Assembly (NCBI GenBank): GCA_017525015.1
Contig: JAFXUK010000004.1
Span: 229,107 to 293,106 of the forward strand
Reading direction: 5' to 3'
Source: Bacilli bacterium
Lineage (GTDB): Bacteria > Bacillota > Bacilli > RF39 > UBA660
DNA length: 64,000 nt
Below, in pieces: positions 1 to 64,000 of the stretch (the stretch's first letter is position 1; each line of letters starts with the position of its first letter). The notes beneath the pieces were generated by a model, which made no database searches, was not told the origin of the DNA, and saw nothing but the letters and a program-made list of their open reading frames with translations. A program made the position numbers and the translations under genes.

Positions 1-806
1 CCTTTTAAGATACGTCTTAATATTGCTAAACCTGTATCAAAGATAGGAATAGATAATATTACAATTGGTATAATAAAGGATGTTAATGTTGCTCCTTTAA
101 ATCCTAGTAATGAAATAACACTTATTGTAAATCCCAGGAATAAACTTCCCGTATCACCCATAAATATCTTCGCCGGGTTAAAGTTCCATACTAAGAATCC
201 TAAAGTAGATCCTAACATAATTAAAGCTAATATTGTATCCAAGCCTTGCATCTTATTTAAAATAAAAGCAATAATTGCAATTGTTGCAAAATAGATAGAA
301 CTTATACCAGATGCTAATCCATCTAAACCATCAATTAAATTGATAGCATTCATTGTACCTACCATAAATAATATCGTAAATAGATAATTTAATGGTACTG
401 GGAAAGTAAAATCCAATCCCAAGAATGTAATTCTTCCAAAAAATATTCTTCCATAAAATACAACAACAGCTGCTGCTAATACTTGAACAATAAATTTAAT
501 CTTAGCAGGCACTGGCTTAACATCATCAAATATTCCTACCAATACTACTAAGAAACCACCTATTAAAATAGATAGCATTTGATTACTTGTTCTCGCAAAT
601 AACATATATCCTAATAAGAAAGCACCAAATATAGCCAAACCTCCTAAACGAGGAATAGGTTTCTTATGCACCTTTCTTTCATTAGGTATATCCATAGCTC
701 CAATATGATCAGCTGCTTTGATAATAAATGGAGTTAATAAAACACTTGTTAAAAAAGTAACCAAGACAATTAATATAATATTATGTCCATTGACTTCCAA
801 ATTCAT
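1..806 (-). CDS. tagO: Undecaprenyl-phosphate N-acetylglucosaminyl-1-phosphate transferase (TagO/WecA family), 3'-truncated by the window edge
   Basis: This integral membrane enzyme family transfers a sugar-1-phosphate from a UDP-sugar to undecaprenyl phosphate, the first step of wall teichoic acid or related polymer synthesis at the inner membrane face. The reading frame is open from ATG at 806 to the left edge, about 268 codons, so the C-terminus is missing. It is almost wholly hydrophobic. Family motifs visible are an early HKKPIPRLGG, GIFDD, the NLIDGLDGLA signature and FMGDTGSLFLG. The start is fixed by AGGTGG placed 6 nt before ATG. A TATAAT -10 at 823-828 lies only 16 nt upstream of the start. 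Substrate (GlcNAc or another HexNAc) cannot be fixed from the sequence. Confidence 0.9.
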   Translation of the reverse strand, partial: MNLEVNGHNIILIVLVTFLTSVLLTPFIIKAADHIGAMDIPNERKVHKKPIPRLGGLAIFGAFLLGYMLFARTSNQMLSILIGGFLVVLVGIFDDVKPVPAKIKFIVQVLAAAVVVFYGRIFFGRITFLGLDFTFPVPLNYLFTILFMVGTMNAINLIDGLDGLASGISSIYFATIAIIAFILNKMQGLDTILALIMLGSTLGFLVWNFNPAKIFMGDTGSLFLGFTISVISLLGFKGATLTSFIIPIVILSIPIFDTGLAILRRILK

Positions 807-822
807 AAAACCACCTAATTAA

Positions 823-831
823 ATTATATCA
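823..831 (-). promoter_or_regulatory. Extended -10 promoter of the tagO-like gene
   Basis: The minus strand reads TGATATAAT, 16 nt before the start codon, directly after the U-tract of the preceding terminator. No good -35 is visible, as expected for an extended -10 promoter. Confidence 0.6.
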
Positions 832-835
832 AAAA

Positions 836-860
836 AAAGAAAAAGTACTACTTTTTCTTT
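836..860 (-). terminator. Intrinsic terminator after the cadherin-like membrane protein gene
   Basis: The 12-bp arms AAAGAAAAAGTA and TACTTTTTCTTT overlap the stop codon of the upstream gene and are followed on the minus strand by a T-tract that runs into the next -10 element. Confidence 0.7.
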
Positions 861-2503
861 CTTTTATCTTTCTTTTTAGTATTATTTAATACTTCATCAG
901 AATTTGGAATTTCTTCTAAAATATCTGTATCTCCAAGTATTTCATTCTCTCTTGTTGATAAGAAATCTTCTCTTAAAGCTCTAGCTTCCTCTTCTTCGTC
1001 TTTCTTAAGTTGTTTAGCTAAACGTTTCATTTCCCTCTTAGATAATTCTTTAGTTTTTTCAAACTCTTCATCTAATGCAATAGCATCTTCATCGTCTTCC
1101 TCTTCCACAGAATTTCTCTTTTCTTCTGCTTCCTTATCGATTAATTCAATGAATTTCTTATCTAAATTATCTTCGCCTTCTAGAACAACTTCAGGTTCTC
1201 TATCCTCTTTATGAGGCATTTGACTTTCTAATATCTCAACAAGTTTCTTATTCTTCTTATCTTTACTACTATTCATAGCAAGTAAAATTAATAGAATAAT
1301 TAATGAAATACCAAAGCATCCTGCAAATAAGAATGTTAGTAATAAAGAATGATCTTTTTTCTTTTCATCTTTTTGAACTTCTTCTTTCTCTTCTCTATAT
1401 CTTAAGAAAGTTTGTTCTTCAGTATCATATCTATACCAACCAACATTACCAGTTGCTACATTCATACCATAAATTAAAACAATATCATCAACATCATTAT
1501 AATAAACAGTATAATCTTTACCAGCTATATTAATAATCTTAGCATTATTATAATTACCTAATTCCTCTTTTGGTTTCATAACAATAAAAGTAAAACCATT
1601 AACTTCAATTACTTCATAAGGTTCAAAAGTCTTTTCTGAAGCATCATAAACATATAATCCAATATTACCTTCACTATCTTTTAATCCAACTAAAGTTATT
1701 TTAGCTTTCTCATTATATAGTGTTGGAATATCTTTATCTTCATATTTATTATTAGATAACTCATATCCTTTAGGAGCTTCTAATTGTTTAGGATTAGTAA
1801 CTATTGTATATTCCTTATCATCAATTTTAACAATGATAGGATCTTCTTCTTCAACTGTAACAACTACTGTATATACTTTCTTACTACCATTTTCAGCAGT
1901 AACTGTAATAACACATTTATTAGCACCTGGTTCTAAAGATACATCTTTAAAATCACCATTAGCTGTTGATTTACCATCTTTTTTAGTAATATCAATATAA
2001 ACACTATCTGTTCCAGCAGGAACTGTTACATTATAATCAGTTACATTTGGATCAAATTCAGGAGTTAATTCATATCCTTTTACTTCTAAACTATTTAAAG
2101 TATTAACAGAACTTCTAGTTGGTTCTACATAAGGATCAACTGTTATTTCAGTTGTATCTTGAATATTTTGAGAATTTAATTCATTATCTGTAATTTTACC
2201 ATTAACAACTAAAACAATTTTTCCTGTACTATTAGCTTTACAAGTAGTTCTTAAAGTGACACTAGTATTAGAGCCATCTCCACTATCTTCTACCCAGTGA
2301 TTACTACATCCACTAGTATTACCAGATGATGTAACTGTTACATCCCAAGCCATTACATTATTTAACTTAATAGTTAAAGTAACATTTTGACCATCTTGAA
2401 TTTTAAACTTATCTGGCATTATTGAAAATGATGGAGCTGCGTATACATGACCAATAAAGATAAACAATAATAGTCCAAATAACATATATTTAATTTTTTT
2501 CAT
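848..2503 (-). CDS. Secreted, membrane-anchored protein with a cadherin-like beta-sandwich domain and an acidic cytoplasmic tail
   Basis: Function is unknown; it is probably a surface protein. Residues 1-22 form a signal peptide ending VYA. Residues 23-115 look like an Ig-like region with two Cys. Residues about 134-218 match the bacterial cadherin-like beta-sandwich family, with the typical start LNSLEVKGYELTPEFDPNV and end KVYTVVVTV. A further beta-rich stretch precedes a single membrane helix at about 387-412. The last 140 residues are a highly charged Glu/Asp/Lys cytoplasmic tail. It lies 11 nt downstream of the glucosaminidase gene on the same strand and is probably cotranscribed with it. 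The domain assignment is by pattern only. Confidence 0.8.
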   Translation of the reverse strand: MKKIKYMLFGLLLFIFIGHVYAAPSFSIMPDKFKIQDGQNVTLTIKLNNVMAWDVTVTSSGNTSGCSNHWVEDSGDGSNTSVTLRTTCKANSTGKIVLVVNGKITDNELNSQNIQDTTEITVDPYVEPTRSSVNTLNSLEVKGYELTPEFDPNVTDYNVTVPAGTDSVYIDITKKDGKSTANGDFKDVSLEPGANKCVITVTAENGSKKVYTVVVTVEEEDPIIVKIDDKEYTIVTNPKQLEAPKGYELSNNKYEDKDIPTLYNEKAKITLVGLKDSEGNIGLYVYDASEKTFEPYEVIEVNGFTFIVMKPKEELGNYNNAKIINIAGKDYTVYYNDVDDIVLIYGMNVATGNVGWYRYDTEEQTFLRYREEKEEVQKDEKKKDHSLLLTFLFAGCFGISLIILLILLAMNSSKDKKNKKLVEILESQMPHKEDREPEVVLEGEDNLDKKFIELIDKEAEEKRNSVEEEDDEDAIALDEEFEKTKELSKREMKRLAKQLKKDEEEEARALREDFLSTRENEILGDTDILEEIPNSDEVLNNTKKKDKRKKK

Positions 2504-2514
2504 AAAATCCCTTC

Positions 2515-4356
2515 CTATCCTTGGCTAATTGATGCTTTACCTAATAAGTATAGACGAATCTTAGCAAGTGTTGTTATATCAACATCTCCACCAGTTATCT
2601 TACCAGCTTCTTTATAAGCACCATCTAGTTTTCTATTACCTAATAGATATAATCTAACTGTTGCTAAGTCTACTATATCTATCTTACCATCACCGTTTAA
2701 ATCTCCATAAACGACAACATTATATTTCTTTTCTCCGGTATCTATTACCATACCAGTCTTTATTATATCATCATTATTGACATTATTACCATCTTTTGTA
2801 AATTTTAATAAATTATCTTTAGCTTGTAACTCAGAAATCTTTGTACCTAATTTAAAACCATATACTTTATCTCCACTTACTTTAACACCTAACTTGTTGA
2901 TATCACCATACTTAACCTCAGGTTCTGTAGGTTGTTCTGGTTCTGTTGGTTCTGTTGGTGTTGGTGGATTTGGATTAGTTGGTTCTGTAGGTTGCTCTGG
3001 TTCTGTTGGTGTTGGTTCTGGATCAACTACTGGGTTTTGTGTTGGTTCCGGTTCCTCATATAAATCACATATTGTACATGCTCCACCAGCTGCATATACT
3101 AAACCAGCTTTTAAAGGATTCTCTTCACTTGAGTAAGCTCCGATATTATAGAAATTATATAAACCTCTATAAGTAACACCTTTATATTCAAATTCATCTC
3201 CACCAATATTACCAGTACCAATCTCAAGGATTGATAATGATGCTAAATATGATGGATTAACATTTGCTTTTCTACCAGCTTCCATGAATATAGATGAATA
3301 TGTCATATTATCAATTGGATCTTTTTCTGGAAGAATTGGTTTTGTCTTTAAGATTTGTTTAATAACAGATTCACTAACAGCTTCATTGAAACTTAAATCT
3401 TCAAACATAAAGATATATGTTTCATTTAACCAGTTTCTTGGATCCATATAATAACGAGTTGCTTCTGCTGTTGGTTTATACCAACCAGGTTCAGTTACAA
3501 TATATCTTCCATCAGCATCCTTATATCTCATCTTTTCATTTTGAACAGCTCCAACCTCTTTTTCGATATCAGCAGATGCTTCAAAATCTAAATTAGTATT
3601 TAGAACTTTGAATGTCCAATTAGGATGATCTTTATGTAAATCACGTAAATAAGGTTTATAACTATCTGGGAAGTCTTTAATCATTAATTCAAAAGCATCA
3701 TCTGTTTCATCAGTAGTCGATAAATTAGCTCCTGTTACTCCTTCTACTTTATAAGATTCAGCCATATTGTTATAAACAGGTATCGTGAAAATAAAAGGGA
3801 AGGACTCACTACCCTGTTTCATATAGCCAACCTTATCATAAGCTCTCCATGAAGCATATGCTTCAGATGAAGGAGCAGCAATATTAGTTTGATACTGATG
3901 GTTGTAAACAGCATATGCTGAATCAGGATTAACATTATACTTCTTTAAGTATGAAGTATATTGACCCTTAGATATATAACCATTCGAAATAAAGATTGCT
4001 CCACCTACTATCGCTTTATAAGGACTATTCCATGGTCTTAAAAACTTATCTTCGATTCTTTCAGTTGTTACATACTTGGAACATACATAACCTTTTGTAT
4101 TATTAAAACTGATATTGTACCAACCCGAACTACATCCATCACCAGTAACTTTATTTTCGTCAAGTACAGTAACAACATTACCTTCCATTAAGACTCCAAT
4201 AATATCACTGTTCTTTGTTGTTGGTTTATCTCTAAAGTTTAAATCATCAACCGTTATATACGCCTGAAAAGGCGATGCGTGTATTATTAAAACGTTAAAA
4301 AAGGCAGCAAAAATACAAAAAAGCATACAAAAAACAAATTTACGACTAGTTTTCAT
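2515..4356 (-). CDS. Secreted SH3b-glucosaminidase-type autolysin with a C-terminal dockerin-like module
   Basis: This is probably an N-acetylglucosaminidase acting on peptidoglycan outside the cell. Residues 1-27 are a signal peptide. Residues 30-97 form a bacterial SH3 domain (LNFRDKPTTKNSDIIGVL, GWYNISFN, KGYVCSKY). A glucosaminidase-type catalytic region spans about 225-420, with the motif ASLSILEIGTG whose E378 is the likely acid/base, followed by the GLYNFYNIGAY stretch typical of LytB/AtlA-like enzymes. A Pro/Thr/Glu linker follows. The C-terminus carries a type I dockerin-like repeat pair: first copy GDLNGDGKIDIVDLATVRLY with Ca-binding Asp/Asn positions, second copy degenerate. An extended -10 (TGGTATAAT) lies upstream. 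What the dockerin binds is unknown. Confidence 0.85.
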   Translation of the reverse strand: MKTSRKFVFCMLFCIFAAFFNVLIIHASPFQAYITVDDLNFRDKPTTKNSDIIGVLMEGNVVTVLDENKVTGDGCSSGWYNISFNNTKGYVCSKYVTTERIEDKFLRPWNSPYKAIVGGAIFISNGYISKGQYTSYLKKYNVNPDSAYAVYNHQYQTNIAAPSSEAYASWRAYDKVGYMKQGSESFPFIFTIPVYNNMAESYKVEGVTGANLSTTDETDDAFELMIKDFPDSYKPYLRDLHKDHPNWTFKVLNTNLDFEASADIEKEVGAVQNEKMRYKDADGRYIVTEPGWYKPTAEATRYYMDPRNWLNETYIFMFEDLSFNEAVSESVIKQILKTKPILPEKDPIDNMTYSSIFMEAGRKANVNPSYLASLSILEIGTGNIGGDEFEYKGVTYRGLYNFYNIGAYSSEENPLKAGLVYAAGGACTICDLYEEPEPTQNPVVDPEPTPTEPEQPTEPTNPNPPTPTEPTEPEQPTEPEVKYGDINKLGVKVSGDKVYGFKLGTKISELQAKDNLLKFTKDGNNVNNDDIIKTGMVIDTGEKKYNVVVYGDLNGDGKIDIVDLATVRLYLLGNRKLDGAYKEAGKITGGDVDITTLAKIRLYLLGKASISQG

Positions 4357-4380
4357 ACTTTCACTTCCCTCTATTCATAA

Positions 4381-4389
4381 TTATTATAC
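4381..4389 (-). promoter_or_regulatory. Extended -10 promoter of the glucosaminidase gene
   Basis: The minus strand reads TGGTATAAT about 25 nt before the start codon of the minus-strand gene, in the divergent region shared with the LCP gene. Confidence 0.55.
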
Positions 4390-4429
4390 CATGATTTACA
4401 CCTATCCAAAGCAACTTTCTGTACAACAG

Positions 4430-4443
4430 TGTAAAGTTACACC
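4430..4443. promoter_or_regulatory. Candidate operator palindrome in the divergent envelope-gene promoter region
   Basis: GTGTAAAGTTACAC is a perfect inverted repeat with 6-nt arms around AG. It lies between the promoters of the glucosaminidase and LCP genes; another TTTACACC half-site occurs near 4395. The binding regulator is unknown. Confidence 0.35.
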
Positions 4444-4459
4444 GGTGACAAAACGTCAT

Positions 4460-4488
4460 TTGAGAACTTCCTTGTATTATGTTATAAT
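4460..4488 (+). promoter_or_regulatory. SigA-type promoter of the LCP gene
   Basis: A -35 TTGAGA at 4460-4465 and a -10 TATAAT at 4483-4488 are separated by exactly 17 bp and lie 33 nt before the LCP start codon. Confidence 0.75.
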
Positions 4489-4521
4489 TTAACGTAGTAT
4501 ATAAACATTGCGGGTGATTAC

Positions 4522-6594
4522 ATGAAAGTATTAAAAAGAAAACTCAAAAAGGTTCATATAGTTAAAAAGATATTCTATCATTTAACTAATATTCTATATA
4601 TAGCGACATTCGGTTTCTTCGCTTATTGTATTCTAAAATACTTAGGTGATATCGAAAAAGCATTAAGAATAATTGGGGTTGCATTCTTTAGTGTTTGGTT
4701 CTTAATCTACGTATTAGGTGGATTAGTATCAATGCTAGCTAAAAAGAATAAAACATTTATATTCTTAACGTTTATAACATTGCTATTATGCCCTATCTTT
4801 GGTGTTGGTGCTTACTTCATTCAAAGAACATATGGTGCCCTATCAGGAATGAATAGAGAAACAATAACATATTCAACAACCTTAATAGCATTAAAAGATT
4901 CTGATTTCGATGATAATACAGTAATTGGTATGATCGAAGAAAAAGAAGATGACGTTGAAGGTGCTTTAGCTAAGAAGTTAATTGAAAGAGATAAATTAAC
5001 TAATAAAATAGAAACTTATGAAAATTACAATCATATGGTTCAAGATTTACTTGATGGTAAAATTGGAGCATGTTTTGTTCCAGGTAACTATAAAGTAATG
5101 CATCTATTAGATGAAGAAGATGACAAGAATAAAGAAAATAAAGAATCATTTGAAAGTAAAGTAAAAGAAATAGCTACCTACTCTGAAGATAGAGCTAACC
5201 AAGATTTAATAACTCTTAAGAGTAGTAAAAAGAAAACATTAACTGAACCATTTACAGTTCTAGTAATGGGAGTTGACTCAGCACAAGATGGATTAAATCC
5301 TAATCAAGCATTTAATGGTGATACCTTAATTCTTGTAACATTTAATCCAAATACTTTAACTGCTACAATGTCTTCTTTCCCAAGAGACTTATATGTTCCA
5401 ATTGCTTGTAACCATAATCGTTATGCGAAAATTAATTCATCTGCAGCTTATGGATCAAGTTGTGTTATTAGAACTATTCAAGGTTTAACAGATATTGAAA
5501 TTGATTATTACGTAAAAATAAACTTCACTGGTGTTGTTGATTTAGTTAATGCCGTTGGTGGTGTTGACGTAGACGTTGAAGAACCAGATTTCTGGTATGA
5601 TGAAAATCACGTTGGTCAATTATGTGAATCTAACCAATACCGTGAAACAGATAGTGGTAGCATCGTATGTATGAATACTGGATGGCAACATCTAGACGGT
5701 GCTCAAGCCTTAGCTTATGCAAGATGTCGTTACCTATTTGCTACATCAGATATAGCACGTACACAACATCAACAACAAATTATTGAAGCTATGGCTAAAA
5801 AGTTAAAAACAATTAAATCAGTATCAGAATTCAATAGTATTCTCGATGCTGTATCAAAAAACATTGAAACAAATATAACTCCAGAACAAATCATGTCATT
5901 CTATACTGTAGGAAAAGATATGTTAACAAATTCATCAACTAATGCATTATCAATTAAGAGAACATATTTAGAATATTACAGCTTACCAGTATGGCAACCA
6001 AGATATGATAGATATACATCTGCATTAGGTTATCATCAAAATTCACTTAATGCTATTACTAAAGCCATGAGAGTTAACTTAGGTTTAGAAACAGATAAAC
6101 CAATTAAAACATTCAGTTTTGATTATAATGAAGAATATACTACTCCAATCGTTGGTAAAGGAATATATGGTGGAGCTATTCTAGAAAGAATGGAAACATT
6201 TATTGGTTATGACCAAACAACTGCTAATAACTATTGTTTAAATCATAGCTTAACTTGTTCATTCGAATATACAGAAAGTCATGAACCATATGGTATTATT
6301 GTAGATCAAGATGTTCACGAAGGAGAATTACTAAAGAGTGTATCAAGTGTAACCTTCTACTTAAGTGATGGTAAAGGTGTTGATCCTAACGCTCCTACTG
6401 AACCAGAAAATCCTGAAAATCCAGAAAACCCAGAGAATCCAGACAATCCTGATAATCCAGGTGGTGGTGACAACCCTGGCGGTGGAGATAATCCAGGTGG
6501 AGACAATCCAGGTGGCGGAGAAAACCCTGGCGGAGGAGAAAATCCAGGAGGACAAACTCCTGAACCTAATCCAGGAACTCCAGAAAATCCATAA
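4522..6594 (+). CDS. LytR-CpsA-Psr (LCP) family phosphotransferase with PASTA-like domain and Gly/Pro/Asn-rich tail
   Basis: LCP proteins transfer undecaprenyl-linked glycopolymers such as teichoic acid to peptidoglycan at the outer membrane face. Three membrane helices occupy residues 16-105. Residues about 112-200 resemble the solute-binding-like accessory domain of larger LCP proteins. The LCP core spans about 243-440, with D267 (GDTLIL), R288-D289 (FPRDLYV), R401/R403 and IARTQHQQQ, the pyrophosphate- and metal-binding positions of the family. Residues about 553-622 look like one PASTA domain. The last 65 residues are repeats of NPENP and NPGGG type, probably a wall-spanning or disordered tail. 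GGTGAT precedes ATG by 3 nt. Confidence 0.92.
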   Translation: MKVLKRKLKKVHIVKKIFYHLTNILYIATFGFFAYCILKYLGDIEKALRIIGVAFFSVWFLIYVLGGLVSMLAKKNKTFIFLTFITLLLCPIFGVGAYFIQRTYGALSGMNRETITYSTTLIALKDSDFDDNTVIGMIEEKEDDVEGALAKKLIERDKLTNKIETYENYNHMVQDLLDGKIGACFVPGNYKVMHLLDEEDDKNKENKESFESKVKEIATYSEDRANQDLITLKSSKKKTLTEPFTVLVMGVDSAQDGLNPNQAFNGDTLILVTFNPNTLTATMSSFPRDLYVPIACNHNRYAKINSSAAYGSSCVIRTIQGLTDIEIDYYVKINFTGVVDLVNAVGGVDVDVEEPDFWYDENHVGQLCESNQYRETDSGSIVCMNTGWQHLDGAQALAYARCRYLFATSDIARTQHQQQIIEAMAKKLKTIKSVSEFNSILDAVSKNIETNITPEQIMSFYTVGKDMLTNSSTNALSIKRTYLEYYSLPVWQPRYDRYTSALGYHQNSLNAITKAMRVNLGLETDKPIKTFSFDYNEEYTTPIVGKGIYGGAILERMETFIGYDQTTANNYCLNHSLTCSFEYTESHEPYGIIVDQDVHEGELLKSVSSVTFYLSDGKGVDPNAPTEPENPENPENPENPDNPDNPGGGDNPGGGDNPGGDNPGGGENPGGGENPGGQTPEPNPGTPENP

Positions 6595-6598
6595 TAAA

Positions 6599-6626
6599 AA
6601 GAAGTACCTCAGGGTACTTCTTATTT
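6599..6626 (+). terminator. Intrinsic terminator of the LCP gene
   Basis: The arms AAGAAGTACC and GGTACTTCTT form a 10-bp stem with a TCAG loop, followed by ATTTT. Confidence 0.75.
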
Positions 6627-6641
6627 TAGAAAGGAATAATT

Positions 6642-7499
6642 ATGCATAAAGAAGTATTTACAACTAATAAAGATATAAAAGAAACTAAAATAGCTATATT
6701 TAGTGATATCCATTATTATCCAGAATATAATACTAAAATATTTGATAGATTAATAAAACAATTACAAAATAATAAACCTGATTATATAGCTATCTTAGGA
6801 GATATATTAGATAGTGCTGATACAAGCGATTTTAAGACTCTAGAAGAGTTTTTAAAAGCTATTACTAATATTGCTCCTACTATTGTTGTTTTAGGCAACC
6901 ATGATACTAAAAAGGGCTATATGCGTAATTGGTCTTATTACAAGAATATTCCTTTCTTAGAATTACTAAAAAGTATTGATAACTTAACCTTATTAGAAGA
7001 TGAAAAGTACTTAGACAAAGAAAAAAATATCTGCTTCTATGGTTTTAGTCCTTCTTATGAACATTATGAAATAAAAGACGAAGATTACGAATCATTTATT
7101 GAAGAAGTTAATGAGTTAAAAACAAAACTAGATACTAAAACTTATAACATTTGTTTAACTCATTCCCCTATTAACATTTATCGTTTTATTAAAGAAAATA
7201 AAAACCATAATTTAGCTAATACTGACTTAGTATTATCTGGTCATATGCATAATGGTGCCATTCCTTATTTCTTTTCTAATATCTTTAATAAAACATTTAA
7301 AACATCTAGATCAATAATATCTCCTACTAGAGAGTTCTTTCCTAAATATTCTCAAGGAAGAATATATAATGATGTAGTTGATGGTTATATATATGAAGGA
7401 TTATCTAAATTAAGTAAATCAACCAAAGGCTTTCATAAATTTGATTTTATTTATTCCAAAAACGTTCATTTCATAACAATTAAAAAGAGTTCTAAATAG
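6642..7499 (+). CDS. Calcineurin-like metallophosphoesterase
   Basis: This is a dinuclear-metal phosphoesterase of 285 residues. The five family motifs appear in order: FSDIHYYP (D-x-H), LGDILDS (GD), LGNHDTKKG (GNHD), LTHSP (H) and SGHMHNG (GHxH). This matches the YkuE/UDP-diacylglucosamine-hydrolase-like clan, but no signal peptide or membrane helix is present, so a cytoplasmic role is likely. AAAGGA lies 6-7 nt before ATG. It follows the LCP gene after a terminator and may have its own promoter or depend on readthrough. The physiological substrate is not predictable. Confidence 0.88.
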   Translation: MHKEVFTTNKDIKETKIAIFSDIHYYPEYNTKIFDRLIKQLQNNKPDYIAILGDILDSADTSDFKTLEEFLKAITNIAPTIVVLGNHDTKKGYMRNWSYYKNIPFLELLKSIDNLTLLEDEKYLDKEKNICFYGFSPSYEHYEIKDEDYESFIEEVNELKTKLDTKTYNICLTHSPINIYRFIKENKNHNLANTDLVLSGHMHNGAIPYFFSNIFNKTFKTSRSIISPTREFFPKYSQGRIYNDVVDGYIYEGLSKLSKSTKGFHKFDFIYSKNVHFITIKKSSK

Positions 7500-7509
7500 A
7501 ACTCTTTTT
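7482..7509. terminator. Bidirectional terminator between convergent genes
   Basis: The arms AAAAAGAGTTCTA and TAGAACTCTTTTT form a 13-bp stem bounded by A- and T-runs on both sides, serving the phosphoesterase gene and the minus-strand gene ending at 7509. Confidence 0.85.
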
Positions 7510-8186
7510 TAAAACTTAGGATTTAATGTAGGTTGTGTATTAACAATACTCCATTTAATATCATTTTCTTTTACTAAAACTATTGATGCTTGAGTATCAT
7601 AATCATAACTCTTAACATAAGTAATTTCTAACTTAACTAAATAAGCATCTACATTTTCTTTTCCTAATTTATAATTTGTTTTCTCAGTAGATACAACTTT
7701 AACTTCTTTTACTTCTGGTAAATTTTGTTTTCTATCTCCATAAGTATTATCTAACATAGAAGAATATAAACTATCAATTACCTTTTGTTCAAACATTTCT
7801 TTCTTATCAGCATGAATAAATTCATTTCCACCAATATCATACTTATTAATCTTTGTATCCATAGTATATAAATCAATAACAAATAATTTAGCTACTTGAG
7901 TTGCATACTTTTCTTCATCTACTGGTTTAGCTAGTAGTATCTTTTTTAACTCATCAAACTCACTTTTAAAATACTTACTATCTTTATCACTTACTTGATA
8001 ACCATATTCATCAATACTATCTAGTATCTTAACTTCAACAGGATTTCCAGGGCCTTTACCTTTCTTGAAGTATTTCCATCCAAAGAATATACCTACTCCT
8101 AATAAAGCTAATACAATAATAACTATAAAAGCTATTAATAAAGCGTGTTTCTTTTTTGTTTTTTCTGTCTTAATCTTTCTTGCCAT
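7509..8186 (-). CDS. Single-pass membrane protein coupled to ltaS, function unknown
   Basis: I do not recognise this 225-residue family. A basic N-terminus (ARKIKTEKTKKKH) precedes one membrane helix at about 17-40; the rest is an extracytoplasmic alpha/beta domain ending in LNPKF. I place the start at ATG 8186 because GAGG sits 9 nt upstream; a more upstream in-frame ATG at 8207 has a poorly spaced site. The start overlaps the end of the LTA synthase gene by 17 nt, so the two are translationally coupled and may act together in the envelope. The role is inference from context only. Confidence 0.75.
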   Translation of the reverse strand: MARKIKTEKTKKKHALLIAFIVIIVLALLGVGIFFGWKYFKKGKGPGNPVEVKILDSIDEYGYQVSDKDSKYFKSEFDELKKILLAKPVDEEKYATQVAKLFVIDLYTMDTKINKYDIGGNEFIHADKKEMFEQKVIDSLYSSMLDNTYGDRKQNLPEVKEVKVVSTEKTNYKLGKENVDAYLVKLEITYVKSYDYDTQASIVLVKENDIKWSIVNTQPTLNPKF

Positions 8187-10344
8187 TATTTGCAACCTCA
8201 CTTTCATCCTCTGGAGTATTTATAACATTATTTAAAACGTTATCTCCTTCTCTATAGATTAGATTATGAACAATAATATCATTAGATACTGTTAATCTTT
8301 CATCAGTATAATCTTTTAGATTACTAATATAATCTTCATCTATAACATTATTAGTATTTTCACAAGCTTTCTTCTTAACGTTTTTACCATTCTTAATATT
8401 ACTTAAAACATTATCGCATCCAAATACAAAATAACTTCCAGTACTATTATTATAGTAAACCTTATTAGTAACAAAGTTACCACTTGGGAAAATAACTACA
8501 TTATCTTCTTTAACATCAAATATATCATGACCTAATGCATATTTATTTTCAAATCCCATCATATTACCTAATGTAGGCATTAAATCATACATACCCATAA
8601 CATTATTATTAGTAGATTTAATCTTTCTTAAAACTTCAGGATTCTTTGTCCAAATAATTAATGGAGTTCTTCTATTAATCTCATGTTGGAAAGCATCATA
8701 ATCCCTATATTCAGGATCATCATCAGTATATACCTTACCATTAGTAATATCATAATTATAATAATATTGATATTCAGACTTATCTAATCTGGCATCATGG
8801 TCACCATATAATACAAATACTGTATTATTATAATGATCACTATTTTTAACATATTCAAGGAAATGACCTAATGTAACATCTCCATAATGAGCACTAATTA
8901 AATAATTACCTAACTTAGTACCTTCTAAATAATCATCTTTAACTTCTTTAGCTTCTCCAGTCTTACGATCTATAGCAGTATATGTATTAGTTAAATCTAA
9001 TTTACCAAAATCATAATATTTTTCTGGATTAACTTTTGTTGCAGCAAAAGGAGAATGGTTAGATAACTGAATAATTGTACCCATATAATGTTCATGTTCA
9101 TTTTCAATCTTCTCTAACTTAGCTTGTAATTGAATAAAGAAATCTTCATCATCCAAACCTAAACCTAAAGCTTGTGTCTTCTCATCATATTCAAATGTAT
9201 CTTGGAAATACATATCTTGATATCCTAAATTAGGATGCATTACTCTTCTGTTCCACATAGCTGAACCATTAGCATGTGTACTAAAAGTATAATAACCTTT
9301 TTCTGTTAATAATTTAGGAATACTTACATAATCTCTATCAGCATATCCAACAAATACAGTACCTGATAAAGATGGCATTAAAGAAGTATTTAAAGTAAAT
9401 TCAGTATCACTACTAGTTCCAACACTTATTTGTGGATAGAAGTTACTAAAATACATACCTTCTCTACTTAATTTATTAATAGTTGGGGTAACTTCTACTC
9501 CATTTACTTCCATATCAACTAAAGTAGATTGAATACTTTCCATATGAACAAATATAACATTCATACCTTCTAAAACATTAGTATACTTATTATCTTTATG
9601 TTCTTCTTCAAATTGCTTACTATAGAATTCTTTAAATCTCTTAGCAGCTTCATCATATCCAAATAATGAATTAATCTTTGGTGTTAAACTTTGAATTAAG
9701 TCATTACCTTGATATAGAATAATACCAAATCTTTCAACAATATATACACGATTCCATTGTTTAACTAAACGAGATGCATCAGTACCAGTTATATTAACAA
9801 CTGTAAATACTAATACTAAAACACCAGCTAAAATAGTAGAACCAAACATCTTCTTACTCTTCTCAACTTTTGAAACAAAAGAATAATAACTTCCAGTTTT
9901 CAAATTATAATGTAATAACATATATAAAAGTGGGAAAATTAAATAAATAAAATCTTTAATTCTAAACTTTTCAATTACTGAGTCTCCTACTTCTCCTACT
10001 AATCCTAATTCAGATAGTAAAGAAAAAGAAGCAAAAGAATTATAGAATACATAATATATTGAGTTTACACAGCACATAACTGTAAAAATAATTAACCATA
10101 TAAAATAATACCTAAACTGTTTTTTAGGCTTAACAAAATAACCAAATGATCCTATTATCAAAAGGATGGCTAAATCGCAAATAAAAGGTTTATAATCAAA
10201 TACGTTTCTTGTCGTATAATTTCTAACTAAAACTGTCTCAATTAAAGAAAAAATTATAAAAGTAACAAATAATCTATTAGTAGACAAATACTTAGAAACT
10301 TTTTTACGTACTTTTTTAAGTAAACTAATTACTTTTCTTTTCAT
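8170..10344 (-). CDS. ltaS: LtaS-type lipoteichoic acid synthase / sulfatase-fold phosphoglycerol transferase
   Basis: LtaS-type enzymes polymerise glycerol phosphate from phosphatidylglycerol outside the membrane. Membrane helices fill residues 25-190 and an extracellular sulfatase-fold domain follows from about 260. E269 (HMESIQSTL), T310 (SVGTSSDTEF), D515 and H516 (YGDHDAR) correspond to the metal and catalytic residues of S. aureus LtaS (E255, T300, D475, H476), also near them in numbering. At 724 residues it is slightly longer than the usual 640-650, mostly at the C-terminus. AGAAGGGATTAG precedes ATG and an extended -10 (TGGTATAAT) lies just upstream. Other LtaS-family phosphoethanolamine transferases are a less likely alternative. 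Confidence 0.9.
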   Translation of the reverse strand: MKRKVISLLKKVRKKVSKYLSTNRLFVTFIIFSLIETVLVRNYTTRNVFDYKPFICDLAILLIIGSFGYFVKPKKQFRYYFIWLIIFTVMCCVNSIYYVFYNSFASFSLLSELGLVGEVGDSVIEKFRIKDFIYLIFPLLYMLLHYNLKTGSYYSFVSKVEKSKKMFGSTILAGVLVLVFTVVNITGTDASRLVKQWNRVYIVERFGIILYQGNDLIQSLTPKINSLFGYDEAAKRFKEFYSKQFEEEHKDNKYTNVLEGMNVIFVHMESIQSTLVDMEVNGVEVTPTINKLSREGMYFSNFYPQISVGTSSDTEFTLNTSLMPSLSGTVFVGYADRDYVSIPKLLTEKGYYTFSTHANGSAMWNRRVMHPNLGYQDMYFQDTFEYDEKTQALGLGLDDEDFFIQLQAKLEKIENEHEHYMGTIIQLSNHSPFAATKVNPEKYYDFGKLDLTNTYTAIDRKTGEAKEVKDDYLEGTKLGNYLISAHYGDVTLGHFLEYVKNSDHYNNTVFVLYGDHDARLDKSEYQYYYNYDITNGKVYTDDDPEYRDYDAFQHEINRRTPLIIWTKNPEVLRKIKSTNNNVMGMYDLMPTLGNMMGFENKYALGHDIFDVKEDNVVIFPSGNFVTNKVYYNNSTGSYFVFGCDNVLSNIKNGKNVKKKACENTNNVIDEDYISNLKDYTDERLTVSNDIIVHNLIYREGDNVLNNVINTPEDESEVANNGKKD

Positions 10345-10418
10345 CTAATCCCTTCTTACAAACTCAATTATACCATATTTAAGCCTTAAAAACTACATAA
10401 TGTAAAATTAATTTAGAC

Positions 10419-10447
10419 TTGCATTTTATATATAATAATGGTATTAT
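10419..10447 (+). promoter_or_regulatory. Promoter of the tRNA-Gly gene
   Basis: TTGCAT at 10419-10424 and TATTAT at 10442-10447 are separated by 17 bp, with TGG extending the -10. The tRNA begins 17 nt downstream. The stretch ATAATAATGGTATTATA recurs in the promoter at 15122. Confidence 0.7.
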
Positions 10448-10464
10448 ACAAGTACTGAAGAAAT

Positions 10465-10539
10465 GCAGGTGTAGTACAATGGTTAGTATACAACCTTGCC
10501 AAGGTCGAGATGGGAGTTCGATTCTCCTCACTTGCTCCA
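10465..10539 (+). tRNA. tRNA-Gly (anticodon GCC), CCA encoded
   Basis: A complete cloverleaf can be folded. The acceptor stem GCAGGTG pairs with CACTTGC. The D stem is GTAC/GTAT. The anticodon loop TTGCCAA carries GCC at 10498-10500. The T arm has loop TTCGATT. The discriminator T is followed by an encoded CCA. One A-C mismatch occurs in the anticodon stem. Confidence 0.95.
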
Positions 10540-10549
10540 TTTTTAAAGT

Positions 10550-10573
10550 AACTGGTATTAACCAGTTTTTTTA
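10550..10573 (+). terminator. Intrinsic terminator of tRNA-Gly
   Basis: AACTGGT and ACCAGTT form a 7-bp stem with loop ATTA, followed by a T-run just before the next gene. Confidence 0.75.
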
Positions 10574-10589
10574 TTTAGGAAGTGGTTAA

Positions 10590-11030
10590 ATGGAAATAAT
10601 CAGTATTAAAGACAATGATACCTATTTAACAGAATACATATCTCTTTGTAACCAAGAATGGGGAACTAAAAAAGATAAAGAATATGTTCAAAGAAAACTA
10701 AAACAAATAAAAACAGAAGATAAAGTTATTAGTATTCTTGGATTAATAGATAATGATGAATTATTAGGTTTCATCTCCCTATTTAAATATGATGGTGAAG
10801 AAAAAAGAGAATTAACTCCTTGGTATGCCACTATGTATGTAAAAAAAGAATATCGCCATAAAGGATATTCTAAATTACTAAACGATGCTATCTTAAAAGA
10901 AGCTAAATCCTTAGGATATAACAAAGTATATTTAAAAACTGATTTAAATAACTATTATGAAAAATTTGGTGCTATTAATATCGGTAATTATGATGATAAA
11001 GAAAAATTATTGTATTTCGTTCTAAAATAA
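10590..11030 (+). CDS. GNAT-family N-acetyltransferase
   Basis: A 146-residue acetyl-CoA-dependent acetyltransferase. The central strand LLGFISLFKYD is followed by ATMYVKKEYRHKGYSKLL, where RHKGYSK is the acetyl-CoA pyrophosphate-binding loop (motif A). The end NNYYEKFGA is the typical motif B region. AGGAAGTGG lies close before ATG. The gene starts 50 nt after tRNA-Gly and is separated from it by a terminator. The substrate cannot be predicted. Confidence 0.85.
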   Translation: MEIISIKDNDTYLTEYISLCNQEWGTKKDKEYVQRKLKQIKTEDKVISILGLIDNDELLGFISLFKYDGEEKRELTPWYATMYVKKEYRHKGYSKLLNDAILKEAKSLGYNKVYLKTDLNNYYEKFGAINIGNYDDKEKLLYFVLK

Positions 11031-11057
11031 AAAGTAGTTCAATGAACTACTTTTTTT
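11029..11057. terminator. Bidirectional terminator between the GNAT gene and the small minus-strand gene
   Basis: AAAAAGTAGTTC and GAACTACTTTTT are separated by the loop AAT. The hairpin overlaps the last codons of the GNAT gene and serves the 41-codon gene on the other strand as well. Confidence 0.8.
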
Positions 11058-11181
11058 AATTTAATACACCCTTTACTTGATTAACAAAAGCTTCTGGATT
11101 AGTATCTGTATTAAAAGGAACTCCTTTTATTCCCATTACTAAACCACAAAATATTAAAGCATCTTGAACATTATTATCCAT
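11056..11181 (-). CDS. Small protein of 41 residues, function unknown
   Basis: A short gene reading MDNNVQDALIFCGLVMGIKG and ending KGVLN. Several signals make it credible despite its size: a consensus AGGAGG 7 nt before ATG, an extended -10 TGGTATAAT at 11202-11210 directly behind the HD gene terminator, and its own terminator at 11029-11057. The sequence is mildly hydrophobic at residues 8-20 but too short for a confident membrane helix. I do not recognise a family. Confidence 0.7.
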   Translation of the reverse strand: MDNNVQDALIFCGLVMGIKGVPFNTDTNPEAFVNQVKGVLN

Positions 11182-11201
11182 ATCCAATCCTCCTATCAAA
11201 T

Positions 11202-11210
11202 ATTATACCA
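11202..11210 (-). promoter_or_regulatory. Extended -10 promoter of the 41-residue gene
   Basis: TGGTATAAT on the minus strand, 20 nt before the start codon, adjoining the upstream terminator. Confidence 0.6.
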
Positions 11211-11213
11211 TTA

Positions 11214-11240
11214 AAAAACAAGATTACTTATCTTGTTTTT
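11214..11240 (-). terminator. Intrinsic terminator of the HD-domain gene
   Basis: AAAAACAAGAT and ATCTTGTTTTT form an 11-bp stem around TACTT, overlapping the stop codon region; the T-run leads into the next promoter. Confidence 0.8.
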
Positions 11241-11850
11241 CTTGATATGTTTTTTCTAATGTTTTAGGTCTATCTGCACTATCAACTATTTCATTATTTT
11301 CAAATGCTACATTTAAAAAGTTTCTTGAAGCAATATAATCACATAAATGAATTAATAATTCTTCTTTACTCTTTGGAGTTGGCATTATAACATGACCATC
11401 TTTATCAGTATTCCAAGGTCCCATATGTGATCTTATTAGACTTGCTACAAATTCAGCATCTTCTGGACTAATAAATAACTGATCTTGGTTATTAACAATA
11501 AAATCTGCCATTATAACTGGGTGATCTACTGCAGTATGTCCAGAATACTCTAAACCAGATTTAAACCCATCATGTAAAAGTAAAGCCATTCTCATTAAAT
11601 CTTTCTTATAATCAGAATATTCACCAAAAGCTTTATCTCTAAACAATTCTTCTAGAATTCTCATAGCTACTTTAACATGTCTAACTAATCCACCTTCACC
11701 TAGTGAAAAAGCCGGATGAAATCTACCAGAAGAAGATGCTGGTATTTTATAAAAATAATCTGGTAACATCTCTAAAACAAAACTAGCACTAATCCTAACC
11801 CTCTCATCATTTATTCTATTAAGTTCTACTTCAAATACTTTACTACCCAT
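11224..11850 (-). CDS. HD-domain phosphohydrolase
   Basis: A 208-residue cytoplasmic protein with the metal ligands of the HD superfamily: RHVKVAMRIL, then LLLHDGFKSG (the HD pair), TAVDHPVIMADFI and IRSHMGPW. Related single-domain HD proteins hydrolyse nucleotides or phosphate esters. AAGGAG lies 6 nt before ATG. It is a single gene that ends in its own terminator. The C-terminal KTLEKTYQEKQDK tail is charged and probably disordered. The substrate is unknown. Confidence 0.85.
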   Translation of the reverse strand: MGSKVFEVELNRINDERVRISASFVLEMLPDYFYKIPASSSGRFHPAFSLGEGGLVRHVKVAMRILEELFRDKAFGEYSDYKKDLMRMALLLHDGFKSGLEYSGHTAVDHPVIMADFIVNNQDQLFISPEDAEFVASLIRSHMGPWNTDKDGHVIMPTPKSKEELLIHLCDYIASRNFLNVAFENNEIVDSADRPKTLEKTYQEKQDK

Positions 11851-11893
11851 AATAAACTCCTTAATAGTTTTCTATTATAAAACAAGAAAATAA

Positions 11894-11919
11894 AAAAGTA
11901 CATCACATGATGTACTTTT
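11894..11919 (-). terminator. Intrinsic terminator of the ABC exporter gene
   Basis: AAAAGTACATCA and TGATGTACTTTT form a near-perfect 12-bp stem directly after the stop codon, followed on the minus strand by a T-rich tract. Confidence 0.8.
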
Positions 11920-13605
11920 CTATTTTGCTGATTTGTATAATTTTGTGAAATAACCATTTTTATCAAGTAACTCTTGGTACTTTCCTTCTTCTTTGATAAC
12001 ACCATCAACTAATACACAAATAGAATCTACATCCTTTATTGTTTCTAAACGATGAGCAATTACTATTAATGTTTTGTTCTCTAACTTTTCTACAATATTT
12101 TTCATTACTTCTTTCTCAGTTATGTTGTCAATTGCACTAGTAGCTTCATCTAAAATTATTATTTTAGAATCATCGAAGAATAGTCGTGCTAAAGCCACTC
12201 GTTGGCGTTCACCACCACTCATTCTTACACCTTTTTCTCCAAGTTCTGTGTCTAAACCTTTTTCTAACTTTTCATAGAACTTGTCTAAACATACTAATTT
12301 TAAAACTTTTAGTATTTCATCATCTTTTATTTTCTTATCAAAGATTAAATTTTCTCTTAAAGTTCCATCAAATATTGGTGCTTCTTGAGATACATAAGTA
12401 ACATTGTCATAAAATGAACTTAAGTTTATCTTAGATAACTCTTTTCCATCTATTAAAATGTTTCCCTCTTGGTATTTAACAAGTCCCATTATTAATTTGA
12501 TGATTGTTGATTTTCCTGAACCTGATTCACCTACTAAAGCTACAGAAGAATTGGCTTTTATTTTTAAAGATAGATCAGATATTATTTTCTTCTCATCATT
12601 GTAAGAATAAGATACATTCTTTAATTCTATTTCTCCATCTACTCTTTTTAAAACAATTCCTTTTTCTAAAGCTTCATCATCTTTGGTTTCTAATAAATCA
12701 ACATATCTTTTTACAGTTACCTTGTTTAACCTGTAATCTACATATTCAACATTGAAAATAGCAATTGGTTCATAAGCTTTACCAAGTAAAGCAATTACTG
12801 TTACAACAGCACCAACTGATAAATCAGATTTTAATACTGCATAAGCTAAAACAATTACTTGTAAAATATTAACTATTAATGCAAAAACAGAAAAGAATAT
12901 TTCATGTACAAGTTTTATTTTTGTTTTACCATCAACAATGTTTTTTATTCCTTCCTTAGTTATAGCTATTTCAGTATCATATTTCTTGTTTGTTCTGAAT
13001 ACTACTAATTCCATGAAACCTCTTATTAAATGTTTGTTTAATAATTCTTGGTTTAATAATATTCCTTCTTTTAATTTGTATAATCTCTTTAAGATTATGT
13101 TAGAAACTATAACAACTACTACATAGCCTAAGAAAACAAATAATACATATTCCCTCTTAACTCTGTAAATGAAAAACAAACTGAATAACGCTGTTGGTAA
13201 TAGATATCTTACTATCTTTAACCAAAAGTCCATCATTACATCTCTTGAAGCAGTGGCCCCATCTTCAACCTTTTGTGATAAGCGTCCTGTTCCAATTTTT
13301 TGATATTCTAAATAATCAATTGATTTCATTTTCTTTAAAGCTTGTAATATAAAATCTAAATATAACTTGTTCTTAACTTGTTGTTCTGGATAGTTTTCTA
13401 CATATTCTAATACTGTTGAAACGATTAGTAACACACCATAAATAACTAATGGCATTATTGTTAAAGTGTGAAATTGAAATGCATCAAGTATTTTTTGATA
13501 ATAAGTAACACTGTATAAACTTAAAAAGTTTATAACAATTCCGATTATTACATAAAAAATCATCATTTTTAAATTGTTTTTAATAACTTCTTTAAATATT
13601 TTCAT
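11920..13605 (-). CDS. ABC exporter half-transporter (fused permease and ATPase)
   Basis: A 561-residue type I ABC exporter: an N-terminal six-helix transmembrane domain (about 1-310) and a C-terminal nucleotide-binding domain. Walker A is GESGSGKST, the Q-loop is TYVSQEAP, the signature is MSGGERQRVALARL, Walker B is KIIILDEATSAID with the catalytic Glu present, and the H-loop is IAHRLETI. With one complete set of ATP motifs it should work as a homodimer. The substrate could be a peptide, lipid or drug. AAGGAAAG lies before ATG. The long leader upstream holds an upstream ORF and a terminator (see 13641-13726), which suggests inducible expression and hence a resistance or peptide-export role. 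Confidence 0.88.
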   Translation of the reverse strand: MKIFKEVIKNNLKMMIFYVIIGIVINFLSLYSVTYYQKILDAFQFHTLTIMPLVIYGVLLIVSTVLEYVENYPEQQVKNKLYLDFILQALKKMKSIDYLEYQKIGTGRLSQKVEDGATASRDVMMDFWLKIVRYLLPTALFSLFFIYRVKREYVLFVFLGYVVVVIVSNIILKRLYKLKEGILLNQELLNKHLIRGFMELVVFRTNKKYDTEIAITKEGIKNIVDGKTKIKLVHEIFFSVFALIVNILQVIVLAYAVLKSDLSVGAVVTVIALLGKAYEPIAIFNVEYVDYRLNKVTVKRYVDLLETKDDEALEKGIVLKRVDGEIELKNVSYSYNDEKKIISDLSLKIKANSSVALVGESGSGKSTIIKLIMGLVKYQEGNILIDGKELSKINLSSFYDNVTYVSQEAPIFDGTLRENLIFDKKIKDDEILKVLKLVCLDKFYEKLEKGLDTELGEKGVRMSGGERQRVALARLFFDDSKIIILDEATSAIDNITEKEVMKNIVEKLENKTLIVIAHRLETIKDVDSICVLVDGVIKEEGKYQELLDKNGYFTKLYKSAK

Positions 13606-13626
13606 AATCTTTCCTTCTTTCTTTTA

Positions 13627-13689
13627 AATTAATTGTGAACAAAAAAAGAACCTCCTTTCATAAACAGCAAAAAATCACAATTAATTGTG
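13627..13689 (-). promoter_or_regulatory. Palindrome and partial repeat that can form alternative leader structures
   Basis: CACAATTAATTGTG at 13676-13689 is a perfect palindrome. A second copy of its core (AATTAATTGTGAAC at 13627-13640) lies 36 bp away, between the terminator and the exporter start codon. On the RNA the two can pair with each other or fold alone, so two mutually exclusive structures are possible. Confidence 0.5.
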
Positions 13690-13714
13690 TTCTGCCATTC
13701 ATGAGGAGATTCTT
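13641..13714 (-). terminator. Leader terminator (attenuator) upstream of the ABC exporter gene
   Basis: On the minus strand AAGAATCTCCT (13714-13704) pairs with AGGAGGTTCTT (13656-13646) over 11 bp with one G-U, followed by TTTTT then G. The 47-nt loop holds a second stem (GGCAG/CUGUU) and the CACAATTAATTGTG palindrome. The 5' arm lies inside the upstream ORF at 13658-13726, and the 3' arm begins 1 nt past its stop codon. Confidence 0.65.
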
Positions 13715-13726
13715 AAGGCTCTTCAT
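13658..13726 (-). CDS. Upstream ORF / candidate 22-residue leader peptide
   Basis: The ORF begins MKSLKNLLMNGRTQ and ends IFCCL, stopping at TGA 13658-13660. AAAGGA precedes its ATG, although with short spacing (3 nt). Codons 5-8 (K-N-L-L) form the 5' arm of the downstream terminator, so a ribosome paused in or just after these codons would block the hairpin. This resembles leader-peptide control of drug exporters such as bmrB-bmrCD of Bacillus subtilis, as established for that system. That it acts this way here is inference. Confidence 0.55.
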   Translation of the reverse strand: MKSLKNLLMNGRTQLIVIFCCL

Positions 13727-13741
13727 TATTCCTTTAAACTT

Positions 13742-13764
13742 GCGTTTATCTGGTAGTAAAACGC
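13742..13764 (-). promoter_or_regulatory. Hairpin in the 5' part of the exporter leader
   Basis: GCGTTT and AAACGC form a 6-bp GC-rich stem with an 11-nt loop. A second stem-loop can form just upstream on the RNA at about 13776-13795. It may contribute to leader folding or mRNA stability. Confidence 0.4.
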
Positions 13765-13831
13765 GAATGGTCTAATTGATTTACTACAATCAAAATATAT
13801 CATACATTTTATCAATATACAAATTTTTCTA

Positions 13832-13840
13832 TGTTATAAT
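13832..13840 (+). promoter_or_regulatory. Extended -10 promoter of dacF
   Basis: TGTTATAAT, 24 nt before the dacF start; no convincing -35. Confidence 0.6.
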
Positions 13841-13864
13841 TAATAAAGATAAAGAAGGGATTAC

Positions 13865-15103
13865 ATGAAAAAACTATTATTCTTATTAATATGCTTCTTT
13901 TCCCCATTAATAAGTTATGCTTTAGATTATCCTGAAGTTAATTCGCAAATGGTTGAAGTATATGATTTAACTGAAGGTAAAATTTTATACGAATTAGATT
14001 CTAATAATAAAGCTTCTATAGCATCTATTACTAAAATAGCTACAACTATTACTGCTATAGAAACAATTGATAACATAGATGAAAAAGTAACTATAACAAG
14101 TGATATCTTAAATCAAGTTAGTTGGGAAGCATCAACAGCTGGTTTAGAAGTTGGTGATGTTCTAACATATCGTGATCTAGTATATGCAACAATAGTAAAA
14201 AGTGGTGCAGATGCTGCTATATCACTTGCTGTACTAAGTAGTGGCGATACTGAATCATTCGTTGAAAAAATGAATAAAAAAGCCCAAGAAATTGGTTTAG
14301 AGCATACTCATTTCGAAAACGTAATTGGTTTAGATGATGAAGAACACTACTCTACTGCTGATGATGTTAGAAAACTATTAGAATATGCTCTAAAGAATGA
14401 ACTATTTAGAAGTGCATATACTACTAGAGATTATACTTTATCTAATGGACGTAAAATTAGTTCTACAATCTATACTTATAATAGAGGTGGTAGAGACACT
14501 TCTAAAATAATTGGTAGTAAAACAGGATTCACTTTAGAAGCCGGCTATTGCTTTACTTCTCTTAGTAAAGTAGAAGATCATGAAATGATAATCATCGTTT
14601 TAAAAGCCGAAGCTTATGGTGATGATTACTATAACATTATTGATACTATTGATTTAATTGATTTTGTTACTGAAAATTATAAAAATACAACTATAGTTAA
14701 TAAAGGAGACTTTAAAAAAGAAATACCCATCTCACTAAGTAAAACAGATAATTATACTATTAAATCTGATTCAACCATCACTAAGTTCTTACCTATTGAT
14801 TACAATAAAGATGATATCAAAATAAAATATGATGGTTTAGAAGAATTAAGCTATAAGAATAAAGAAGGTTCTAAAATTGGTGAAATAAAATACTACTACC
14901 AAGATGAACTATTAAAAACTGAAGAAGTATTAGTAAATGAAAAAATAACTCCTGATTATCTAAAAATTATTAAAACAAAATGGTTAAGTATTCTTCTTAA
15001 AACAATAGGAATTATATTCCTTATCTTCATCCTTCTAATAATCAGAAAAAAGATTAGAAGAATGAAAAGAAGAATGGCTAGAAAACGTAAAAAACGTTCT
15101 TGA
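13865..15103 (+). CDS. dacF: D-alanyl-D-alanine carboxypeptidase (serine-type, PBP5/DacF family)
   Basis: This enzyme trims the terminal D-Ala from peptidoglycan pentapeptides outside the cell. Residues 1-19 are a signal peptide. S54-I-T-K57 is the SxxK nucleophile motif. KSGADAA at about 112-118 is the SxN-equivalent (SGA rather than SGN, a known variant). SKTGFT is the KTG motif. A C-terminal beta domain follows, then one membrane helix (LSILLKTIGIIFLIFILLII) and a very basic tail, so the protein is anchored by a true helix rather than the amphipathic helix of PBP5. AAGAAGGGA lies before ATG. It is a single gene whose stop overlaps the -35 of the next promoter. Confidence 0.93.
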   Translation: MKKLLFLLICFFSPLISYALDYPEVNSQMVEVYDLTEGKILYELDSNNKASIASITKIATTITAIETIDNIDEKVTITSDILNQVSWEASTAGLEVGDVLTYRDLVYATIVKSGADAAISLAVLSSGDTESFVEKMNKKAQEIGLEHTHFENVIGLDDEEHYSTADDVRKLLEYALKNELFRSAYTTRDYTLSNGRKISSTIYTYNRGGRDTSKIIGSKTGFTLEAGYCFTSLSKVEDHEMIIIVLKAEAYGDDYYNIIDTIDLIDFVTENYKNTTIVNKGDFKKEIPISLSKTDNYTIKSDSTITKFLPIDYNKDDIKIKYDGLEELSYKNKEGSKIGEIKYYYQDELLKTEEVLVNEKITPDYLKIIKTKWLSILLKTIGIIFLIFILLIIRKKIRRMKRRMARKRKKRS

Positions 15104-15127
15104 CATTCCTCATAATAATGGTATTAT
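15100..15127 (+). promoter_or_regulatory. Strong promoter of the 126-residue gene
   Basis: A consensus -35 TTGACA at 15100-15105 overlaps the dacF stop codon. A TATTAT -10 with TGG extension sits at 15122-15127 after 16 bp. Confidence 0.75.
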
Positions 15128-15152
15128 AAAATCCATTATTTGAGGTGATATT

Positions 15153-15533
15153 ATGTTTGAAGAATATGATACATTATTTGATGAAGTAGTAAAAAAAGAT
15201 AAAGTACTATCTAAATATGAACAAGATTTAGGTCAAAAAAGAAGATATGTTAGAAATCTATTATTAACTACTCCAGTTTCTGAAAAACTACGTCACCCTA
15301 TTAAATTATTTAGAACTAGATACGAAGCTTGGAGAATAGCTCGTATTGAAATGGGATACGATGAAATAAAAGATACTACTCTAGTTGAAAACTTCGTTGA
15401 AGAATCTGGGGAACTAGATCATGACTTTTATGCAGCAGCAACTTACTTTAAACCAAAAAGATTAAAACTATATGCTGCTAAATATCCAATATATCGTAAA
15501 CAAGATGATAAATTATTACAAAGAAAAAGATGA
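15153..15533 (+). CDS. Conserved-looking basic protein of 126 residues, function unknown
   Basis: I do not recognise a family. The protein is soluble and mostly helical, with a Lys/Arg-rich middle (KLRHPIKLFRTRYEAWRIAR) and end. It has a strong promoter of its own, GGTGAT 3 nt before ATG, and a bidirectional terminator, so it is clearly a gene. The abundance of Arg, Lys and aromatic residues would fit nucleic-acid or ribosome binding, but that is a guess. Confidence 0.7.
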   Translation: MFEEYDTLFDEVVKKDKVLSKYEQDLGQKRRYVRNLLLTTPVSEKLRHPIKLFRTRYEAWRIARIEMGYDEIKDTTLVENFVEESGELDHDFYAAATYFKPKRLKLYAAKYPIYRKQDDKLLQRKR

Positions 15534-15550
15534 TTTAAAATCATCTTTTT
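15524..15550. terminator. Bidirectional terminator between convergent genes
   Basis: AAAAAGATGATT and AATCATCTTTTT form a 12-bp stem with loop TAA, overlapping the stop of the plus-strand gene. Confidence 0.8.
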
Positions 15551-17125
15551 TTATTCCCATTCATACGTGTTTTTTTCAACTTTAGGTTGATATACAGTAC
15601 CAGTAAACCATACTTCACCAGTTGCTTTATCTCTAATAATATACATATATGGTTTATCAAAAGTTAAATCAATTCTCTTAACAGGAACTTCATAGAAATA
15701 ATCAAATCCACCATTAGCTGATCCTCTACCACCCATAGCTGTAGCTGCAGCTGCTTTGATACCTTCATTAGAAAATTCAATATTTGCTTTATGAACAGCA
15801 GTATCAATATAAGTCTTAGTAGATGATAACTTAGATAAATCTGCTTTAGATGAATCAAATACATCAGTAATACCTATTGCTTTAAGATCATCCATTAACT
15901 TTAATTCATACTCATAATCAAACATTGGAATATAACCATCAATAATAGTTATGTAATCTTCTTCAAAACTATCTAATTCAATATTCTTTAAATTACCTAT
16001 AAGAGTATTTAAATCTTTAGCACTAGTCTTATCTATATAAGTAGCTAACTTAGTTTCTTTTGGCATTATACCAACATATTGTAATGTTGTACCATTATAT
16101 GGTTTTAAATCTTTAGCAAATACTTTTACATCATCATCAACATAGAACATAAAATCAGTAGAACTACTTACATGTTTATAAGCACCCTTTAAATCATCCA
16201 TATAAGTATCAATATTAAATGGTGAGTAATAATCTTCTTCTCTATGTGTCTTTTTCCATTCTTCATATTCTGCTAATACAGTTTTACGAATATTTGCTTC
16301 GCCTTCTTTAGTTACAATATCATATCTATTAGCAATAGCAGATATATCAGCAGATTTAACAGTATCTTTAGAACCTTCAAATTCTAATTGATGATATCCA
16401 CCAGAATCTAAAGGTGATACATAAGCTCCTACCCAGCCATATTCTTCTTCAGAACCTTGTTCTTTTAAATGTTTAAAATGAACATTATAATCTTCATGCT
16501 CGCTTTGAATCTTTTTATTCCATTCCATATCAATAGCTAAAGCATTAACTAAAACATAATCTAAGTCAGAAACATCATCCATTAAATTAGGAATTAATTT
16601 AAATGTTTTACCACTTACCCAATCATTTATTACTTTAGGTGATTTAAATTCATCGAACATTACTTCAGCATTATATACATTCTTTAAATTAGAAATATAA
16701 TCCTCTTTAACTGAATCTTTAAAACTATTTCTAATAAATAAAGCATTAGCAAATGACATATTATTACTATTAACATACTTCTTAGCAGTATATTCACCAA
16801 TAACAGCATCTAATTGAGCTTTAGTATCACCATCAGCTCCTTCAGCTAACATTTCCAAAGCATACTTAATAGATAATGGACTATAAATTTTATTTTCTTC
16901 ACCATTCTCTATTTTTAAAAATGCTAAGTCAAATTCACTTAATGAGTTATCTAACATTTTTAAATCTGACTTAATAGTCTTTTTAGATTCATGTGATTCA
17001 GTATTACTTCCTTCATCACCAAATAGTTTGTCTTTAAATATAAATAAAAAACCACCTGCAACTACCAATATTACTACTAATAATATTGGAATAATAACCT
17101 TAACCTTTCCTTTCTTTTCTTCCAT
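15551..17125 (-). CDS. Membrane-anchored serpin (serine protease inhibitor)
   Basis: Serpins trap proteases by inserting their reactive loop. Residues 8-31 are an N-terminal membrane anchor, so the inhibitor faces outward. Serpin landmarks are IYSPLSIKYALEMLAEGADG (80-99), INDWVSGKT (166-174), LVNALAIDMEW (192-202) and the C-terminal DKPYMYIIRD...FTGTVYQP (490-514). The hinge NEGIKAAAATA at 453-463 has the small-residue run needed for loop insertion, which argues for an active inhibitor, although P14 is Ile instead of Thr/Ser. The loop beyond it (GGRGSANGG, 465-473) is longer than usual and counting puts P1 near 467-469. A charged insertion of about 100 residues lies at 205-320. The target protease is unknown. 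Confidence 0.88.
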   Translation of the reverse strand: MEEKKGKVKVIIPILLVVILVVAGGFLFIFKDKLFGDEGSNTESHESKKTIKSDLKMLDNSLSEFDLAFLKIENGEENKIYSPLSIKYALEMLAEGADGDTKAQLDAVIGEYTAKKYVNSNNMSFANALFIRNSFKDSVKEDYISNLKNVYNAEVMFDEFKSPKVINDWVSGKTFKLIPNLMDDVSDLDYVLVNALAIDMEWNKKIQSEHEDYNVHFKHLKEQGSEEEYGWVGAYVSPLDSGGYHQLEFEGSKDTVKSADISAIANRYDIVTKEGEANIRKTVLAEYEEWKKTHREEDYYSPFNIDTYMDDLKGAYKHVSSSTDFMFYVDDDVKVFAKDLKPYNGTTLQYVGIMPKETKLATYIDKTSAKDLNTLIGNLKNIELDSFEEDYITIIDGYIPMFDYEYELKLMDDLKAIGITDVFDSSKADLSKLSSTKTYIDTAVHKANIEFSNEGIKAAAATAMGGRGSANGGFDYFYEVPVKRIDLTFDKPYMYIIRDKATGEVWFTGTVYQPKVEKNTYEWE

Positions 17126-17161
17126 TTCAACACCTTCCTTATATTAAAAGTATAACACAAA

Positions 17162-17185
17162 AAAAGATGCTATAACACATCTTTT
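17162..17185 (-). terminator. Intrinsic terminator of the amidotransferase gene
   Basis: AAAAGATG and CATCTTTT form an 8-bp stem around an 8-nt loop; the T-run leads into the serpin -10 (TGTTATACT, 17149-17157). Confidence 0.7.
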
Positions 17186-17187
17186 AA

Positions 17188-17862
17188 TTACATACGATCA
17201 ACGAAAATGTCAGTTATTTTCTTTGTATTTTCATCAACTAAATACTCTGGATGCCATTGTAAACCTAAAATAAATTTCTTACCAGGATACTCTACTCCTT
17301 CAATAACTCCATCTTCAGCAACAGCATTAACTACTAATGTATCCATTGCAAAATTAATAATATCATTATGAACACTATTAACTGATATACTTTTATCTTT
17401 AATTACCTCTTCTAATAAAGTATTTTCTTTTATATTAACTTTATGTGAATACTCATCAGGTTTACCATGATGTAACTCTGTAGTATCTTTGACTGCCATA
17501 TAAAAATCAGTTTTATTTTTAGCAAACATACTACATAATACTTGGAAACCTAAACATATACATAGAAGTGGTTTATCATTCTTAATTGCATAATTAATAA
17601 CATATTCATCAAAATGATAAGCATATGTTCCTCCTGGTACTATAAATTCATCACACTTATCTAAAATATAATCCATTTTAGGAGATACTTTATCTCTACC
17701 ATTACTTTCATCTTCATATATTTTATCTTCTGGTGGTAATAAAGTTATACAAACACAATCATCTCTATTAGCTAATAATCTTCTTACAGCATCATGAGTT
17801 TGCACAATCTTTTGGCCATCTTTATTGTAATAACATCTACCAACAATACCTATTAAATGCAT
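17188..17862 (-). CDS. Class I glutamine amidotransferase-like hydrolase (peptidase C26 / PuuD-like)
   Basis: The protein has the class I amidotransferase fold: PGGTYAYH, then the nucleophile elbow LLCICLGFQVLC with catalytic Cys in CLGFQ, and LGLQWHPEYL with the His-Glu pair. This is the pattern of gamma-glutamyl hydrolases such as PuuD, which cleave gamma-glutamyl amides, but the exact substrate is unknown. I place the start at ATG 17862 because GGTGAT lies 4 nt upstream; an in-frame TTG four codons earlier would overlap that site. The -10 TATAAT (17879-17884) is only 16 nt from the start. Confidence 0.85.
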   Translation of the reverse strand: MHLIGIVGRCYYNKDGQKIVQTHDAVRRLLANRDDCVCITLLPPEDKIYEDESNGRDKVSPKMDYILDKCDEFIVPGGTYAYHFDEYVINYAIKNDKPLLCICLGFQVLCSMFAKNKTDFYMAVKDTTELHHGKPDEYSHKVNIKENTLLEEVIKDKSISVNSVHNDIINFAMDTLVVNAVAEDGVIEGVEYPGKKFILGLQWHPEYLVDENTKKITDIFVDRM

Positions 17863-17893
17863 AGCAATCACCAACTAAATTATAACATAAAAA

Positions 17894-17913
17894 AAGATGA
17901 CCAAAGTCATCTT
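17894..17913 (-). terminator. Intrinsic terminator of the Gln/Pro-rich membrane protein gene
   Basis: AAGATGAC and GTCATCTT form an 8-bp stem with loop CAAA at the stop codon, followed on the minus strand by a T-run and then the TGTTATAAT promoter of the next gene. Confidence 0.75.
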
Positions 17914-19276
17914 ATTTAATTACCTTAACATAATAAGTAGCATCAGAATTCATAACATTTAATACTTGAGCTTCGATACCTTCATCACCATGATCTACTA
18001 AAATCCATACAAATTTCCAAGTAGTACCTGGTGTTAAATTAGTGCTAGTTTTATCTTCTCCTCCAGAAATAATCTTTTCAGGAGTTAAAACAAGACTATA
18101 AACATCAGCTTCAGTTACTGTACCAGCAGAATTATTTGTAATAACATCCATCTTACTACCTTCTAATCCTACTGATTCTAATCCTTCTTTACCTGTTTTG
18201 AAAGTAAATGTACCTTCCCAATAATTATTATCTAAAACATCAGGAGATTGATACCAATAGAACTTATTACCTTCAAATTTCCAATAAGTAGGATTATCTG
18301 CTAATAATACCCATCCACCAGTTAAAGTTCTCTCTTTAGATAGAGTTAATCCATTTCTCATTTCTGTAGTTCTATTCCAACTACTTAATTTATCTAAGTA
18401 CTCACCTATTGATGGATTATTAATACCACCTGTTTGTTCTTCAATTTCAATAGTTGATAACATCTTAGTTACTTTCTTATAAATATCTTCTACATCATCT
18501 TCAGTACTATATCTAAAAGTAACTATAGCATTCTTATCTTCAGAAATTAAAATAATATATCTACCTTTTAAACGAGTACTATTTTTACCATAATTGAAAT
18601 AAGCTATATAAATATCATCTTTAAATTCTTCAAATACAGTATCATTTTTAAATAATGATAAAGATTCATTACTTAATTGAGAAATCCAAATCTCATAGAA
18701 CATATTATATACTTTACTTTGACATGCTTCATCTTCAAAACTACAATCTACATTATCACTTAATGTAGAAGTAGTAAGAGCAAGTAATGTAGTATTATTA
18801 TCTCCTGATCTTAAAGCTTTAAGATCACCATTCTTACCTTCAGCCCAAGATACCCCATGTTCAAATTTATAACCTTCTCCTTCAAAAGTAACTGTTTCTT
18901 CTGTAGTAGGTTCCTCCACTGGTTTATCTTTTTTACCTTTATTAGTAACTAACATAACAATACCTATTATAACTAATAAACCAACTATACCAAGAAGAAT
19001 AAACATCCATAGATTATTTTTCTTAGGAGCATCATCATAATCTGAATTATCATATTGCTCATATTGTTGATACATAGGTTGTTGCACTGGTTGTTGATAT
19101 TGTTGGTACATCGGTTGTTGCATTGGTTGTTGCATTGGTTGTTGATACATTGGTTGTTGTACAGGTTCTGATGATTGTTGTGAATCATATTGATTCATAT
19201 CATCTGGTTCACCAGGTTGTGTTGAAAACTCTGGTTTTGGTCCCAAAGCATTAAAATTATTTTGATTTGGATCCAT
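17912..19276 (-). CDS. Single-pass membrane protein with Gln/Pro/Met-rich N-terminal tail, function unknown
   Basis: Residues 1-80 are a disordered cytoplasmic tail with repeats of the type QQPMYQQPMQQPM. One membrane helix (LWMFILLGIVGLLVIIGIVML, residues about 88-110) follows. The remaining 340 residues are an extracytoplasmic, beta-rich region with two Cys and a C-terminal lipocalin-like-looking part (KFEGNKFYWYQSP). I know no named family. The architecture parallels the protein at 43927-45216. The gene starts 4 nt after the stop of the upstream secreted protein and is cotranscribed with it. GGTGAG precedes ATG by 3 nt. Confidence 0.75.
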   Translation of the reverse strand: MDPNQNNFNALGPKPEFSTQPGEPDDMNQYDSQQSSEPVQQPMYQQPMQQPMQQPMYQQYQQPVQQPMYQQYEQYDNSDYDDAPKKNNLWMFILLGIVGLLVIIGIVMLVTNKGKKDKPVEEPTTEETVTFEGEGYKFEHGVSWAEGKNGDLKALRSGDNNTTLLALTTSTLSDNVDCSFEDEACQSKVYNMFYEIWISQLSNESLSLFKNDTVFEEFKDDIYIAYFNYGKNSTRLKGRYIILISEDKNAIVTFRYSTEDDVEDIYKKVTKMLSTIEIEEQTGGINNPSIGEYLDKLSSWNRTTEMRNGLTLSKERTLTGGWVLLADNPTYWKFEGNKFYWYQSPDVLDNNYWEGTFTFKTGKEGLESVGLEGSKMDVITNNSAGTVTEADVYSLVLTPEKIISGGEDKTSTNLTPGTTWKFVWILVDHGDEGIEAQVLNVMNSDATYYVKVIK

Positions 19277-19280
19277 TATC

Positions 19281-20456
19281 TCACCTCATCTCACTTCCAC
19301 CCCATTCAACAACTGTATAACCAGTTCTTGAAGGAGTTTCTAACTCTTGTTCTTTAACATCTATTTTTTCTTCTAATCCTTTAAAATCCATTACTACTCT
19401 AATAACAGAATCAGGAGTAGGAGTTACTATTAAAGGCATATAACTATTCATTTCATCTCTAGTTTCGAATCTAATATAATTGTATTTATTATGTTCCATC
19501 CTAGGTAACCAGAAAACAATAAACTCATTAGCTTCTTTTTCATTTAATCCTAGAATAGCTAACTTCTCTTCTAAGAAAGATTCAACATCTTCACCTTTAA
19601 CAATGAATCCATCTTCCTTTATCGATACATCATGATCTGTACCTTCCCAGAATAATCCATAGTATTCTCTACCATTATATTTTAAAGTACCATCTGGAGA
19701 AGCTAATACTTTCCAACCATCTTTATATTTTGGATATGTAGTTGTTAATACATCAGGATTACCTAGCTTAACATTTACTTCCATTTCCTTTTCAGGATAA
19801 ATATAAATCATAGGTTTATCTTCTACAAAATAATGTGGATCTTCTACATGACCATATTTCTTTAAATTCTTATATTCTTCTTTAGTATATGTAGTAGTAA
19901 TACTATAATCATTAACTTCTTTACTTAATGGTATTACTAATACATATCCAGCTATATCAGCAGTATATCCACTAAATTTTTCATACATAAATACATCTAT
20001 TTTTTTCTTTTTTACTAAAACATCTGCTAATCTAACTTCAACATTAGCTGAACCTTCGTTAGCTTGCGCTATTATAAAGTAATATTTATCTTTATCAGAA
20101 TACTTTGGCTTTAAACCATACTCTTCCATATAATCTTTATAATCTTCATAAGAATAACAATCAGTAGTATTAAAATCACTAACTAAAGAACGAGACCAAC
20201 GATAACCAGTTTCATTTGGAGCAGCTTCTGCCGAAAGAAGATTAACATATTCTAATTGATACTCACCATCGTAATCACCAGTTATAATATATATCTTTTC
20301 ATCCTCATATTCTCTTTCTTCAATATTTTGAACTTTGCGATTTTCATTTGACTTTGGTGTATCAGAATTAGCATTTTTATTTAATGAATAACCTAATCCT
20401 ATACCAAAGAATAATAATAAAATTGCTGAACAAGCAACTATCTTTTGTTTCTTCAT
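19281..20456 (-). CDS. Secreted or anchored protein with a conserved 'KPMIYIYPEKE' domain, function unknown
   Basis: Residues 1-24 are a hydrophobic signal or anchor sequence; the Cys at residue 9 is not in a lipobox. From about residue 210 the protein shows KPMIYIYPEKEMEVNVKLG, then LTTTYPKYKDGW, PDGTLKYNGREYYGLFWEG and FIVFWLPRMEHNKYNYIRF. This resembles uncharacterised secreted proteins of Clostridia and related gut bacteria. The N-terminal part holds one Cys and acidic stretches. AGGAGG lies before ATG. It forms a two-gene operon with the membrane protein downstream. Confidence 0.7.
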   Translation of the reverse strand: MKKQKIVACSAILLLFFGIGLGYSLNKNANSDTPKSNENRKVQNIEEREYEDEKIYIITGDYDGEYQLEYVNLLSAEAAPNETGYRWSRSLVSDFNTTDCYSYEDYKDYMEEYGLKPKYSDKDKYYFIIAQANEGSANVEVRLADVLVKKKKIDVFMYEKFSGYTADIAGYVLVIPLSKEVNDYSITTTYTKEEYKNLKKYGHVEDPHYFVEDKPMIYIYPEKEMEVNVKLGNPDVLTTTYPKYKDGWKVLASPDGTLKYNGREYYGLFWEGTDHDVSIKEDGFIVKGEDVESFLEEKLAILGLNEKEANEFIVFWLPRMEHNKYNYIRFETRDEMNSYMPLIVTPTPDSVIRVVMDFKGLEEKIDVKEQELETPSRTGYTVVEWGGSEMR

Positions 20457-20481
20457 AAAAGCCTCCTATTATCCTATGATT

Positions 20482-20490
20482 ATTATAACA
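20482..20490 (-). promoter_or_regulatory. Extended -10 promoter of the secreted-protein operon
   Basis: TGTTATAAT on the minus strand, fused to the U-tract of the preceding terminator, 25 nt before the start. Confidence 0.6.
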
Positions 20491-20492
20491 TA

Positions 20493-20518
20493 AAAAAAAG
20501 ACTTAAAAGTCTTTTTTT
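20493..20518 (-). terminator. Intrinsic terminator of the F420-ligase-like gene
   Basis: AAAAAAAGACTT and AAGTCTTTTTTT form a 12-bp stem around AA, overlapping the stop codon region. Confidence 0.8.
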
Positions 20519-21704
20519 ATTCATCTGCTAGATTATCAAAATATCCTTGAATGAATACTACTGGAGTACCTTTATCACCACTACCACTAGTTAAATCACA
20601 TAATGATCCAATTAAATCTGTTAATCTTCTTGGAGTAGTACCTTGAGTAATCATTTGACCTTTCAAGTCTTTAGCTTTATTTCTAATTTCTTCTTGAATA
20701 GCTTTCTTTAATTCATCACCATGTAAATCAGGGAATTTATTATCAGAAACGAATTTTAATTTTATTTCATTTGGAGTTCCTTCAAGTCCACTAGTATAAG
20801 CAGGAGAAACAACAGGGTCTGCTAATTCCCAAATCTTACCAACTGGATCTTTAAATGCCCCATCTCCATAAACCATAACTTCTATAGTTTTACCAGTAGC
20901 TTCTTTTAATCTTCTTTGAATTCCTTCAACTAATTTTTGACCAGTTCTTGGAAATAATTTTAATCTCTCTTCTGTAGATTTATTAGAACCTAACATACCA
21001 TATTTTTCATTATAACCAGAACCATCTACTGGAGCATTCATAATTTCATATAAACCAAATACTTTAGCACCTTTAGCTTCTAAAGCCTTCTTAGTTTTAT
21101 ATCTAGTATGAATATCACAACTTAATACATTATTTGTATATTTTAAAATATCTGTTACTGAATTAGATAATACGAATACAGCTTCACATCCCTCAGCTTC
21201 AATTAATTCTTTATAAAACTTAATCATATTAATACCAGTAAATGGATGTAACCAATCACCAAATGTTTCCATATACTCTTCTTCAGTAATAACACTACCT
21301 AAATTATATTTACTATTTTCTAGTTTTTCCTCATCTAATATACCATTACCTACTTCATCACTTGGGAATGATAATAGTACATATAATTTCTTTGTACTTC
21401 TAGCAATAGCTTTCAAAATAATTGAAAATCTATTTCTACTTAATATTGGGAATACAATACCTAATTCTTCAGGGTTATTGAACTTATTTTTAATATCTTG
21501 AGTAACTTGATCTACTGTAACATAGTTACCTTCTGAAATACCTACAACTGCTTCTGTAATAGCAATAACATCTCTATCATGGAATTCAAATCCATTATTT
21601 TTTGATGCATTTAATACAGATTCAACTACGATACTCTCTAAGTCATCGCCCTCTTTAATAATTGGTGTTCTAACTCCTCTTACTACTGTTCCTAAATCTC
21701 TCAT
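20517..21704 (-). CDS. Coenzyme F420-0:L-glutamate ligase-family protein
   Basis: The start LGTVVRGVRTPIIKEGDDL, DRDVIAITEAVVGISEGNY and later VMVYGDGAFKDPVGKIWE fit the F420-ligase (CofE/FbiB N-terminal) fold, which forms an amide bond between a glutamate and an acid acceptor with GTP. Firmicutes without F420 carry long members (about 390 residues) like this one, so the true acceptor is probably something else. No other F420 gene is visible in the window. AAGGAG lies 8-9 nt before ATG. A 20-codon ORF and an intrinsic terminator lie upstream with no obvious promoter between them and this gene, so it may depend on terminator readthrough. Confidence 0.75.
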   Translation of the reverse strand: MRDLGTVVRGVRTPIIKEGDDLESIVVESVLNASKNNGFEFHDRDVIAITEAVVGISEGNYVTVDQVTQDIKNKFNNPEELGIVFPILSRNRFSIILKAIARSTKKLYVLLSFPSDEVGNGILDEEKLENSKYNLGSVITEEEYMETFGDWLHPFTGINMIKFYKELIEAEGCEAVFVLSNSVTDILKYTNNVLSCDIHTRYKTKKALEAKGAKVFGLYEIMNAPVDGSGYNEKYGMLGSNKSTEERLKLFPRTGQKLVEGIQRRLKEATGKTIEVMVYGDGAFKDPVGKIWELADPVVSPAYTSGLEGTPNEIKLKFVSDNKFPDLHGDELKKAIQEEIRNKAKDLKGQMITQGTTPRRLTDLIGSLCDLTSGSGDKGTPVVFIQGYFDNLADE

Positions 21705-21730
21705 TTTCTACTCTCCTTCTTTTAATTACC

Positions 21731-21765
21731 AAAAATAAAAGGAAGCAATATAGAATTGTTCCTTT
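21731..21765 (-). terminator. Terminator between the 20-codon ORF and the F420-ligase-like gene
   Basis: On the minus strand AAAGGAA-CAAT pairs with ATTG-C-TTCCTTT (11 bp, one bulged C, loop TCTAT), followed by TATTTTT. It ends only 26 nt before the next start codon. Confidence 0.7.
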
Positions 21766-21775
21766 GTATACAAAA

Positions 21776-21838
21776 TCATCTAGTTGTTAAACCAGCTCTT
21801 ATTTCTAGTAATTTATTTTCTGTGGAATCATTTCTCAT
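21776..21838 (-). CDS. Small ORF of 20 codons, possible leader peptide
   Basis: It begins MRNDSTENKL and ends GLTTR. GGTGG lies 5 nt before ATG, and an extended -10 TGATATAAT is about 15 nt further upstream, so it should be translated. Its last codons can form a hairpin (CTGGTT/AACTAG). The terminator at 21731-21765 follows 10 nt after the stop. It is either a free-standing small protein gene or a leader controlling the ligase gene. Confidence 0.5.
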   Translation of the reverse strand: MRNDSTENKLLEIRAGLTTR

Positions 21839-21891
21839 TTTAACCACCGTAATTATTATATCATTGATATAAAACTACTTTCAATAAATAT

Positions 21892-23016
21892 TTATTTATT
21901 ATGTAAACATTTATCTACAATAATTAAAGGTATATAAACTTCATCATCTGTATAACCAGCATGTTGTGATACTAATACCTCATCTCCATCAGTTACTAAG
22001 CATTTATTATCATTTTCTGCAATAGCTATAAAATCACCAAGCGCTGGTTCAAATAATTTATTTGGTTCACCATCACCAAATAGTTTACTTTCCATTACAT
22101 CTTTCTTGGTATATAGAGTAAATGATTTACCAAATAGCTTATTAAATAATACCGGAAATTCTTCCATATACTCTTCTTTTATTTTAAATGAAGCAGCTCT
22201 TTGTTCTATAGACGTTGTTCTTTCCATCATTTCCATTATTTCTGGATAATCTTTTAAGAAAATATGATCTACTTTAATATGACCATGATCAGCAACTACT
22301 ATAACTAAAGTATCTTCTAAGTTTTTACAGAATTCTTCTGTTTTTCTATTTCTAGTTTCAATTAATCTTTTAGCTTCTTCTGAATCTGGTCCAAAGTCAT
22401 GCATTGTATGATCAGGTTCATCATTATAAGCATAAATAAAGTGTTTGCCATCTTCTTTTAAAGCATAATTAATCATCGTATACATTTCATCTAAATCACG
22501 ATATACTTTAGCATTACCTGCTTTAAAAGGAAATAACTCTAAACCTTTATATTCACCTTTTCTATTTATTTCATCAGCAATAGTATCATTTACTAATTGA
22601 TCTTTAACAGTAAAATATTCTCTATAAGTTTCTTCTTTACCTTTTTCTCTATTCATATATAAAGTAATTATTTTATCAATAGGTTCCAAATAAACATTCC
22701 AACCAATCCAACCGTGTTCACAAGGATTTAATCCTGTTCTAATAGCAGTTGTAGCAGCTGTTGTAGTAGCTGGAAAAACTGTTGTTATTTTCTTATATCT
22801 ATTCTTAATAAAGAAAGCATCTTTATCTAAATTTCTATCTAATATATTAGATCCCATACCATCAAATAAAAATAGAATAACATTCCTTGGTTGTTTCTTT
22901 TCTAATATTTCATCAATATAAGATAAAGTATTATGTTTATACTCTAAACCAAAATACTTTCTAATTGAGCATGCTAAATTTGTTAAACATTCATTATAAT
23001 TATTTTTAACTTTCAT
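21892..23016 (-). CDS. Alkaline phosphatase superfamily phosphodiesterase / nucleotide pyrophosphatase
   Basis: A 374-residue cytoplasmic member of the type I phosphodiesterase branch. NVILFLFDGMGSNIL carries the first metal-binding Asp. TVFPATTTAATTAIRTGLNP holds the nucleophilic Thr. YNDEPDHTMHDFGPDS and VVADHGHIKVD supply further metal ligands, and a final His lies in SQHAGYTDDEV. The protein shares a compact divergent promoter region with the ABC transporter pair at 23081. Substrate unknown. Confidence 0.85.
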   Translation of the reverse strand: MKVKNNYNECLTNLACSIRKYFGLEYKHNTLSYIDEILEKKQPRNVILFLFDGMGSNILDRNLDKDAFFIKNRYKKITTVFPATTTAATTAIRTGLNPCEHGWIGWNVYLEPIDKIITLYMNREKGKEETYREYFTVKDQLVNDTIADEINRKGEYKGLELFPFKAGNAKVYRDLDEMYTMINYALKEDGKHFIYAYNDEPDHTMHDFGPDSEEAKRLIETRNRKTEEFCKNLEDTLVIVVADHGHIKVDHIFLKDYPEIMEMMERTTSIEQRAASFKIKEEYMEEFPVLFNKLFGKSFTLYTKKDVMESKLFGDGEPNKLFEPALGDFIAIAENDNKCLVTDGDEVLVSQHAGYTDDEVYIPLIIVDKCLHNK

Positions 23017-23037
23017 ATAATCATTCCCTACTCCTCA

Positions 23038-23061
23038 ATTATATCATAACTATGTTATAAT
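23038..23061. promoter_or_regulatory. Back-to-back divergent extended -10 promoters
   Basis: TGATATAAT on the minus strand (-10 at 23038-23043) and TGTTATAAT on the plus strand (-10 at 23056-23061) are only 12 bp apart, so polymerases at the two sites should compete. Confidence 0.65.
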
Positions 23062-23080
23062 TTAATGTAGAGGTGATAAG

Positions 23081-23977
23081 ATGTTAACCGTAAAAAATAT
23101 TACAAAAACATATGGTACTCTAAAAGCCGTAGACAATCTTTCCTTTGAAGTCAAAGAAGGAGAAATATTTGGTCTTCTAGGTGTTAATGGCGCTGGTAAA
23201 ACAACAACCTTCAGAATGATAGTTGGATTGCTAGAACCAGACGATGGTGAAATAACTCTTAATAACCATAAAATAGATTATGACATAACAGACACAATTG
23301 GTTTCTTAACCGAAGAAAGAAGTTTATTCCAAAAGATGACTGTTAAAGAACAACTACTATATTATGGACAATTAAAGAATGTAGATAAAAAAACTATTCT
23401 TGAAAGATTAGATTACTGGCTTAAAAGATTTAATATTGAAGAATATAAAAACAGCGTAATTAAAGAATTATCCAAAGGTAATCAACAAAAGATTCAATTT
23501 ATTGCTGCTGTAATTCACGAACCAAAATTACTTATTCTCGATGAACCTTTTAGTGCTCTAGATCCATTCAATGTCTCATTAATGATGGAAGCTATCAAAG
23601 AAATAAGTAAAAAAGGTACAATGGTAATCTTCTCATCTCACCGTATGGAACATGTTGAAATGTTCTGTGAAAAACTATTGATTCTTGTTAAAGGAAAAGC
23701 TATTCTTCAAGGATCACTAAAACAAATCAAAGATGATTATCAAAAGAAATTTATTCACATTGTTGGTGATATCGATATTGCCAAGATTAAAAAGTTAGAT
23801 GGTGTTGAAAAAATAGAAAAAACACCTGAAGAATATATCATCAAAATAGCATCTAAAGAAATAATTGAAAAAGTCTTTAATGCAATCAAAAATGAAAAGA
23901 ACATTACAAGATTTCTTGTAGAAGATCCTACTCTAAATGAAATATTTGTATCGAAGGTAGGTGAAATCCTTGAATAA
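23081..23977 (+). CDS. ABC transporter ATP-binding protein (NatA-like)
   Basis: A 298-residue ATPase subunit. Walker A is GVNGAGKTTT, the signature is LSKGNQQKIQFIAA (LSKGN variant of NatA/YhaQ-type proteins), Walker B is KLLILDEPFSALDP, and the H-loop is FSSHRME. The C-terminal 80 residues form the extension common in this subfamily. GGTGAT precedes ATG by 3 nt and an extended -10 lies just upstream. The partner permease overlaps its end. Such pairs export sodium, bacteriocins or drugs; the substrate is unclear. Confidence 0.9.
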   Translation: MLTVKNITKTYGTLKAVDNLSFEVKEGEIFGLLGVNGAGKTTTFRMIVGLLEPDDGEITLNNHKIDYDITDTIGFLTEERSLFQKMTVKEQLLYYGQLKNVDKKTILERLDYWLKRFNIEEYKNSVIKELSKGNQQKIQFIAAVIHEPKLLILDEPFSALDPFNVSLMMEAIKEISKKGTMVIFSSHRMEHVEMFCEKLLILVKGKAILQGSLKQIKDDYQKKFIHIVGDIDIAKIKKLDGVEKIEKTPEEYIIKIASKEIIEKVFNAIKNEKNITRFLVEDPTLNEIFVSKVGEILE

Positions 23978-25304
23978 GCGTAATTTTTTAATAAAAGAAA
24001 GTTTAAAAAAGAAATTAAAATCAAAATGGTTCTTTGGCACTAATATATTTATCTTCATAATGATAATGCTTACTTTAAATATTAATTCTATTATTTCTTT
24101 ATTTGGTGGTAACTTTGAAGAAAAGTATACTATCTATGTTCGTGATGAAGTAAAAATATATGATGATTTTAATAAAGAATTTACTAATAATAACTTATAT
24201 TTTAAAGATAATTACAAAATGGAAAATAAAAGTACTTATACCATAGAACAATTAAAACAAGAAGCACTTAATAAAGAAAATATTATTGTTTTAAACATTA
24301 TTTATGATAGTGAAAACTACATGCGTGCTGAATTATATAGTACTAAAGAAATATCTCCATTAATTAATAGCGTTTTTCAAAGTTCATTAAATAAAGTTAG
24401 ATATAAAATAGCTTTAGATAATTCTAGTGTTGATCAAGCTGAATTAAATTATATTAATCAAGCAGTTGATTTAAAATCTAATATTATAAATACTAATAAA
24501 CCAGGTACTAAAGCTCCTGAAGAAATAAAAGAAGAAGCTAAAAAACAAACTGAAAAAAGTGTTATGGGTGGTATTATTGTCGTAACATTCATCCTTCCAT
24601 TCTTCTTCCTAATTGTAACTTTAGTTCAAATGATTGGAGCTGAAATAAACGAAGAAAAAACTAATAAGAGTATGGAAATAATTATTTCCAATGTTCAACC
24701 AAAAGATCATTTAATATCAAAGATAGTATCATGTACTACATTTACTGTTATTCAAATATCCTTAATAGTTATTTATTTCTTAATAGCTAATTTCGTTAAA
24801 GGTTTATTCCCAAGTGTTCAAACCGGTACAGCTTCTGTATTAATGGAAGCAGTTCGAGATATTATTACTCCTGAAGTATTAGCACCAATAATAAAGATAA
24901 TACCTTTATTAATAGTGTTCTTTATCTTCACACTTATAACATATTCTATTATAGCTGGTGTCTTAGCATCTATTACAACAAGTATTGATGACTTCCAACA
25001 ATTACAAACACCATTAATGTTAATAATATCTTTAGGTTTCTACCTATCAATAATGGCCGTTATCTTTGAAGGATCAACATTTATAAAAATAATGTCATTC
25101 ATTCCTTTAATAAGTTTCTTACTATCTCCTTCATTGTATATGTTAGGTCAAATATCAATAATATCTTTAATCATATCTGTAATAATTCAAATAATCTTCT
25201 CATTCATCGTTTATAACTATGGTTTAAAAATATATAAAGAAGGTATCTTAAATTATTCAGGTACTGGTTTATGGAGAAAATTATTTCATTCATTAAAAAA
25301 ATAG
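23970..25304 (+). CDS. ABC-2 type permease (NatB-like)
   Basis: The protein has one N-terminal helix (about 20-42), a large extracytoplasmic region to about residue 200, then five or six membrane helices, with the EINEEKTNKSMEIIISN element typical of ABC-2 permeases between the first two. I choose TTG at 23970 (overlapping the ATPase gene by 8 nt) because GGTGAA lies 4 nt before it, the spacing used across this genome. An in-frame GTG at 23961 would sit inside that site. It pairs with the ATPase gene at 23081. Confidence 0.87.
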   Translation: MNKRNFLIKESLKKKLKSKWFFGTNIFIFIMIMLTLNINSIISLFGGNFEEKYTIYVRDEVKIYDDFNKEFTNNNLYFKDNYKMENKSTYTIEQLKQEALNKENIIVLNIIYDSENYMRAELYSTKEISPLINSVFQSSLNKVRYKIALDNSSVDQAELNYINQAVDLKSNIINTNKPGTKAPEEIKEEAKKQTEKSVMGGIIVVTFILPFFFLIVTLVQMIGAEINEEKTNKSMEIIISNVQPKDHLISKIVSCTTFTVIQISLIVIYFLIANFVKGLFPSVQTGTASVLMEAVRDIITPEVLAPIIKIIPLLIVFFIFTLITYSIIAGVLASITTSIDDFQQLQTPLMLIISLGFYLSIMAVIFEGSTFIKIMSFIPLISFLLSPSLYMLGQISIISLIISVIIQIIFSFIVYNYGLKIYKEGILNYSGTGLWRKLFHSLKK

Positions 25305-25324
25305 AGGTTAACCTCTATTTTTTT
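25295..25324. terminator. Bidirectional terminator between convergent genes
   Basis: AAAAAATAGAGGTT and its complement AACCTCTATTTTTT form a perfect palindrome, closing the ABC operon and the minus-strand gene at 25315. Confidence 0.8.
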
Positions 25325-26145
25325 TCGAATACTAATTTACCATCTTCTGTATCAACTTCAACACCTTTAGCATTTACTAATACGCTAGAAACTTTAGTAA
25401 CTGATTCTAATTCTAATCTATTATCTGATATAACAAATAACTTCATACTATCAGCTATAATATAAAATCTAGATTCTTTACCATTAGCAACATATAAAGC
25501 ATATAATACAGTAATATTCTTATCAGTATCTTTCTCTTTTAATTCATCACCATTTTCAAATGATACTTCTTTTTTATCATTGAATACTAATTTATTTTTA
25601 ATATTTTTATTTAATGAAGCTTCTTGTGGTAACACAAGTTCTTCTACTTCTTCAACTTTTTCAGTTACTTCTAATTGTAATTCATTATCAATAACATATT
25701 TACCATTCTTAACTTCAATATAATAAACTTTATCACTTACTTCAACTATAGCTTTACCTTCATATAAACCAAGTCTACTTACTTTACTCTTTAATAAAGT
25801 AAATTTATTTTTACTCTTAGTATATACATAATTACCTTCTGTTAAATAATATTCTTTACCACTATCATCTTTAACAGATACAACTATTTTATCTTTTTTA
25901 ACACTAGATTCAGAAGAATTATTAGCTCCTGCCCATTCAACTTCTATAGTTTTAGTAACTTCTCTATACTTTTTAGCACTATTAGCATTATAGATTTCTA
26001 TTTCTGTAGCTTGTTCAATAAAACTATTATCATTATCAAGATCAAACTTATATGGTTTACTTCTTAAACCTAATAAAACTCCTATAACAACAACTAATAC
26101 TAAAAAGATTACTTCTCCGATTATAATCTTGGCTTTCTTTGACAT
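25315..26145 (-). CDS. Membrane-anchored extracytoplasmic protein, function unknown
   Basis: No family recognised. Residues 7-27 are a membrane anchor (IIIGEVIFLVLVVVIGVLLGL) and the remaining 250 residues are extracytoplasmic, rich in beta strands, Lys and Glu, with no Cys. The middle contains an acidic stretch (EKVEEVEELVLPQEA). It is a single gene with its own extended -10 (TGGTATAAT at 26170-26178) and the terminator at 25295-25324. Confidence 0.7.
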   Translation of the reverse strand: MSKKAKIIIGEVIFLVLVVVIGVLLGLRSKPYKFDLDNDNSFIEQATEIEIYNANSAKKYREVTKTIEVEWAGANNSSESSVKKDKIVVSVKDDSGKEYYLTEGNYVYTKSKNKFTLLKSKVSRLGLYEGKAIVEVSDKVYYIEVKNGKYVIDNELQLEVTEKVEEVEELVLPQEASLNKNIKNKLVFNDKKEVSFENGDELKEKDTDKNITVLYALYVANGKESRFYIIADSMKLFVISDNRLELESVTKVSSVLVNAKGVEVDTEDGKLVFEKK

Positions 26146-26182
26146 AAAAACACCCCTTAAAGTGGCTTTATTATACCATAAA

Positions 26183-26219
26183 AAAAGAGAAAAGCAATTA
26201 TTTCTACGCTTTCTCTTTT
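26183..26219 (-). terminator. Intrinsic terminator of the AI-2E-family/Na-Pi operon
   Basis: AAAAGAGA-AAAGC pairs with GCTTT-CTCTTTT across an 11-nt loop, followed by a T-run and the TGGTATAAT promoter of the next gene. Confidence 0.65.
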
Positions 26220-27295
26220 AATTTATCATTAGCAACATCTTCCATAATCATCTTTACTATTGCTACCACTGGAACTGCCAAGAACATACCCAGTACACCA
26301 AAGACTGCTCCACCTATTGTAATAGATACAATTGTTAAAAGTGGACTAACATCAACTTGTGTACTAGTAATTTTTGGATTAATAATATTAGCATCTAATT
26401 GTTGTAATACTAATATTGAAATACCAGCTATTAATAATACCTTTATACCACCTGTTAAAGCAATGATTATTAAAGCAAATCCAATACCAAATATTGCACC
26501 AAAGAATGGTATTAAATTTGAGAATCCAATAATAATTCCTAATAATACAGCATATTTAACATGTAATACTGATAATACAATAGTAGCTAAGATACCAACT
26601 AAAATACTATCTAATATTTGACCAGATAAGTAATTAGCTAATACTGTATTTACTTCTTTAGTATACTTACATACCTTTAAATATCTTTCTTTACTTAAAT
26701 TAGCTTTAGCTTGCTTATTCCAGAAAGCTAATATTTCTTTTCTACCAGCTAATAAATAAATAGATACGATAATTGATACAAAAATGTTAAATACTTCTTT
26801 AGCAATACCTATTGTACTCTTAACATATTTAATAACTGTGTCAAAATCAAATAATGAAACTAAATCAACTTTATTTAATTGATCTAAGATATATTCTCCT
26901 ATTTCGTTATCTAATACTTCACTTTCTTCAATTGTTTTATAATAGTCAGGAACATTCTTAACAAACTCACCAACACTATTTGAAATAATCGGACTTATTA
27001 CATTAATAAATGCATATAAAACAATACCTACAACTACATATACAATAATAATAGCTAATGTTCTCTTATGTTTATTAACAAAGCCATCTTTTTTACATTT
27101 ACCTAATCTCTTCTCTATTTTTCTTTCTGGTAAATATAAAACATAAGCAATAATAACACCAATAATAAATGGCATAAGAGCTGAAATAATAGTATTAATA
27201 AAACTTGTAGTAGCTCCTAAATTAGCAAATATTATTGCTAGTAAAATAATTGAAAAGGCATATAACCATTTCCTAATAGTAAGTTTTCCTTCCAT
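26204..27295 (-). CDS. AI-2E family transporter (YtvI/PerM-type permease)
   Basis: A 363-residue polytopic membrane protein with about seven or eight helices. Typical of the family are the N-terminal helix pair ending ALMPFIIGVIIAYVLYLPER, a central soluble segment (residues about 110-150), SGQILDSILVGILATIV, and the C-terminal NLIPFFGAIFGIG plus SPLLTIVSITIGGAVFGVLGMFLAVPVVA. Members move ions or small molecules, and only some export autoinducer-2, so the name is not evidence of quorum sensing. AGGAGG lies before ATG. It is cotranscribed with the Na/Pi cotransporter gene 9 nt upstream. Confidence 0.88.
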   Translation of the reverse strand: MEGKLTIRKWLYAFSIILLAIIFANLGATTSFINTIISALMPFIIGVIIAYVLYLPERKIEKRLGKCKKDGFVNKHKRTLAIIIVYVVVGIVLYAFINVISPIISNSVGEFVKNVPDYYKTIEESEVLDNEIGEYILDQLNKVDLVSLFDFDTVIKYVKSTIGIAKEVFNIFVSIIVSIYLLAGRKEILAFWNKQAKANLSKERYLKVCKYTKEVNTVLANYLSGQILDSILVGILATIVLSVLHVKYAVLLGIIIGFSNLIPFFGAIFGIGFALIIIALTGGIKVLLIAGISILVLQQLDANIINPKITSTQVDVSPLLTIVSITIGGAVFGVLGMFLAVPVVAIVKMIMEDVANDKLKEKA

Positions 27296-27304
27296 ATTAA
27301 CCTC

Positions 27305-29074
27305 CTAATTAAACTCTTTTTCATACTTTTTAATATATTTTTCTATTTCATCACTATACTTATTATACATCATATTTCGATAATCATGTTTAGTAACTAT
27401 ATTTTTATTAACAGCATAGTTACTTAAAGAGATACTAATATTTAAACAATGATTAATAATACTTTCACAACAATTAAGTATTTCTAAGAAAGATAAACCA
27501 CTTTCAACACTACATTTACCTTTCTTTAGTCTTCTAATATGAGCACTCTTAAATTTTTCTTTTTTAACTTCTGCAAAATCTCTTAAAGCTTCTACTTCGA
27601 CACTTACACTATTCTTCTTAACATCAAAAACACTCATTGTTTTCTTTATAGCTGTCTTAGTAATTGCATACATCGTATCTAATTCTTTTAAAGCACTCTT
27701 ACTAAAAGTAATCTCATTATCATTAATGTTTTCAAATTTCTTCGATAATCTAAAAGCATAATCACCTATTTTTTCATATTCAGCTTCAATACGAAGTAAA
27801 TAAGTAATCTTCTTATTTTCTCTTTCTGATAAATCTAAGTTTTCTAAATTAACAAGATATCTTGTAACTACTTCTTCCATCTTATCAATATTATTTTCAC
27901 ATTTCTCTACTTTTAATAATTCATCTTCGCTATAGCTCTTAAGTAACTTCATACTTCTATCAAAATTACTTGCTGATAACTCGCCCATTTTCATAACTAC
28001 ATCTTTAGAGTTATCAATAGCTATTCTAGGCATTGTTGATACTCTATCGTCTAACTTATTTAAAACCATTAAAGATTCATCTAATTCATCTTTAACATTC
28101 TTATCCCTAATAGTTATCATTGTTAATTTTTCAATTAAACCCATGAAAGGAAATAATATAATAGTTGATACAACATTAAATATCATATGGAAATTAGCTA
28201 TACCACCCATATCAACTACACTATTCCAAAATGAGAATCCTACAAAATGTTGATATCCATAAATACCTGCTAAGAATAGAATTGTACCTATTAAATTAAA
28301 GTATAAATGAACCATTGCAACTCTCTTAGCATTACTAGATCCACTTAAACTTGCTAGTATTGAAGTAAAACATGTACCAATATTTTGACCTAAAATAATT
28401 GGTATAGTTGTCGCATATCTTATTTTACCTGTTGTAGATAAAGCTTGTAAAATACCAACAGTAGCAGAACTACTTTGAACAATAGCTGTAACTAAAGCAC
28501 CTGCTAGTACTCCTAAAAATGGATTACTTAAATCTTGTAATATTGTTGTAAGTATTGGTAAATCTTTAAATGAACTAGCCATACTTACCATAGTTACCAT
28601 ACCTGTAAATAAAATACCTAGCCCCATTATCATTGAAGCAATATCTCTTGTTTTTTTCTTCTTTGCTTTTTGATGAATTAATAAACTAACAATTAATAAT
28701 ACTGGGGCAAAACTAGCTGGTGATAATAAACCTAACCAACTACTACCATTTATAGATGTTAATCTTAATATTTGTGAATTAACAGTTGTTCCTATATTAG
28801 CTCCCATTATGATAGGAATAGCATTTTTTAATGTTAGTATTTCTGAATTAACTAAACCAACAACTAAAACAGTAGTTGTTGCACTACTTTGTGTCATAAC
28901 AGTTATTAAGAATCCTACTATCAATCCTTTAACAGGATTATTAGTTGCATTAACTAATATTTGCTCTAACTTACCACCGGTTAATTTCTTTAAATTAGAA
29001 CTTAGCATCTTCATACCATATATTAGTAATGCTAGACCACCTAACATTTTTAATAATGATGATACTATCTCCAT
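27305..29074 (-). CDS. Na/Pi cotransporter family protein with C-terminal PhoU-like domain
   Basis: Two inverted transport repeats each carry the QSS motif of the type II Na/Pi cotransporters (VMTQSSATTTVLVVGLVNS and TAIVQSSSATVGILQALSTT). From about residue 330 the protein is a cytoplasmic helical PhoU-like domain. Total length fits NptA/YjbB-type proteins, which move phosphate with sodium. The start is taken at ATG 29074 with GGTGAT 4 nt before it; upstream in-frame ATG and GTG overlap that site. The -10 TATAAT at 29091-29096 is 16 nt away. Confidence 0.88.
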   Translation of the reverse strand: MEIVSSLLKMLGGLALLIYGMKMLSSNLKKLTGGKLEQILVNATNNPVKGLIVGFLITVMTQSSATTTVLVVGLVNSEILTLKNAIPIIMGANIGTTVNSQILRLTSINGSSWLGLLSPASFAPVLLIVSLLIHQKAKKKKTRDIASMIMGLGILFTGMVTMVSMASSFKDLPILTTILQDLSNPFLGVLAGALVTAIVQSSSATVGILQALSTTGKIRYATTIPIILGQNIGTCFTSILASLSGSSNAKRVAMVHLYFNLIGTILFLAGIYGYQHFVGFSFWNSVVDMGGIANFHMIFNVVSTIILFPFMGLIEKLTMITIRDKNVKDELDESLMVLNKLDDRVSTMPRIAIDNSKDVVMKMGELSASNFDRSMKLLKSYSEDELLKVEKCENNIDKMEEVVTRYLVNLENLDLSERENKKITYLLRIEAEYEKIGDYAFRLSKKFENINDNEITFSKSALKELDTMYAITKTAIKKTMSVFDVKKNSVSVEVEALRDFAEVKKEKFKSAHIRRLKKGKCSVESGLSFLEILNCCESIINHCLNISISLSNYAVNKNIVTKHDYRNMMYNKYSDEIEKYIKKYEKEFN

Positions 29075-29104
29075 CATAATCACCTTACTAATTATAACAT
29101 AAAA

Positions 29105-29122
29105 AAAGGCTTTAAAGCCTTT
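29105..29122 (-). terminator. Intrinsic terminator of the Ham1-SIS gene
   Basis: AAAGGCTTTAAAGCCTTT is a perfect palindrome close behind the stop codon, followed on the minus strand by a T-run and the TGTTATAAT promoter of the next gene. Confidence 0.75.
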
Positions 29123-29127
29123 ATTTA

Positions 29128-30612
29128 TTACATATTTCCGTTATATCTATATACTTTTTTAACTATAGTTGGATCATAATCTACTTTTGATAAACTTTTA
29201 TGTTCTTTCAGAGCTAATTGATGTGTTAATAACATACTCATATAAGTGTAATAGAAGTCATTTACGATATGATTATCATATTTCTTATCAATTACACTAA
29301 CTCTTCTCTTACTTTCTTCTAATAGCCTTAAAAAAGTTCTATCTAATTCTGTATCTCCATTAAAATAAATCATCTCATTATCTTTATGATAACCTACAGT
29401 ACTTCTACCATGACAATAATCATATTTATCATGAACGACACAATTACCTAATCCACTCTCTGTTAAAGTACTTTCTAAATACTTAGCAGCTACACTACTT
29501 TCATATCCACTCATAACTTCATAAGTACTAGCTGTTCTAACACTTATATCTAAACTACTATTTAAAACATCCTTAATTACTTCATTATTACCATCTAAAT
29601 AATATGATAATAATATTGCCATAGGTGTTAAAGTAGCTGCTAAAGAAATAAAACTTCTTTCCTTATCCATAACATAAGTTAAATTATTTACTCCTTCTAT
29701 CGTACCAGTACTTAATAAATACTTATTTAAATCATTCTTAAATGTTGTTTCAACTCCATAGTTACTACCACTATAACTACAAGATATTACATTACGATAA
29801 CCACTTATATTCTTATACAACATATCTCTTGGTGACAAAGATGTAGTAATAATACCATTCTTTTCTTCTAATACCTTACTACCAAACAAACTAACAACAC
29901 TACTTCCACCACTACCAGTTAAAATAGTAGCTCCCTTAATCTTACTTAGTATATCTCTTATACTTGCTAAATCACTTCTATCTAAAGAATCAATTACTCT
30001 CTTAGTTAAAAGACTAAAATTTTCTTCCATTGTTACTTCTGGATTTAACCATTTAATAAATTCCTCAGTAGCTGAAGTATGATTATCTTTTCGATGATTT
30101 CTTTCATAATCAGACATCTCTGCTAATGTTTTACTTTCATTTACTGGTATAAATACTTTCCATAAATTAGATTTAGCATTTACTAAGTCTCCACCCCTTA
30201 CAGTAGTAGATAACTCTCCTTCACTAATACCATAAAACTGTTTAATAGTAGTTCCATCAAAATACGTTAAACAATCTATAAAACGACAACTTCTTTTTCT
30301 ATCCTTCATTACATCTAATAACATTTCAACATTTGTAGAGATACCACTTCTTTTAACAAATGCACCTGGGTATCCTGGATTATTAGGATAATCATCTATA
30401 TAAAAACCAGAATCTGCTACAAATAATGGTTTTCCTATTATTGCATAAGCTTTCCTTGCTTTATCTAGAGATATTTTAGATATATCATTAATATCTAATT
30501 CATCAATATCTATAGATGCATAATCTATTTCAATACCATGTTCTTTAAAATGGTCTCTTACTGCATAATACTTCCCCTTATTACATGTAACATAAACAAT
30601 ATTCTTCTTCAT
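29128..30612 (-). CDS. Fusion of a Ham1/RdgB-type NTP pyrophosphatase and a SIS (sugar isomerase) domain
   Basis: Residues 1-200 look like the inosine/xanthosine triphosphate pyrophosphatase family: VTCNKGKYYAVRDHF, PLFVADSGFYID, NNPGYPGAFVKR and the late EMSDYERNHRKDN (NHR in place of SHR). Residues about 215-494 resemble a SIS phosphosugar-binding domain: ILTGSGGSSVVSLFGSKVL, VISCSYSGSNYGV and a later SYYLDG helix. The enzyme may cleave a noncanonical or sugar nucleotide and bind the sugar phosphate, but that is inference. AGGGAGA before the ATG is inside a hairpin whose T-run abuts the start codon (30613-30641). It lies 57 nt downstream of a WYL regulator gene. Confidence 0.75.
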   Translation of the reverse strand: MKKNIVYVTCNKGKYYAVRDHFKEHGIEIDYASIDIDELDINDISKISLDKARKAYAIIGKPLFVADSGFYIDDYPNNPGYPGAFVKRSGISTNVEMLLDVMKDRKRSCRFIDCLTYFDGTTIKQFYGISEGELSTTVRGGDLVNAKSNLWKVFIPVNESKTLAEMSDYERNHRKDNHTSATEEFIKWLNPEVTMEENFSLLTKRVIDSLDRSDLASIRDILSKIKGATILTGSGGSSVVSLFGSKVLEEKNGIITTSLSPRDMLYKNISGYRNVISCSYSGSNYGVETTFKNDLNKYLLSTGTIEGVNNLTYVMDKERSFISLAATLTPMAILLSYYLDGNNEVIKDVLNSSLDISVRTASTYEVMSGYESSVAAKYLESTLTESGLGNCVVHDKYDYCHGRSTVGYHKDNEMIYFNGDTELDRTFLRLLEESKRRVSVIDKKYDNHIVNDFYYTYMSMLLTHQLALKEHKSLSKVDYDPTIVKKVYRYNGNM

Positions 30613-30641
30613 AAAAATACCATCTCCCTAAGGAAATGGTA
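30613..30641 (-). promoter_or_regulatory. Hairpin covering the ribosome-binding site of the Ham1-SIS gene
   Basis: TACCATTTCC (30641-30632) pairs with GGAGATGGTA (30627-30618) over 10 bp with one G-U and loop TTAG. Five T residues follow and the ATG comes immediately. The Shine-Dalgarno AGGGAGA is in the loop and 3' arm. The hairpin could act as a terminator or as an RBS lock. Confidence 0.5.
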
Positions 30642-30669
30642 CCACTCATATAGGTAATATTTCGTCTAC

Positions 30670-31143
30670 TTAAAAATATTCATCTAATAATTCAATTTCT
30701 TTAATATCCTTAAGACCAAACTGTCTCATATCTTCTCTTAATTCACAATAAGCTACACAATACCAACCATCTTTATAAATATACATTTCTGCTGGATCAA
30801 TAACTCTGTAATTATCCCCATGAGACTTAGAAGTATATAATAACTTAACCTTTCTCTTTTCTTTAATAGCTCTTGTTAAAATATTATATTTATTTTGATC
30901 TTCTGGAGATAAAACAATATTAGTATTCTTATCTTTATTAATCTTTATCTCTTGATTTAGTACATAACCACCATAAGGTCCCATAATACTATCTATATAA
31001 ATACCAGCTTTTTCTAACTCTTCTTTATATACTCTTATCATACGAGGTGTAACTTCTAATTTTTCTGATAGTTCTTTAATACTATATTTTCTACCATTAC
31101 TTAAATATTGTAACATCATAATAACGTTAGATATTTTAGACAT
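30670..31143 (-). CDS. HTH plus WYL-domain transcriptional regulator
   Basis: Residues 1-60 form a winged helix of the HTH_11/DeoR type (YSIKELSEKLEVTPRMIRVYKEEL). The C-terminal half is a WYL-type domain (KVKLLYTSKSHGDNYRVIDPAEMYIYKDGWYCVAYC), found in regulators that sense ligands or nucleic acids. The start is placed at ATG 31143 because GGTGAA lies 4 nt upstream; the longer in-frame reading has no such site. At 157 residues it is shorter than most WYL proteins (about 300), lacking the extended C-terminal domain. It is followed closely by the Ham1-SIS gene, a possible target. Confidence 0.8.
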   Translation of the reverse strand: MSKISNVIMMLQYLSNGRKYSIKELSEKLEVTPRMIRVYKEELEKAGIYIDSIMGPYGGYVLNQEIKINKDKNTNIVLSPEDQNKYNILTRAIKEKRKVKLLYTSKSHGDNYRVIDPAEMYIYKDGWYCVAYCELREDMRQFGLKDIKEIELLDEYF

Positions 31144-31179
31144 ATATTTCACCTCAAGATGTATCTTAACACAAGAAAA

Positions 31180-31200
31180 AAAGATGAACAAGTCATCTTT
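31180..31200 (-). terminator. Intrinsic terminator of trmB
   Basis: AAAGATGA and TCATCTTT with loop CTTGT on the minus strand, followed by T-rich sequence. Confidence 0.7.
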
Positions 31201-31838
31201 TATCCTTCAAATATTGCATCTAAATAAAATATAGGTCTCTTCTCTTTAAAATACTGTTTCTCAAAGTCTGTCATTACATTATATATCTTTCTTTCATCAT
31301 TATGTAAATCTAAACTTACACACTTAAAGACATACCAATAATCACTTAAACTTTCTAAAGCAGATGCAAATAATATCTTATTATCTGTCTTTAAAATAAT
31401 ATGTTTATTCTTCTTAAAAATACGATCATACATTTTTAAATAACTAATATGTGTGAATCTCTTATTCTCATCATGTTTTTTTGGCCATGGTTCAGAGAAT
31501 GTTAAATAAATAGTATCTATTTCTTTACCAAAGAAATTAACTATCTCATTAGCATTAGCATTTATAAAACGAAGATTAGGTAACTTACGTCCACCTAAAT
31601 ACTTAACAGCAGTAGCTGTTTGTGAACTATCTAATTCTAAACCGATATAATTAATATTAGGATGTTCAATAGCCATTTGAATAATAAAACTACCTCTTCC
31701 CATCCCTAACTCTAAACATATTGGATTATTATTACCAAATACTTCTCTCCATCTATTTTTATACGTACTAGGATTACTAATTAAAGCAGTACTATTATCT
31801 AATATTTTATTAGCTCCTTTAACAACGTTGTAACGCAT
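31200..31838 (-). CDS. trmB: tRNA (guanine-N7-)-methyltransferase
   Basis: TrmB methylates G46 in the variable loop of tRNAs using S-adenosylmethionine. The 212-residue protein shows CLELGMGRGSFI (SAM-binding loop), YIGLELDSSQ (acidic loop), FINANANEI, and the diagnostic TFSEPWPKKHDENKRFTH, followed by FKKNKHIILKTDN. Length and motif order match the bacterial family. GGAGGGATACT precedes ATG. It has its own terminator and is separated from the upstream gene. Confidence 0.95.
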   Translation of the reverse strand: MRYNVVKGANKILDNSTALISNPSTYKNRWREVFGNNNPICLELGMGRGSFIIQMAIEHPNINYIGLELDSSQTATAVKYLGGRKLPNLRFINANANEIVNFFGKEIDTIYLTFSEPWPKKHDENKRFTHISYLKMYDRIFKKNKHIILKTDNKILFASALESLSDYWYVFKCVSLDLHNDERKIYNVMTDFEKQYFKEKRPIFYLDAIFEG

Positions 31839-31875
31839 AGTATCCCTCCTCGGCAGGTATTATAACACATTATTC

Positions 31876-32916
31876 TTACTTTTTCTCTTCATAACTTATT
31901 AAATCTAATTGTTTTTCCAATTCTTCTTTACGATTTAATAATTTCTTATCAGTAGGATTATCTTCTAATCCAGCATTAATATCTTCTAATAATTTTAGTA
32001 TTACTTTAGACATCATATATTTACGACCATTAATAGTAATCTCTATCTTATCAGTATTTTTCTTCTTACCAGTAATATCTGTAACTTCTACCATACTATC
32101 CTTTTTATTTTCTAAAGATAGTATTTCCATATACATTAGATTTAATAAATCTTGTATTTCATTATTACCAGATAATTTCTTTCTAAAATCTTCTATAGCT
32201 AATAAATTATTAAAGTCTAATCTTTGAGTATTATTAGCATAATATATAGACATTAAATACTTTAAAGCAGTATCTACAGAATTTACCTTATAATCATTAG
32301 CACTAATATATTTAGCTCCATCTTCACCTACTAATGTTCTAAACATATTAATATAATCCTCTGTTAAATCATCTCTTTTTCTTTGAGGTAATTTATCAAT
32401 TTCACTTATAAAATCATTTAAATGTCTTTCTCTTTTTTCTATTTCTTTTCTAACTAGTTTCTTTATTTCATTTACTTCTTTAAAAGAAATTACTACTGGA
32501 TAATGCAATGTATCTGCTCCAATAATAACACTAGCTACATTATAATTATCTACAGGAATACTTTCTATTAACCATTCAGTATTTTCTAAATCATTAGGAC
32601 TATCTTTTTGTATAGGTCCTTGTAAAGGTAATCCTGATGTTTCAATATCATAAGTAACACCAATCATTGGTAAATGAACATTCTTAGTAACGCCAGCTAT
32701 TTTATAGGTTTCTATTTTTTCTAATATATTTCCTTCCTCTACTCCGTTATTAGAATTATCTCTTGCTATATAAGGATTAGAAGTTAAATGAACCATATTA
32801 TCTTTTTTATCTAAAGATACTAATGGTTTATCACCTAAAGCTAACTTATCAAAATCAGATATATTTACTTTAATTCCATAATATAAATAAACCGGACTAA
32901 TTACTGCCACTATCAC
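31876..32916 (-). CDS. Protein of unknown function, 346 residues
   Basis: I do not recognise this soluble protein. The N-terminal half is beta-rich (AVISPVYLYYGIKVNISDFD, GVTYDIETSGLPLQG), and the C-terminal half is helical with Lys/Glu-rich segments. It starts at GTG in the GTGA overlap with the stop of the gene upstream, so it is translationally coupled to the triple-repeat membrane protein. AAAGGAG lies 5 nt before the GTG. Confidence 0.6.
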   Translation of the reverse strand: MIVAVISPVYLYYGIKVNISDFDKLALGDKPLVSLDKKDNMVHLTSNPYIARDNSNNGVEEGNILEKIETYKIAGVTKNVHLPMIGVTYDIETSGLPLQGPIQKDSPNDLENTEWLIESIPVDNYNVASVIIGADTLHYPVVISFKEVNEIKKLVRKEIEKRERHLNDFISEIDKLPQRKRDDLTEDYINMFRTLVGEDGAKYISANDYKVNSVDTALKYLMSIYYANNTQRLDFNNLLAIEDFRKKLSGNNEIQDLLNLMYMEILSLENKKDSMVEVTDITGKKKNTDKIEITINGRKYMMSKVILKLLEDINAGLEDNPTDKKLLNRKEELEKQLDLISYEEKK

Positions 32917-34046
32917 TCAACTCCTTTATATACATATTCAAATGTTGAACCATTCTTTATACTTTCAACAGTAGAATCATAGAAATAAATATATATTCTA
33001 TCATCATCAAATGTAATATATCCTTTTAAATATCTTTCATCACTAGGACTTTTACATTCAAATGTACCAATATTCTTTGTAATATTAGGTGAAACATTCT
33101 TAATTTGTGCTCTTCTTTTAATCATTAAATCAAATATTATCTTACCTTTTTCATCATACTTAATCTCTAAATAATTTTCATCATCTTTATCTTCGCTCAT
33201 ATACCATCTAGCAATATAGTAATCGTATGATACAGATTTTGGTTTAACTTTAAATTCATATGATTTTACTTCTATCTCAGATATTTCTGATTCCTTTACT
33301 TCAATATTAACAGTATCACTTAAAGTAATTTCTGCCTTAACCTTTTGCTCTGTTTCACGAGATATAAACTCTACTGTTCCTTTACCTTCTTCAAAAGTAG
33401 CAGTAGCACTTTTAAAAGCTATACCATTTAAAGTTAAATACATATTAACATTGGTACCATCAAATCCTGATACAACGAATTTATTCTTACTATAATCAGA
33501 TAAATAAGATAAATACCATGTACCTATATATTTCTGATCTATTGTTTCTCCTGTATATTTTTCAATGGTTTCTGAACTAGGAACATATTCCTCTGTTAAA
33601 AAGTAATTGAACTTATATAATGCATCTAAATCAATATGTTCATAAGTTGATTCTGTAATCTTTAATAATATTTGATTATCAAATAAAGTTATTTTAGCTT
33701 TTAAAGAACTAGTATCTTCTTCAAAAGAAATCTCACATTCATCTTTATCTATTCTACAAGTTAGATTCTTAAATTCTTTTATACCAAAGAAGTTTAAATC
33801 CATCTTAAAAGTACTACCTTCTAAATTAGTAATTACTATACTATTTAAGCCAGCCTTTTCTTGGCTTTCATACCAATAACCGACATAATATTCTAACTTT
33901 TCATTACGATTAATATTAATATCTTTTTGAGTTTGCAAATCTTGGACTTTATCAAAGTTACCATTTAAAACAAAATATCCAATTAATGCTCCACCAATTA
34001 ATAATAAGAGCATTAAAGCAATACCAATATCTCTTTTCTTCTCCAA
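32913..34046 (-). CDS. Membrane-anchored protein with three tandem beta-domain repeats, function unknown
   Basis: One N-terminal helix (GIALMLLLLIGGALIGYFVL) is followed by three repeats of about 100 residues, each opening with an aromatic-Gly/Ala-x-Trp-Tyr motif (YVGYWYES, YIGTWYLS, YIARWYMS) and ending in a strand of the type KITLFDNQILLKI or GYITFDDDRIYIYF. The repeats probably form small beta-barrels outside the cell. The TTG at 34046 is chosen as start: AGGAGG lies 8 nt upstream, whereas the in-frame GTG at 34055 is part of that site. It is coupled to the next gene. Confidence 0.65.
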   Translation of the reverse strand: MEKKRDIGIALMLLLLIGGALIGYFVLNGNFDKVQDLQTQKDININRNEKLEYYVGYWYESQEKAGLNSIVITNLEGSTFKMDLNFFGIKEFKNLTCRIDKDECEISFEEDTSSLKAKITLFDNQILLKITESTYEHIDLDALYKFNYFLTEEYVPSSETIEKYTGETIDQKYIGTWYLSYLSDYSKNKFVVSGFDGTNVNMYLTLNGIAFKSATATFEEGKGTVEFISRETEQKVKAEITLSDTVNIEVKESEISEIEVKSYEFKVKPKSVSYDYYIARWYMSEDKDDENYLEIKYDEKGKIIFDLMIKRRAQIKNVSPNITKNIGTFECKSPSDERYLKGYITFDDDRIYIYFYDSTVESIKNGSTFEYVYKGVE

Positions 34047-34143
34047 GACTTCCACCTCCTATACTAACATAATTATATCATATTATTTATTTCTTAAAGA
34101 CTTAACATTTTCTACATATACACTATATTTATAATTATAAATA

Positions 34144-34169
34144 AAAAAGAACTACTACTAGTCCTTTTT
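34144..34169 (-). terminator. Intrinsic terminator of the DUF2207 operon
   Basis: On the minus strand AAAAAGGAC pairs with GTTCTTTTT (9 bp, one G-U) around TAGTAGTA, followed by T residues. Confidence 0.65.
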
Positions 34170-34631
34170 ATGTTTAATAAATTGATCTATTCCATCACGT
34201 TTATCTTCTTCTTGATCTAACATAATAGAATTACTAAGTATCTTATAATACTCTCTTTTTTCCTTTGGTAACTTAACTCTTTCAGAGACTTCTACATCTA
34301 CACCTAAATCACTCATCAAAGATATCTTATCTGCTTTACCTAAAGTAGCAATAAACTTATCTACCTTTTTAGCTTTATATGCTTCAATAAACTTCTCTTT
34401 ACGTTCTTGATTAATTATGCCATTAGCTTTATTAATACGAAAAGCTAAATTATCATAATTCTTTTCCAAAGCAATTAAATATAAACCAACTCTTACTGAT
34501 TCATTAATATATTTCAATTCTTTTACTATCTCATCAGTATCAGCATTCATTGCATATAATTGCTTCACCATTTCATTCATGGCTGTAATAAGTTGTTTAC
34601 CAAATAATCTATTAATTACCTTATCCTTCAT
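34158..34631 (-). CDS. Helical cytoplasmic protein of unknown function
   Basis: A 157-residue, highly charged and helical protein with no recognised domain; the section NESVRVGLYLIALEKNYDNLAF could form a coiled coil. The start at ATG 34631 has GGTGAT 4 nt upstream and overlaps the end of the preceding gene by 11 nt. It is the last gene of the operon with the DUF2207 protein and the transglutaminase-like protein. Confidence 0.65.
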   Translation of the reverse strand: MKDKVINRLFGKQLITAMNEMVKQLYAMNADTDEIVKELKYINESVRVGLYLIALEKNYDNLAFRINKANGIINQERKEKFIEAYKAKKVDKFIATLGKADKISLMSDLGVDVEVSERVKLPKEKREYYKILSNSIMLDQEEDKRDGIDQFIKHKKD

Positions 34632-35421
34632 AGTAATCACCAAATAACCTATCTATAATGCCCAAATCAAGAGAATCATCAGATATATTATTAGGTAATG
34701 CTGTACTATCCATAACTTTATCTAAATCTAATACTGCTAGTGGTTTAAAAAATCTACAATATTCTTTACTACCAACAGCTGCACAGCTTAATTGGAATAT
34801 TTCATTAGGATTATTTTTTAATCTCTCTTCATATACATTCTTTTCTAGATAAGGATCAAAATAATAGTAATAATCATCTATATTAACAATATTAGTTAAA
34901 TAATAATTACCTTCTTCATCATTACATGCTATACATTTAACATCCATATTTAATCTCTTTAAAATATAATTGAAAACTAAAGCTGTTGATATATTATCTA
35001 AATTACCATTTACTATACCATGGAATATACTATTCTTTTGAACACTTCTACCAATAGAATCCCATTCTTTTTCATAATCTTTATTAATAGCTAAATATGA
35101 TTGTAATACACATGCATTTCTTACTGAATCTAAACTATTATCTATTTCTCTAAGATTTAAAGTACTAATAATTTCTTTAACTATAGTATCTAATCCTAAA
35201 TCAACAGATACATCAGTAACATCTAAATCTGTTATTGGATTCTTTTCTCTAACTAAATCTAGATTAGATTCAGAATACATCTTTTCCTTACCATTTACAG
35301 CTACGATATATAAATTATAACCATCACCTAAAACTGCTGCTACTTTTGTAATATTTCCTATTTCACCAGTTGATACAATTTTAATCTCATCGCCAACTCT
35401 ATATTTTGCCTCTTTATTCAT
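34621..35421 (-). CDS. Transglutaminase-fold-like protein, probably lacking the catalytic Cys-His, with a KOW-like N-terminus
   Basis: Residues 1-55 (YRVGDEIKIVSTGEIGNITKV) resemble a small beta-barrel. Residues about 90-215 follow the transglutaminase-like order: HGIVNGNLDNISTALVFNYILKRLNMD, then EEGNYYLTNIVNIDDYYYYFDPYLE. The position of the nucleophilic Cys is occupied by Leu/Asp in GNLDNIS and the His position is not His, whereas the Asp of FDPYLE is kept. The protein is therefore probably a binding module rather than an enzyme. Its ATG overlaps the stop of the DUF2207 gene by 1 nt. Confidence 0.55.
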   Translation of the reverse strand: MNKEAKYRVGDEIKIVSTGEIGNITKVAAVLGDGYNLYIVAVNGKEKMYSESNLDLVREKNPITDLDVTDVSVDLGLDTIVKEIISTLNLREIDNSLDSVRNACVLQSYLAINKDYEKEWDSIGRSVQKNSIFHGIVNGNLDNISTALVFNYILKRLNMDVKCIACNDEEGNYYLTNIVNIDDYYYYFDPYLEKNVYEERLKNNPNEIFQLSCAAVGSKEYCRFFKPLAVLDLDKVMDSTALPNNISDDSLDLGIIDRLFGDYYEG

Positions 35422-37538
35422 TATTTCACCTCGTTTTTAGTACTCTTTAATCCAATAAATACATCAGAATAAATATCTTTTATATCTTTATGAAAGCTCT
35501 TTAAATCAAACTTATCTGTTGCAAACCAACTTGGAGCTTTATCAGTAATATCTTTAAACTTATCATACCATTTATCTGATATACCTAATACAAATGTATA
35601 TGGTAAGATATCATAGAATAAATTTTTGTTATTCTTTAATTCATTTAAAATCTCTTCTTCACTAACATTTACTAAGAATGATTTATATCCATTAATCTTT
35701 CTATACATTGTTCTACCATATCTAGTTCTATTACTCATTAAACTAACAATGATTGTAATTAGTATCATACAAATAATACCAATAACATATATAAATAGAT
35801 TAAAAGTATCTATAACAAATGCTTTATAAGAAGTTAGTACTATTGGAACTACAATAAAGATTAAACTTACTAAAGTAAATAATACTTTCTCAATTTTTTT
35901 CTTTGTTCCATACATACCTAAAAATAGCAAGATAAATCCAATACCACCAAATAATACATTAGCCCAAATTACATTAGGTTGATAATCAATAATAATATTA
36001 ATAGTATTAACAACAAAGATAACAGCAGCCATCATATAAAATATTAACTTATAATTTAATACTGGCATTAAATATACTTTTTTTCTTCTCTTATCTTCAT
36101 TTAAATTTTGAGTAATAATCTTATTTAAATCACCTAAGTTAGAAGACAAATCTTTTCTATATATCTCTTTATCATCATAAAATAATTCCTTCATGAAGTT
36201 TTTCTCTAAACGATCATTTTCTTCATATTCTTTTAGCTTAATTATTTTATAACTCTTACCTTCTTTTTTAATCTTAATATAGCCTTTATTAGCTAAATAG
36301 AATAATAATGTAGCAATATCATTATCTTTAACACTACCGTTATATAAATATCCTACTTCTAAACTATTTAAATCTTTATTGAAATAGAACTCATTAAATT
36401 CTGTCTTCTCATTACGTTTCTTATAAGCATACCATAATACAATAGTAAATATTAAGAATGTTATAGATAAGAATGCACTCCATATTGTATAAGGACTAAT
36501 AGTACTTTTTGTATCTTTAAAATATCCTTCTGGAAGTAATACATAAATAGCATAAGTACTACCAGGTTCAATAGTTCCTGTAATTTTACCCTTAATTGTA
36601 TTATCTTTCTTATCACAAGCAATTGATTCTAGTTCAATACCATCTTGATCTATAAAATGAATATCTTCATATTTAAAATCTTTAGGCATATTAATTTCAA
36701 AATTAATACCATCTACTTTAACATCAAAATCATTTATTAAATATAAAACAAATTCATCATTACCTTTTCTCGTATCTTTACCTACATTGTAATAATAAGT
36801 AACATCATAATACTTAGTTTCATTATTAAGATCACTCTTACCAATAGATAATACTCTAATTCCCTTTTCTGTCTTTAAATCATAATAGTCAGGAATAGAA
36901 ATATCATATATTACAGCTCTCTTATTAACTCTTCCACCATCAAATCTTACAAATTGACTTCTCTTTGGAATACCATAATTAACAACACTAGTTCTTTTAT
37001 CTTTAAATATTGCTCTAAAAGTATTATTAACTTTATAAGTATTGTCTTCATTAACATCTACTTTTAAATAATATTCATCAATATAATAATTCTTTGAAGA
37101 TCTCTCAACACTAATATTAGTTTCAACATCTATAACCATTTCATAATAAGCTATTCTATCAACACTATATTCATCAGTAGAATAAACATATTCTTCATAT
37201 ATGCCATTTGATAAAGAAACTAATTCAATTTCTTTAGTTAATTCATCTACAACATCATCGTTTTTATCATATAAAACAAGTTTGATATTAAAATCAACAT
37301 TTCTTGCATATCCATTTACTACAGCAGCATCAAAAGCCAAACCTGGTTTGCCACTTCCTTTTAAATTAATATACTTAGTACAACGGATTTTCTTAACCTC
37401 TAATTGGTCAATCTTAATATCCTTGATATAACCTAATTCTTTAGAACTAAAGCTCATTTCTTCAGCTAGTACTACTTTAAAAGGGGATAAAATAAATATA
37501 AAAATTATAGCCACTAAAAATCCAAATATTTTTTTCAT
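35421..37538 (-). CDS. DUF2207-family membrane protein
   Basis: A 705-residue protein: signal peptide 1-25, a large extracytoplasmic beta-rich domain (about 26-350), one helix near 357-378, a cytoplasmic segment (about 380-500), four further helices (about 500-640) and a cytoplasmic C-terminus ending in GISDKWYDKFKDITDKAPSW. This order and the YGIPKRSQFVRFDGGRVN region fit DUF2207. The function of the family is not known. It heads a three-gene coupled operon. Confidence 0.78.
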   Translation of the reverse strand: MKKIFGFLVAIIFIFILSPFKVVLAEEMSFSSKELGYIKDIKIDQLEVKKIRCTKYINLKGSGKPGLAFDAAVVNGYARNVDFNIKLVLYDKNDDVVDELTKEIELVSLSNGIYEEYVYSTDEYSVDRIAYYEMVIDVETNISVERSSKNYYIDEYYLKVDVNEDNTYKVNNTFRAIFKDKRTSVVNYGIPKRSQFVRFDGGRVNKRAVIYDISIPDYYDLKTEKGIRVLSIGKSDLNNETKYYDVTYYYNVGKDTRKGNDEFVLYLINDFDVKVDGINFEINMPKDFKYEDIHFIDQDGIELESIACDKKDNTIKGKITGTIEPGSTYAIYVLLPEGYFKDTKSTISPYTIWSAFLSITFLIFTIVLWYAYKKRNEKTEFNEFYFNKDLNSLEVGYLYNGSVKDNDIATLLFYLANKGYIKIKKEGKSYKIIKLKEYEENDRLEKNFMKELFYDDKEIYRKDLSSNLGDLNKIITQNLNEDKRRKKVYLMPVLNYKLIFYMMAAVIFVVNTINIIIDYQPNVIWANVLFGGIGFILLFLGMYGTKKKIEKVLFTLVSLIFIVVPIVLTSYKAFVIDTFNLFIYVIGIICMILITIIVSLMSNRTRYGRTMYRKINGYKSFLVNVSEEEILNELKNNKNLFYDILPYTFVLGISDKWYDKFKDITDKAPSWFATDKFDLKSFHKDIKDIYSDVFIGLKSTKNEVK

Positions 37539-37589
37539 GACACCAACCCACTATCCTAATATAAAGTATACCATAAAAAAAGAAAGTAA

Positions 37590-38522
37590 TTAAGCTTTTT
37601 CTTCACTTTCCTTACTTTCTTTTGGTTCTTCTTTTTTTATATTAATTTTATTAGGTAAAACCTTAATAAACATAATACCAATAGCTATAACAACAAAGCT
37701 TATTAAAATATCTAATATCTTAAATGGATTCTTCTTCTCTGTTACTTTACTATAGTCTTTCTTACCATAATACAAAGTAATAGTATCACCTATTTTCTTA
37801 TCAGTTTTTACTAAACTATAATAAGTATAATCCTTATCTTCAACAGTATATTTAATAATAGGTAATCTCTTATTATTAATTTCACTATCTCTTATCTCTC
37901 TTACTATTGTACCTTCAACAACATTCTTATTATTGTTAACAAAATAATAATAACTAGTAATATTAAATATTTGATAACCTACTAAGAAAACACCATATAG
38001 AATAATAACAATACCACATATCTTAACAACAATCGGTTTAACTGTTGGTAATGATATTAATAATTCAAATAACAATAATAACTCAATAATTACTAATAAA
38101 TTAATAATTGTATATGGTTTTCTCATCACATTTTCTAAATTATCACTAGGATTAATAGAAATACAATCACTTCTTGAAACTTTTTTCTTACCACAATAAG
38201 CTACTATACCTTCATTTTCTCTTATTTCAACATCTTCTTCAGTTCCATAGAAATCAGATAGAGTTTTCACTTCTACAAATTCATTCTTATCATTGTAATA
38301 ACCAAGTTTTTCATTTTCTTCAATTAGTAATACTTCTTTTCTATTTTCAATATCTCTATTCCATCTTAAATATGTTGAAATTGAAAAGATCATACATAAA
38401 CCAATTAAAGCCATAATGATAATAAATAGAATACTCTTCTTACCTATCTTCTCTTTTTCTTTCTCATAAAACATGAATTTAGATTTAACTTCTTCAGTCT
38501 CTTTCTTTTTAAATAAACCCAT
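37590..38522 (-). CDS. Multi-pass membrane protein with a DUF3592-like domain
   Basis: After a charged N-terminus the protein has a membrane helix (SILFIIIMALIGLCMIFSIS), a soluble stretch of about 90 residues with two Cys, two helices, a DUF3592-like extracytoplasmic beta domain (NVVEGTIVREI, KYTVEDKDYTYYS, GDTITLYYGKKDYSKV) and a last helix. Start at ATG 38522, because GAGTGAT lies 4 nt before it. The -10 is at 38546-38551. Function unknown. Confidence 0.7.
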   Translation of the reverse strand: MGLFKKKETEEVKSKFMFYEKEKEKIGKKSILFIIIMALIGLCMIFSISTYLRWNRDIENRKEVLLIEENEKLGYYNDKNEFVEVKTLSDFYGTEEDVEIRENEGIVAYCGKKKVSRSDCISINPSDNLENVMRKPYTIINLLVIIELLLLFELLISLPTVKPIVVKICGIVIILYGVFLVGYQIFNITSYYYFVNNNKNVVEGTIVREIRDSEINNKRLPIIKYTVEDKDYTYYSLVKTDKKIGDTITLYYGKKDYSKVTEKKNPFKILDILISFVVIAIGIMFIKVLPNKINIKKEEPKESKESEEKA

Positions 38523-38558
38523 ATACATCACTCTATTCTTTATAAATTATAACATATA

Positions 38559-38582
38559 AAAAGACAATTTACATTGTCTTTT
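38559..38582 (-). terminator. Intrinsic terminator of the marR-ABC exporter operon
   Basis: AAAAGACAAT and ATTGTCTTTT form a 10-bp stem around a 4-nt loop at the stop codon, followed by the TGTTATAAT promoter of the next gene. Confidence 0.75.
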
Positions 38583-40713
38583 CAAATTGACTATTATAAA
38601 GATTTGAATAGAATCCATTTTTAGCCATTAATTCATCATGAGTTCCTTGTTCAACTATATTACCTTCATTCATAACTAGTATCAAATCAGCATTTTTAAT
38701 AGTTGATAATCTATGAGCTATGATAAATGAAGTTCTACCTTCCATTAACTTATCCATAGCTTTTTGAACTAACTCTTCTGTACGAGTATCTACATTACTA
38801 GTAGCTTCATCTAAGATTAAGAATGGCGCATCTTCTATCATACCTCTAGCAATAGTTAATAACTGCTTTTGACCAGAACTAATAGCATCATTATCTCCAA
38901 CCATTGATTCTAATCCACCAGGTAATGTTTTAATAAAGTGATCTATTCCTACTACCTTACAAGCTTTCCATACTTCATCTTCTGAAATATTCTTCTTATT
39001 AAACTTAATATTCTCTTCTATAGTTCCATTAAATAACCAAGTATCTTGTAAAACCATAACAAATAAATCATGAATATTTTCTCTAGTTAAATCCTTAATA
39101 GAAGTTCCATCTATAATAATATCTCCGTCATTAATATCATAGAATCTCATAAGTAGATTTACCATAGTTGTTTTACCAGCACCAGTAGGTCCAACTATTG
39201 CAATTTTTTGACCTTGTTTAACTGTAGCACTAAAGTCTTTAATAATTGTTCTATTATCATCATATCCAAATTTAACATGTTTAAACTCGATATTACCTTT
39301 AGCATCTTTTCTTGATAACTTACCTTTAATATTTTCTTGTGAAGGCATTTCTGCTTCATCAATAAATTCAAATACTCTTTCACCAGCAGCTGCTGTTGAT
39401 TGCATTGCTGTTAAACTTTGAGCAATTTGTGATAAAGGATTAGTAAATAATCTAACATATATCATAAACGCTACAATAGTACCAAAACTTGTCTTATCAT
39501 TCATAACAAGTAAAGCACCAACTACACATACAGCAACATAACCAAAGTTACCTATAAATCTCATAAATGGATGCATAATACCACTTAAGAACTGACTCTT
39601 ACGATTACAATTAAATAATCTTTCATTAATACTATCAAATTCTTCTAAAGCTTCCTTTTCCCCATTATATGCTTTAACTACATTATGACCAGAATAAATT
39701 TCTTCAATATGACCATTAATATTGCCTAATTCTTCTTGTCTTTGAACAAAGTACTTTTGACTTATCTTCAATAACATAAATGAAACTATAAAACCTAAAA
39801 TACTAGATAATATTGCTGTAATAGCCATAGTTGCATTAGTAACAAACATCATAATAATTGAACCAATAAACATTGTTGTACTAGATACCAAAGAAGCTAA
39901 ACTTTGATTAGTATTCATAGCTATTGTATCAACATCATTTGTTACTCTTGATAATATATCACCAGTTTCATGATTATCAAAATATCTAAGTGGTAAAGTA
40001 TTAATCTTATCACTGATATTAGTACGTAATTTCTTAGCAAAACTATTAGATATATAAGCCATTATTCTCGCTTGAGTATAAGCAAATAAAGCACTTATAA
40101 CATAAATACTTCCAAGTATTAAAGCTCTCTTAGTTAACTCCTTAGTATCTAATTTAGGTTCAATTAACTTATAAATACTTTTAGGCATTTGATCTAGTTT
40201 AATTAATAAATCATCAGTAACCATTGATTCATCCATTGAACTAATTATATTAATAAATTCTAATTGATCTTTACTACTTATTTTGGTATCTAATATTTCT
40301 ATTTGTGGAAGTAATTCTAACTTCTTATCTTCATTTAAAGAATTAAATTTATCCATTATTTCTTTATAATCAATATCATCTATTTCTTTAACTTCTCCAC
40401 TATCAATTATCTCTTCTCCCCAAGATAAGGAAGCTCCTTTTATTGAATAATTATGTAATAAATTACCATATATACTTTCAGAAACTATTTTTAAATTTTC
40501 TGTATTAGGTTTAATACCATCACTAACAACATTAGTTAAATCAGCTAACTTATTAGGAGCTACTGTAGCTAAAGCTGAACTTAACATTGCTAATGTTATG
40601 GAAATAATCATATATTTTTTCCATTTACCAAGGGCATTAAATAATCTAATTATTGATCCCTTAAAGTCTTTTGATTTTTCACCAACTTGCATTGGTCCTC
40701 CATGTCTAGGCAT
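38569..40713 (-). CDS. Heterodimeric multidrug ABC exporter, subunit with canonical ATPase Glu (BmrD/YheH-like)
   Basis: A 714-residue fused permease-ATPase. A long segment of about 140 residues (60-200) between the first two membrane helices is extracytoplasmic and helical, as known for large subunits of this family. The ATPase domain has Walker A GPTGAGKTT, Walker B FLILDEATSNVD with the catalytic Glu, and H-loop IAHRLSTI. Its signature is the degenerate AISSGQKQLL, which is expected in the subunit that pairs with a partner carrying LSGGQ-type and Asp-type motifs. The start overlaps the partner gene by 8 nt; GAGGAGG precedes ATG. Confidence 0.9.
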   Translation of the reverse strand: MPRHGGPMQVGEKSKDFKGSIIRLFNALGKWKKYMIISITLAMLSSALATVAPNKLADLTNVVSDGIKPNTENLKIVSESIYGNLLHNYSIKGASLSWGEEIIDSGEVKEIDDIDYKEIMDKFNSLNEDKKLELLPQIEILDTKISSKDQLEFINIISSMDESMVTDDLLIKLDQMPKSIYKLIEPKLDTKELTKRALILGSIYVISALFAYTQARIMAYISNSFAKKLRTNISDKINTLPLRYFDNHETGDILSRVTNDVDTIAMNTNQSLASLVSSTTMFIGSIIMMFVTNATMAITAILSSILGFIVSFMLLKISQKYFVQRQEELGNINGHIEEIYSGHNVVKAYNGEKEALEEFDSINERLFNCNRKSQFLSGIMHPFMRFIGNFGYVAVCVVGALLVMNDKTSFGTIVAFMIYVRLFTNPLSQIAQSLTAMQSTAAAGERVFEFIDEAEMPSQENIKGKLSRKDAKGNIEFKHVKFGYDDNRTIIKDFSATVKQGQKIAIVGPTGAGKTTMVNLLMRFYDINDGDIIIDGTSIKDLTRENIHDLFVMVLQDTWLFNGTIEENIKFNKKNISEDEVWKACKVVGIDHFIKTLPGGLESMVGDNDAISSGQKQLLTIARGMIEDAPFLILDEATSNVDTRTEELVQKAMDKLMEGRTSFIIAHRLSTIKNADLILVMNEGNIVEQGTHDELMAKNGFYSNLYNSQFEKTM

Positions 40714-42466
40714 TGTTTAATTCCTCCTCACTAAGTTGTGATAAGGCAATTTCTTTATACACTTCACATGTTTTAAGTAACTCTTTATGAGTCCCTATTC
40801 CAACACATTCACCTTTATCCAATACAACTATCTTATCTGCATGAATAATAGTTCCTATTCTTTGAGCAACTATCATACTCGTAGCATCTTTTGTATATTG
40901 TTTTAATTCTTTTCTTAATGTTGCATCAGTCTTATAATCTAATGCACTAAATGAATCATCAAAAATATATATTTCTGGATCTCTAGCTATTGCTCTAGCT
41001 ATAGATAGTCTTTGTTTCTGTCCACCAGACACATTAGTACCACCTCTAGCAATATGAGCTTCATAAGTTCCTTCCATTTTTGTAACGAACTCTGTTCCTT
41101 GAGCTACATCAATAGCTTTCTTAACTTTTTCTAAATCAGCTTTCTCTCTACCATTACTACCATAACTTACATTACTTTCTACAGTACCAGTAAACATAAC
41201 TGCTTTTTGAGGAATATAACCAATCTTATTATTTAAAGCTTCTAATTTATATTCTTTAACATTAACTCCATCTACTAATACTTCTCCATCAGTAGCATCA
41301 TATAATCTAGGAACTAAATTTATTAATGTAGATTTACCACTACCAGTAGAACCTATAAAAGCAATAGTTTCTCCTTTATTAACCTTAAATGATATATTTT
41401 TTAAAATATATTCATCAGCATCTGGATATTTAAAACTAACATCCTTAAACTCAACTGTTCCTTTATCTTCAGTATTACCATCAAATGAACCATCTTTAAC
41501 ACTTATATCTTCTTCTAATACTTCAGCAATACGTTTAGCAGATACTTGTGCTCTAGGTATAATCATAAAAATAAATGTTAACATTAAGAATGAAATAATA
41601 ACTTGCATTCCATAACTAGCAAATACAACCATATTACTAAACATATTAATCTTATCTACCATACCCATACTCATAATAAGTAAAGCACCTATACAATAGA
41701 TTCCTAATTGTTGAAAATGCATTACCATATTCATTACTGGATCCATAATAGCAAATGTTCTTTGGTTAGCTAATTGAGTATTAGTTAAATCATTATTAAC
41801 TTTTTCAAAACGATTCTTTTGGAATTTTTCAGCATTAAATGCTCTAATAACTCTAATACCGGTTAAATTTTCTCTAGTTACACCATTAACATCATCAGTT
41901 AACTTTTGTAATCTTTCAAATCTAGGAGTAACCGTCTTAATAATAAATATATTAGTACATACAATTATTACAACTCCTAAACCAGTAATTAAACTTAATT
42001 CACTACTCTTACCTAATATCTTAGTTAATGCCCATATAGCCATAACAGGTGATTTAATAATTAAGTTTAAACCCATAGCTAATAACATTTCTATTTGTGT
42101 AACATCATTAGTTGTTCTAGTAATTAAACTACTAGTACTAAATTTCTTTATCTCAGCTATTCCAAAACTTTCTACTTTTGTAAATATTTTTCTTCTTATA
42201 GTTCTAGAAAAATCTGCACTTAATAAAGATGAAAAGAAACCACAACTAATTTCACAAGCCATACTTCCTATTGCACATAATAACATCCATTTACCGGCAT
42301 TTAAAATCATTGCCATTGTACTATCTTCTGTTTGTACTAATTTAGTTATCTCACTCATATACTCTGGCATTTTTAAATCTAACCATACAGATGTAATAAC
42401 TAATGTAGCAATTATTAAAATCAATAAATAATCTTTAAAAGTAAAATTCTTAAAAAGTTTTATCAT
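40706..42466 (-). CDS. Heterodimeric multidrug ABC exporter, subunit with degenerate ATPase site (BmrC/YheI-like)
   Basis: A 586-residue fused permease-ATPase. Walker A is GSTGSGKST, the signature VSGGQKQRLSIARA is canonical, but Walker B reads IYIFDDSFSALD, with Asp replacing the catalytic Glu, and the H-loop is VAQRIGTI with Gln replacing His. Both replacements are typical of the non-hydrolysing site in asymmetric exporters such as BmrCD, TM287/288 and EfrCD. It is coupled by an ATGA overlap to the MarR gene and by overlap to the partner ATPase, forming one operon. Confidence 0.9.
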   Translation of the reverse strand: MIKLFKNFTFKDYLLILIIATLVITSVWLDLKMPEYMSEITKLVQTEDSTMAMILNAGKWMLLCAIGSMACEISCGFFSSLLSADFSRTIRRKIFTKVESFGIAEIKKFSTSSLITRTTNDVTQIEMLLAMGLNLIIKSPVMAIWALTKILGKSSELSLITGLGVVIIVCTNIFIIKTVTPRFERLQKLTDDVNGVTRENLTGIRVIRAFNAEKFQKNRFEKVNNDLTNTQLANQRTFAIMDPVMNMVMHFQQLGIYCIGALLIMSMGMVDKINMFSNMVVFASYGMQVIISFLMLTFIFMIIPRAQVSAKRIAEVLEEDISVKDGSFDGNTEDKGTVEFKDVSFKYPDADEYILKNISFKVNKGETIAFIGSTGSGKSTLINLVPRLYDATDGEVLVDGVNVKEYKLEALNNKIGYIPQKAVMFTGTVESNVSYGSNGREKADLEKVKKAIDVAQGTEFVTKMEGTYEAHIARGGTNVSGGQKQRLSIARAIARDPEIYIFDDSFSALDYKTDATLRKELKQYTKDATSMIVAQRIGTIIHADKIVVLDKGECVGIGTHKELLKTCEVYKEIALSQLSEEELNNA

Positions 42467-42891
42467 ATCTTCTCAATATTCCTTTCTATCTTATCTAATA
42501 CAACTTTAAAAGTAGCATATTCTTCTTTAGTAATACCTTCTAAAGCTGTTTTATTAATACTATCAAAATCATTACGCATTTTATCAACTATTTCTTTTGA
42601 CTTACTAGTTAATTTAAGTATCTTCTTTCTTGAATCAATAGAAGATTCCTCTCTAATAACTAAAGAATTCTTTTCCATACTATTTAGTATCTCCGATAAA
42701 GTTGATTTATTAATTGATTTTAATTCTTGTAAAATATCAGTAGCACTTACTTCTTCATGTTCAGAAATAAACATAAGTAATCTCGCTTGTACAGGTGTAA
42801 TATCTATATTCATTTCACGACATCTATTAGAAACAGCTCTATGTATTTTACTATTCAATCTTTTAATTTCTAATGTAACCAAATTCTTCAA
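42463..42891 (-). CDS. MarR-family transcriptional repressor of the ABC exporter operon
   Basis: A 142-residue winged-helix regulator: TPVQARLLMFISEHEEVSATDILQ (helices before the recognition region), SINKSTLSEILNSMEKNSLVIRE (recognition helix) and ESSIDSRKKILKLTSKSKEI (wing), in the MarR order. TTG at 42891 is the likely start because GGTGAG lies 4 nt before it; the in-frame GTG at 42900 is part of that site. It is first in the operon and an inverted repeat lies between its -10 and RBS, so autoregulation and drug-responsive control of the exporter are likely. Confidence 0.87.
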   Translation of the reverse strand: MKNLVTLEIKRLNSKIHRAVSNRCREMNIDITPVQARLLMFISEHEEVSATDILQELKSINKSTLSEILNSMEKNSLVIREESSIDSRKKILKLTSKSKEIVDKMRNDFDSINKTALEGITKEEYATFKVVLDKIERNIEKI

Positions 42892-42906
42892 TCTGCTCAC
42901 CTCTTT

Positions 42907-42924
42907 TAGTTCGGATACGAACTA
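42907..42924. promoter_or_regulatory. Operator palindrome of the marR-ABC operon
   Basis: TAGTTCG-GATA-CGAACTA is a perfect inverted repeat with 7-nt arms. It sits directly downstream of the TATAAT -10 (minus strand, GGTATATAAT) and about 10 nt before the RBS, the usual place for a MarR-type repressor site. Confidence 0.7.
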
Positions 42925-42970
42925 TTTAATTATATACCTTTTTATTTATAAATACAATAAAAAAGATAGT

Positions 42971-43930
42971 TTATTTTAAATATTCTAAACTACCTTCATT
43001 ATCATTACTTATTACTCTTACTTTAAATCCATTTATCATTGTCATTGATGGTTTAACATGACCTACATCAAAGTTATATATTACTTTCATATTAGGTAAT
43101 GCTTTCTTAATCATCTTTTCATAAGACAAATTTAAGAAAGAACTAGGAAATCTTACTTTTCCAATAATAATTGCTTTTGTATATCTAAACCAACCAGCCA
43201 TTTTAAATTGAATTAAAGTACGATACAAATCTTCTGGTTGCATACTAAATACATCAAAATACCATATAGTATCTTTATACTTTTCCAAAAAGGAATTAGT
43301 TTTATCAAATCTAGTACCAATAACATCTTTTAAAGACTCAATACATCCACCTATTAATGTTCCTGTCTCATCAACATCTCCATTAATATTTACCCATTTA
43401 TTCTCTTTATCAAAGATATCATCATCACTTTCATAGAAAGGATATCTATTTTGTTTAACTAAATTACCTTTTAATATTTCAAAATAATTTAAATATGATT
43501 CATGTAAATTATCTGAACTAAATCCACTCATATTACATGGTGAATAAATTGTAGCTATATCTAAGTTAGTAGTAACTGTATATAACAAACTAGTAGGATC
43601 ACTACTTCCACATAACCATTTAATGTTATTTCTTATAACATCATAATTTACTTTATCTAACATATCTATTAAGAAATCTCCACCTGAAGTAATAGCTATT
43701 GCTTTAACATTACTATCTTTATATAGAGATTCTAATTCTTTGGCTCTAGTAGTAGGGTCACTACTTACTATGCCACTTGTTCTAACATTTGGAGTTTCTA
43801 AAATATCAAATCCCAAGGATTTGATATTCTTATTACTTTTCTCATACTTATCTATTTTTTCTAAGACACCACAACTACAAGCAGTAGTACCAATAGTATC
43901 TCCTTTATTTAAGTACTTAGGAGTTATCAT
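42971..43930 (-). CDS. S66-family serine peptidase (LD-carboxypeptidase / MccF-like)
   Basis: The S66 family includes LD-carboxypeptidases and MccF, which cleaves microcin C7-type aminoacyl-nucleotides. The sequence has GDTIGTTACSCG at the N-terminus, GSSDPTSLL with the nucleophilic Ser, GGCIESL with the catalytic Glu and DVGHVKPSMTM with the His, so the Ser-Glu-His triad appears complete. No signal peptide is present, which favours an MccF-like cytoplasmic detoxifier, but LdcA activity cannot be excluded. The ATG at 43930 overlaps the TGA of the preceding gene (ATGA), indicating translational coupling. Confidence 0.82.
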   Translation of the reverse strand: MITPKYLNKGDTIGTTACSCGVLEKIDKYEKSNKNIKSLGFDILETPNVRTSGIVSSDPTTRAKELESLYKDSNVKAIAITSGGDFLIDMLDKVNYDVIRNNIKWLCGSSDPTSLLYTVTTNLDIATIYSPCNMSGFSSDNLHESYLNYFEILKGNLVKQNRYPFYESDDDIFDKENKWVNINGDVDETGTLIGGCIESLKDVIGTRFDKTNSFLEKYKDTIWYFDVFSMQPEDLYRTLIQFKMAGWFRYTKAIIIGKVRFPSSFLNLSYEKMIKKALPNMKVIYNFDVGHVKPSMTMINGFKVRVISNDNEGSLEYLK

Positions 43931-45216
43931 TTGCAAGTAGCTCCTAAATCTTCTAATTGTTCTTTAGCTTTTTTCAAATCTATTTCTTGATCCTTAAAAG
44001 CTTTATCTACATCATATGACATTCTTAGTGTTATCTTCTTACCATTTCTTTTTATATCATATGTTTTAACACCAGCATCTTTTTGTGTTTCTTTAACTTC
44101 TTTCTCCATAGCTTCAACTGCTTTTTTAGCATCGTCTTCACTTTCAAAAGTAGTTACAGATGTTGCTTTATATTCAACTGGTTTATCTTTCTTAAATTTT
44201 AAAATAAATGTTTCTTGATCTGTTATAGATCCTAAATTGTTTTCTTTAGTACAAGTTAAAGTTTTAGTGTTACCAACAGATAATGCAATTGCTATTACTA
44301 TAATTAAAACAACTGCTATTCCTAGAACAACTCCAATTTTCTTAGGATCATTAAATATCTTTTTAAAATCAAAACTAATCTTACTTCTCTTTGTTTGATT
44401 GCCAAATGGTTGTTGCATACCCATATTATTATTCATCATAGGTTGGTTACCCATTTGATTATTATACATACCTTGATTGAAATTATTATTCATAGGTTGA
44501 TTATTCATTTGGTTATTATACATATCTTGTTGTGGCATACCCATATTATTATTCATTTGATTGTAATTATCATAGCCTTGATTATAGTTATCATATCCTT
44601 GGTTATAATTATCATAACCTTGATCATAACTATTATTCATCATTTGGTTATTATTCATTTGATTATTATTATCAAATTGACTAAATACACCAAGATTATT
44701 GTATTGTTGAGTAGCATCCATAGGAGGAGTATTCATACCTTGATTATTATTATCATTAAAGCCAAAGAATTTACCACCTTTAGATGTTTCTTGAGCATTA
44801 ACTTGATTATAATTATTATCCATCATAGGTTGATTACCCATTTGCGTATAACTATCATATCCTTGATTATAGTTATTCATTTGACCATAATCGTTCATCA
44901 TAGGTTGACCCATTTGGTTATTATACATATCTTGTTGTGGCATACCTTGATTATAATTATTTCCCATCATTGGTTGACCCATTTGATTATTATACATATC
45001 TTGTTGAGGCATTCCTTGATTATAATTATTCATCATAGGTTGTCCCATTTGATTACCATACATATCTTGTTGAGGCATTCCTTGATTATAATTATTCATC
45101 ATAGGTTGTCCCATCTGATTATTCATCATTTGGTTATTATTCATATTTGGATCGTAATTATTACCATATTGATTATTGTCATTCATATTACCTTGGTTAA
45201 AAAATTTACCGTTCAT
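43927..45216 (-). CDS. Single-pass membrane protein with a long Asn/Gln/Met-rich repeat tail
   Basis: Residues 1-280 are a cytoplasmic Asn/Gln/Met/Tyr-rich region built from repeats of NQMGQPMMNNYNQGMPQQ type (22 residues). Next come a basic patch (FDFKKIFNDPKK), one membrane helix (IGVVLGIAVVLIIVIAIAL) and an extracytoplasmic domain of about 110 residues with two Cys (TLTCTKEN and the final GATCK), weakly reminiscent of DUF1307/YehR-type lipoproteins. GGTGAT lies 4 nt before ATG 45216; the -10 is at 45240-45245. Function unknown. It is cotranscribed with the S66 peptidase. Confidence 0.75.
   Translation of the reverse strand: MNGKFFNQGNMNDNNQYGNNYDPNMNNNQMMNNQMGQPMMNNYNQGMPQQDMYGNQMGQPMMNNYNQGMPQQDMYNNQMGQPMMGNNYNQGMPQQDMYNNQMGQPMMNDYGQMNNYNQGYDSYTQMGNQPMMDNNYNQVNAQETSKGGKFFGFNDNNNQGMNTPPMDATQQYNNLGVFSQFDNNNQMNNNQMMNNSYDQGYDNYNQGYDNYNQGYDNYNQMNNNMGMPQQDMYNNQMNNQPMNNNFNQGMYNNQMGNQPMMNNNMGMQQPFGNQTKRSKISFDFKKIFNDPKKIGVVLGIAVVLIIVIAIALSVGNTKTLTCTKENNLGSITDQETFILKFKKDKPVEYKATSVTTFESEDDAKKAVEAMEKEVKETQKDAGVKTYDIKRNGKKITLRMSYDVDKAFKDQEIDLKKAKEQLEDLGATCK
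44890..45130 (-). repeat. Tandem coding repeats of about 66 bp
   Basis: Four copies of a 66-69 bp unit containing CATCATAGGTTG (near 44896, 44965, 45031 and 45097 on the plus strand) encode the 22-residue Asn/Gln/Met repeats. Copies are near-identical, so length variation between strains is likely. Confidence 0.75.
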
Positions 45217-45258
45217 AATAATCACCTATTCTATATAAGATTATAACATATAAAAAAA

Positions 45259-45278
45259 AGAAATAGTAAACTATTTCT
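45259..45278 (-). terminator. Intrinsic terminator of the nucleotidase gene
   Basis: AGAAATAGT and ACTATTTCT at the stop codon, followed on the minus strand by a run of T and the TGTTATAAT promoter of the next gene. Confidence 0.7.
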
Positions 45279-45837
45279 ATGCTACCATTTCATTAATTTT
45301 TTTATAGATATCTTTCCATGTATCTAATCTATTTAAATCCTTAGAAACTTCAGTAAAATCATTACCCATTTGAATAGTTTCAATTCCTTTACTTTGAACA
45401 GCTTTACAGTGTTTAGCACAATCATCTATAAATACATCTATGTTCTCTAATAAACATGTTTTTGCTTTATCTTTAGCATTAACAATTAATTTATCAAAAG
45501 GAACACCATTTCTTTTCAAATAATCTAATGATAATTTATAAGGATCTGGATACTCTTCATAACCTCTAGCAGTTATAAAGATTATTTTATGACCATCTTT
45601 TTTTAATTGATTTAATATTTCAACAACATCTTCTCTTAAAGGTGCCATTTTAGCCATTATACGGAAATTTTCCCATCTAAATTTATCATAGTCAGGTAAA
45701 GTATTATGTAACATATTATAAGATGGTTTTTGAGCTAATAACTTTTTCATACTCATACCATACTTAACAGAAACTATTGGTAATAAAGTTTCATAAGAGT
45801 ATGTAATTGTATCATCGATATCTATACCAATATTCAT
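45277..45837 (-). CDS. HAD-superfamily 5'(3')-deoxyribonucleotidase-like phosphatase
   Basis: A 186-residue HAD hydrolase of the NT5C type. GIDIDDTITYSYE is motif I with the nucleophilic Asp, IFITARGYE is motif II, LIVNAKDKAKT holds the motif III Lys, and VFIDDCAKHC is motif IV. Such enzymes dephosphorylate deoxyribonucleoside monophosphates or act on related substrates. ATG 45837 is preceded by GGTGAG at 4 nt; a GTG three codons upstream would overlap it. Confidence 0.82.
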   Translation of the reverse strand: MNIGIDIDDTITYSYETLLPIVSVKYGMSMKKLLAQKPSYNMLHNTLPDYDKFRWENFRIMAKMAPLREDVVEILNQLKKDGHKIIFITARGYEEYPDPYKLSLDYLKRNGVPFDKLIVNAKDKAKTCLLENIDVFIDDCAKHCKAVQSKGIETIQMGNDFTEVSKDLNRLDTWKDIYKKINEMVA

Positions 45838-45890
45838 ATTCCTCACCTATTCTTTATAAATTATAACTAAAATCCCCTTAAATAACAATA

Positions 45891-46202
45891 TTATTCATCT
45901 TTATCTTTTGGTTTACTAACATAAGTTGGTAAAGCAATACCATCCTTAGTAAATAGATTAATACCATAAAATAAAGCAATACATAAATCTGCTAATAAGA
46001 ATAATACATATGATAGACTCTTATGAAAGCCGAAAACAAATAACATAACAAATAAGATAAGAACAGAAATAATAAAGTTTCTAATACATATAAACTTTGA
46101 AGGTTTCTTATATACTCTTACCTTATCTGGTCTAGTAACACCAACTTCTTCATATTTATCTAAGAATTTATCAACAACATTTTTTTCATTCTCGTTCTTC
46201 AT
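45891..46202 (-). CDS. Small two-helix membrane protein, function unknown
   Basis: A 103-residue protein with charged ends and two membrane helices (FIISVLILFVMLFVFGF and LSYVLFLLADLCIALFYGI). No family recognised. The start has GGTGAT 4 nt before ATG, and the -10 (TGGTAAAAT, 46219-46227) is so close that the 5' leader can only be about 10 nt long. Confidence 0.65.
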   Translation of the reverse strand: MKNENEKNVVDKFLDKYEEVGVTRPDKVRVYKKPSKFICIRNFIISVLILFVMLFVFGFHKSLSYVLFLLADLCIALFYGINLFTKDGIALPTYVSKPKDKDE

Positions 46203-46237
46203 TACTATCACCAATTATATTTTACCATAAAACAAAT

Positions 46238-46260
46238 AAAAAGTAGAATATCTACTTTTT
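46238..46260 (-). terminator. Intrinsic terminator of the three-gene membrane-protein operon
   Basis: AAAAAGTAGA and TCTACTTTTT form a 10-bp stem with a 3-nt loop next to the stop codon. Confidence 0.8.
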
Positions 46261-46725
46261 ATAGTTCTTATTGTAATAACTGATTAGTATTGAATTAACA
46301 ATACTTTGAATAATAATAGATAATCCAAATAATAAAGCACCTATTATTTCATCAAATACTAAACATATTACTAACATAAAAATCAAAACATATGTCATTA
46401 TCACAATTGTAATAACATCTGCTTTTCCTTCTATTATTAGATTCTTAGTATCTTCCATAATTTTATTATCTTTATATAACAGAATTACTGATACCATAAA
46501 AATAACAAAACCTATAACAAATAATATACCTCCATATAACTTAATTGCACCATTACTACTATTATATAAAAGAGGAATACTATTAAATATTTTCTTAACA
46601 AAAGATATTCTTTCCAAGGTAGTACCGAATAGTAAGAACAGACCTATAATATAAAGTACTAGACCTATTACAAAACAACATATTGCTAAGCCATTTTTCC
46701 TTCCGTTCTTTCTATTCTTTTTCAT
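46252..46725 (-). CDS. Four-helix membrane protein, function unknown
   Basis: A 157-residue protein with a very basic N-terminus (KKNRKNGRKNG) and four predicted membrane helices at about 12-33, 60-83, 105-122 and 127-148. No family recognised. It is the last gene of an operon with the genes at 46733 and 47456; spacing to the gene upstream is 7 nt. GTAGGTAGA precedes ATG. Confidence 0.65.
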   Translation of the reverse strand: MKKNRKNGRKNGLAICCFVIGLVLYIIGLFLLFGTTLERISFVKKIFNSIPLLYNSSNGAIKLYGGILFVIGFVIFMVSVILLYKDNKIMEDTKNLIIEGKADVITIVIMTYVLIFMLVICLVFDEIIGALLFGLSIIIQSIVNSILISYYNKNYKK

Positions 46726-46732
46726 AATCTAC

Positions 46733-47443
46733 CTACTTCTCTAAAGCTTCTTTCTTTAAATTAATAACTGGTCTTACAATTAATGTTGTATCAGAAGTTA
46801 TACTACTCATACCAGCTGTTTCATAAGTAGCATAAATATTATAGTATTTTAAATGTAATCTTTTTTCTTCTTGTTCTGATTCATTAAAATCTTTTAAACT
46901 TTCATAAACACTAGATATTTGTGAACCTTTAGTATCAATCATTGTAGCAAAATAATTATTTGTTAAACAAATATAATCAGGACAATTATTTATTTCATAT
47001 GCATCTAATCCATCATCATAAGTAACATCTAATAAATTCTTCATATCTTCTTCATCAAATAATCTTACAGCATATCCATTTCTTTCAACTAAATTACCAT
47101 GACCTAATTCTGTAGCATATTCATTCTTTAAATACTTATTTAAATCACTAGTTTCATATATACCATCAATTACTTCCGTAATATCTTCATCACCTAGATA
47201 AAGAATATCAGCACTTATTAAAGTAACGTAATCATCCTTTTCAGAAGAATCATATAATACATACCATTCAGAGTCATGGAAATCAACTAAATCACCTTTT
47301 TTAAAAGTTGTATATGTTTCTTTCTTATTACTAAAGATTCTTATTTTAGCTCCTTCAGTTTTTCCAAATGTTTTAATAGCAACAAAACCTGTAAATAAAA
47401 GAAGAAGAACTAAAACAACAACCAATGCTATTTTTTTCTTCAT
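46733..47443 (-). CDS. Membrane-anchored extracytoplasmic protein with a DUF6273-like look
   Basis: An N-terminal signal anchor (IALVVVLVLLLLFTGFVAI) is followed by a 210-residue outer domain. DLVDFHDSEWYVLYDSSEKDDYVTLISADIL, the later SDLNKYLKNEYATELG and the ending LIVRPVINLKKEAL resemble surface domains with a final RPVI/V-x-L strand (DUF6273 type); the match is weak and by eye only. Two Cys (NNCPDYICL) may form a disulfide. AGGAGG precedes ATG. It is the middle gene of a three-gene membrane operon. Confidence 0.6.
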   Translation of the reverse strand: MKKKIALVVVLVLLLLFTGFVAIKTFGKTEGAKIRIFSNKKETYTTFKKGDLVDFHDSEWYVLYDSSEKDDYVTLISADILYLGDEDITEVIDGIYETSDLNKYLKNEYATELGHGNLVERNGYAVRLFDEEDMKNLLDVTYDDGLDAYEINNCPDYICLTNNYFATMIDTKGSQISSVYESLKDFNESEQEEKRLHLKYYNIYATYETAGMSSITSDTTLIVRPVINLKKEALEK

Positions 47444-47455
47444 ATAAACCTCCTG

Positions 47456-48286
47456 TTAATACTCTTTATATTCTACTTCTTCATTAAAACTTTCGTCAAT
47501 TGATAACATCTTGTTATGTAATAAATTGGCAACTTCTTCAATATCAATATTTTTCATCTTAATTAAAATACATTGAACATCATCAGTAGCAACAATTATT
47601 TTAACTACATTACCCGCTTTATTAACAGTTTTAATAATTCTTTTAACAGATATTAAATTAATTTCATGAGTATCTTTACCTTTTTCTTCATATACTAAAG
47701 TTTTACCTGATAAATAATAATTACTTGGTATAGTTTTCTTTACTGGTAAATTTTCTTTATCTATTTCTTCATGAACTTCTTCAATAACAGGTTCTTCTTT
47801 TAATTCATCTTCATCTGTTATTATTTTTTTCTTTTCTGTATCTCCAACAACTGCAATAACTTTTGTTTTAAACTCTTCTTCACCATCATCTTCTGGTGCT
47901 TTCTTAAATAATTCATATAAACCAACAACACATAATACTAAACCTAAAATAGGACATATAAATATATATTTACCTGTTTTAAATGTTTGCACTACCGTAG
48001 GATTATTCTTGTGATAATAAACATCTATTTGATCTTCAATATTAACTTCATCTTTATAGTAGAAATTATATTTATAACTAGTATTACCTACATCATAAAT
48101 AACAGTAACATCATTTTTACCTGTACCATCACTGTCTTTTTTTACAGCAATAACTTCTGCTTTAGTTTGTACTAAATCTCTATCTCTACGTACAATATAT
48201 ATACAAATAACTAAAGATAATAGAAGTAATATACCTACAACTAAAAACAATATACTTCTTAAATTTACTTCCTTATTAGTCATCAT
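47456..48286 (-). CDS. Membrane protein with a DUF3592-like domain and cytoplasmic C-terminus
   Basis: Two membrane helices (about 10-30 and 107-125) flank a small extracytoplasmic beta domain (TKAEVIAVKKDSDG, VTVIYDVGNTSYKYNFYY, IDVYYHKNNPTVV) like DUF3592. The C-terminal 150 residues are cytoplasmic and end in a PH-like strand pattern (YYLSGKTLVYEEKGKDTHEI, VKRIIKTVNKAGNVVKIIVA). The start codon is one of two adjacent ATGs (48286 or 48283). First gene of the operon; TGTTATAAT lies upstream. Confidence 0.6.
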   Translation of the reverse strand: MMTNKEVNLRSILFLVVGILLLLSLVICIYIVRRDRDLVQTKAEVIAVKKDSDGTGKNDVTVIYDVGNTSYKYNFYYKDEVNIEDQIDVYYHKNNPTVVQTFKTGKYIFICPILGLVLCVVGLYELFKKAPEDDGEEEFKTKVIAVVGDTEKKKIITDEDELKEEPVIEEVHEEIDKENLPVKKTIPSNYYLSGKTLVYEEKGKDTHEINLISVKRIIKTVNKAGNVVKIIVATDDVQCILIKMKNIDIEEVANLLHNKMLSIDESFNEEVEYKEY

Positions 48287-48340
48287 TATCAACCACTTTC
48301 TACTTTAAAATATTATAACATAAAGGACCACTTAAAAAAA

Positions 48341-48364
48341 GTATATAATCTTTCAATTATATAC
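48341..48364 (-). terminator. Intrinsic terminator of the 239-residue protein gene
   Basis: GTATATAAT and ATTATATAC form a 9-bp A/T stem with a 6-nt loop, followed by seven T residues; stem strength is low. Confidence 0.55.
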
Positions 48365-49076
48365 CCTTACCCTTACCTTTTTGCATCAATTCTTTATATC
48401 TCATATGCCCTTCATAAAGCCTTCTGCAATAGAATATTTTACCCTCTTCTTCATCATAACAATCAGCTAAACCAGCATCTTCTAAATACTCACTTAAATC
48501 TTTAACACACTTTGTTAAATCAAAGACTTTTATCTTAGCAATTAAACCTTGAGCATCTAAATATTTACCATATGCTCTATAATAATCTCTTTCATCTTCA
48601 TAATCTTTTTTTCTAGGCATAGGTACATTACGTTCTGGATTATCTACCCATTTATAACAATCAGTAAACTTAATATAGAATTCATCTACTGTCATATATC
48701 CATCTTTTTGAACATCTTGATAATGAAAGAAATCAAATAACTTTTTAAATTCATCAAAAGGATCTTTATCTCCAGGTTTAACAGGAACACTAAAACCGAT
48801 TCCATAACCTATTAAACCAATAAAGCCTTCATCTTCCGGAACAGTACGTCTTCTATTAGCAAAATCATATAATATTTTAGTATTCTCTGGCGATAACAAA
48901 CCAATAGCAATCCAAGAATTATCATTATCATAATCATTAGTTTGTGTTGTTAAAATATTCATATTCCATAAATATTCTATTGCTCTTCTATTCTCTGGAA
49001 TAACAAAGTCATCAATATGTTCCATTACTTTAGCAATTGGATTAGCAACATTATAATAGTTTTTGCTTGTGTCCAT
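48357..49076 (-). CDS. Acidic soluble protein of unknown function
   Basis: A 239-residue protein with no signal sequence or membrane helix and no recognised domain. It is rich in Asp, Tyr and Lys (DFFHYQDVQKDGYMTVDEFY, KKDYEDERDYYRAYGKYLD) and ends in KGKGKGI. The stretch DVQKDGYMTVDEF resembles an EF-hand loop but lacks full ligands. GGTGAT lies 4 nt before ATG 49076, and the -10 TATAAT (49094-49099) is only 17 nt from the start. Confidence 0.6.
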   Translation of the reverse strand: MDTSKNYYNVANPIAKVMEHIDDFVIPENRRAIEYLWNMNILTTQTNDYDNDNSWIAIGLLSPENTKILYDFANRRRTVPEDEGFIGLIGYGIGFSVPVKPGDKDPFDEFKKLFDFFHYQDVQKDGYMTVDEFYIKFTDCYKWVDNPERNVPMPRKKDYEDERDYYRAYGKYLDAQGLIAKIKVFDLTKCVKDLSEYLEDAGLADCYDEEEGKIFYCRRLYEGHMRYKELMQKGKGKGI

Positions 49077-49109
49077 ACCTATCACCTATTCTAATTATAA
49101 CATAAAAAA

Positions 49110-49128
49110 AGAAGTAAAAATTACTTCT
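49110..49128 (-). terminator. Intrinsic terminator of aspS
   Basis: AGAAGTAA and TTACTTCT with a 3-nt loop at the end of aspS, followed by seven T residues and the next promoter. Confidence 0.7.
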
Positions 49129-50878
49129 CTTTTAAATCAAACTTAATCTTTAATTCGTCTAATTGTTCTTTAGTTAATTCAGCAGGACTACCCATCATTA
49201 AATCTTGACCAGATGCACTTGGTGGGAATGCTTGAACTTCTCTTAAGTTTGGTTCATCTTGAATTAACATAATAATTCTATCTAAACCAGGTGCCATACC
49301 ACCATGTGGAGGACATCCATATTTAAATGCTGTAAAGACAGATCTAAATCTCTTTTCAACTTCTTCTCTAGAATAACCAACAATTTCAAATCCTTTAGCT
49401 AAACTATCTAAATCATGGTTACGAATAGCTCCACTCGCCATTTCATTACCATTACATACAAAGTCATATTGGTAAGCTAAAATATTCTCTAAATCACTAG
49501 TATCATCATAAGCATGAATTCCACCATGTGGCATACTAAATGGATTATGACAGAAATCCCATTTTTCTTTTTGTTCATCCCATTCAAACATAGGGAAATC
49601 ATTAACAATACATAACTCTAATCTATTAGGATCAATTAAACCTAAGTCATTACCAACACGTAATCTTAGTTGACCTAATGCTGGTTTAACAACATGTCTA
49701 TCACCAGATATAATTAAAACTAAATCATTGTTTTCTAATCCTAATTGTTTCTTTAATGCTTTAACTTCAGTTTCACTTACTACTTTAGCAATAGAACCAG
49801 TTATTTCTTCACCAATCTTTAAATAAGCTAAACCAGAAGCTTTTTTACTCTTAACAAATTCAGTTAATTCATCTAATTGTTTACGAGAATACTTATCAGC
49901 AGCATCTTTAGCTACAATAGCATTAATAATACCTTTTTCTTCAACAACATTTTTAAATACAGTAAATTCAGTTTTCTTAAATACATCAGTAATATCTTGA
50001 ATCTCCATACCAAATCTTAAATCTGGTTTATCAGAACCATATAAGTTAATAGCTTCATTATATTGAATTCTTCTAAATGGTCTTGGTGATACTTTCTTAT
50101 TACTAAATTTAGTAAATGTATCATAGAATATTTCTTCACCAACAGCTAAAACATCATCTTCATCAACAAATGACATCTCTAAGTCTAATTGATAGAATTC
50201 TAAAGTTCTATCTGCTCTTGGATCTTCATCTCTAAAACATGGTGCTATTTGGAAATATCTTTCAAATCCACCAACCATTAATAACTCTTTATAAATTTGT
50301 GGAGCTTGTGGTAATGCATAGAACTTACCAGGATATACACGTGATGGTACAACGAAGTCTCTTGCTCCTTCTGGACTAGATGCAGTTAAAATAGGAGTTT
50401 CTACTTCAGTAAATCCTAAATCATACATCTTATTTCTTAAAAAGTGTAATACTTCATTTCTTAAGAATAAATTATTCTTTAACTTATTTCTTCTAATATC
50501 TAGATATCTATATTTTAATCTATTATCTTCAGAAGTATTAACATCATCTACTATTGGGAATGGTAATTCTTCACAAGTATTTAATATTTCTAATTCTTCT
50601 ACTTCAATTTCAATATCTCCAGTTTTTAAATTAGGATTCTTACTACTTCTTTCAACCACTTTACCAGTAACTTCAATAACATATTCATTCTTTAAAGAAT
50701 TTGCTACTTCATAATTTTTATTATCAGGATTAACTACTAATTGAATTATTCCAGTTCTATCTCGTAAATCAATAAATAATAATCCTCCTAAGTCACGTTT
50801 CTTAGCTACCCAACCAGCTAATGTAACTTTTTTACCAACAGATTTCATATCTACTGTTTCATTATAAACTTTCTTCAT
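49121..50878 (-). CDS. aspS: Aspartyl-tRNA synthetase
   Basis: AspS charges tRNA-Asp with aspartate (class II synthetase). The 585-residue protein has the OB-fold anticodon-binding domain (GKKVTLAGWVAKKRDLGGLLFIDLRDR), class II motif 2 (FQIAPCFRDEDPRADRTLEFYQLD), a bacterial-type GAD insertion domain (about 290-400), and motif 3 (GLDRIIMLI). This is the bacterial type rather than the archaeal type. The start at ATG 50878 has GGTGAG 4 nt upstream. The gene is preceded by a T-box leader with an Asp specifier, so it responds to uncharged tRNA-Asp. Confidence 0.97.
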   Translation of the reverse strand: MKKVYNETVDMKSVGKKVTLAGWVAKKRDLGGLLFIDLRDRTGIIQLVVNPDNKNYEVANSLKNEYVIEVTGKVVERSSKNPNLKTGDIEIEVEELEILNTCEELPFPIVDDVNTSEDNRLKYRYLDIRRNKLKNNLFLRNEVLHFLRNKMYDLGFTEVETPILTASSPEGARDFVVPSRVYPGKFYALPQAPQIYKELLMVGGFERYFQIAPCFRDEDPRADRTLEFYQLDLEMSFVDEDDVLAVGEEIFYDTFTKFSNKKVSPRPFRRIQYNEAINLYGSDKPDLRFGMEIQDITDVFKKTEFTVFKNVVEEKGIINAIVAKDAADKYSRKQLDELTEFVKSKKASGLAYLKIGEEITGSIAKVVSETEVKALKKQLGLENNDLVLIISGDRHVVKPALGQLRLRVGNDLGLIDPNRLELCIVNDFPMFEWDEQKEKWDFCHNPFSMPHGGIHAYDDTSDLENILAYQYDFVCNGNEMASGAIRNHDLDSLAKGFEIVGYSREEVEKRFRSVFTAFKYGCPPHGGMAPGLDRIIMLIQDEPNLREVQAFPPSASGQDLMMGSPAELTKEQLDELKIKFDLKEK

Positions 50879-50903
50879 CTTTCTCACCCTTCTATAAAAT
50901 AAA

Positions 50904-51122
50904 AACTAGTCTTCATCCACAAGGGACGAAAACTAGTTAATTCCGCGGTACCACCCAATTTACTACTTAGTAGTCACTTTATATATAACGGCTTACACCG
51001 GATTATATTTCTATAATCAACTCCTGAGTGTCTTCATATATTTATCATTTTCTATTTCCACCAACCATAGAATCTCTATAAATTACAATATATTACTCTT
51101 CTCAATCAACATTTATACACGT
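50904..51122 (-). promoter_or_regulatory. T-box leader of aspS with Asp (GAC) specifier
   Basis: The T-box sequence GGGTGGTACCGCGG lies at about 50944-50957, with TGG in the bulge that pairs with the tRNA CCA end. The specifier codon GAC is at 51030-51032 in the context GAAGACACTC of stem I. The terminator AACTAGT...ACTAGTT (50904-50938), with an inner stem TTCGTCC/GGATGAA, is followed by TTTTATTTT. Uncharged tRNA-Asp should stabilise the antiterminator and switch on aspS. Confidence 0.93.
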
Positions 51123-51151
51123 ATTTTAAAACTAAATTTCTTTAATGTCAA
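51123..51151 (-). promoter_or_regulatory. SigA-type promoter of the T-box-aspS transcript
   Basis: TTGACA (51146-51151) and TAAAAT (51123-51128) on the minus strand are separated by exactly 17 bp, directly behind the stop codon of the dNMP kinase gene. Confidence 0.8.
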
Positions 51152-51154
51152 TTG

Positions 51155-51736
51155 TTATTCCTTAACAATAGGTCTTTTAACAACATGTCTTTCAAACTTA
51201 GTTTCTTTTTCAATAGTTTGAACAAGTTCAATTGCTTTCTTTTGTAAATCTTCTAAAGTACCATCATTAACTACTTCATAATCATATTCAATTTCATCAA
51301 CTAATGCTTCTGTAACATGAGCTTTTTGATCTTTAGTTAATCTACTAGTAAATCCCGGTCTAGTTACATGAACTGTAACTGTCTCTGGATAAGCTAACTT
51401 AATTGAAGCAAACTCCTCAGGTAATCTTCCATCACTTATTGTAATAATATCAAAATATCTAGAATAAATATCTATATCTTGAATAATTCTTTTAATAAAG
51501 AAATACTCATCTATTTGTTTTCTAATTAATTCTGTACCTAAATCTTGTAATAACTGTCTTGGTTTAGTTTCATTATCTCCATCCCATTTAGCTATTTCTT
51601 TAGCATACATCTTAATATAATAAGCGATTTGGATATTAACAACATCTAATCCTCTACTTCTATAATATTCATCAATATATTCTGCTGTTGAATCTTTACC
51701 TGTATTAGCTTTACCACCAATTATAATTATTTTCAT
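51155..51736 (-). CDS. P-loop deoxynucleoside monophosphate kinase-like protein
   Basis: A 193-residue protein starting IIIIGGKANTGKDSTAEYID, a Walker A of the GKD type found in phage-like dNMP kinases and dephospho-CoA-kinase relatives. DIITISDGRLPEEFASI supplies a substrate-binding Asp/Arg region and HVTRPGFTSRL resembles the LID. Context (ThyX nearby) fits a nucleotide-metabolism role, but the exact substrate is not certain. It lies 11 nt downstream of the GNAT-transglutaminase gene and is cotranscribed with it. Confidence 0.75.
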   Translation of the reverse strand: MKIIIIGGKANTGKDSTAEYIDEYYRSRGLDVVNIQIAYYIKMYAKEIAKWDGDNETKPRQLLQDLGTELIRKQIDEYFFIKRIIQDIDIYSRYFDIITISDGRLPEEFASIKLAYPETVTVHVTRPGFTSRLTKDQKAHVTEALVDEIEYDYEVVNDGTLEDLQKKAIELVQTIEKETKFERHVVKRPIVKE

Positions 51737-51747
51737 AAAATACTCCT

Positions 51748-52686
51748 TTATACTCTTATACTTCTACTATTTATACATTGTGATAACAATTTAATATAAT
51801 TAATTCCATATCTTGGTTTTTCATACATATATAATTTTACTTTACTAAATTCACCCTTAGGAATAGTAGCTACAAACTTATGTAATACATCATTAAATAA
51901 TTCTTCTTTAGAATCATATATATGTAATCCTTTATATCTTAACCAAGAATTTTCTAACCAATAGTAATTTCTACCATCTTTATAAACAAGAATAGAATGA
52001 GACATATCATATTCTTCATCAGGATAGAATATAAAATATGATCTAGACTCTCCTCCAGCTTTATTAACTAATTCTCTTTCTAATTCTACTTGATCAAAAC
52101 AAGAACCAATCTTACTCTCTAATAATTGTTTTGGACTTTGTAAATAGAAATCTTCTTTAAAGTTATGAGTAAATCCACCATATACATTACCTTGTTTATC
52201 AATATAACCTAATTTAATATCACTTAATTTATCTTTAATACTGTCATATACTTTATCATACTTAAGTATTAATGTTCTTCCTTGACTAAGAACATTAAAA
52301 CCTAATTTAGTAAATAAATCTAATGCATTAACATTATCTTTATAAACCCAGATATACAAAGGCTCTAAATCTTTCTTTAACTTGTTAATAATACGTGTTC
52401 CAATACCTTTATTACGATATTCTTCAAATAGATATATTTCATCTATCATATAACCATCTTCATAAGGTACTGTTAAATAAGCTCCAGCTATCTTCTTATC
52501 AATAAGAATCATCTTATAAGAAGAACAATTTAATTCAACATTTTGATTAATGCTCTTCTTAATCTTATTCTTCTCCGTAAAAGATAATTTCTTATCCATA
52601 TCATCATCAATCATAGTAACTAATTTCATACTAGTTAAGATATCTAAATCCTTATCTTTAGCACTAACTACCTTCAAATCAAGCAT
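51748..52686 (-). CDS. Fusion of a GNAT acetyltransferase and a transglutaminase-like domain
   Basis: Residues 1-145 form a GNAT domain: AGAYLTVPYEDGYMIDEIYL and LFEEYRNKGIGTRIINKLKK (R-x-x-G-I-G acetyl-CoA loop), then NALDLFTKLGF. Residues about 160-300 show SKIGSCFDQVELEREL (putative nucleophilic Cys), DEEYDMSHSILVYK (His) and YYWLENSWLRYKGLH (third residue of the triad), the pattern of a transglutaminase or Cys-peptidase fold. The catalytic set looks complete. The purpose of combining these activities is unknown. GGTGAT precedes ATG by 3 nt. The gene sits between thyX and a dNMP kinase gene. Confidence 0.75.
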   Translation of the reverse strand: MLDLKVVSAKDKDLDILTSMKLVTMIDDDMDKKLSFTEKNKIKKSINQNVELNCSSYKMILIDKKIAGAYLTVPYEDGYMIDEIYLFEEYRNKGIGTRIINKLKKDLEPLYIWVYKDNVNALDLFTKLGFNVLSQGRTLILKYDKVYDSIKDKLSDIKLGYIDKQGNVYGGFTHNFKEDFYLQSPKQLLESKIGSCFDQVELERELVNKAGGESRSYFIFYPDEEYDMSHSILVYKDGRNYYWLENSWLRYKGLHIYDSKEELFNDVLHKFVATIPKGEFSKVKLYMYEKPRYGINYIKLLSQCINSRSIRV

Positions 52687-52729
52687 AGCATCACCTTCTT
52701 AAGTTAATATACTAACAAAAATGAATTGA

Positions 52730-52753
52730 AAAAGAAAGACTAATCTTTCTTTT
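52730..52753 (-). terminator. Intrinsic terminator of the ThyX gene
   Basis: AAAAGAAAGA and TCTTTCTTTT form a 10-bp stem around the stop codon, followed on the minus strand by TTCAATTC. Confidence 0.65.
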
Positions 52754-54209
52754 CTTTCTTAAGTACAACAACTCCACGAGCTTTACAACTATCTTTTCCT
52801 TCTGGACAATAGCCTTCTACTACACATGTTGGTCCTAATCCTTCTCCCATTAAAGGAGCTACTAGTTTAGCTTGAGCAACCATTTGATCAGCTATCTTCT
52901 TTATTGCCCATTGAGCTTTATTACATGTTCTCATTCTACTAAACCACTCTAACATACGACCATTCATAGTTGTATAAATATTACATGCATTTCCTGATAG
53001 ATAGAAATATACTAAATCTTCTTCTCTAACACCTTGTTCTTTAAAGTATTCCATCATTAATTTATTATTTTTAAATATTTCTCTATATTCATCTTCATGA
53101 TTAGCTTTAATACTATCAGGTATCATATAATTATCTAAATTCCACATAGGAACAAAATCAGGTACTATTAAAGAATGTAATCTATGTCTTGTAATATGAG
53201 TTAAAACAGCAAGTTCAATTGGAATTTCATAAGAGAAACAAACTTGTTCTAACTCTCTTTGGTTTTTACTATGGATTAATGCTTGCATCATCTTACGTTT
53301 AATATCAGGTTCTACTTCACTTAATCTATGTAAGTATTCAGCAGCATCTTTTTGTGATAATTGATATCTACCCATTAATATATTACATAAGACAAACCAA
53401 TCTGGATTATCAGTATACTTTGTCATTCTTACATTAGGTAGTAATTCTCCCCTACCTAATTCTAATGTTTCATAATAATCTAAATCTGAAGTTTTATCTG
53501 CTTTCTTCATTAAATCATCAACAAAAGACATCTTATCTTCATAGTATTTCTTTTCTTTTTCGCCATCTAAAGCTCTAACTAAATATGGTACATACTTATG
53601 AATCATTTCTTCAAATTTTAAACCTAATTCATGTAACTCCGTAATATTAGAATTCTTACCATACAATAAATCTGCTGTCATTCTTAAGAACTCATTAGCG
53701 TCACAACCCATAATGATATTACTATAGAATGAATATGGTAATACATATCTACAATCTTCAATAGGTAATTCCTCATCAACTAAACTACCATACTTATCAA
53801 ATAATGATTGCATATAATCCTTATATTCTTTTCTAAGTTTACGATTATTAGCTAAAACATTACCATCTTTATCTTTGAAATCTGGAACATAAAAACCTGC
53901 TGTTCTAAAATCAACATTTCTTCTAGACTTAATTGTAAAAGATGTTAATCTATACTCGATAATTGTTTGTTCTACTACTGGAGTAACATTCTCAATAGCA
54001 AATACTAAATAATCATGTTCAGATATAGATTTATGTCCATAACCTACAACTGCTCTAGCTAATTTTAAATTTGCTTCATAATCATTTCGTGATTCAAAAA
54101 CTTCTGTAACAGTTCCATCAGCACGAGATAAATTACCTGCAGCAGCAACTATTTGCAATCTCTTTTCTATTTCTTTTTTGGTGTTCCCACCAAGCATAAC
54201 GATCTTCAT
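52740..54209 (-). CDS. thyX: Double-length flavin-dependent thymidylate synthase (two ThyX domains)
   Basis: ThyX makes dTMP from dUMP using FAD and methylene-tetrahydrofolate. The 489-residue protein holds two ThyX-like halves. The first has GHKSISEHDYLVFAIENVT and EYRLTSFTIKSRR, which fits the X7-S part of the RHRX7S motif but with EYR in place of RHR. The second has ITRHRLHSLIVPDF, with RHR intact but Asp where the motif Ser should be, and then the typical end RTCNKAQWAIKKIADQM and GYCPEGKDSC. Normal ThyX is 220-250 residues; long versions occur in Chlamydia. Start at ATG 54209 (AAAGGAGAG upstream). Confidence 0.85.
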   Translation of the reverse strand: MKIVMLGGNTKKEIEKRLQIVAAAGNLSRADGTVTEVFESRNDYEANLKLARAVVGYGHKSISEHDYLVFAIENVTPVVEQTIIEYRLTSFTIKSRRNVDFRTAGFYVPDFKDKDGNVLANNRKLRKEYKDYMQSLFDKYGSLVDEELPIEDCRYVLPYSFYSNIIMGCDANEFLRMTADLLYGKNSNITELHELGLKFEEMIHKYVPYLVRALDGEKEKKYYEDKMSFVDDLMKKADKTSDLDYYETLELGRGELLPNVRMTKYTDNPDWFVLCNILMGRYQLSQKDAAEYLHRLSEVEPDIKRKMMQALIHSKNQRELEQVCFSYEIPIELAVLTHITRHRLHSLIVPDFVPMWNLDNYMIPDSIKANHEDEYREIFKNNKLMMEYFKEQGVREEDLVYFYLSGNACNIYTTMNGRMLEWFSRMRTCNKAQWAIKKIADQMVAQAKLVAPLMGEGLGPTCVVEGYCPEGKDSCKARGVVVLKKEKKD

Positions 54210-54269
54210 AAAAAACTCTCCTTTTACCTTTCTTATCTCTACCAACTTCAATATAACTCATGCCTATAT

Positions 54270-54295
54270 AAAATACAAGTGTATTTTGTACACTT
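54270..54295. promoter_or_regulatory. Nested palindromes between thyX and femX
   Basis: AAAATACA-AG-TGTATTTT (54270-54287) and AAGTGTA-TTTTG-TACACTT (54277-54295) are two overlapping perfect inverted repeats in the divergent promoter region. They could form a regulator site; which regulator is unknown. Confidence 0.45.
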
Positions 54296-54390
54296 TACTA
54301 AAAAATTAAACAATCCCCCATTTCACCACGTCAATAGATTTACAACATTTACAAATTAAATATGATATACTTAATAAAGGATGTGATAAT

Positions 54391-55593
54391 ATGCAATTTA
54401 TTAAAAATCTATCTGAAGAAGAATATACAAAATTCTGGGAAACAGTTCCTAACAATCATTTCCTTCAAAGTTATGAATGGGGTATTGTTCAAGAAAAGAA
54501 TCGTAATCAAATTCCATGTTATGTTGGATTAAAAGATGATGATGGCAAACTAGTTGCAGCTGCTTTACTTTTAAAGAAAAAAACACCTCTTAAGATGTGC
54601 TACTTCTATGCCCCTAGAGGATATACCATGGACTTTTCTAATAAAAGAGTACTAAATGAATTTACTAAAGAATTAAAGAACTACTTAAAAGAAGAAAATG
54701 CCATTTACCTTAAACTAGATCCACCTATTATGTATCAAGAAATAGATGAAGAAGCTAATAAAGTAGAAGGTGGTTTAAATAACTATCCAATTTATAATAA
54801 CTTCTTAAATATTGGCTATAAACATAAAGGATTTAATAAACTATATGAAGGTAATCAACCAAGATATACTTTTAGAACATACTTTAAACAATTTCAAACT
54901 TTTGAAGAGGTTGAAAAAACTTTCTCAAAAAGTTTCTTCCGTCCTGTTAAAAGAAGTTATAACTACGACTTAGAAGTATATTTAGCAGATGAAGTTAAAA
55001 CTTTCCATAATCTAATAAAATTAATATCTGAAAGAGATGGCTTTCATGAATATACTTATGATTATTACAATGATGTCTTTCAAGAATTCTCTAAAAGAGG
55101 ACATATCAAAGTATTTAATGTTAAAATCAATCCTTCAAAATTAATAACAAAGTTTGAAGAAGAAAAATCTAAAGAAAAAAATGATGATCGTCGTGCTAAG
55201 ATAGAAAAAGACATTGAATATTTTAAAGAAGTAGTAAAAGAACATCCTGAAGAATATACATGTGCTTCTCTAATTTGTACATATTCTAAAACTGGATCAT
55301 GGTCATTATATATTGGTAATGATGATGTTGCTACTTATACAGGTACAGTTAATAGATTGTATTATGAATTTATAAAAGATGCTTATGAGGCAGGTTATGA
55401 ATATGCTGACTTATTTGGTGTTGTTGGTGATCCACATACCAAGTTTAAAAATCTTGCCGGTATTTTTGAATACAAAAGAAAAATTGGTGGCGACTACATT
55501 GAATTCATTGGTGAATTTGATTTAATCAATAAACCTTTCTGGTATACTGTCTTACCTGGTCTTTTAAATATATATCGAACAATTAAAAAATAG
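54391..55593 (+). CDS. FemABX-family peptidoglycan interpeptide-bridge aminoacyltransferase
   Basis: FemX-type proteins add the first amino acids of the peptidoglycan cross-bridge to lipid II from aminoacyl-tRNA. The 400-residue protein shows the tandem GNAT-like fold: FLQSYEWGIVQEKNRNQIPCY near the start, FYAPRGYTMDF, RYTFRTYFK, a helical coiled-coil arm (about residues 250-285) and the C-terminal GDPHTKFKNLAGIFEYKRKIGGDYIEFIGEFDL. The coiled-coil arm is characteristic of the family. GGATGTGAT precedes ATG; the -10 TGATATACT is just upstream. The amino acid added cannot be inferred. Confidence 0.9.
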   Translation: MQFIKNLSEEEYTKFWETVPNNHFLQSYEWGIVQEKNRNQIPCYVGLKDDDGKLVAAALLLKKKTPLKMCYFYAPRGYTMDFSNKRVLNEFTKELKNYLKEENAIYLKLDPPIMYQEIDEEANKVEGGLNNYPIYNNFLNIGYKHKGFNKLYEGNQPRYTFRTYFKQFQTFEEVEKTFSKSFFRPVKRSYNYDLEVYLADEVKTFHNLIKLISERDGFHEYTYDYYNDVFQEFSKRGHIKVFNVKINPSKLITKFEEEKSKEKNDDRRAKIEKDIEYFKEVVKEHPEEYTCASLICTYSKTGSWSLYIGNDDVATYTGTVNRLYYEFIKDAYEAGYEYADLFGVVGDPHTKFKNLAGIFEYKRKIGGDYIEFIGEFDLINKPFWYTVLPGLLNIYRTIKK

Positions 55594-55611
55594 AGCAATG
55601 CTCTATTTTTT
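55585..55611. terminator. Bidirectional terminator between femX and the phosphatase gene
   Basis: AAAAAATAGAGC and GCTCTATTTTTT form a 12-bp stem around AAT, overlapping both stop codon regions. Confidence 0.85.
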
Positions 55612-56250
55612 TTCTTCAGTTAAATCTAATAATTCAATAGATAAAACATTCATACCATCAAAACATACTTTAAATACCATTGGTGCTGTAAATGTTCCAT
55701 CCACAATACTTTTTTCATTATAAGTTAAGATAACTTCATCATCATAATTTTTACCAACTTCACACCATGCACTTAATAAACATGTAATAGCTGTACTATG
55801 AGAAACAACTGCTACTCTATTACCCGTTTCAAACATTAAAATGTTCTTCATAGCTTCTACCATACGTTTTTTAGTCTGGTTAAGTGATTCTCCACCAGAT
55901 AACTTAAAATCAAAATCACGTGCTTGTAAACGATGAAATTCTTTACCTTCCATCGAACCCATATCACCAATCTTGCGTTCATTTAATCTTTCATCGACAT
56001 TAATAACTGTATTATTCTCCATAGCTAAATACTTAGCTGTACTTAATGATCTAACATAATTAGAACTATATACAGCATCTAACTTTTGTAATTCAGGATG
56101 TTTACTTAAATTTTCAGCAGACTTTTCTCCACTTACACTAAGAATCGCTTTTTCATTACTAACTTGAGAATTCTCTTTAACATCAATAATCTTATAATTA
56201 GCTTTTGTAATAGCTTCACTATGTCTAATTAAATATACTACTGTTTCCAT
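55603..56250 (-). CDS. Histidine phosphatase (phosphoglycerate-mutase-like)
   Basis: A 215-residue member of the histidine phosphatase superfamily: VYLIRHSEA carries the phosphorylated His in RHxE form, LDAVYSSNYVRSLSTA is the second motif with Arg, ERKIGDMGSMEGKE has the catalytic Glu region and VAVVSHSTAI the second His. Substrates in this family range from sugar phosphates to nucleotides. Its ATG overlaps the stop of the upstream membrane protein gene by 1 nt, so the two are coupled; GAGGTGAT precedes the start. Confidence 0.87.
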   Translation of the reverse strand: METVVYLIRHSEAITKANYKIIDVKENSQVSNEKAILSVSGEKSAENLSKHPELQKLDAVYSSNYVRSLSTAKYLAMENNTVINVDERLNERKIGDMGSMEGKEFHRLQARDFDFKLSGGESLNQTKKRMVEAMKNILMFETGNRVAVVSHSTAITCLLSAWCEVGKNYDDEVILTYNEKSIVDGTFTAPMVFKVCFDGMNVLSIELLDLTEEKK

Positions 56251-56723
56251 TAAAATATCACCTCAAAGAATCCAAAAGATATTAACATCATAATTACACC
56301 AGCAAGTAAAACACCTAACATAACAGCTGTTATCGTTCTTTTAAAATCTAAATCTAAAATACTTGCTGCTAATGTACCTGTCCATGCTCCTGTACCAGGA
56401 ATAGGAATTCCTACAAATAATAATAATGCTAAGAATAAACCTCTACCAGCTTTTGCTTGTAGTTTTTTTCCGCCTTTTTCACCTTTTATTAAACACCACG
56501 TAAAAAACTTTCCTATAACTGGTTTATCTTTACCCCATTCCAATACTTTTCTTGCAAACAAATAAATAATAGGAACAGGTAACATATTACCTATAATACA
56601 AATAATATACGATAAGGTTTTATCTAAACCAAAACCAACTGCAATAGGAATTGCTCCTCTTAATTCCACTAAAGGAACCATTGAAACAAAAAATACTAAT
56701 ATATATTTCCAAAATGTACTCAT
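56250..56723 (-). CDS. Small multidrug export family membrane protein (COG2426)
   Basis: A 157-residue membrane protein with about four helices. VPLVELRGAIPIAVGFGLD at the N-terminus and FVGIPIPGTGAWTGTLAASIL near the C-terminus match COG2426/PF06695. The 'multidrug export' label of the family is weakly supported, and a general small-molecule transport role is as likely. The start is ATG 56723, with GGTGAA 4 nt upstream and an extended -10 (TGGTATAAT) 26 nt away. It is coupled to the phosphatase gene. Confidence 0.82.
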   Translation of the reverse strand: MSTFWKYILVFFVSMVPLVELRGAIPIAVGFGLDKTLSYIICIIGNMLPVPIIYLFARKVLEWGKDKPVIGKFFTWCLIKGEKGGKKLQAKAGRGLFLALLLFVGIPIPGTGAWTGTLAASILDLDFKRTITAVMLGVLLAGVIMMLISFGFFEVIF

Positions 56724-56770
56724 TTTCTTCACCTAATTTAACTTAAATAATTATACCATAAAAAAAAAGA

Positions 56771-56790
56771 AAAGACATTATAGAGTCTTT
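56771..56790 (-). terminator. Intrinsic terminator after the 272-residue helical protein gene
   Basis: AAAGAC and GTCTTT enclose an 8-nt loop at the end of the gene, followed on the minus strand by TTCTTTTTTTTT and the TGGTATAAT promoter of the next gene. Confidence 0.55.
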
Positions 56791-57593
56791 CCTCTTTCTA
56801 AATCTTTTTTCTCACTTTCAGATAAGAATGAATAATAAACTCTACTTTTTCTTATCTTCTTTAAGTTTTCAATAAATACTACATTAGTAGGTATTTGTGA
56901 ATAATCTCTTATTCTTATACCTTGTGCTTTATTTTCTTGTCTAATAGAACCTTCAACCAATCCTCTTACATCTCTAATAAAATCTAAAGCAATTTGTAAA
57001 CCATCATTTCTTTCCTTACGCCAAACATTTCTAGCTTTACCAACATCTTTAGCAGGTGTTGCTCCAGCTCTATAACTAGATACGTTGTTATGATATACAA
57101 CAGCACTTTCTCTTATGTCTTTAGCTTTAAGTTTTAAAACATTAGTTAAATCAGCAACTTCTTCTTCATGTTCTTGAACATAAACTTCATTAGCATTTAA
57201 GATTTCTCTGAAACGTTTAACTAATTCATCAAAGTTTTCTAATAAACCAATAATTTCTCTTTGAGCATTATTTTGGTTTTGACCATTTGTTAATGATTCA
57301 CGTTCCATAAATCCATATTCAGAAATAACTCTGACTAATCTATCATAAGCAATAAACATCTTATCTACATTACTCTTAGGATTCTTAATTAGATTTAAAA
57401 CATATGAATAAGCAATACCTAAATTTTCTAATCTTCTTTTATAGTCTCCATTGAATCTTGTGTTGTTAATAATTGCTTTTCTTTCTAAAAACATACTTTT
57501 TAATGATTCTTCAGTAATGCCAGCTTTTAATTCATCTTCTTCCATTACCTCTGAAAAATATAAATCAACTAAATATTTAATATCTTTTCTCAT
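56778..57593 (-). CDS. Helical soluble protein of unknown function
   Basis: A 271-272-residue protein without signal peptide or membrane helix. It is almost entirely helical and Glu/Arg/Asn-rich, for example VADLTNVLKLKAKDIRESAV, with possible coiled coils. The end KIRKSRVYYSFLSESEKKDL is basic then acidic. No recognised domain. The start at ATG 57593 has GGGGG 7 nt upstream (AGGGGGAATTAATATG); an in-frame upstream ATG would read through the RBS. Confidence 0.6.
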   Translation of the reverse strand: MRKDIKYLVDLYFSEVMEEDELKAGITEESLKSMFLERKAIINNTRFNGDYKRRLENLGIAYSYVLNLIKNPKSNVDKMFIAYDRLVRVISEYGFMERESLTNGQNQNNAQREIIGLLENFDELVKRFREILNANEVYVQEHEEEVADLTNVLKLKAKDIRESAVVYHNNVSSYRAGATPAKDVGKARNVWRKERNDGLQIALDFIRDVRGLVEGSIRQENKAQGIRIRDYSQIPTNVVFIENLKKIRKSRVYYSFLSESEKKDLERGKTL

Positions 57594-57642
57594 ATTAATT
57601 CCCCCTAAGTACAAAGCGTATTATAACATAAACCAATAAAAA

Positions 57643-57661
57643 AAGACATTAAAAATGTCTT
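57643..57661 (-). terminator. Intrinsic terminator of the yebC-like gene
   Basis: AAGACATT and AATGTCTT with loop TTT on the minus strand, followed by seven T residues and the next promoter. Confidence 0.7.
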
Positions 57662-58385
57662 ATTCACCTAAATCAACGTTATGATAAATATCTGTAACAT
57701 CGTCAATCTCATCTAATAGATCATATAATCTATTAAATAGTTCTAAATCTTCACCTTCAAGTTTTACTAAATCTCTAGCATACCAACCTGCTTCATCAAC
57801 TTCAAAGTCAACATCAGGTACAATACTTTCAATTATCTCTCTAGTTTTAACATTATCAGCATACTTAACTGAAATATTTACCATACCATCACTATCAGTT
57901 TCACATTCAACTGGCTCAATAGCTGCATCTAATAAAGCCATTAAAATATCTTCTTCTTTATCAGATTTAAAACCATAAACAGCTAAATTATCATAATTAT
58001 ATGAAACAGAATTAGAAACACCTAAACTCTTATGAACCTTATTAAATGCTGCTCTAACTTCACCAACTGTTCTATTAACATTATCTGTTAATGTTTTAAT
58101 CATGAAAGTTGAAGCACCAGGTCCAAATCCTTCATATAGTATTTCTTCATATTCATCTTTACCTGCTCCTTTAGCTTTATCTAAAGCTCTATTTATAATA
58201 TCAGCAGGTACTTGCATTTTCTTTGCTTTTTCAACTAAATGTTTTAAAGCACTATTTGCTTCTATCTCAGGAACTCCTCTTTTAGCAGCTAAGTATATTT
58301 CTTTAGCAAAGTTAGTATATACTTTACCTCTAGCGGCTCCTGTTTTCTTTATTTTAGCTTCTCTAACTGCGTAAGCTCTTCCCAT
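57660..58385 (-). CDS. YebC/PmpR-type protein (TACO1 family)
   Basis: A 241-residue cytoplasmic protein of the YebC family, members of which assist translation of difficult sequences or act as regulators. Motifs of the family are AKEIYLAAKRGVPEIEANSALK, DKAKGAGKDEYEEILYEGFGPGAS, TDNVNRTVGEVRAAF and KSLGVSNSVSYNYDN. The opening MGRAYAVREAKIKKTGAARG is the usual MGRAFEYRKA-like start, with no N-terminal truncation. AAGGAGTG precedes ATG. It lies 15 nt upstream of the next minus-strand gene boundary and may be cotranscribed with the patatin gene. Confidence 0.9.
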   Translation of the reverse strand: MGRAYAVREAKIKKTGAARGKVYTNFAKEIYLAAKRGVPEIEANSALKHLVEKAKKMQVPADIINRALDKAKGAGKDEYEEILYEGFGPGASTFMIKTLTDNVNRTVGEVRAAFNKVHKSLGVSNSVSYNYDNLAVYGFKSDKEEDILMALLDAAIEPVECETDSDGMVNISVKYADNVKTREIIESIVPDVDFEVDEAGWYARDLVKLEGEDLELFNRLYDLLDEIDDVTDIYHNVDLGE

Positions 58386-58400
58386 AATAACACTCCTTAA

Positions 58401-59450
58401 TTAAATAAGTTTAATACCTTGTATAAAACGATACATAAACTTATCACTTTCTATTTTTCTTAACTTACGTATTAAAAGATAACTATTGTAGACATGATAG
58501 TAATTAATCTTTTCTTTCTCACAAATATATTCTAATGACTTAATAACAGCTTCTTTTGTTGTCTTAGCTCCAAAGAAATTCATTACTCTATTCTTTAACT
58601 TTTTATCTATTCCTCTAGTTATAAACTTATAATACTTATCACTTCTAGGTTTAAAACAATACTTATAACCATCTAAATGTTTTAGATATCTTAAAGTATC
58701 ATAATATCCCATAAAAATATTATCCCTAATAATATTTTGGTCCAATTCAAATATTGATCCAGTATCTCTACTTGCTTTAATTTCAACTACTTTGATACCT
58801 TTAGGATATTTTCTAGCAATACCTATACCTTTAATGTCAATAACATATACTTCATCGTAACCTTTATCTTTTAATAAAATAACTGGAGAATTATCATAAA
58901 CGCCACCATCAATATAATAATGATTATCTATTATCTTCTTTTCACTGATTCCAGGAAAATAACAACTAGCCATCAAATATTCTATTAACTTCTCTTTATT
59001 TTTAATTTCTTCCTTATAAACATAAATTGGTTTAAAACCAGATAATCTAACTGTTACTAAACCAAAATCCTTTTTAGAATTCATTAACTTATCATAGTCA
59101 ACCACATTATAAATTCTATCAAGTAATTTACTATTATCTATTCCTTTATTCTTAACAACGCTTTTAACGGTAGAAAGAGCCCCTTTAAGGAACTTTTCAT
59201 CTATTATCTTATCATTGATACCTTTAACAAAATTAGCGTCAAAATCAAGTAATTCGCCCGGATTTACATTATACCAAAAATTAAGTAATTCACGATACAT
59301 ATTACTTGCTAACATACAAGAATTAAAAGAACCAATAGAAGTTCCTACAAAACCATCCAATTTAATATGACAATCTCTAAAGGCATAATAAGATCCAATT
59401 TGATATGATCCCTTAACTCCTCCACCTTTTAGTACTAATCCTCTTTTCAT
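58401..59450 (-). CDS. Patatin-like phospholipase
   Basis: Patatin-family lipid acyl hydrolases use a Ser-Asp dyad. The 349-residue protein shows GLVLKGGGVKGSYQIG (glycine-rich oxyanion motif GGGxKG), FVGTSIGSFN (nucleophile GxSxG) and IDGGVYDNSP (catalytic Asp in DGG). All elements of the family are present. No signal peptide is visible, so it is probably cytoplasmic or membrane-associated. Its ATG overlaps the TGA of the epimerase gene (ATGA), giving a two-gene coupled unit. The substrate lipid is unknown. Confidence 0.9.
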   Translation of the reverse strand: MKRGLVLKGGGVKGSYQIGSYYAFRDCHIKLDGFVGTSIGSFNSCMLASNMYRELLNFWYNVNPGELLDFDANFVKGINDKIIDEKFLKGALSTVKSVVKNKGIDNSKLLDRIYNVVDYDKLMNSKKDFGLVTVRLSGFKPIYVYKEEIKNKEKLIEYLMASCYFPGISEKKIIDNHYYIDGGVYDNSPVILLKDKGYDEVYVIDIKGIGIARKYPKGIKVVEIKASRDTGSIFELDQNIIRDNIFMGYYDTLRYLKHLDGYKYCFKPRSDKYYKFITRGIDKKLKNRVMNFFGAKTTKEAVIKSLEYICEKEKINYYHVYNSYLLIRKLRKIESDKFMYRFIQGIKLI

Positions 59451-60397
59451 AAATCTTTCTTCTTATATTTACCTAAAAAAGGTAATACTAATAAACGAGG
59501 AATAAATCTTGTTACTTTATATTTATATTTAGTTAAATTACCATAATATACATCTATATTTTTACTTCTAAAATGAATAATATCTTCTAACTTATCACCA
59601 TCTGAATAACATCCACCATAATAATTCTTTTCAGCACATATTAAAGTAGATAAATATCTAACAGATAAACCATAAGTTTTAAAAATATGATATATATAAT
59701 CACTAAATGTTGTCCTAAACTTTTCTCCACCAGATACATTAAAGATTTTCTTATTTACCTTATCTTTATAATCTATAGCAGCAACAAAAGCATATCCAGC
59801 ATCTTCACTAGATAAAGTTTCAAAGTATAAATTCTTATTAACATTATAAATTAAAGATTCCGGACCAGGATCACCTAGTATATATGCTAATCTAAATATA
59901 CTATAATTCTTTATATTATCCTTAATATAATCTTCACATAATAACTTATATTTAGAATAATAATCAAAATCATCCACATTACAGTTAGTCTTAACTGTAA
60001 TTTTATTATTATCTTCTTGTTTACCATAAACAGAAGTACTTGAAGCATATAATAAGAAACAATCAGGATTATAACTTTTAATAGAATCCACAACTGTCTT
60101 AGTACCTTCAAAATCTATTTCCTTACATAATTCTTCTCTAACATTAGCAAATGGAGGTAATACACCAGCACAATGTATAACAACATCTTGATCTTTAACT
60201 AAAGCATCTACAATCATCTCATCACAGACATCGCCGTATACAATGCTTATTCTTTTTCTAAAAGATTTTAATCTTTTATAAACATGTCTATTTTTTAATT
60301 CTAATGCTGTGATATCATACTTACCTTCACTAAGTAAAAACCTAATTACTTGTAATCCTACTGTACCACCAGCACCAGTAACTAATACTTTTTTCAT
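59447..60397 (-). CDS. NAD-dependent epimerase/dehydratase (extended SDR)
   Basis: The Rossmann start VLVTGAGGTVGLQVIRFLLSEG (TGxxGxxG), DVVIHCAGVLPP and LLYASSTSVYGKQ with the later YYSKYKLLCEDY (Tyr-x-x-x-Lys) define an extended short-chain dehydrogenase that acts on NDP-sugars or related compounds. A basic C-terminus (YKVTRFIPRLLVLPFLGKYKKK) may contact the membrane. AAGGAGGGAAG precedes ATG, and an extended -10 TGTTATTAT lies upstream. It is coupled to the patatin gene, a possible hint of a lipid- or glycolipid-related substrate. Confidence 0.85.
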   Translation of the reverse strand: MKKVLVTGAGGTVGLQVIRFLLSEGKYDITALELKNRHVYKRLKSFRKRISIVYGDVCDEMIVDALVKDQDVVIHCAGVLPPFANVREELCKEIDFEGTKTVVDSIKSYNPDCFLLYASSTSVYGKQEDNNKITVKTNCNVDDFDYYSKYKLLCEDYIKDNIKNYSIFRLAYILGDPGPESLIYNVNKNLYFETLSSEDAGYAFVAAIDYKDKVNKKIFNVSGGEKFRTTFSDYIYHIFKTYGLSVRYLSTLICAEKNYYGGCYSDGDKLEDIIHFRSKNIDVYYGNLTKYKYKVTRFIPRLLVLPFLGKYKKKDL

Positions 60398-60442
60398 ATT
60401 CTTCCCTCCTTCACCATATTAATAATAACACAAACAAATTAA

Positions 60443-61447
60443 CTAATAAAGTTCCTCACAACTTGTAGCATTTAACGTTAAATCAGCAAATTGACCTTTC
60501 TTATATAAAGGATATGCTGCTGCTCCAATCATAGCTGCATTATCTGTACAATATACAAATTTTGGAACAGATAACTCAACACCATATTTATCAGTTAACT
60601 CTTTTATTTGACCTCTTAAGAACTTATTTGCTGATACACCACCAGCAATAATCATATTCTTAACATTATATTTCTTAATTGCTAATTCACTCTTACGTAC
60701 TAATTCATCAACAGCAGTATCTTGAAAACTTCTAGCCAAATCAGCTTTTCTAATTTCATGACCTCTTTGTTCCTCATTATGTACTAAATTAATAATAGCA
60801 CTCTTTAATCCACTAAAACTCATATTAAATGAATCATCATTCATTGGAATAGGTAAATCATAAGTATGCTCACCTTCTAAAGCTTCTTTCTCTACTTTTG
60901 GTCCACCTGGATATCCTAATCCAATTACACGAGCTACCTTATCATAACATTCACCAATAGCATCATCTAAAGTACCACCAATGTGTTCAAACTCATAATC
61001 ACCTTTCATTAGAATCAAATCAGTATGACCACCACTAACTACTAATGCCAATAATGGATACTTCATTTGTGTTTCTAAATTATTAGCATATATATGACCT
61101 GCAATATGATTAACTGCTATTAAAGGTTTCTTATAAATCATAGATAAAGTTTTAGCAAATTCTACACCTACTAATAAACTTCCTAATAATCCAGGACTAT
61201 AAGTAACAGCAACAGCATCAATATCATCCATAGTCATACCTGCTTTAGTCATAGTTTCTTCAAAAACCATTGTGATATTCTCTGTATGCATACGAGAAGC
61301 TATTTCGGGAACAACCCCACCAAATTCAGCATGAGTATCCATTTGTGTTAAAACAGTTAAATGAACACATTCAACACCATTTCTAACAATAGCCATACTC
61401 GTTTCATCACATGATGACTCAATTGCTAATATATTAACATCTTTCAT
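60443..61447 (-). CDS. tsaD: tRNA N6-adenosine threonylcarbamoyltransferase
   Basis: TsaD transfers threonylcarbamoyl to A37 of ANN-decoding tRNAs (t6A) together with TsaB and TsaE. The 334-residue ASKHA-fold protein has ILAIESSCDETSMA at the start, VPEIASRMHTENI with the metal-binding HxxxH-like region, AVNHIAGHIYAN, SGGHTDLIL and GGVSANKFLRGQI. Length matches the family. The start may be ATG 61447 or ATG 61456; neither has a strong RBS. It overlaps rimI and ends the tsaB-rimI-tsaD unit. Confidence 0.95.
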   Translation of the reverse strand: MKDVNILAIESSCDETSMAIVRNGVECVHLTVLTQMDTHAEFGGVVPEIASRMHTENITMVFEETMTKAGMTMDDIDAVAVTYSPGLLGSLLVGVEFAKTLSMIYKKPLIAVNHIAGHIYANNLETQMKYPLLALVVSGGHTDLILMKGDYEFEHIGGTLDDAIGECYDKVARVIGLGYPGGPKVEKEALEGEHTYDLPIPMNDDSFNMSFSGLKSAIINLVHNEEQRGHEIRKADLARSFQDTAVDELVRKSELAIKKYNVKNMIIAGGVSANKFLRGQIKELTDKYGVELSVPKFVYCTDNAAMIGAAAYPLYKKGQFADLTLNATSCEELY

Positions 61448-61865
61448 CTTTAACATCTCTTTTCATAATCAAAGCATCATCGTTATCATAATACTTTTCC
61501 CTTTTACTAATTATATGAAACTTATTATTAATATATAGATTAATAGCATCTTTATTATTCTCATTGACTTCTAACATAACACTTTCTAAATCATCAAAAT
61601 GATCAACACTATAATCAATTAAATCTGTTGCAATACCTTGTCTTCTATATTTAGGATCTACAACAATATTAACTATATCCATATTTTCATATAATTTATT
61701 CAAATGAATAAAACCTAATAATTCATCTTCATAATAACCATATAAATAATCGTAATCAGAATTAATAATTGCATCCAAATCAAATACCTTATTAAAACTC
61801 TTGTTAATAAGTAAACCTAATTCGTTAAATTTTTCCTTATCATCAATTGTCAATTCTTTTATCAT
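61434..61865 (-). CDS. rimI: Ribosomal protein S18-alanine N-acetyltransferase-like GNAT
   Basis: A 143-residue GNAT between tsaB and tsaD, the usual position of rimI in Firmicutes. IVNIVVDPKYRRQGIATDLIDY contains the R-x-x-G-I-A acetyl-CoA loop, and MLEVNENNKDAINLYINNKF is the typical RimI end with N-x-x-A-x-x-x-Y. RimI acetylates the N-terminal alanine of ribosomal protein S18. It overlaps tsaB by 23 nt at its start and tsaD at its end, so translation is coupled. Confidence 0.88.
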   Translation of the reverse strand: MIKELTIDDKEKFNELGLLINKSFNKVFDLDAIINSDYDYLYGYYEDELLGFIHLNKLYENMDIVNIVVDPKYRRQGIATDLIDYSVDHFDDLESVMLEVNENNKDAINLYINNKFHIISKREKYYDNDDALIMKRDVKDERC

Positions 61866-62427
61866 TTAAAGCACTTATTCCTTTTATATATAATGGTTTA
61901 ACCTCATGAGGATTTAAACTATCTTTCTTTTCCACAAAAGCATATACTTTTTCATAATCAATATCTAAATCAGTAATAACATCATTACCTTCTTTATAAT
62001 CCATATATGCTGTTTTATTCATATACACAATATCATTAATTAAATTATTGTCTTTATCAAATTCTCCTACAAAAGCACCATTTCTATCTTCTAAAGCAAC
62101 ACACTTTTTATCGCCATCAGCATTAATAGCTAATATGCTTAAAGAATCAATAACTCTAATAGGAATTTGTAAACAATAAGCAATTGTTTTAGCTATAGTA
62201 ACAGCAATTCTCTCACCTGTAAATGAACCAGGTCCTGGAACAACAATTACTTCGTTTATATCATTAACTTCTAATTTAACTTCTTTTAATAACTCATCTA
62301 ATAATGGCATAGTAATCTCACTATGTTTGTTAGAAGATAAAACATTCTTCATACCAACAATTTTGCCATCCTTAAAAACGATTAAAATAACATTTTTATC
62401 ATGTGTATCAATAAACAATGTGTACAT
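61843..62427 (-). CDS. tsaB: tRNA threonylcarbamoyladenosine biosynthesis protein TsaB
   Basis: TsaB is the inactive ASKHA partner of TsaD in t6A synthesis. TLFIDTHDKNVILIVFKDGK at the start and VVPGPGSFTGERIAVTIAKTIAYCL with the conserved PGSFTGxR signature identify it. Length is 194 residues, slightly shorter than E. coli TsaB (231). ATG 62427 has AAGGAG 7-8 nt upstream; a longer reading from 62532 would run through the terminator and promoter behind tsaE. The -10 TATAAT is at 62450-62455. Confidence 0.93.
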   Translation of the reverse strand: MYTLFIDTHDKNVILIVFKDGKIVGMKNVLSSNKHSEITMPLLDELLKEVKLEVNDINEVIVVPGPGSFTGERIAVTIAKTIAYCLQIPIRVIDSLSILAINADGDKKCVALEDRNGAFVGEFDKDNNLINDIVYMNKTAYMDYKEGNDVITDLDIDYEKVYAFVEKKDSLNPHEVKPLYIKGISALNDKRIDN

Positions 62428-62449
62428 AAAATCGCTCCTTCCGTGCCAT

Positions 62450-62458
62450 ATTATACCA
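62450..62458 (-). promoter_or_regulatory. Extended -10 promoter of the tsaB-rimI-tsaD unit
   Basis: TGGTATAAT on the minus strand, 22 nt before the tsaB start, fused to the tsaE terminator. Confidence 0.6.
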
Positions 62459-62477
62459 CAATTAAGCCAAAAGAAAA

Positions 62478-62491
62478 AACTCTTTCGAGTT
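62478..62491 (-). terminator. Intrinsic terminator of tsaE
   Basis: AACTC and GAGTT form a 5-bp stem with a stable GAAA tetraloop directly after the stop codon, followed by TTTTCTTTT. Confidence 0.6.
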
Positions 62492-62944
62492 CTATAAAAC
62501 AGCCTGACACAAATCTTCGTATTTTTCTCCATGAGGAGTAAAAACTAAAACTCTAGTATCATCATCAACTACTTTAATTTTAATGTCTAATCTTTCTTCT
62601 GGTAGTTGTTCTTCTATCATTTCTGGCCACTCAATAATAGTAACTGCATCTTGATTTAAATAATCAGATAAACCTAAATCTTCAGATGAATCATCTAAAC
62701 GATAAACATCCATATGATTTAATTGCATTTCACCATCTGTATATACTTTAACTAGAGTAAATGTTGGACTAGTAATAGTTTCTTGAATACCTAATGCTCT
62801 GGCAAATCCTTTAACAAATACTGTCTTACCACTTCCAAGTTCTCCAGTTAAACAAATAACCATTCCTGGGAATTTTTCACTTTCAATATTTTCAGCAATC
62901 TCCATCGTGTCATCTTCGGATCTTGATGTATACTTGTAATTCAT
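62492..62944 (-). CDS. tsaE: tRNA threonylcarbamoyladenosine biosynthesis ATPase
   Basis: TsaE is the P-loop ATPase of the t6A complex. MVICLTGELGSGKTVFVKGFARAL holds the Walker A (GELGSGKT), TSPTFTLVKVY the switch I-like element, LNHMDVYRLDD the Asp and VTIIEWPEMIEEQLPEERLDI the EW motif. Length 150 residues matches the family. GGTGAC lies 5 nt before ATG and TGTTATAAT upstream. It is followed by its own terminator, so it is transcribed apart from tsaB-rimI-tsaD although adjacent. Confidence 0.95.
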   Translation of the reverse strand: MNYKYTSRSEDDTMEIAENIESEKFPGMVICLTGELGSGKTVFVKGFARALGIQETITSPTFTLVKVYTDGEMQLNHMDVYRLDDSSEDLGLSDYLNQDAVTIIEWPEMIEEQLPEERLDIKIKVVDDDTRVLVFTPHGEKYEDLCQAVL

Positions 62945-63018
62945 ATTATGTCACCCAAATAGATTATAACAATAACAAATTACCAATTTCAACAAATAAA
63001 AGAAATTTTACACATTTT

Positions 63019-64000
63019 TTATCTGACACAATTCATCATTCCGTTATATATGTCTTTATAAGTACCTCCAGAATAATGTAAACCATCACCTGTTTGGAAA
63101 TTACCATTAATTAAATTATATGTATCACAATACTTAATATTTGGCTTACCACTGGTACCAACTTTTAACTGATTATTAAAAGAAATAATATTAACATTCT
63201 TAGTACTATAACCATGTTGTGCTTCTATCGCTTCATTAACTGGATTAACAGAAACTAATATTATATTATGTTTACTCCATGCTCCACTAGATAATTCATT
63301 ATATTTAACAATATATTTATCTAAATCACTTAATAAATAATTAACACCCATTAAAGAGAAAATATTATATGTAACATTAGGATTCTTTTGAATAATAGCA
63401 TTTACAGTTGGAATAGCTGTTGATTCAAACCATGAATAACCCATAGCAGATTGAGAGATATAAATATCATTACCTGAATAAGCTGGTCCACCATTAGAAA
63501 ATGAACAACCACTAACACCAGCTGCTACTGTTCCACACATACCAACAGTACGAGAGTCCCCAATAATTATATTATTAGAAGAAGATTTTAAAATATTTCC
63601 AGACGTACCAGGACTACCTGCCGTACCATCAACTATTTCTGGATGTTCCTTCTTATATTTTTCTAAAAAGGCCCTAGTCGCTTTTCTCTGCGCTTCCTGT
63701 TCCTTCTCGTACTCTTTTAATTGCTGCTCGCTTCTTTTTTTCTCTTCTTCCTTTAAACGCTTCTTTTCTTCGGCTTCTTTCTGACGAAGAGAGTTAACTT
63801 TTTCTAAACTAGCAGTTGAGTAACAAGTAGTAATTGAGCCGTAGTCGCCCTTTACTACCTTGGTAAATGTGAAATTAAGAAATTCAGGGATCAAAAAAAC
63901 AATTAAGCCAGCTACAATTGACTTAATAATGCCTCCCACGTGCTCTTGCAAATCTTTGCCGTTCATCACGTAACTTGTTAGTGATGCTATCGCTCTAAAA
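63019..64000 (-). CDS. SGNH/GDSL-like extracytoplasmic hydrolase domain protein, probably 5'-truncated by the window edge
   Basis: A membrane helix (IIKSIVAGLIVFLIPEFLNFTF) is followed by a Lys/Glu/Gln-rich coiled coil (about residues 55-110 from ATG 63966), then an SGNH-like domain: IIIGDSRTVGMCG with the nucleophilic Ser, SLMGVNYLL, NIILVSVNPVNE and the final GDGLHYSGGTYKDI with the Asp-His pair. The substrate could be an acyl or acetyl group on cell-wall or glycan material. The frame stays open upstream of a weak GTG/ATG (63969/63966) to the right edge and reads like coding sequence (FRAIASLTSYV), so the real start is probably beyond the window. Confidence 0.75.
   Translation of the reverse strand, partial: FRAIASLTSYVMNGKDLQEHVGGIIKSIVAGLIVFLIPEFLNFTFTKVVKGDYGSITTCYSTASLEKVNSLRQKEAEEKKRLKEEEKKRSEQQLKEYEKEQEAQRKATRAFLEKYKKEHPEIVDGTAGSPGTSGNILKSSSNNIIIGDSRTVGMCGTVAAGVSGCSFSNGGPAYSGNDIYISQSAMGYSWFESTAIPTVNAIIQKNPNVTYNIFSLMGVNYLLSDLDKYIVKYNELSSGAWSKHNIILVSVNPVNEAIEAQHGYSTKNVNIISFNNQLKVGTSGKPNIKYCDTYNLINGNFQTGDGLHYSGGTYKDIYNGMMNCVR

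Follow-up and report, generated by a model that had tools for sequence, protein, structure and literature searches.

A structured leader RNA before ABC exporter and methyltransferase genes of probable gut Bacilli, a candidate orphan riboswitch controlling transcription termination

The exporter locus and its leader

The window, a 64,000-nucleotide stretch of DNA that probably comes from an uncultured gut bacterium, encodes on its minus strand a 561-residue ABC exporter half-transporter whose nearest NCBIfam model is MsbA, with a score below the model cut-off. Upstream of it lies a divergent D-Ala-D-Ala carboxypeptidase-like gene (13865-15103) that has its own TGTTATAAT box at 13832-13840 on the plus strand, so that the gap of about 78 nt bears two back-to-back promoters. 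A membrane-anchored protein, which looks serpin-like, is encoded at 15551-17125 on the minus strand. The exporter and the leader with its promoter comprise the following features.

11920..13605, minus strand: ABC exporter half-transporter (561 aa), the gene predicted to be controlled by the leader RNA
13794..13799, minus strand: -10 box TATATT, with a TG extension at 13802-13801
13787-13641, minus strand: structured leader RNA, from comparison of 38 elements
13753..13787, minus strand: P1 hairpin, 13787-13780 pairing with 13760-13753, with a large conserved loop CAAUUNG..YYAUUCGCG
13765..13770, minus strand: 5' strand of PK1, CCAUUC, in the P1 loop, pairing with GAAUGG
13735..13748, minus strand: P2, a variable hairpin, 13748-13744 with 13739-13735
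13715..13734, minus strand: S1 (P3), class I, holding Shine-Dalgarno (SD)-like bases, 13734-13731 with 13718-13715
13719..13726, minus strand: 5' strand of S2, AUGAAGAG, containing the AUG read as leader start and pairing with the S2 3' strand
13701..13708, minus strand: 3' strand of S2, CUCCUCAU, adjoining PK1 inside the terminator 5' arm
13695..13700, minus strand: 3' strand of PK1, GAAUGG, shared with the terminator 5' arm, pairing with the P1 loop
13646..13714, minus strand: intrinsic terminator hairpin, 13714-13690 with 13672-13646, 10 and 15 bp around a 2-nt bulge, with a 5-bp tip
13675..13690, minus strand: strands a (13689-13685) and b (13686-13675), forming the terminator-tip hairpin in the predicted fold, b pairing with a through 13680-13676
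13641..13650, minus strand: U-tract, read from the sequence
13627..13638, minus strand: strand c, past the U-tract, complementary to b over 12 bp in the window
13658..13726, minus strand: 22-codon 'leader ORF', an open frame whose coding sequence is not conserved

A sequence-only reading of this DNA had described a 22-codon ORF after an AAAGGA, a terminator hairpin with a U-tract whose 5' arm holds codons 5-8 of that ORF, and an exporter start 35 nt further on. The ORF (13726-13658, minus strand), the position of its codons 5-8, the U-tract (13650-13641) and the exporter ATG at 13605 are all as described. The hairpin is present as well, although the 11 bp given to it were too few for the minimum-energy fold (10 bp, a 2-nt bulge, 15 bp and a 5-bp tip); the 3' partner of the stretch that includes codons 5-8 (13655-13646 in the predicted fold) sets in 2 nt past the ORF stop. 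The terminator, the U-tract, the ORF and an alternative pairing discussed below make up the 3' half of a more extensive structured RNA of the minus strand: the approximately 60 nt 5' of the ORF (13787-13727), missed at that time, belong to the same conserved element. The segment 13780-13600 folds at -45.8 kcal/mol (z = -4.6), whereas dinucleotide shuffles average -29.5 kcal/mol and none of 200 is as stable.

The predicted transcription start, G13787, is the first base of P1 and lies 7 nt past the -10 box. When the region 4-10 nt upstream of P1 was searched in 38 elements (see below), the best -10 box ended 6 nt before P1 in 34 of them, and TATAAT was matched at 5 or 6 of its 6 positions in 32, compared with 16% of 1777 background positions. 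The -35 box is weak in the window (3 of 6), and a perfect TTGACA with a spacing of 16-18 nt occurs in 15 of the 38 elements (13 of them at 17 nt). Given the fixed distance of the -10 box and these TTGACA boxes, the RNA most likely begins at P1. Where the sequence-only reading had considered a transcription start 3' of 13640, the predicted promoter thus lies upstream.

At the leader, no Rfam 15 match attains the cut-off of its family; within the window, the scan matched only a T-box leader (50919-51118, minus strand, 131.6 bits) and a tRNA, both elsewhere. In a low-threshold scan of the leader the best match was mir-4477, at 23.1 bits against a cut-off of 74. No description of the element was recognised among the open PMC papers listed, judged by their titles, abstracts and the passages considered.

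Relatives, downstream genes and covariation

Scanning one genome per species yielded 19 loci. Fourteen have exporters of 71-84% identity; the other five have distant ABC proteins (L015-L019, at most 33% identity over part of the query) and were left out of the analysis. The leader is present at all 14 exporter loci (L001-L014), and no Rfam 15 match at these loci overlaps it; elsewhere in them are an OLE RNA truncated at the end of its locus (L013, 7455-7683) and a glmS ribozyme (L005, 5014-5157). The sources of the 14 loci are labelled as Clostridia, Bacillales, Bacilli, Clostridiales, Erysipelotrichaceae, Clostridiaceae and Bacillota MAGs, and several are from goat, sheep or deer guts. One exporter, 83% identical, carries the name Acholeplasma sp. 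CAG:878. The group presumably corresponds to order RF39 of GTDB.

We searched further with three covariance models, one of the full length (R1) and two of the core, built from 26 (R2) and 38 (R3) elements, on overlapping genome samples. R1 matched in 15 of 291 genomes of one family (one match being a fragment), in 8 of 36 genomes of a second family, and in 2 of 5 and 2 of 18 genomes of two genera. R2 matched in 10 of 385 genomes of the order, the fragment from the R1 search among them, and in 2 of 395 genomes sampled from the class, while the single R3 match in 363 genomes across the phylum was the seed genome itself. Weak relatives may be missed in these counts, as searches of more than 40 genomes used stricter filters and scored only some ten candidates from the first look at each genome. 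The element is rare, and its distribution is narrow.

The comparison set comprises 38 complete elements, the window and 37 relatives. Repeat places were counted once (L020-L033, L064, L065, L069, L071, L072, L082, L088 and L090), opposite-strand matches of the palindromic terminator were excluded from the counts (L035-L043 and L046-L048), and L044, L045, L049 and other matches with E above 0.1 were left out. All 38 rows bear the anchor letters that the script required; among the full-length model matches at the thresholds used, only L060/L073 failed these. Two fragments that lack P1 were also left out. One (L060, the same place as L073, in G185) is a 3'-half copy that directly follows a promoter-like stretch and precedes a tRNA gene, and the other (L034, G012 contig C37) is a 3'-half copy before a gene that reads as FAD-dependent-oxidoreductase-like. 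These copies suggest that the element moves or decays. The plasmid search gave no match, and the phage search gave three weak partial matches at E = 0.5. A viral origin was also considered: a degenerate core pattern matched two IMG/VR contigs, both inside a coding gene, presumably thyX, and these matches were taken as chance.

The element precedes the ABC exporter in 20 of the 38 cases and an unrelated class I SAM-dependent methyltransferase in the other 18. From the GGUU that heads the U-tract, the distance to the gene start is 21-96 nt, or 212 nt in L004, where about 170 bp are inserted between the U-tract and strand c. Homologues of the methyltransferase (E of 1e-30 or better) were found in 5 of 241 genomes of the order, and inspection of the approximately 270 nt read upstream revealed no element in four of the five. 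The exporter (E of 1e-120 or better) was found in two of the 241; in one of them the element is present, and in the other the contig end truncates the locus. The predicted fold of the methyltransferase (mean pLDDT 91.8) resembles many methyltransferases; the 50 matches listed act mostly on small molecules and show 12-20% identity, so that the fold names no substrate. Genes that read as GNAT-like acetyltransferases lie near the element and the methyltransferase in L054, L058 and L067, which may hint at a detoxification cluster. By inspection, both S1 subtypes and both main forms of PK1 are found before both genes, as expected if the signal is the same.

At the level of aligned sequences, the comparison establishes P1, PK1, the terminator and their overlap, together with the position of the promoter and the association with the two genes. 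Over 25 pairs, 94.8% of 915 cells in the 38 elements are paired, compared with 28-52% when the strands are slid by 1-3 columns, and 14 of the 25 pairs show changes on both sides, a count that ignores kinship among the elements. P1 is paired in 96.7% of cells, with changes on both sides in six of its eight pairs. Fitch parsimony on midpoint-rooted trees of the downstream proteins assigns to P1 14 double changes, four breaks and three restorations, and to PK1 five double changes and one break. P2 is paired in 91.3% of cells, with both-side changes in 4 of 4 pairs (26 rows). S1, formed by AAGG/CCUU in the window and by AGGUU/AACCU in other relatives, is paired in 96.2% of cells, with both-side changes in three of four pairs in the first alignment; in the 38-element alignment the share is again 96.2%, with both-side changes in 4 of 4 pairs and 5-6 gapped rows set aside.

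In a partner-swap test, the mean pairing energy of the elements' own strands was reached in 0 of 10000 permutations for P1, PK1, the terminator arms and b with c, and the rows no worse than the swapped mean numbered 36, 37, 30 and 37 of 38, respectively, statistics that again ignore kinship. The pairing of b with c is the alternative pairing of the sequence-only reading, 13686-13675 with 13638-13627 (12 bp); it held up in all this, the own partner beating swapped ones across the 38 elements (own mean -11.05 compared with -7.50 kcal/mol). In L061 the terminator arms are re-paired, as CUUUUC/GAGAAG. Conditional transcription termination before the exporter, as had been proposed, gains support from arms that fit their own partner and from the promoter upstream.

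The outer pairs of PK1 vary among the 38 elements as CC/GG, UU/GA, UC/GA, CU/AG and UC/GG. The evidence for PK1 lies in these two pairs, because the AUUC and GAA letters served to find the elements. Thirteen elements have GAAUGA, and seven of them retain the terminator partner GCUG, giving an A.C mismatch, while the P1-loop partner fits; PK1 therefore appears to be selected for itself. More generally, anchor letters (AAUU.G, AUUCGCG, A[GA]AAUCU, GAA... and UAAU.) served to delimit the elements, and part of the invariance of these letters comes from that choice; none of the covarying positions falls within them. We consider P1 and PK1 well supported. The unpaired bases CAAUUNG, GCG, AUA and AGAAU are conserved and look like a putative binding core, some of their letters having been search anchors.

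S2 was seen in several folds made without the terminator 3' arm and was then checked in the 38 elements. Its general form is AUGAxGAG with CUCxUCAU. At least six of its eight pairs form in all 38 elements and at least seven in 36, compared with at least seven pairs in 3 of 2195 other 8-mers from the same leaders. Its energy swap test was not significant (own value reached in 635 of 10000 permutations), because G-U pairs tolerate exchange, and parsimony counts three double changes, five restorations, five breaks and eight changes between unpaired states. S2 is the weakest helix, moderately supported, mainly by complementarity.

These observations bear on one account of the locus, a plain constitutive terminator with a repeat-rich spacer and no regulation. 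Switching is a prediction from sequence, which such an account would accommodate, but P1, PK1, the loop bases and the promoter spacing are conserved in 38 elements before two types of gene, and we regard it as the least probable of the explanations considered, with hardly any weight.

The short ORF and the ribosome

The elements fall into two classes by the S2 5' strand. The 31 elements of class I all have the AUG, and in 26 of them an SD-like stretch pairs with a typed anti-SD at -5.1 kcal/mol or better. The seven elements of class II (L059 and L075-L080), all of which precede the methyltransferase, have none: AUA replaces AUG and is re-paired with UAU, so that the class II strand AUARAGAA pairs with UUCUUUAU at 8 of 8 positions. 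The pair at the AUG position is G-C in 30 elements, A-U in seven and G-U in one. In class II, P1, PK1, S2 and the terminator are kept, no Shine-Dalgarno was seen, the anti-SD pairing being -0.4 to -2.4 kcal/mol, and by inspection P2 is missing from five of the seven. In class I, the upstream ORF (uORF) has 2-45 codons in 30 of 31 elements (four codons in 12, two in L009), and in L005 the leader frame stays open into the exporter; weak SDs are seen in L005, L009, L061 and L068.

The sequence-only reading had proposed that a ribosome stalled in the leader peptide is the sensor, and had looked to relatives for covariation of the terminator arms together with conservation of the ORF. Across the 38 elements the covariation was found and the ORF conservation was not, and sensing within the peptide is not supported, as neither peptide nor length is conserved and seven of the 38 have AUA and no Shine-Dalgarno. 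The conserved RNA helix can explain the AUG without translation, and the leader peptide looks like a by-product of structure.

The systems closest to the element with respect to its short ORF are bmrB and vmlR, as far as the portions of the published accounts considered here describe them. The bmrB-bmrCD operon shares a terminator before a multidrug ABC exporter and a predicted anti-terminator pairing, but bmrB is a translated 53-codon ORF that contains the terminator (PMC4191407); a conserved or constrained leader ORF of this type was not found across our 38 elements. In the vmlR leader of B. subtilis, a short uORF inside a hairpin is combined with a terminator and an alternative pairing in the read-through RNA, and regulation needs initiation on the three-codon uORF while tolerating codon variants (PMC9226507).

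A ribosome-mediated attenuator in the manner of vmlR would thus require only the start, not the codons, a drug-stalled ribosome on a very short uORF masking the terminator 5' arm. Such a mechanism would fit the AUG of every class I element, the SD-like stretch in 26 and the four-codon uORF in 12, has the vmlR precedent, and would suit controlled genes that may serve detoxification. Against it, vmlR requires its uORF start, as that account describes it (PMC9226507), whereas here the start is absent in seven of 38 elements, which have AUA and weak anti-SD pairing yet retain P1, PK1, S2 and the terminator. The spread of uORF lengths, with L005 running into the exporter, and the four weak SDs also argue against it; P1 and PK1, the conserved core, are not needed by the mechanism, and the AUG is explained by S2 pairing. 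We consider it unlikely as a general explanation, although the ribosome could contribute in class I, which has never lost the AUG.

The conserved loops and the mutually exclusive terminator would also fit a protein or another RNA that reads the leader, stabilising the P1/PK1/S2 fold in an antitermination of the LicT/BglG type. A small gene that reads as AbrB-like follows the methyltransferase in the class II loci L075, L076 and L079, and could be taken to favour such a factor. No recurring regulator gene was seen by eye in the other 3-kb loci listed, the neighbours of L001-L014 excepted, and bglG-cis-reg scored only 15.3 bits against a cut-off of 80 in the low-threshold Rfam scan. A factor of this kind seems to us improbable, somewhat more so than the ribosome.

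A candidate ligand-responsive antiterminator

We favour, with reasonable though far from complete confidence, the reading of the leader as a cis-regulatory orphan riboswitch candidate that controls termination, in which a putative ligand-stabilised P1/PK1/S2 fold lets transcription into the exporter. As in riboswitches, the leader is a conserved, structured 5' region with covariation, and its predicted expression platform overlaps and would exclude the putative aptamer fold, the 3' strands of PK1 and S2 lying in the terminator 5' arm. The RNA would probably act as a ligand-activated antiterminator.

In the proposed mechanism, the RNA probably begins with the first P1 base. During its synthesis, CCAUUC of the P1 loop would pair with GAAUGG, and the S2 5' strand AUGAAGAG with the adjacent CUCCUCAU. 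The 3' strands of PK1 and S2 jointly occupy 13708-13695, so that, of the 25 nt in the terminator 5' arm, 14 would be engaged in the PK1 and S2 state, with at most 6 bp left at the terminator base. The order of synthesis would favour this folded state first. A ligand, probably a toxic small molecule, would stabilise it and allow read-through into the exporter (an ON switch), while the terminator would win without ligand; the same element before the SAM-dependent methyltransferase would answer the same signal. We infer the ligand, the direction of the switch and the purpose of both genes from this arrangement, and the ON direction is not certain, because PK1 alone, without S2, could still let the 10-bp terminator base form. 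Strand c matches b of its own element specifically, yet it is made after the termination decision; it may hold the read-through RNA open or protect it.

The known systems closest in operation, judged from portions of their published descriptions, are the guanidine-IV riboswitch and Gd4v. Guanidine-IV has a hairpin that pairs with the terminator hairpin and acts by antitermination as a transcription ON switch (PMC7736828, PMC11611296). In guanidine-IV and Gd4v, a pseudoknot connects two hairpins, and the loop of the second holds conserved bases (PMC7736828, PMC9788692); Gd4v, reported as enriched in guts, bears an extra hairpin on the terminator tip (PMC9788692). By these descriptions, our element shares the pseudoknot from hairpin to terminator, the exporters and modifying enzymes downstream and, with Gd4v, the tip hairpin, and it could be a highly diverged relative. 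The comparison, made by descriptions only, also shows the partner here to lie in the arm and not in the loop, S1/S2 to be an extra pseudoknot, the genes to be different and the group to be narrow, while the terminator tip loop of our element is not conserved; we consider such kinship very improbable. In its possible role only, the element recalls the yjdF riboswitch, a leader RNA for which binding of diverse azaaromatic compounds has been reported (PMC4793209), but no Rfam family reaches its cut-off at the element. The smtA motif, described in the portion of the source considered as over 350 nt long and exclusive to Thioalkalivibrio (PMC11109978), was ruled out.

Short ORFs with a ribosome site before a terminator call for caution, as they can be by-products of a helix conserved in the RNA, and only a comparison with relatives shows this. 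More tentatively than the riboswitch candidate itself, and as a proposal that may well fail in some part, we suggest that gut Bacilli possess a new class of riboswitch, one that directly recognises a toxic or drug-like molecule and turns on a pump or a disarming methyltransferase. The device would be a compound pseudoknot, made of the P1 loop and of S1/S2, with the terminator's own 5' arm supplying the 3' strands, and its two forms would differ in whether the helix happens to contain an AUG. If the leader binds a ligand, it would represent a new riboswitch class and would point directly to the substrates of the exporter and the methyltransferase, two uncharacterised proteins of bacteria known chiefly through gut metagenomes.
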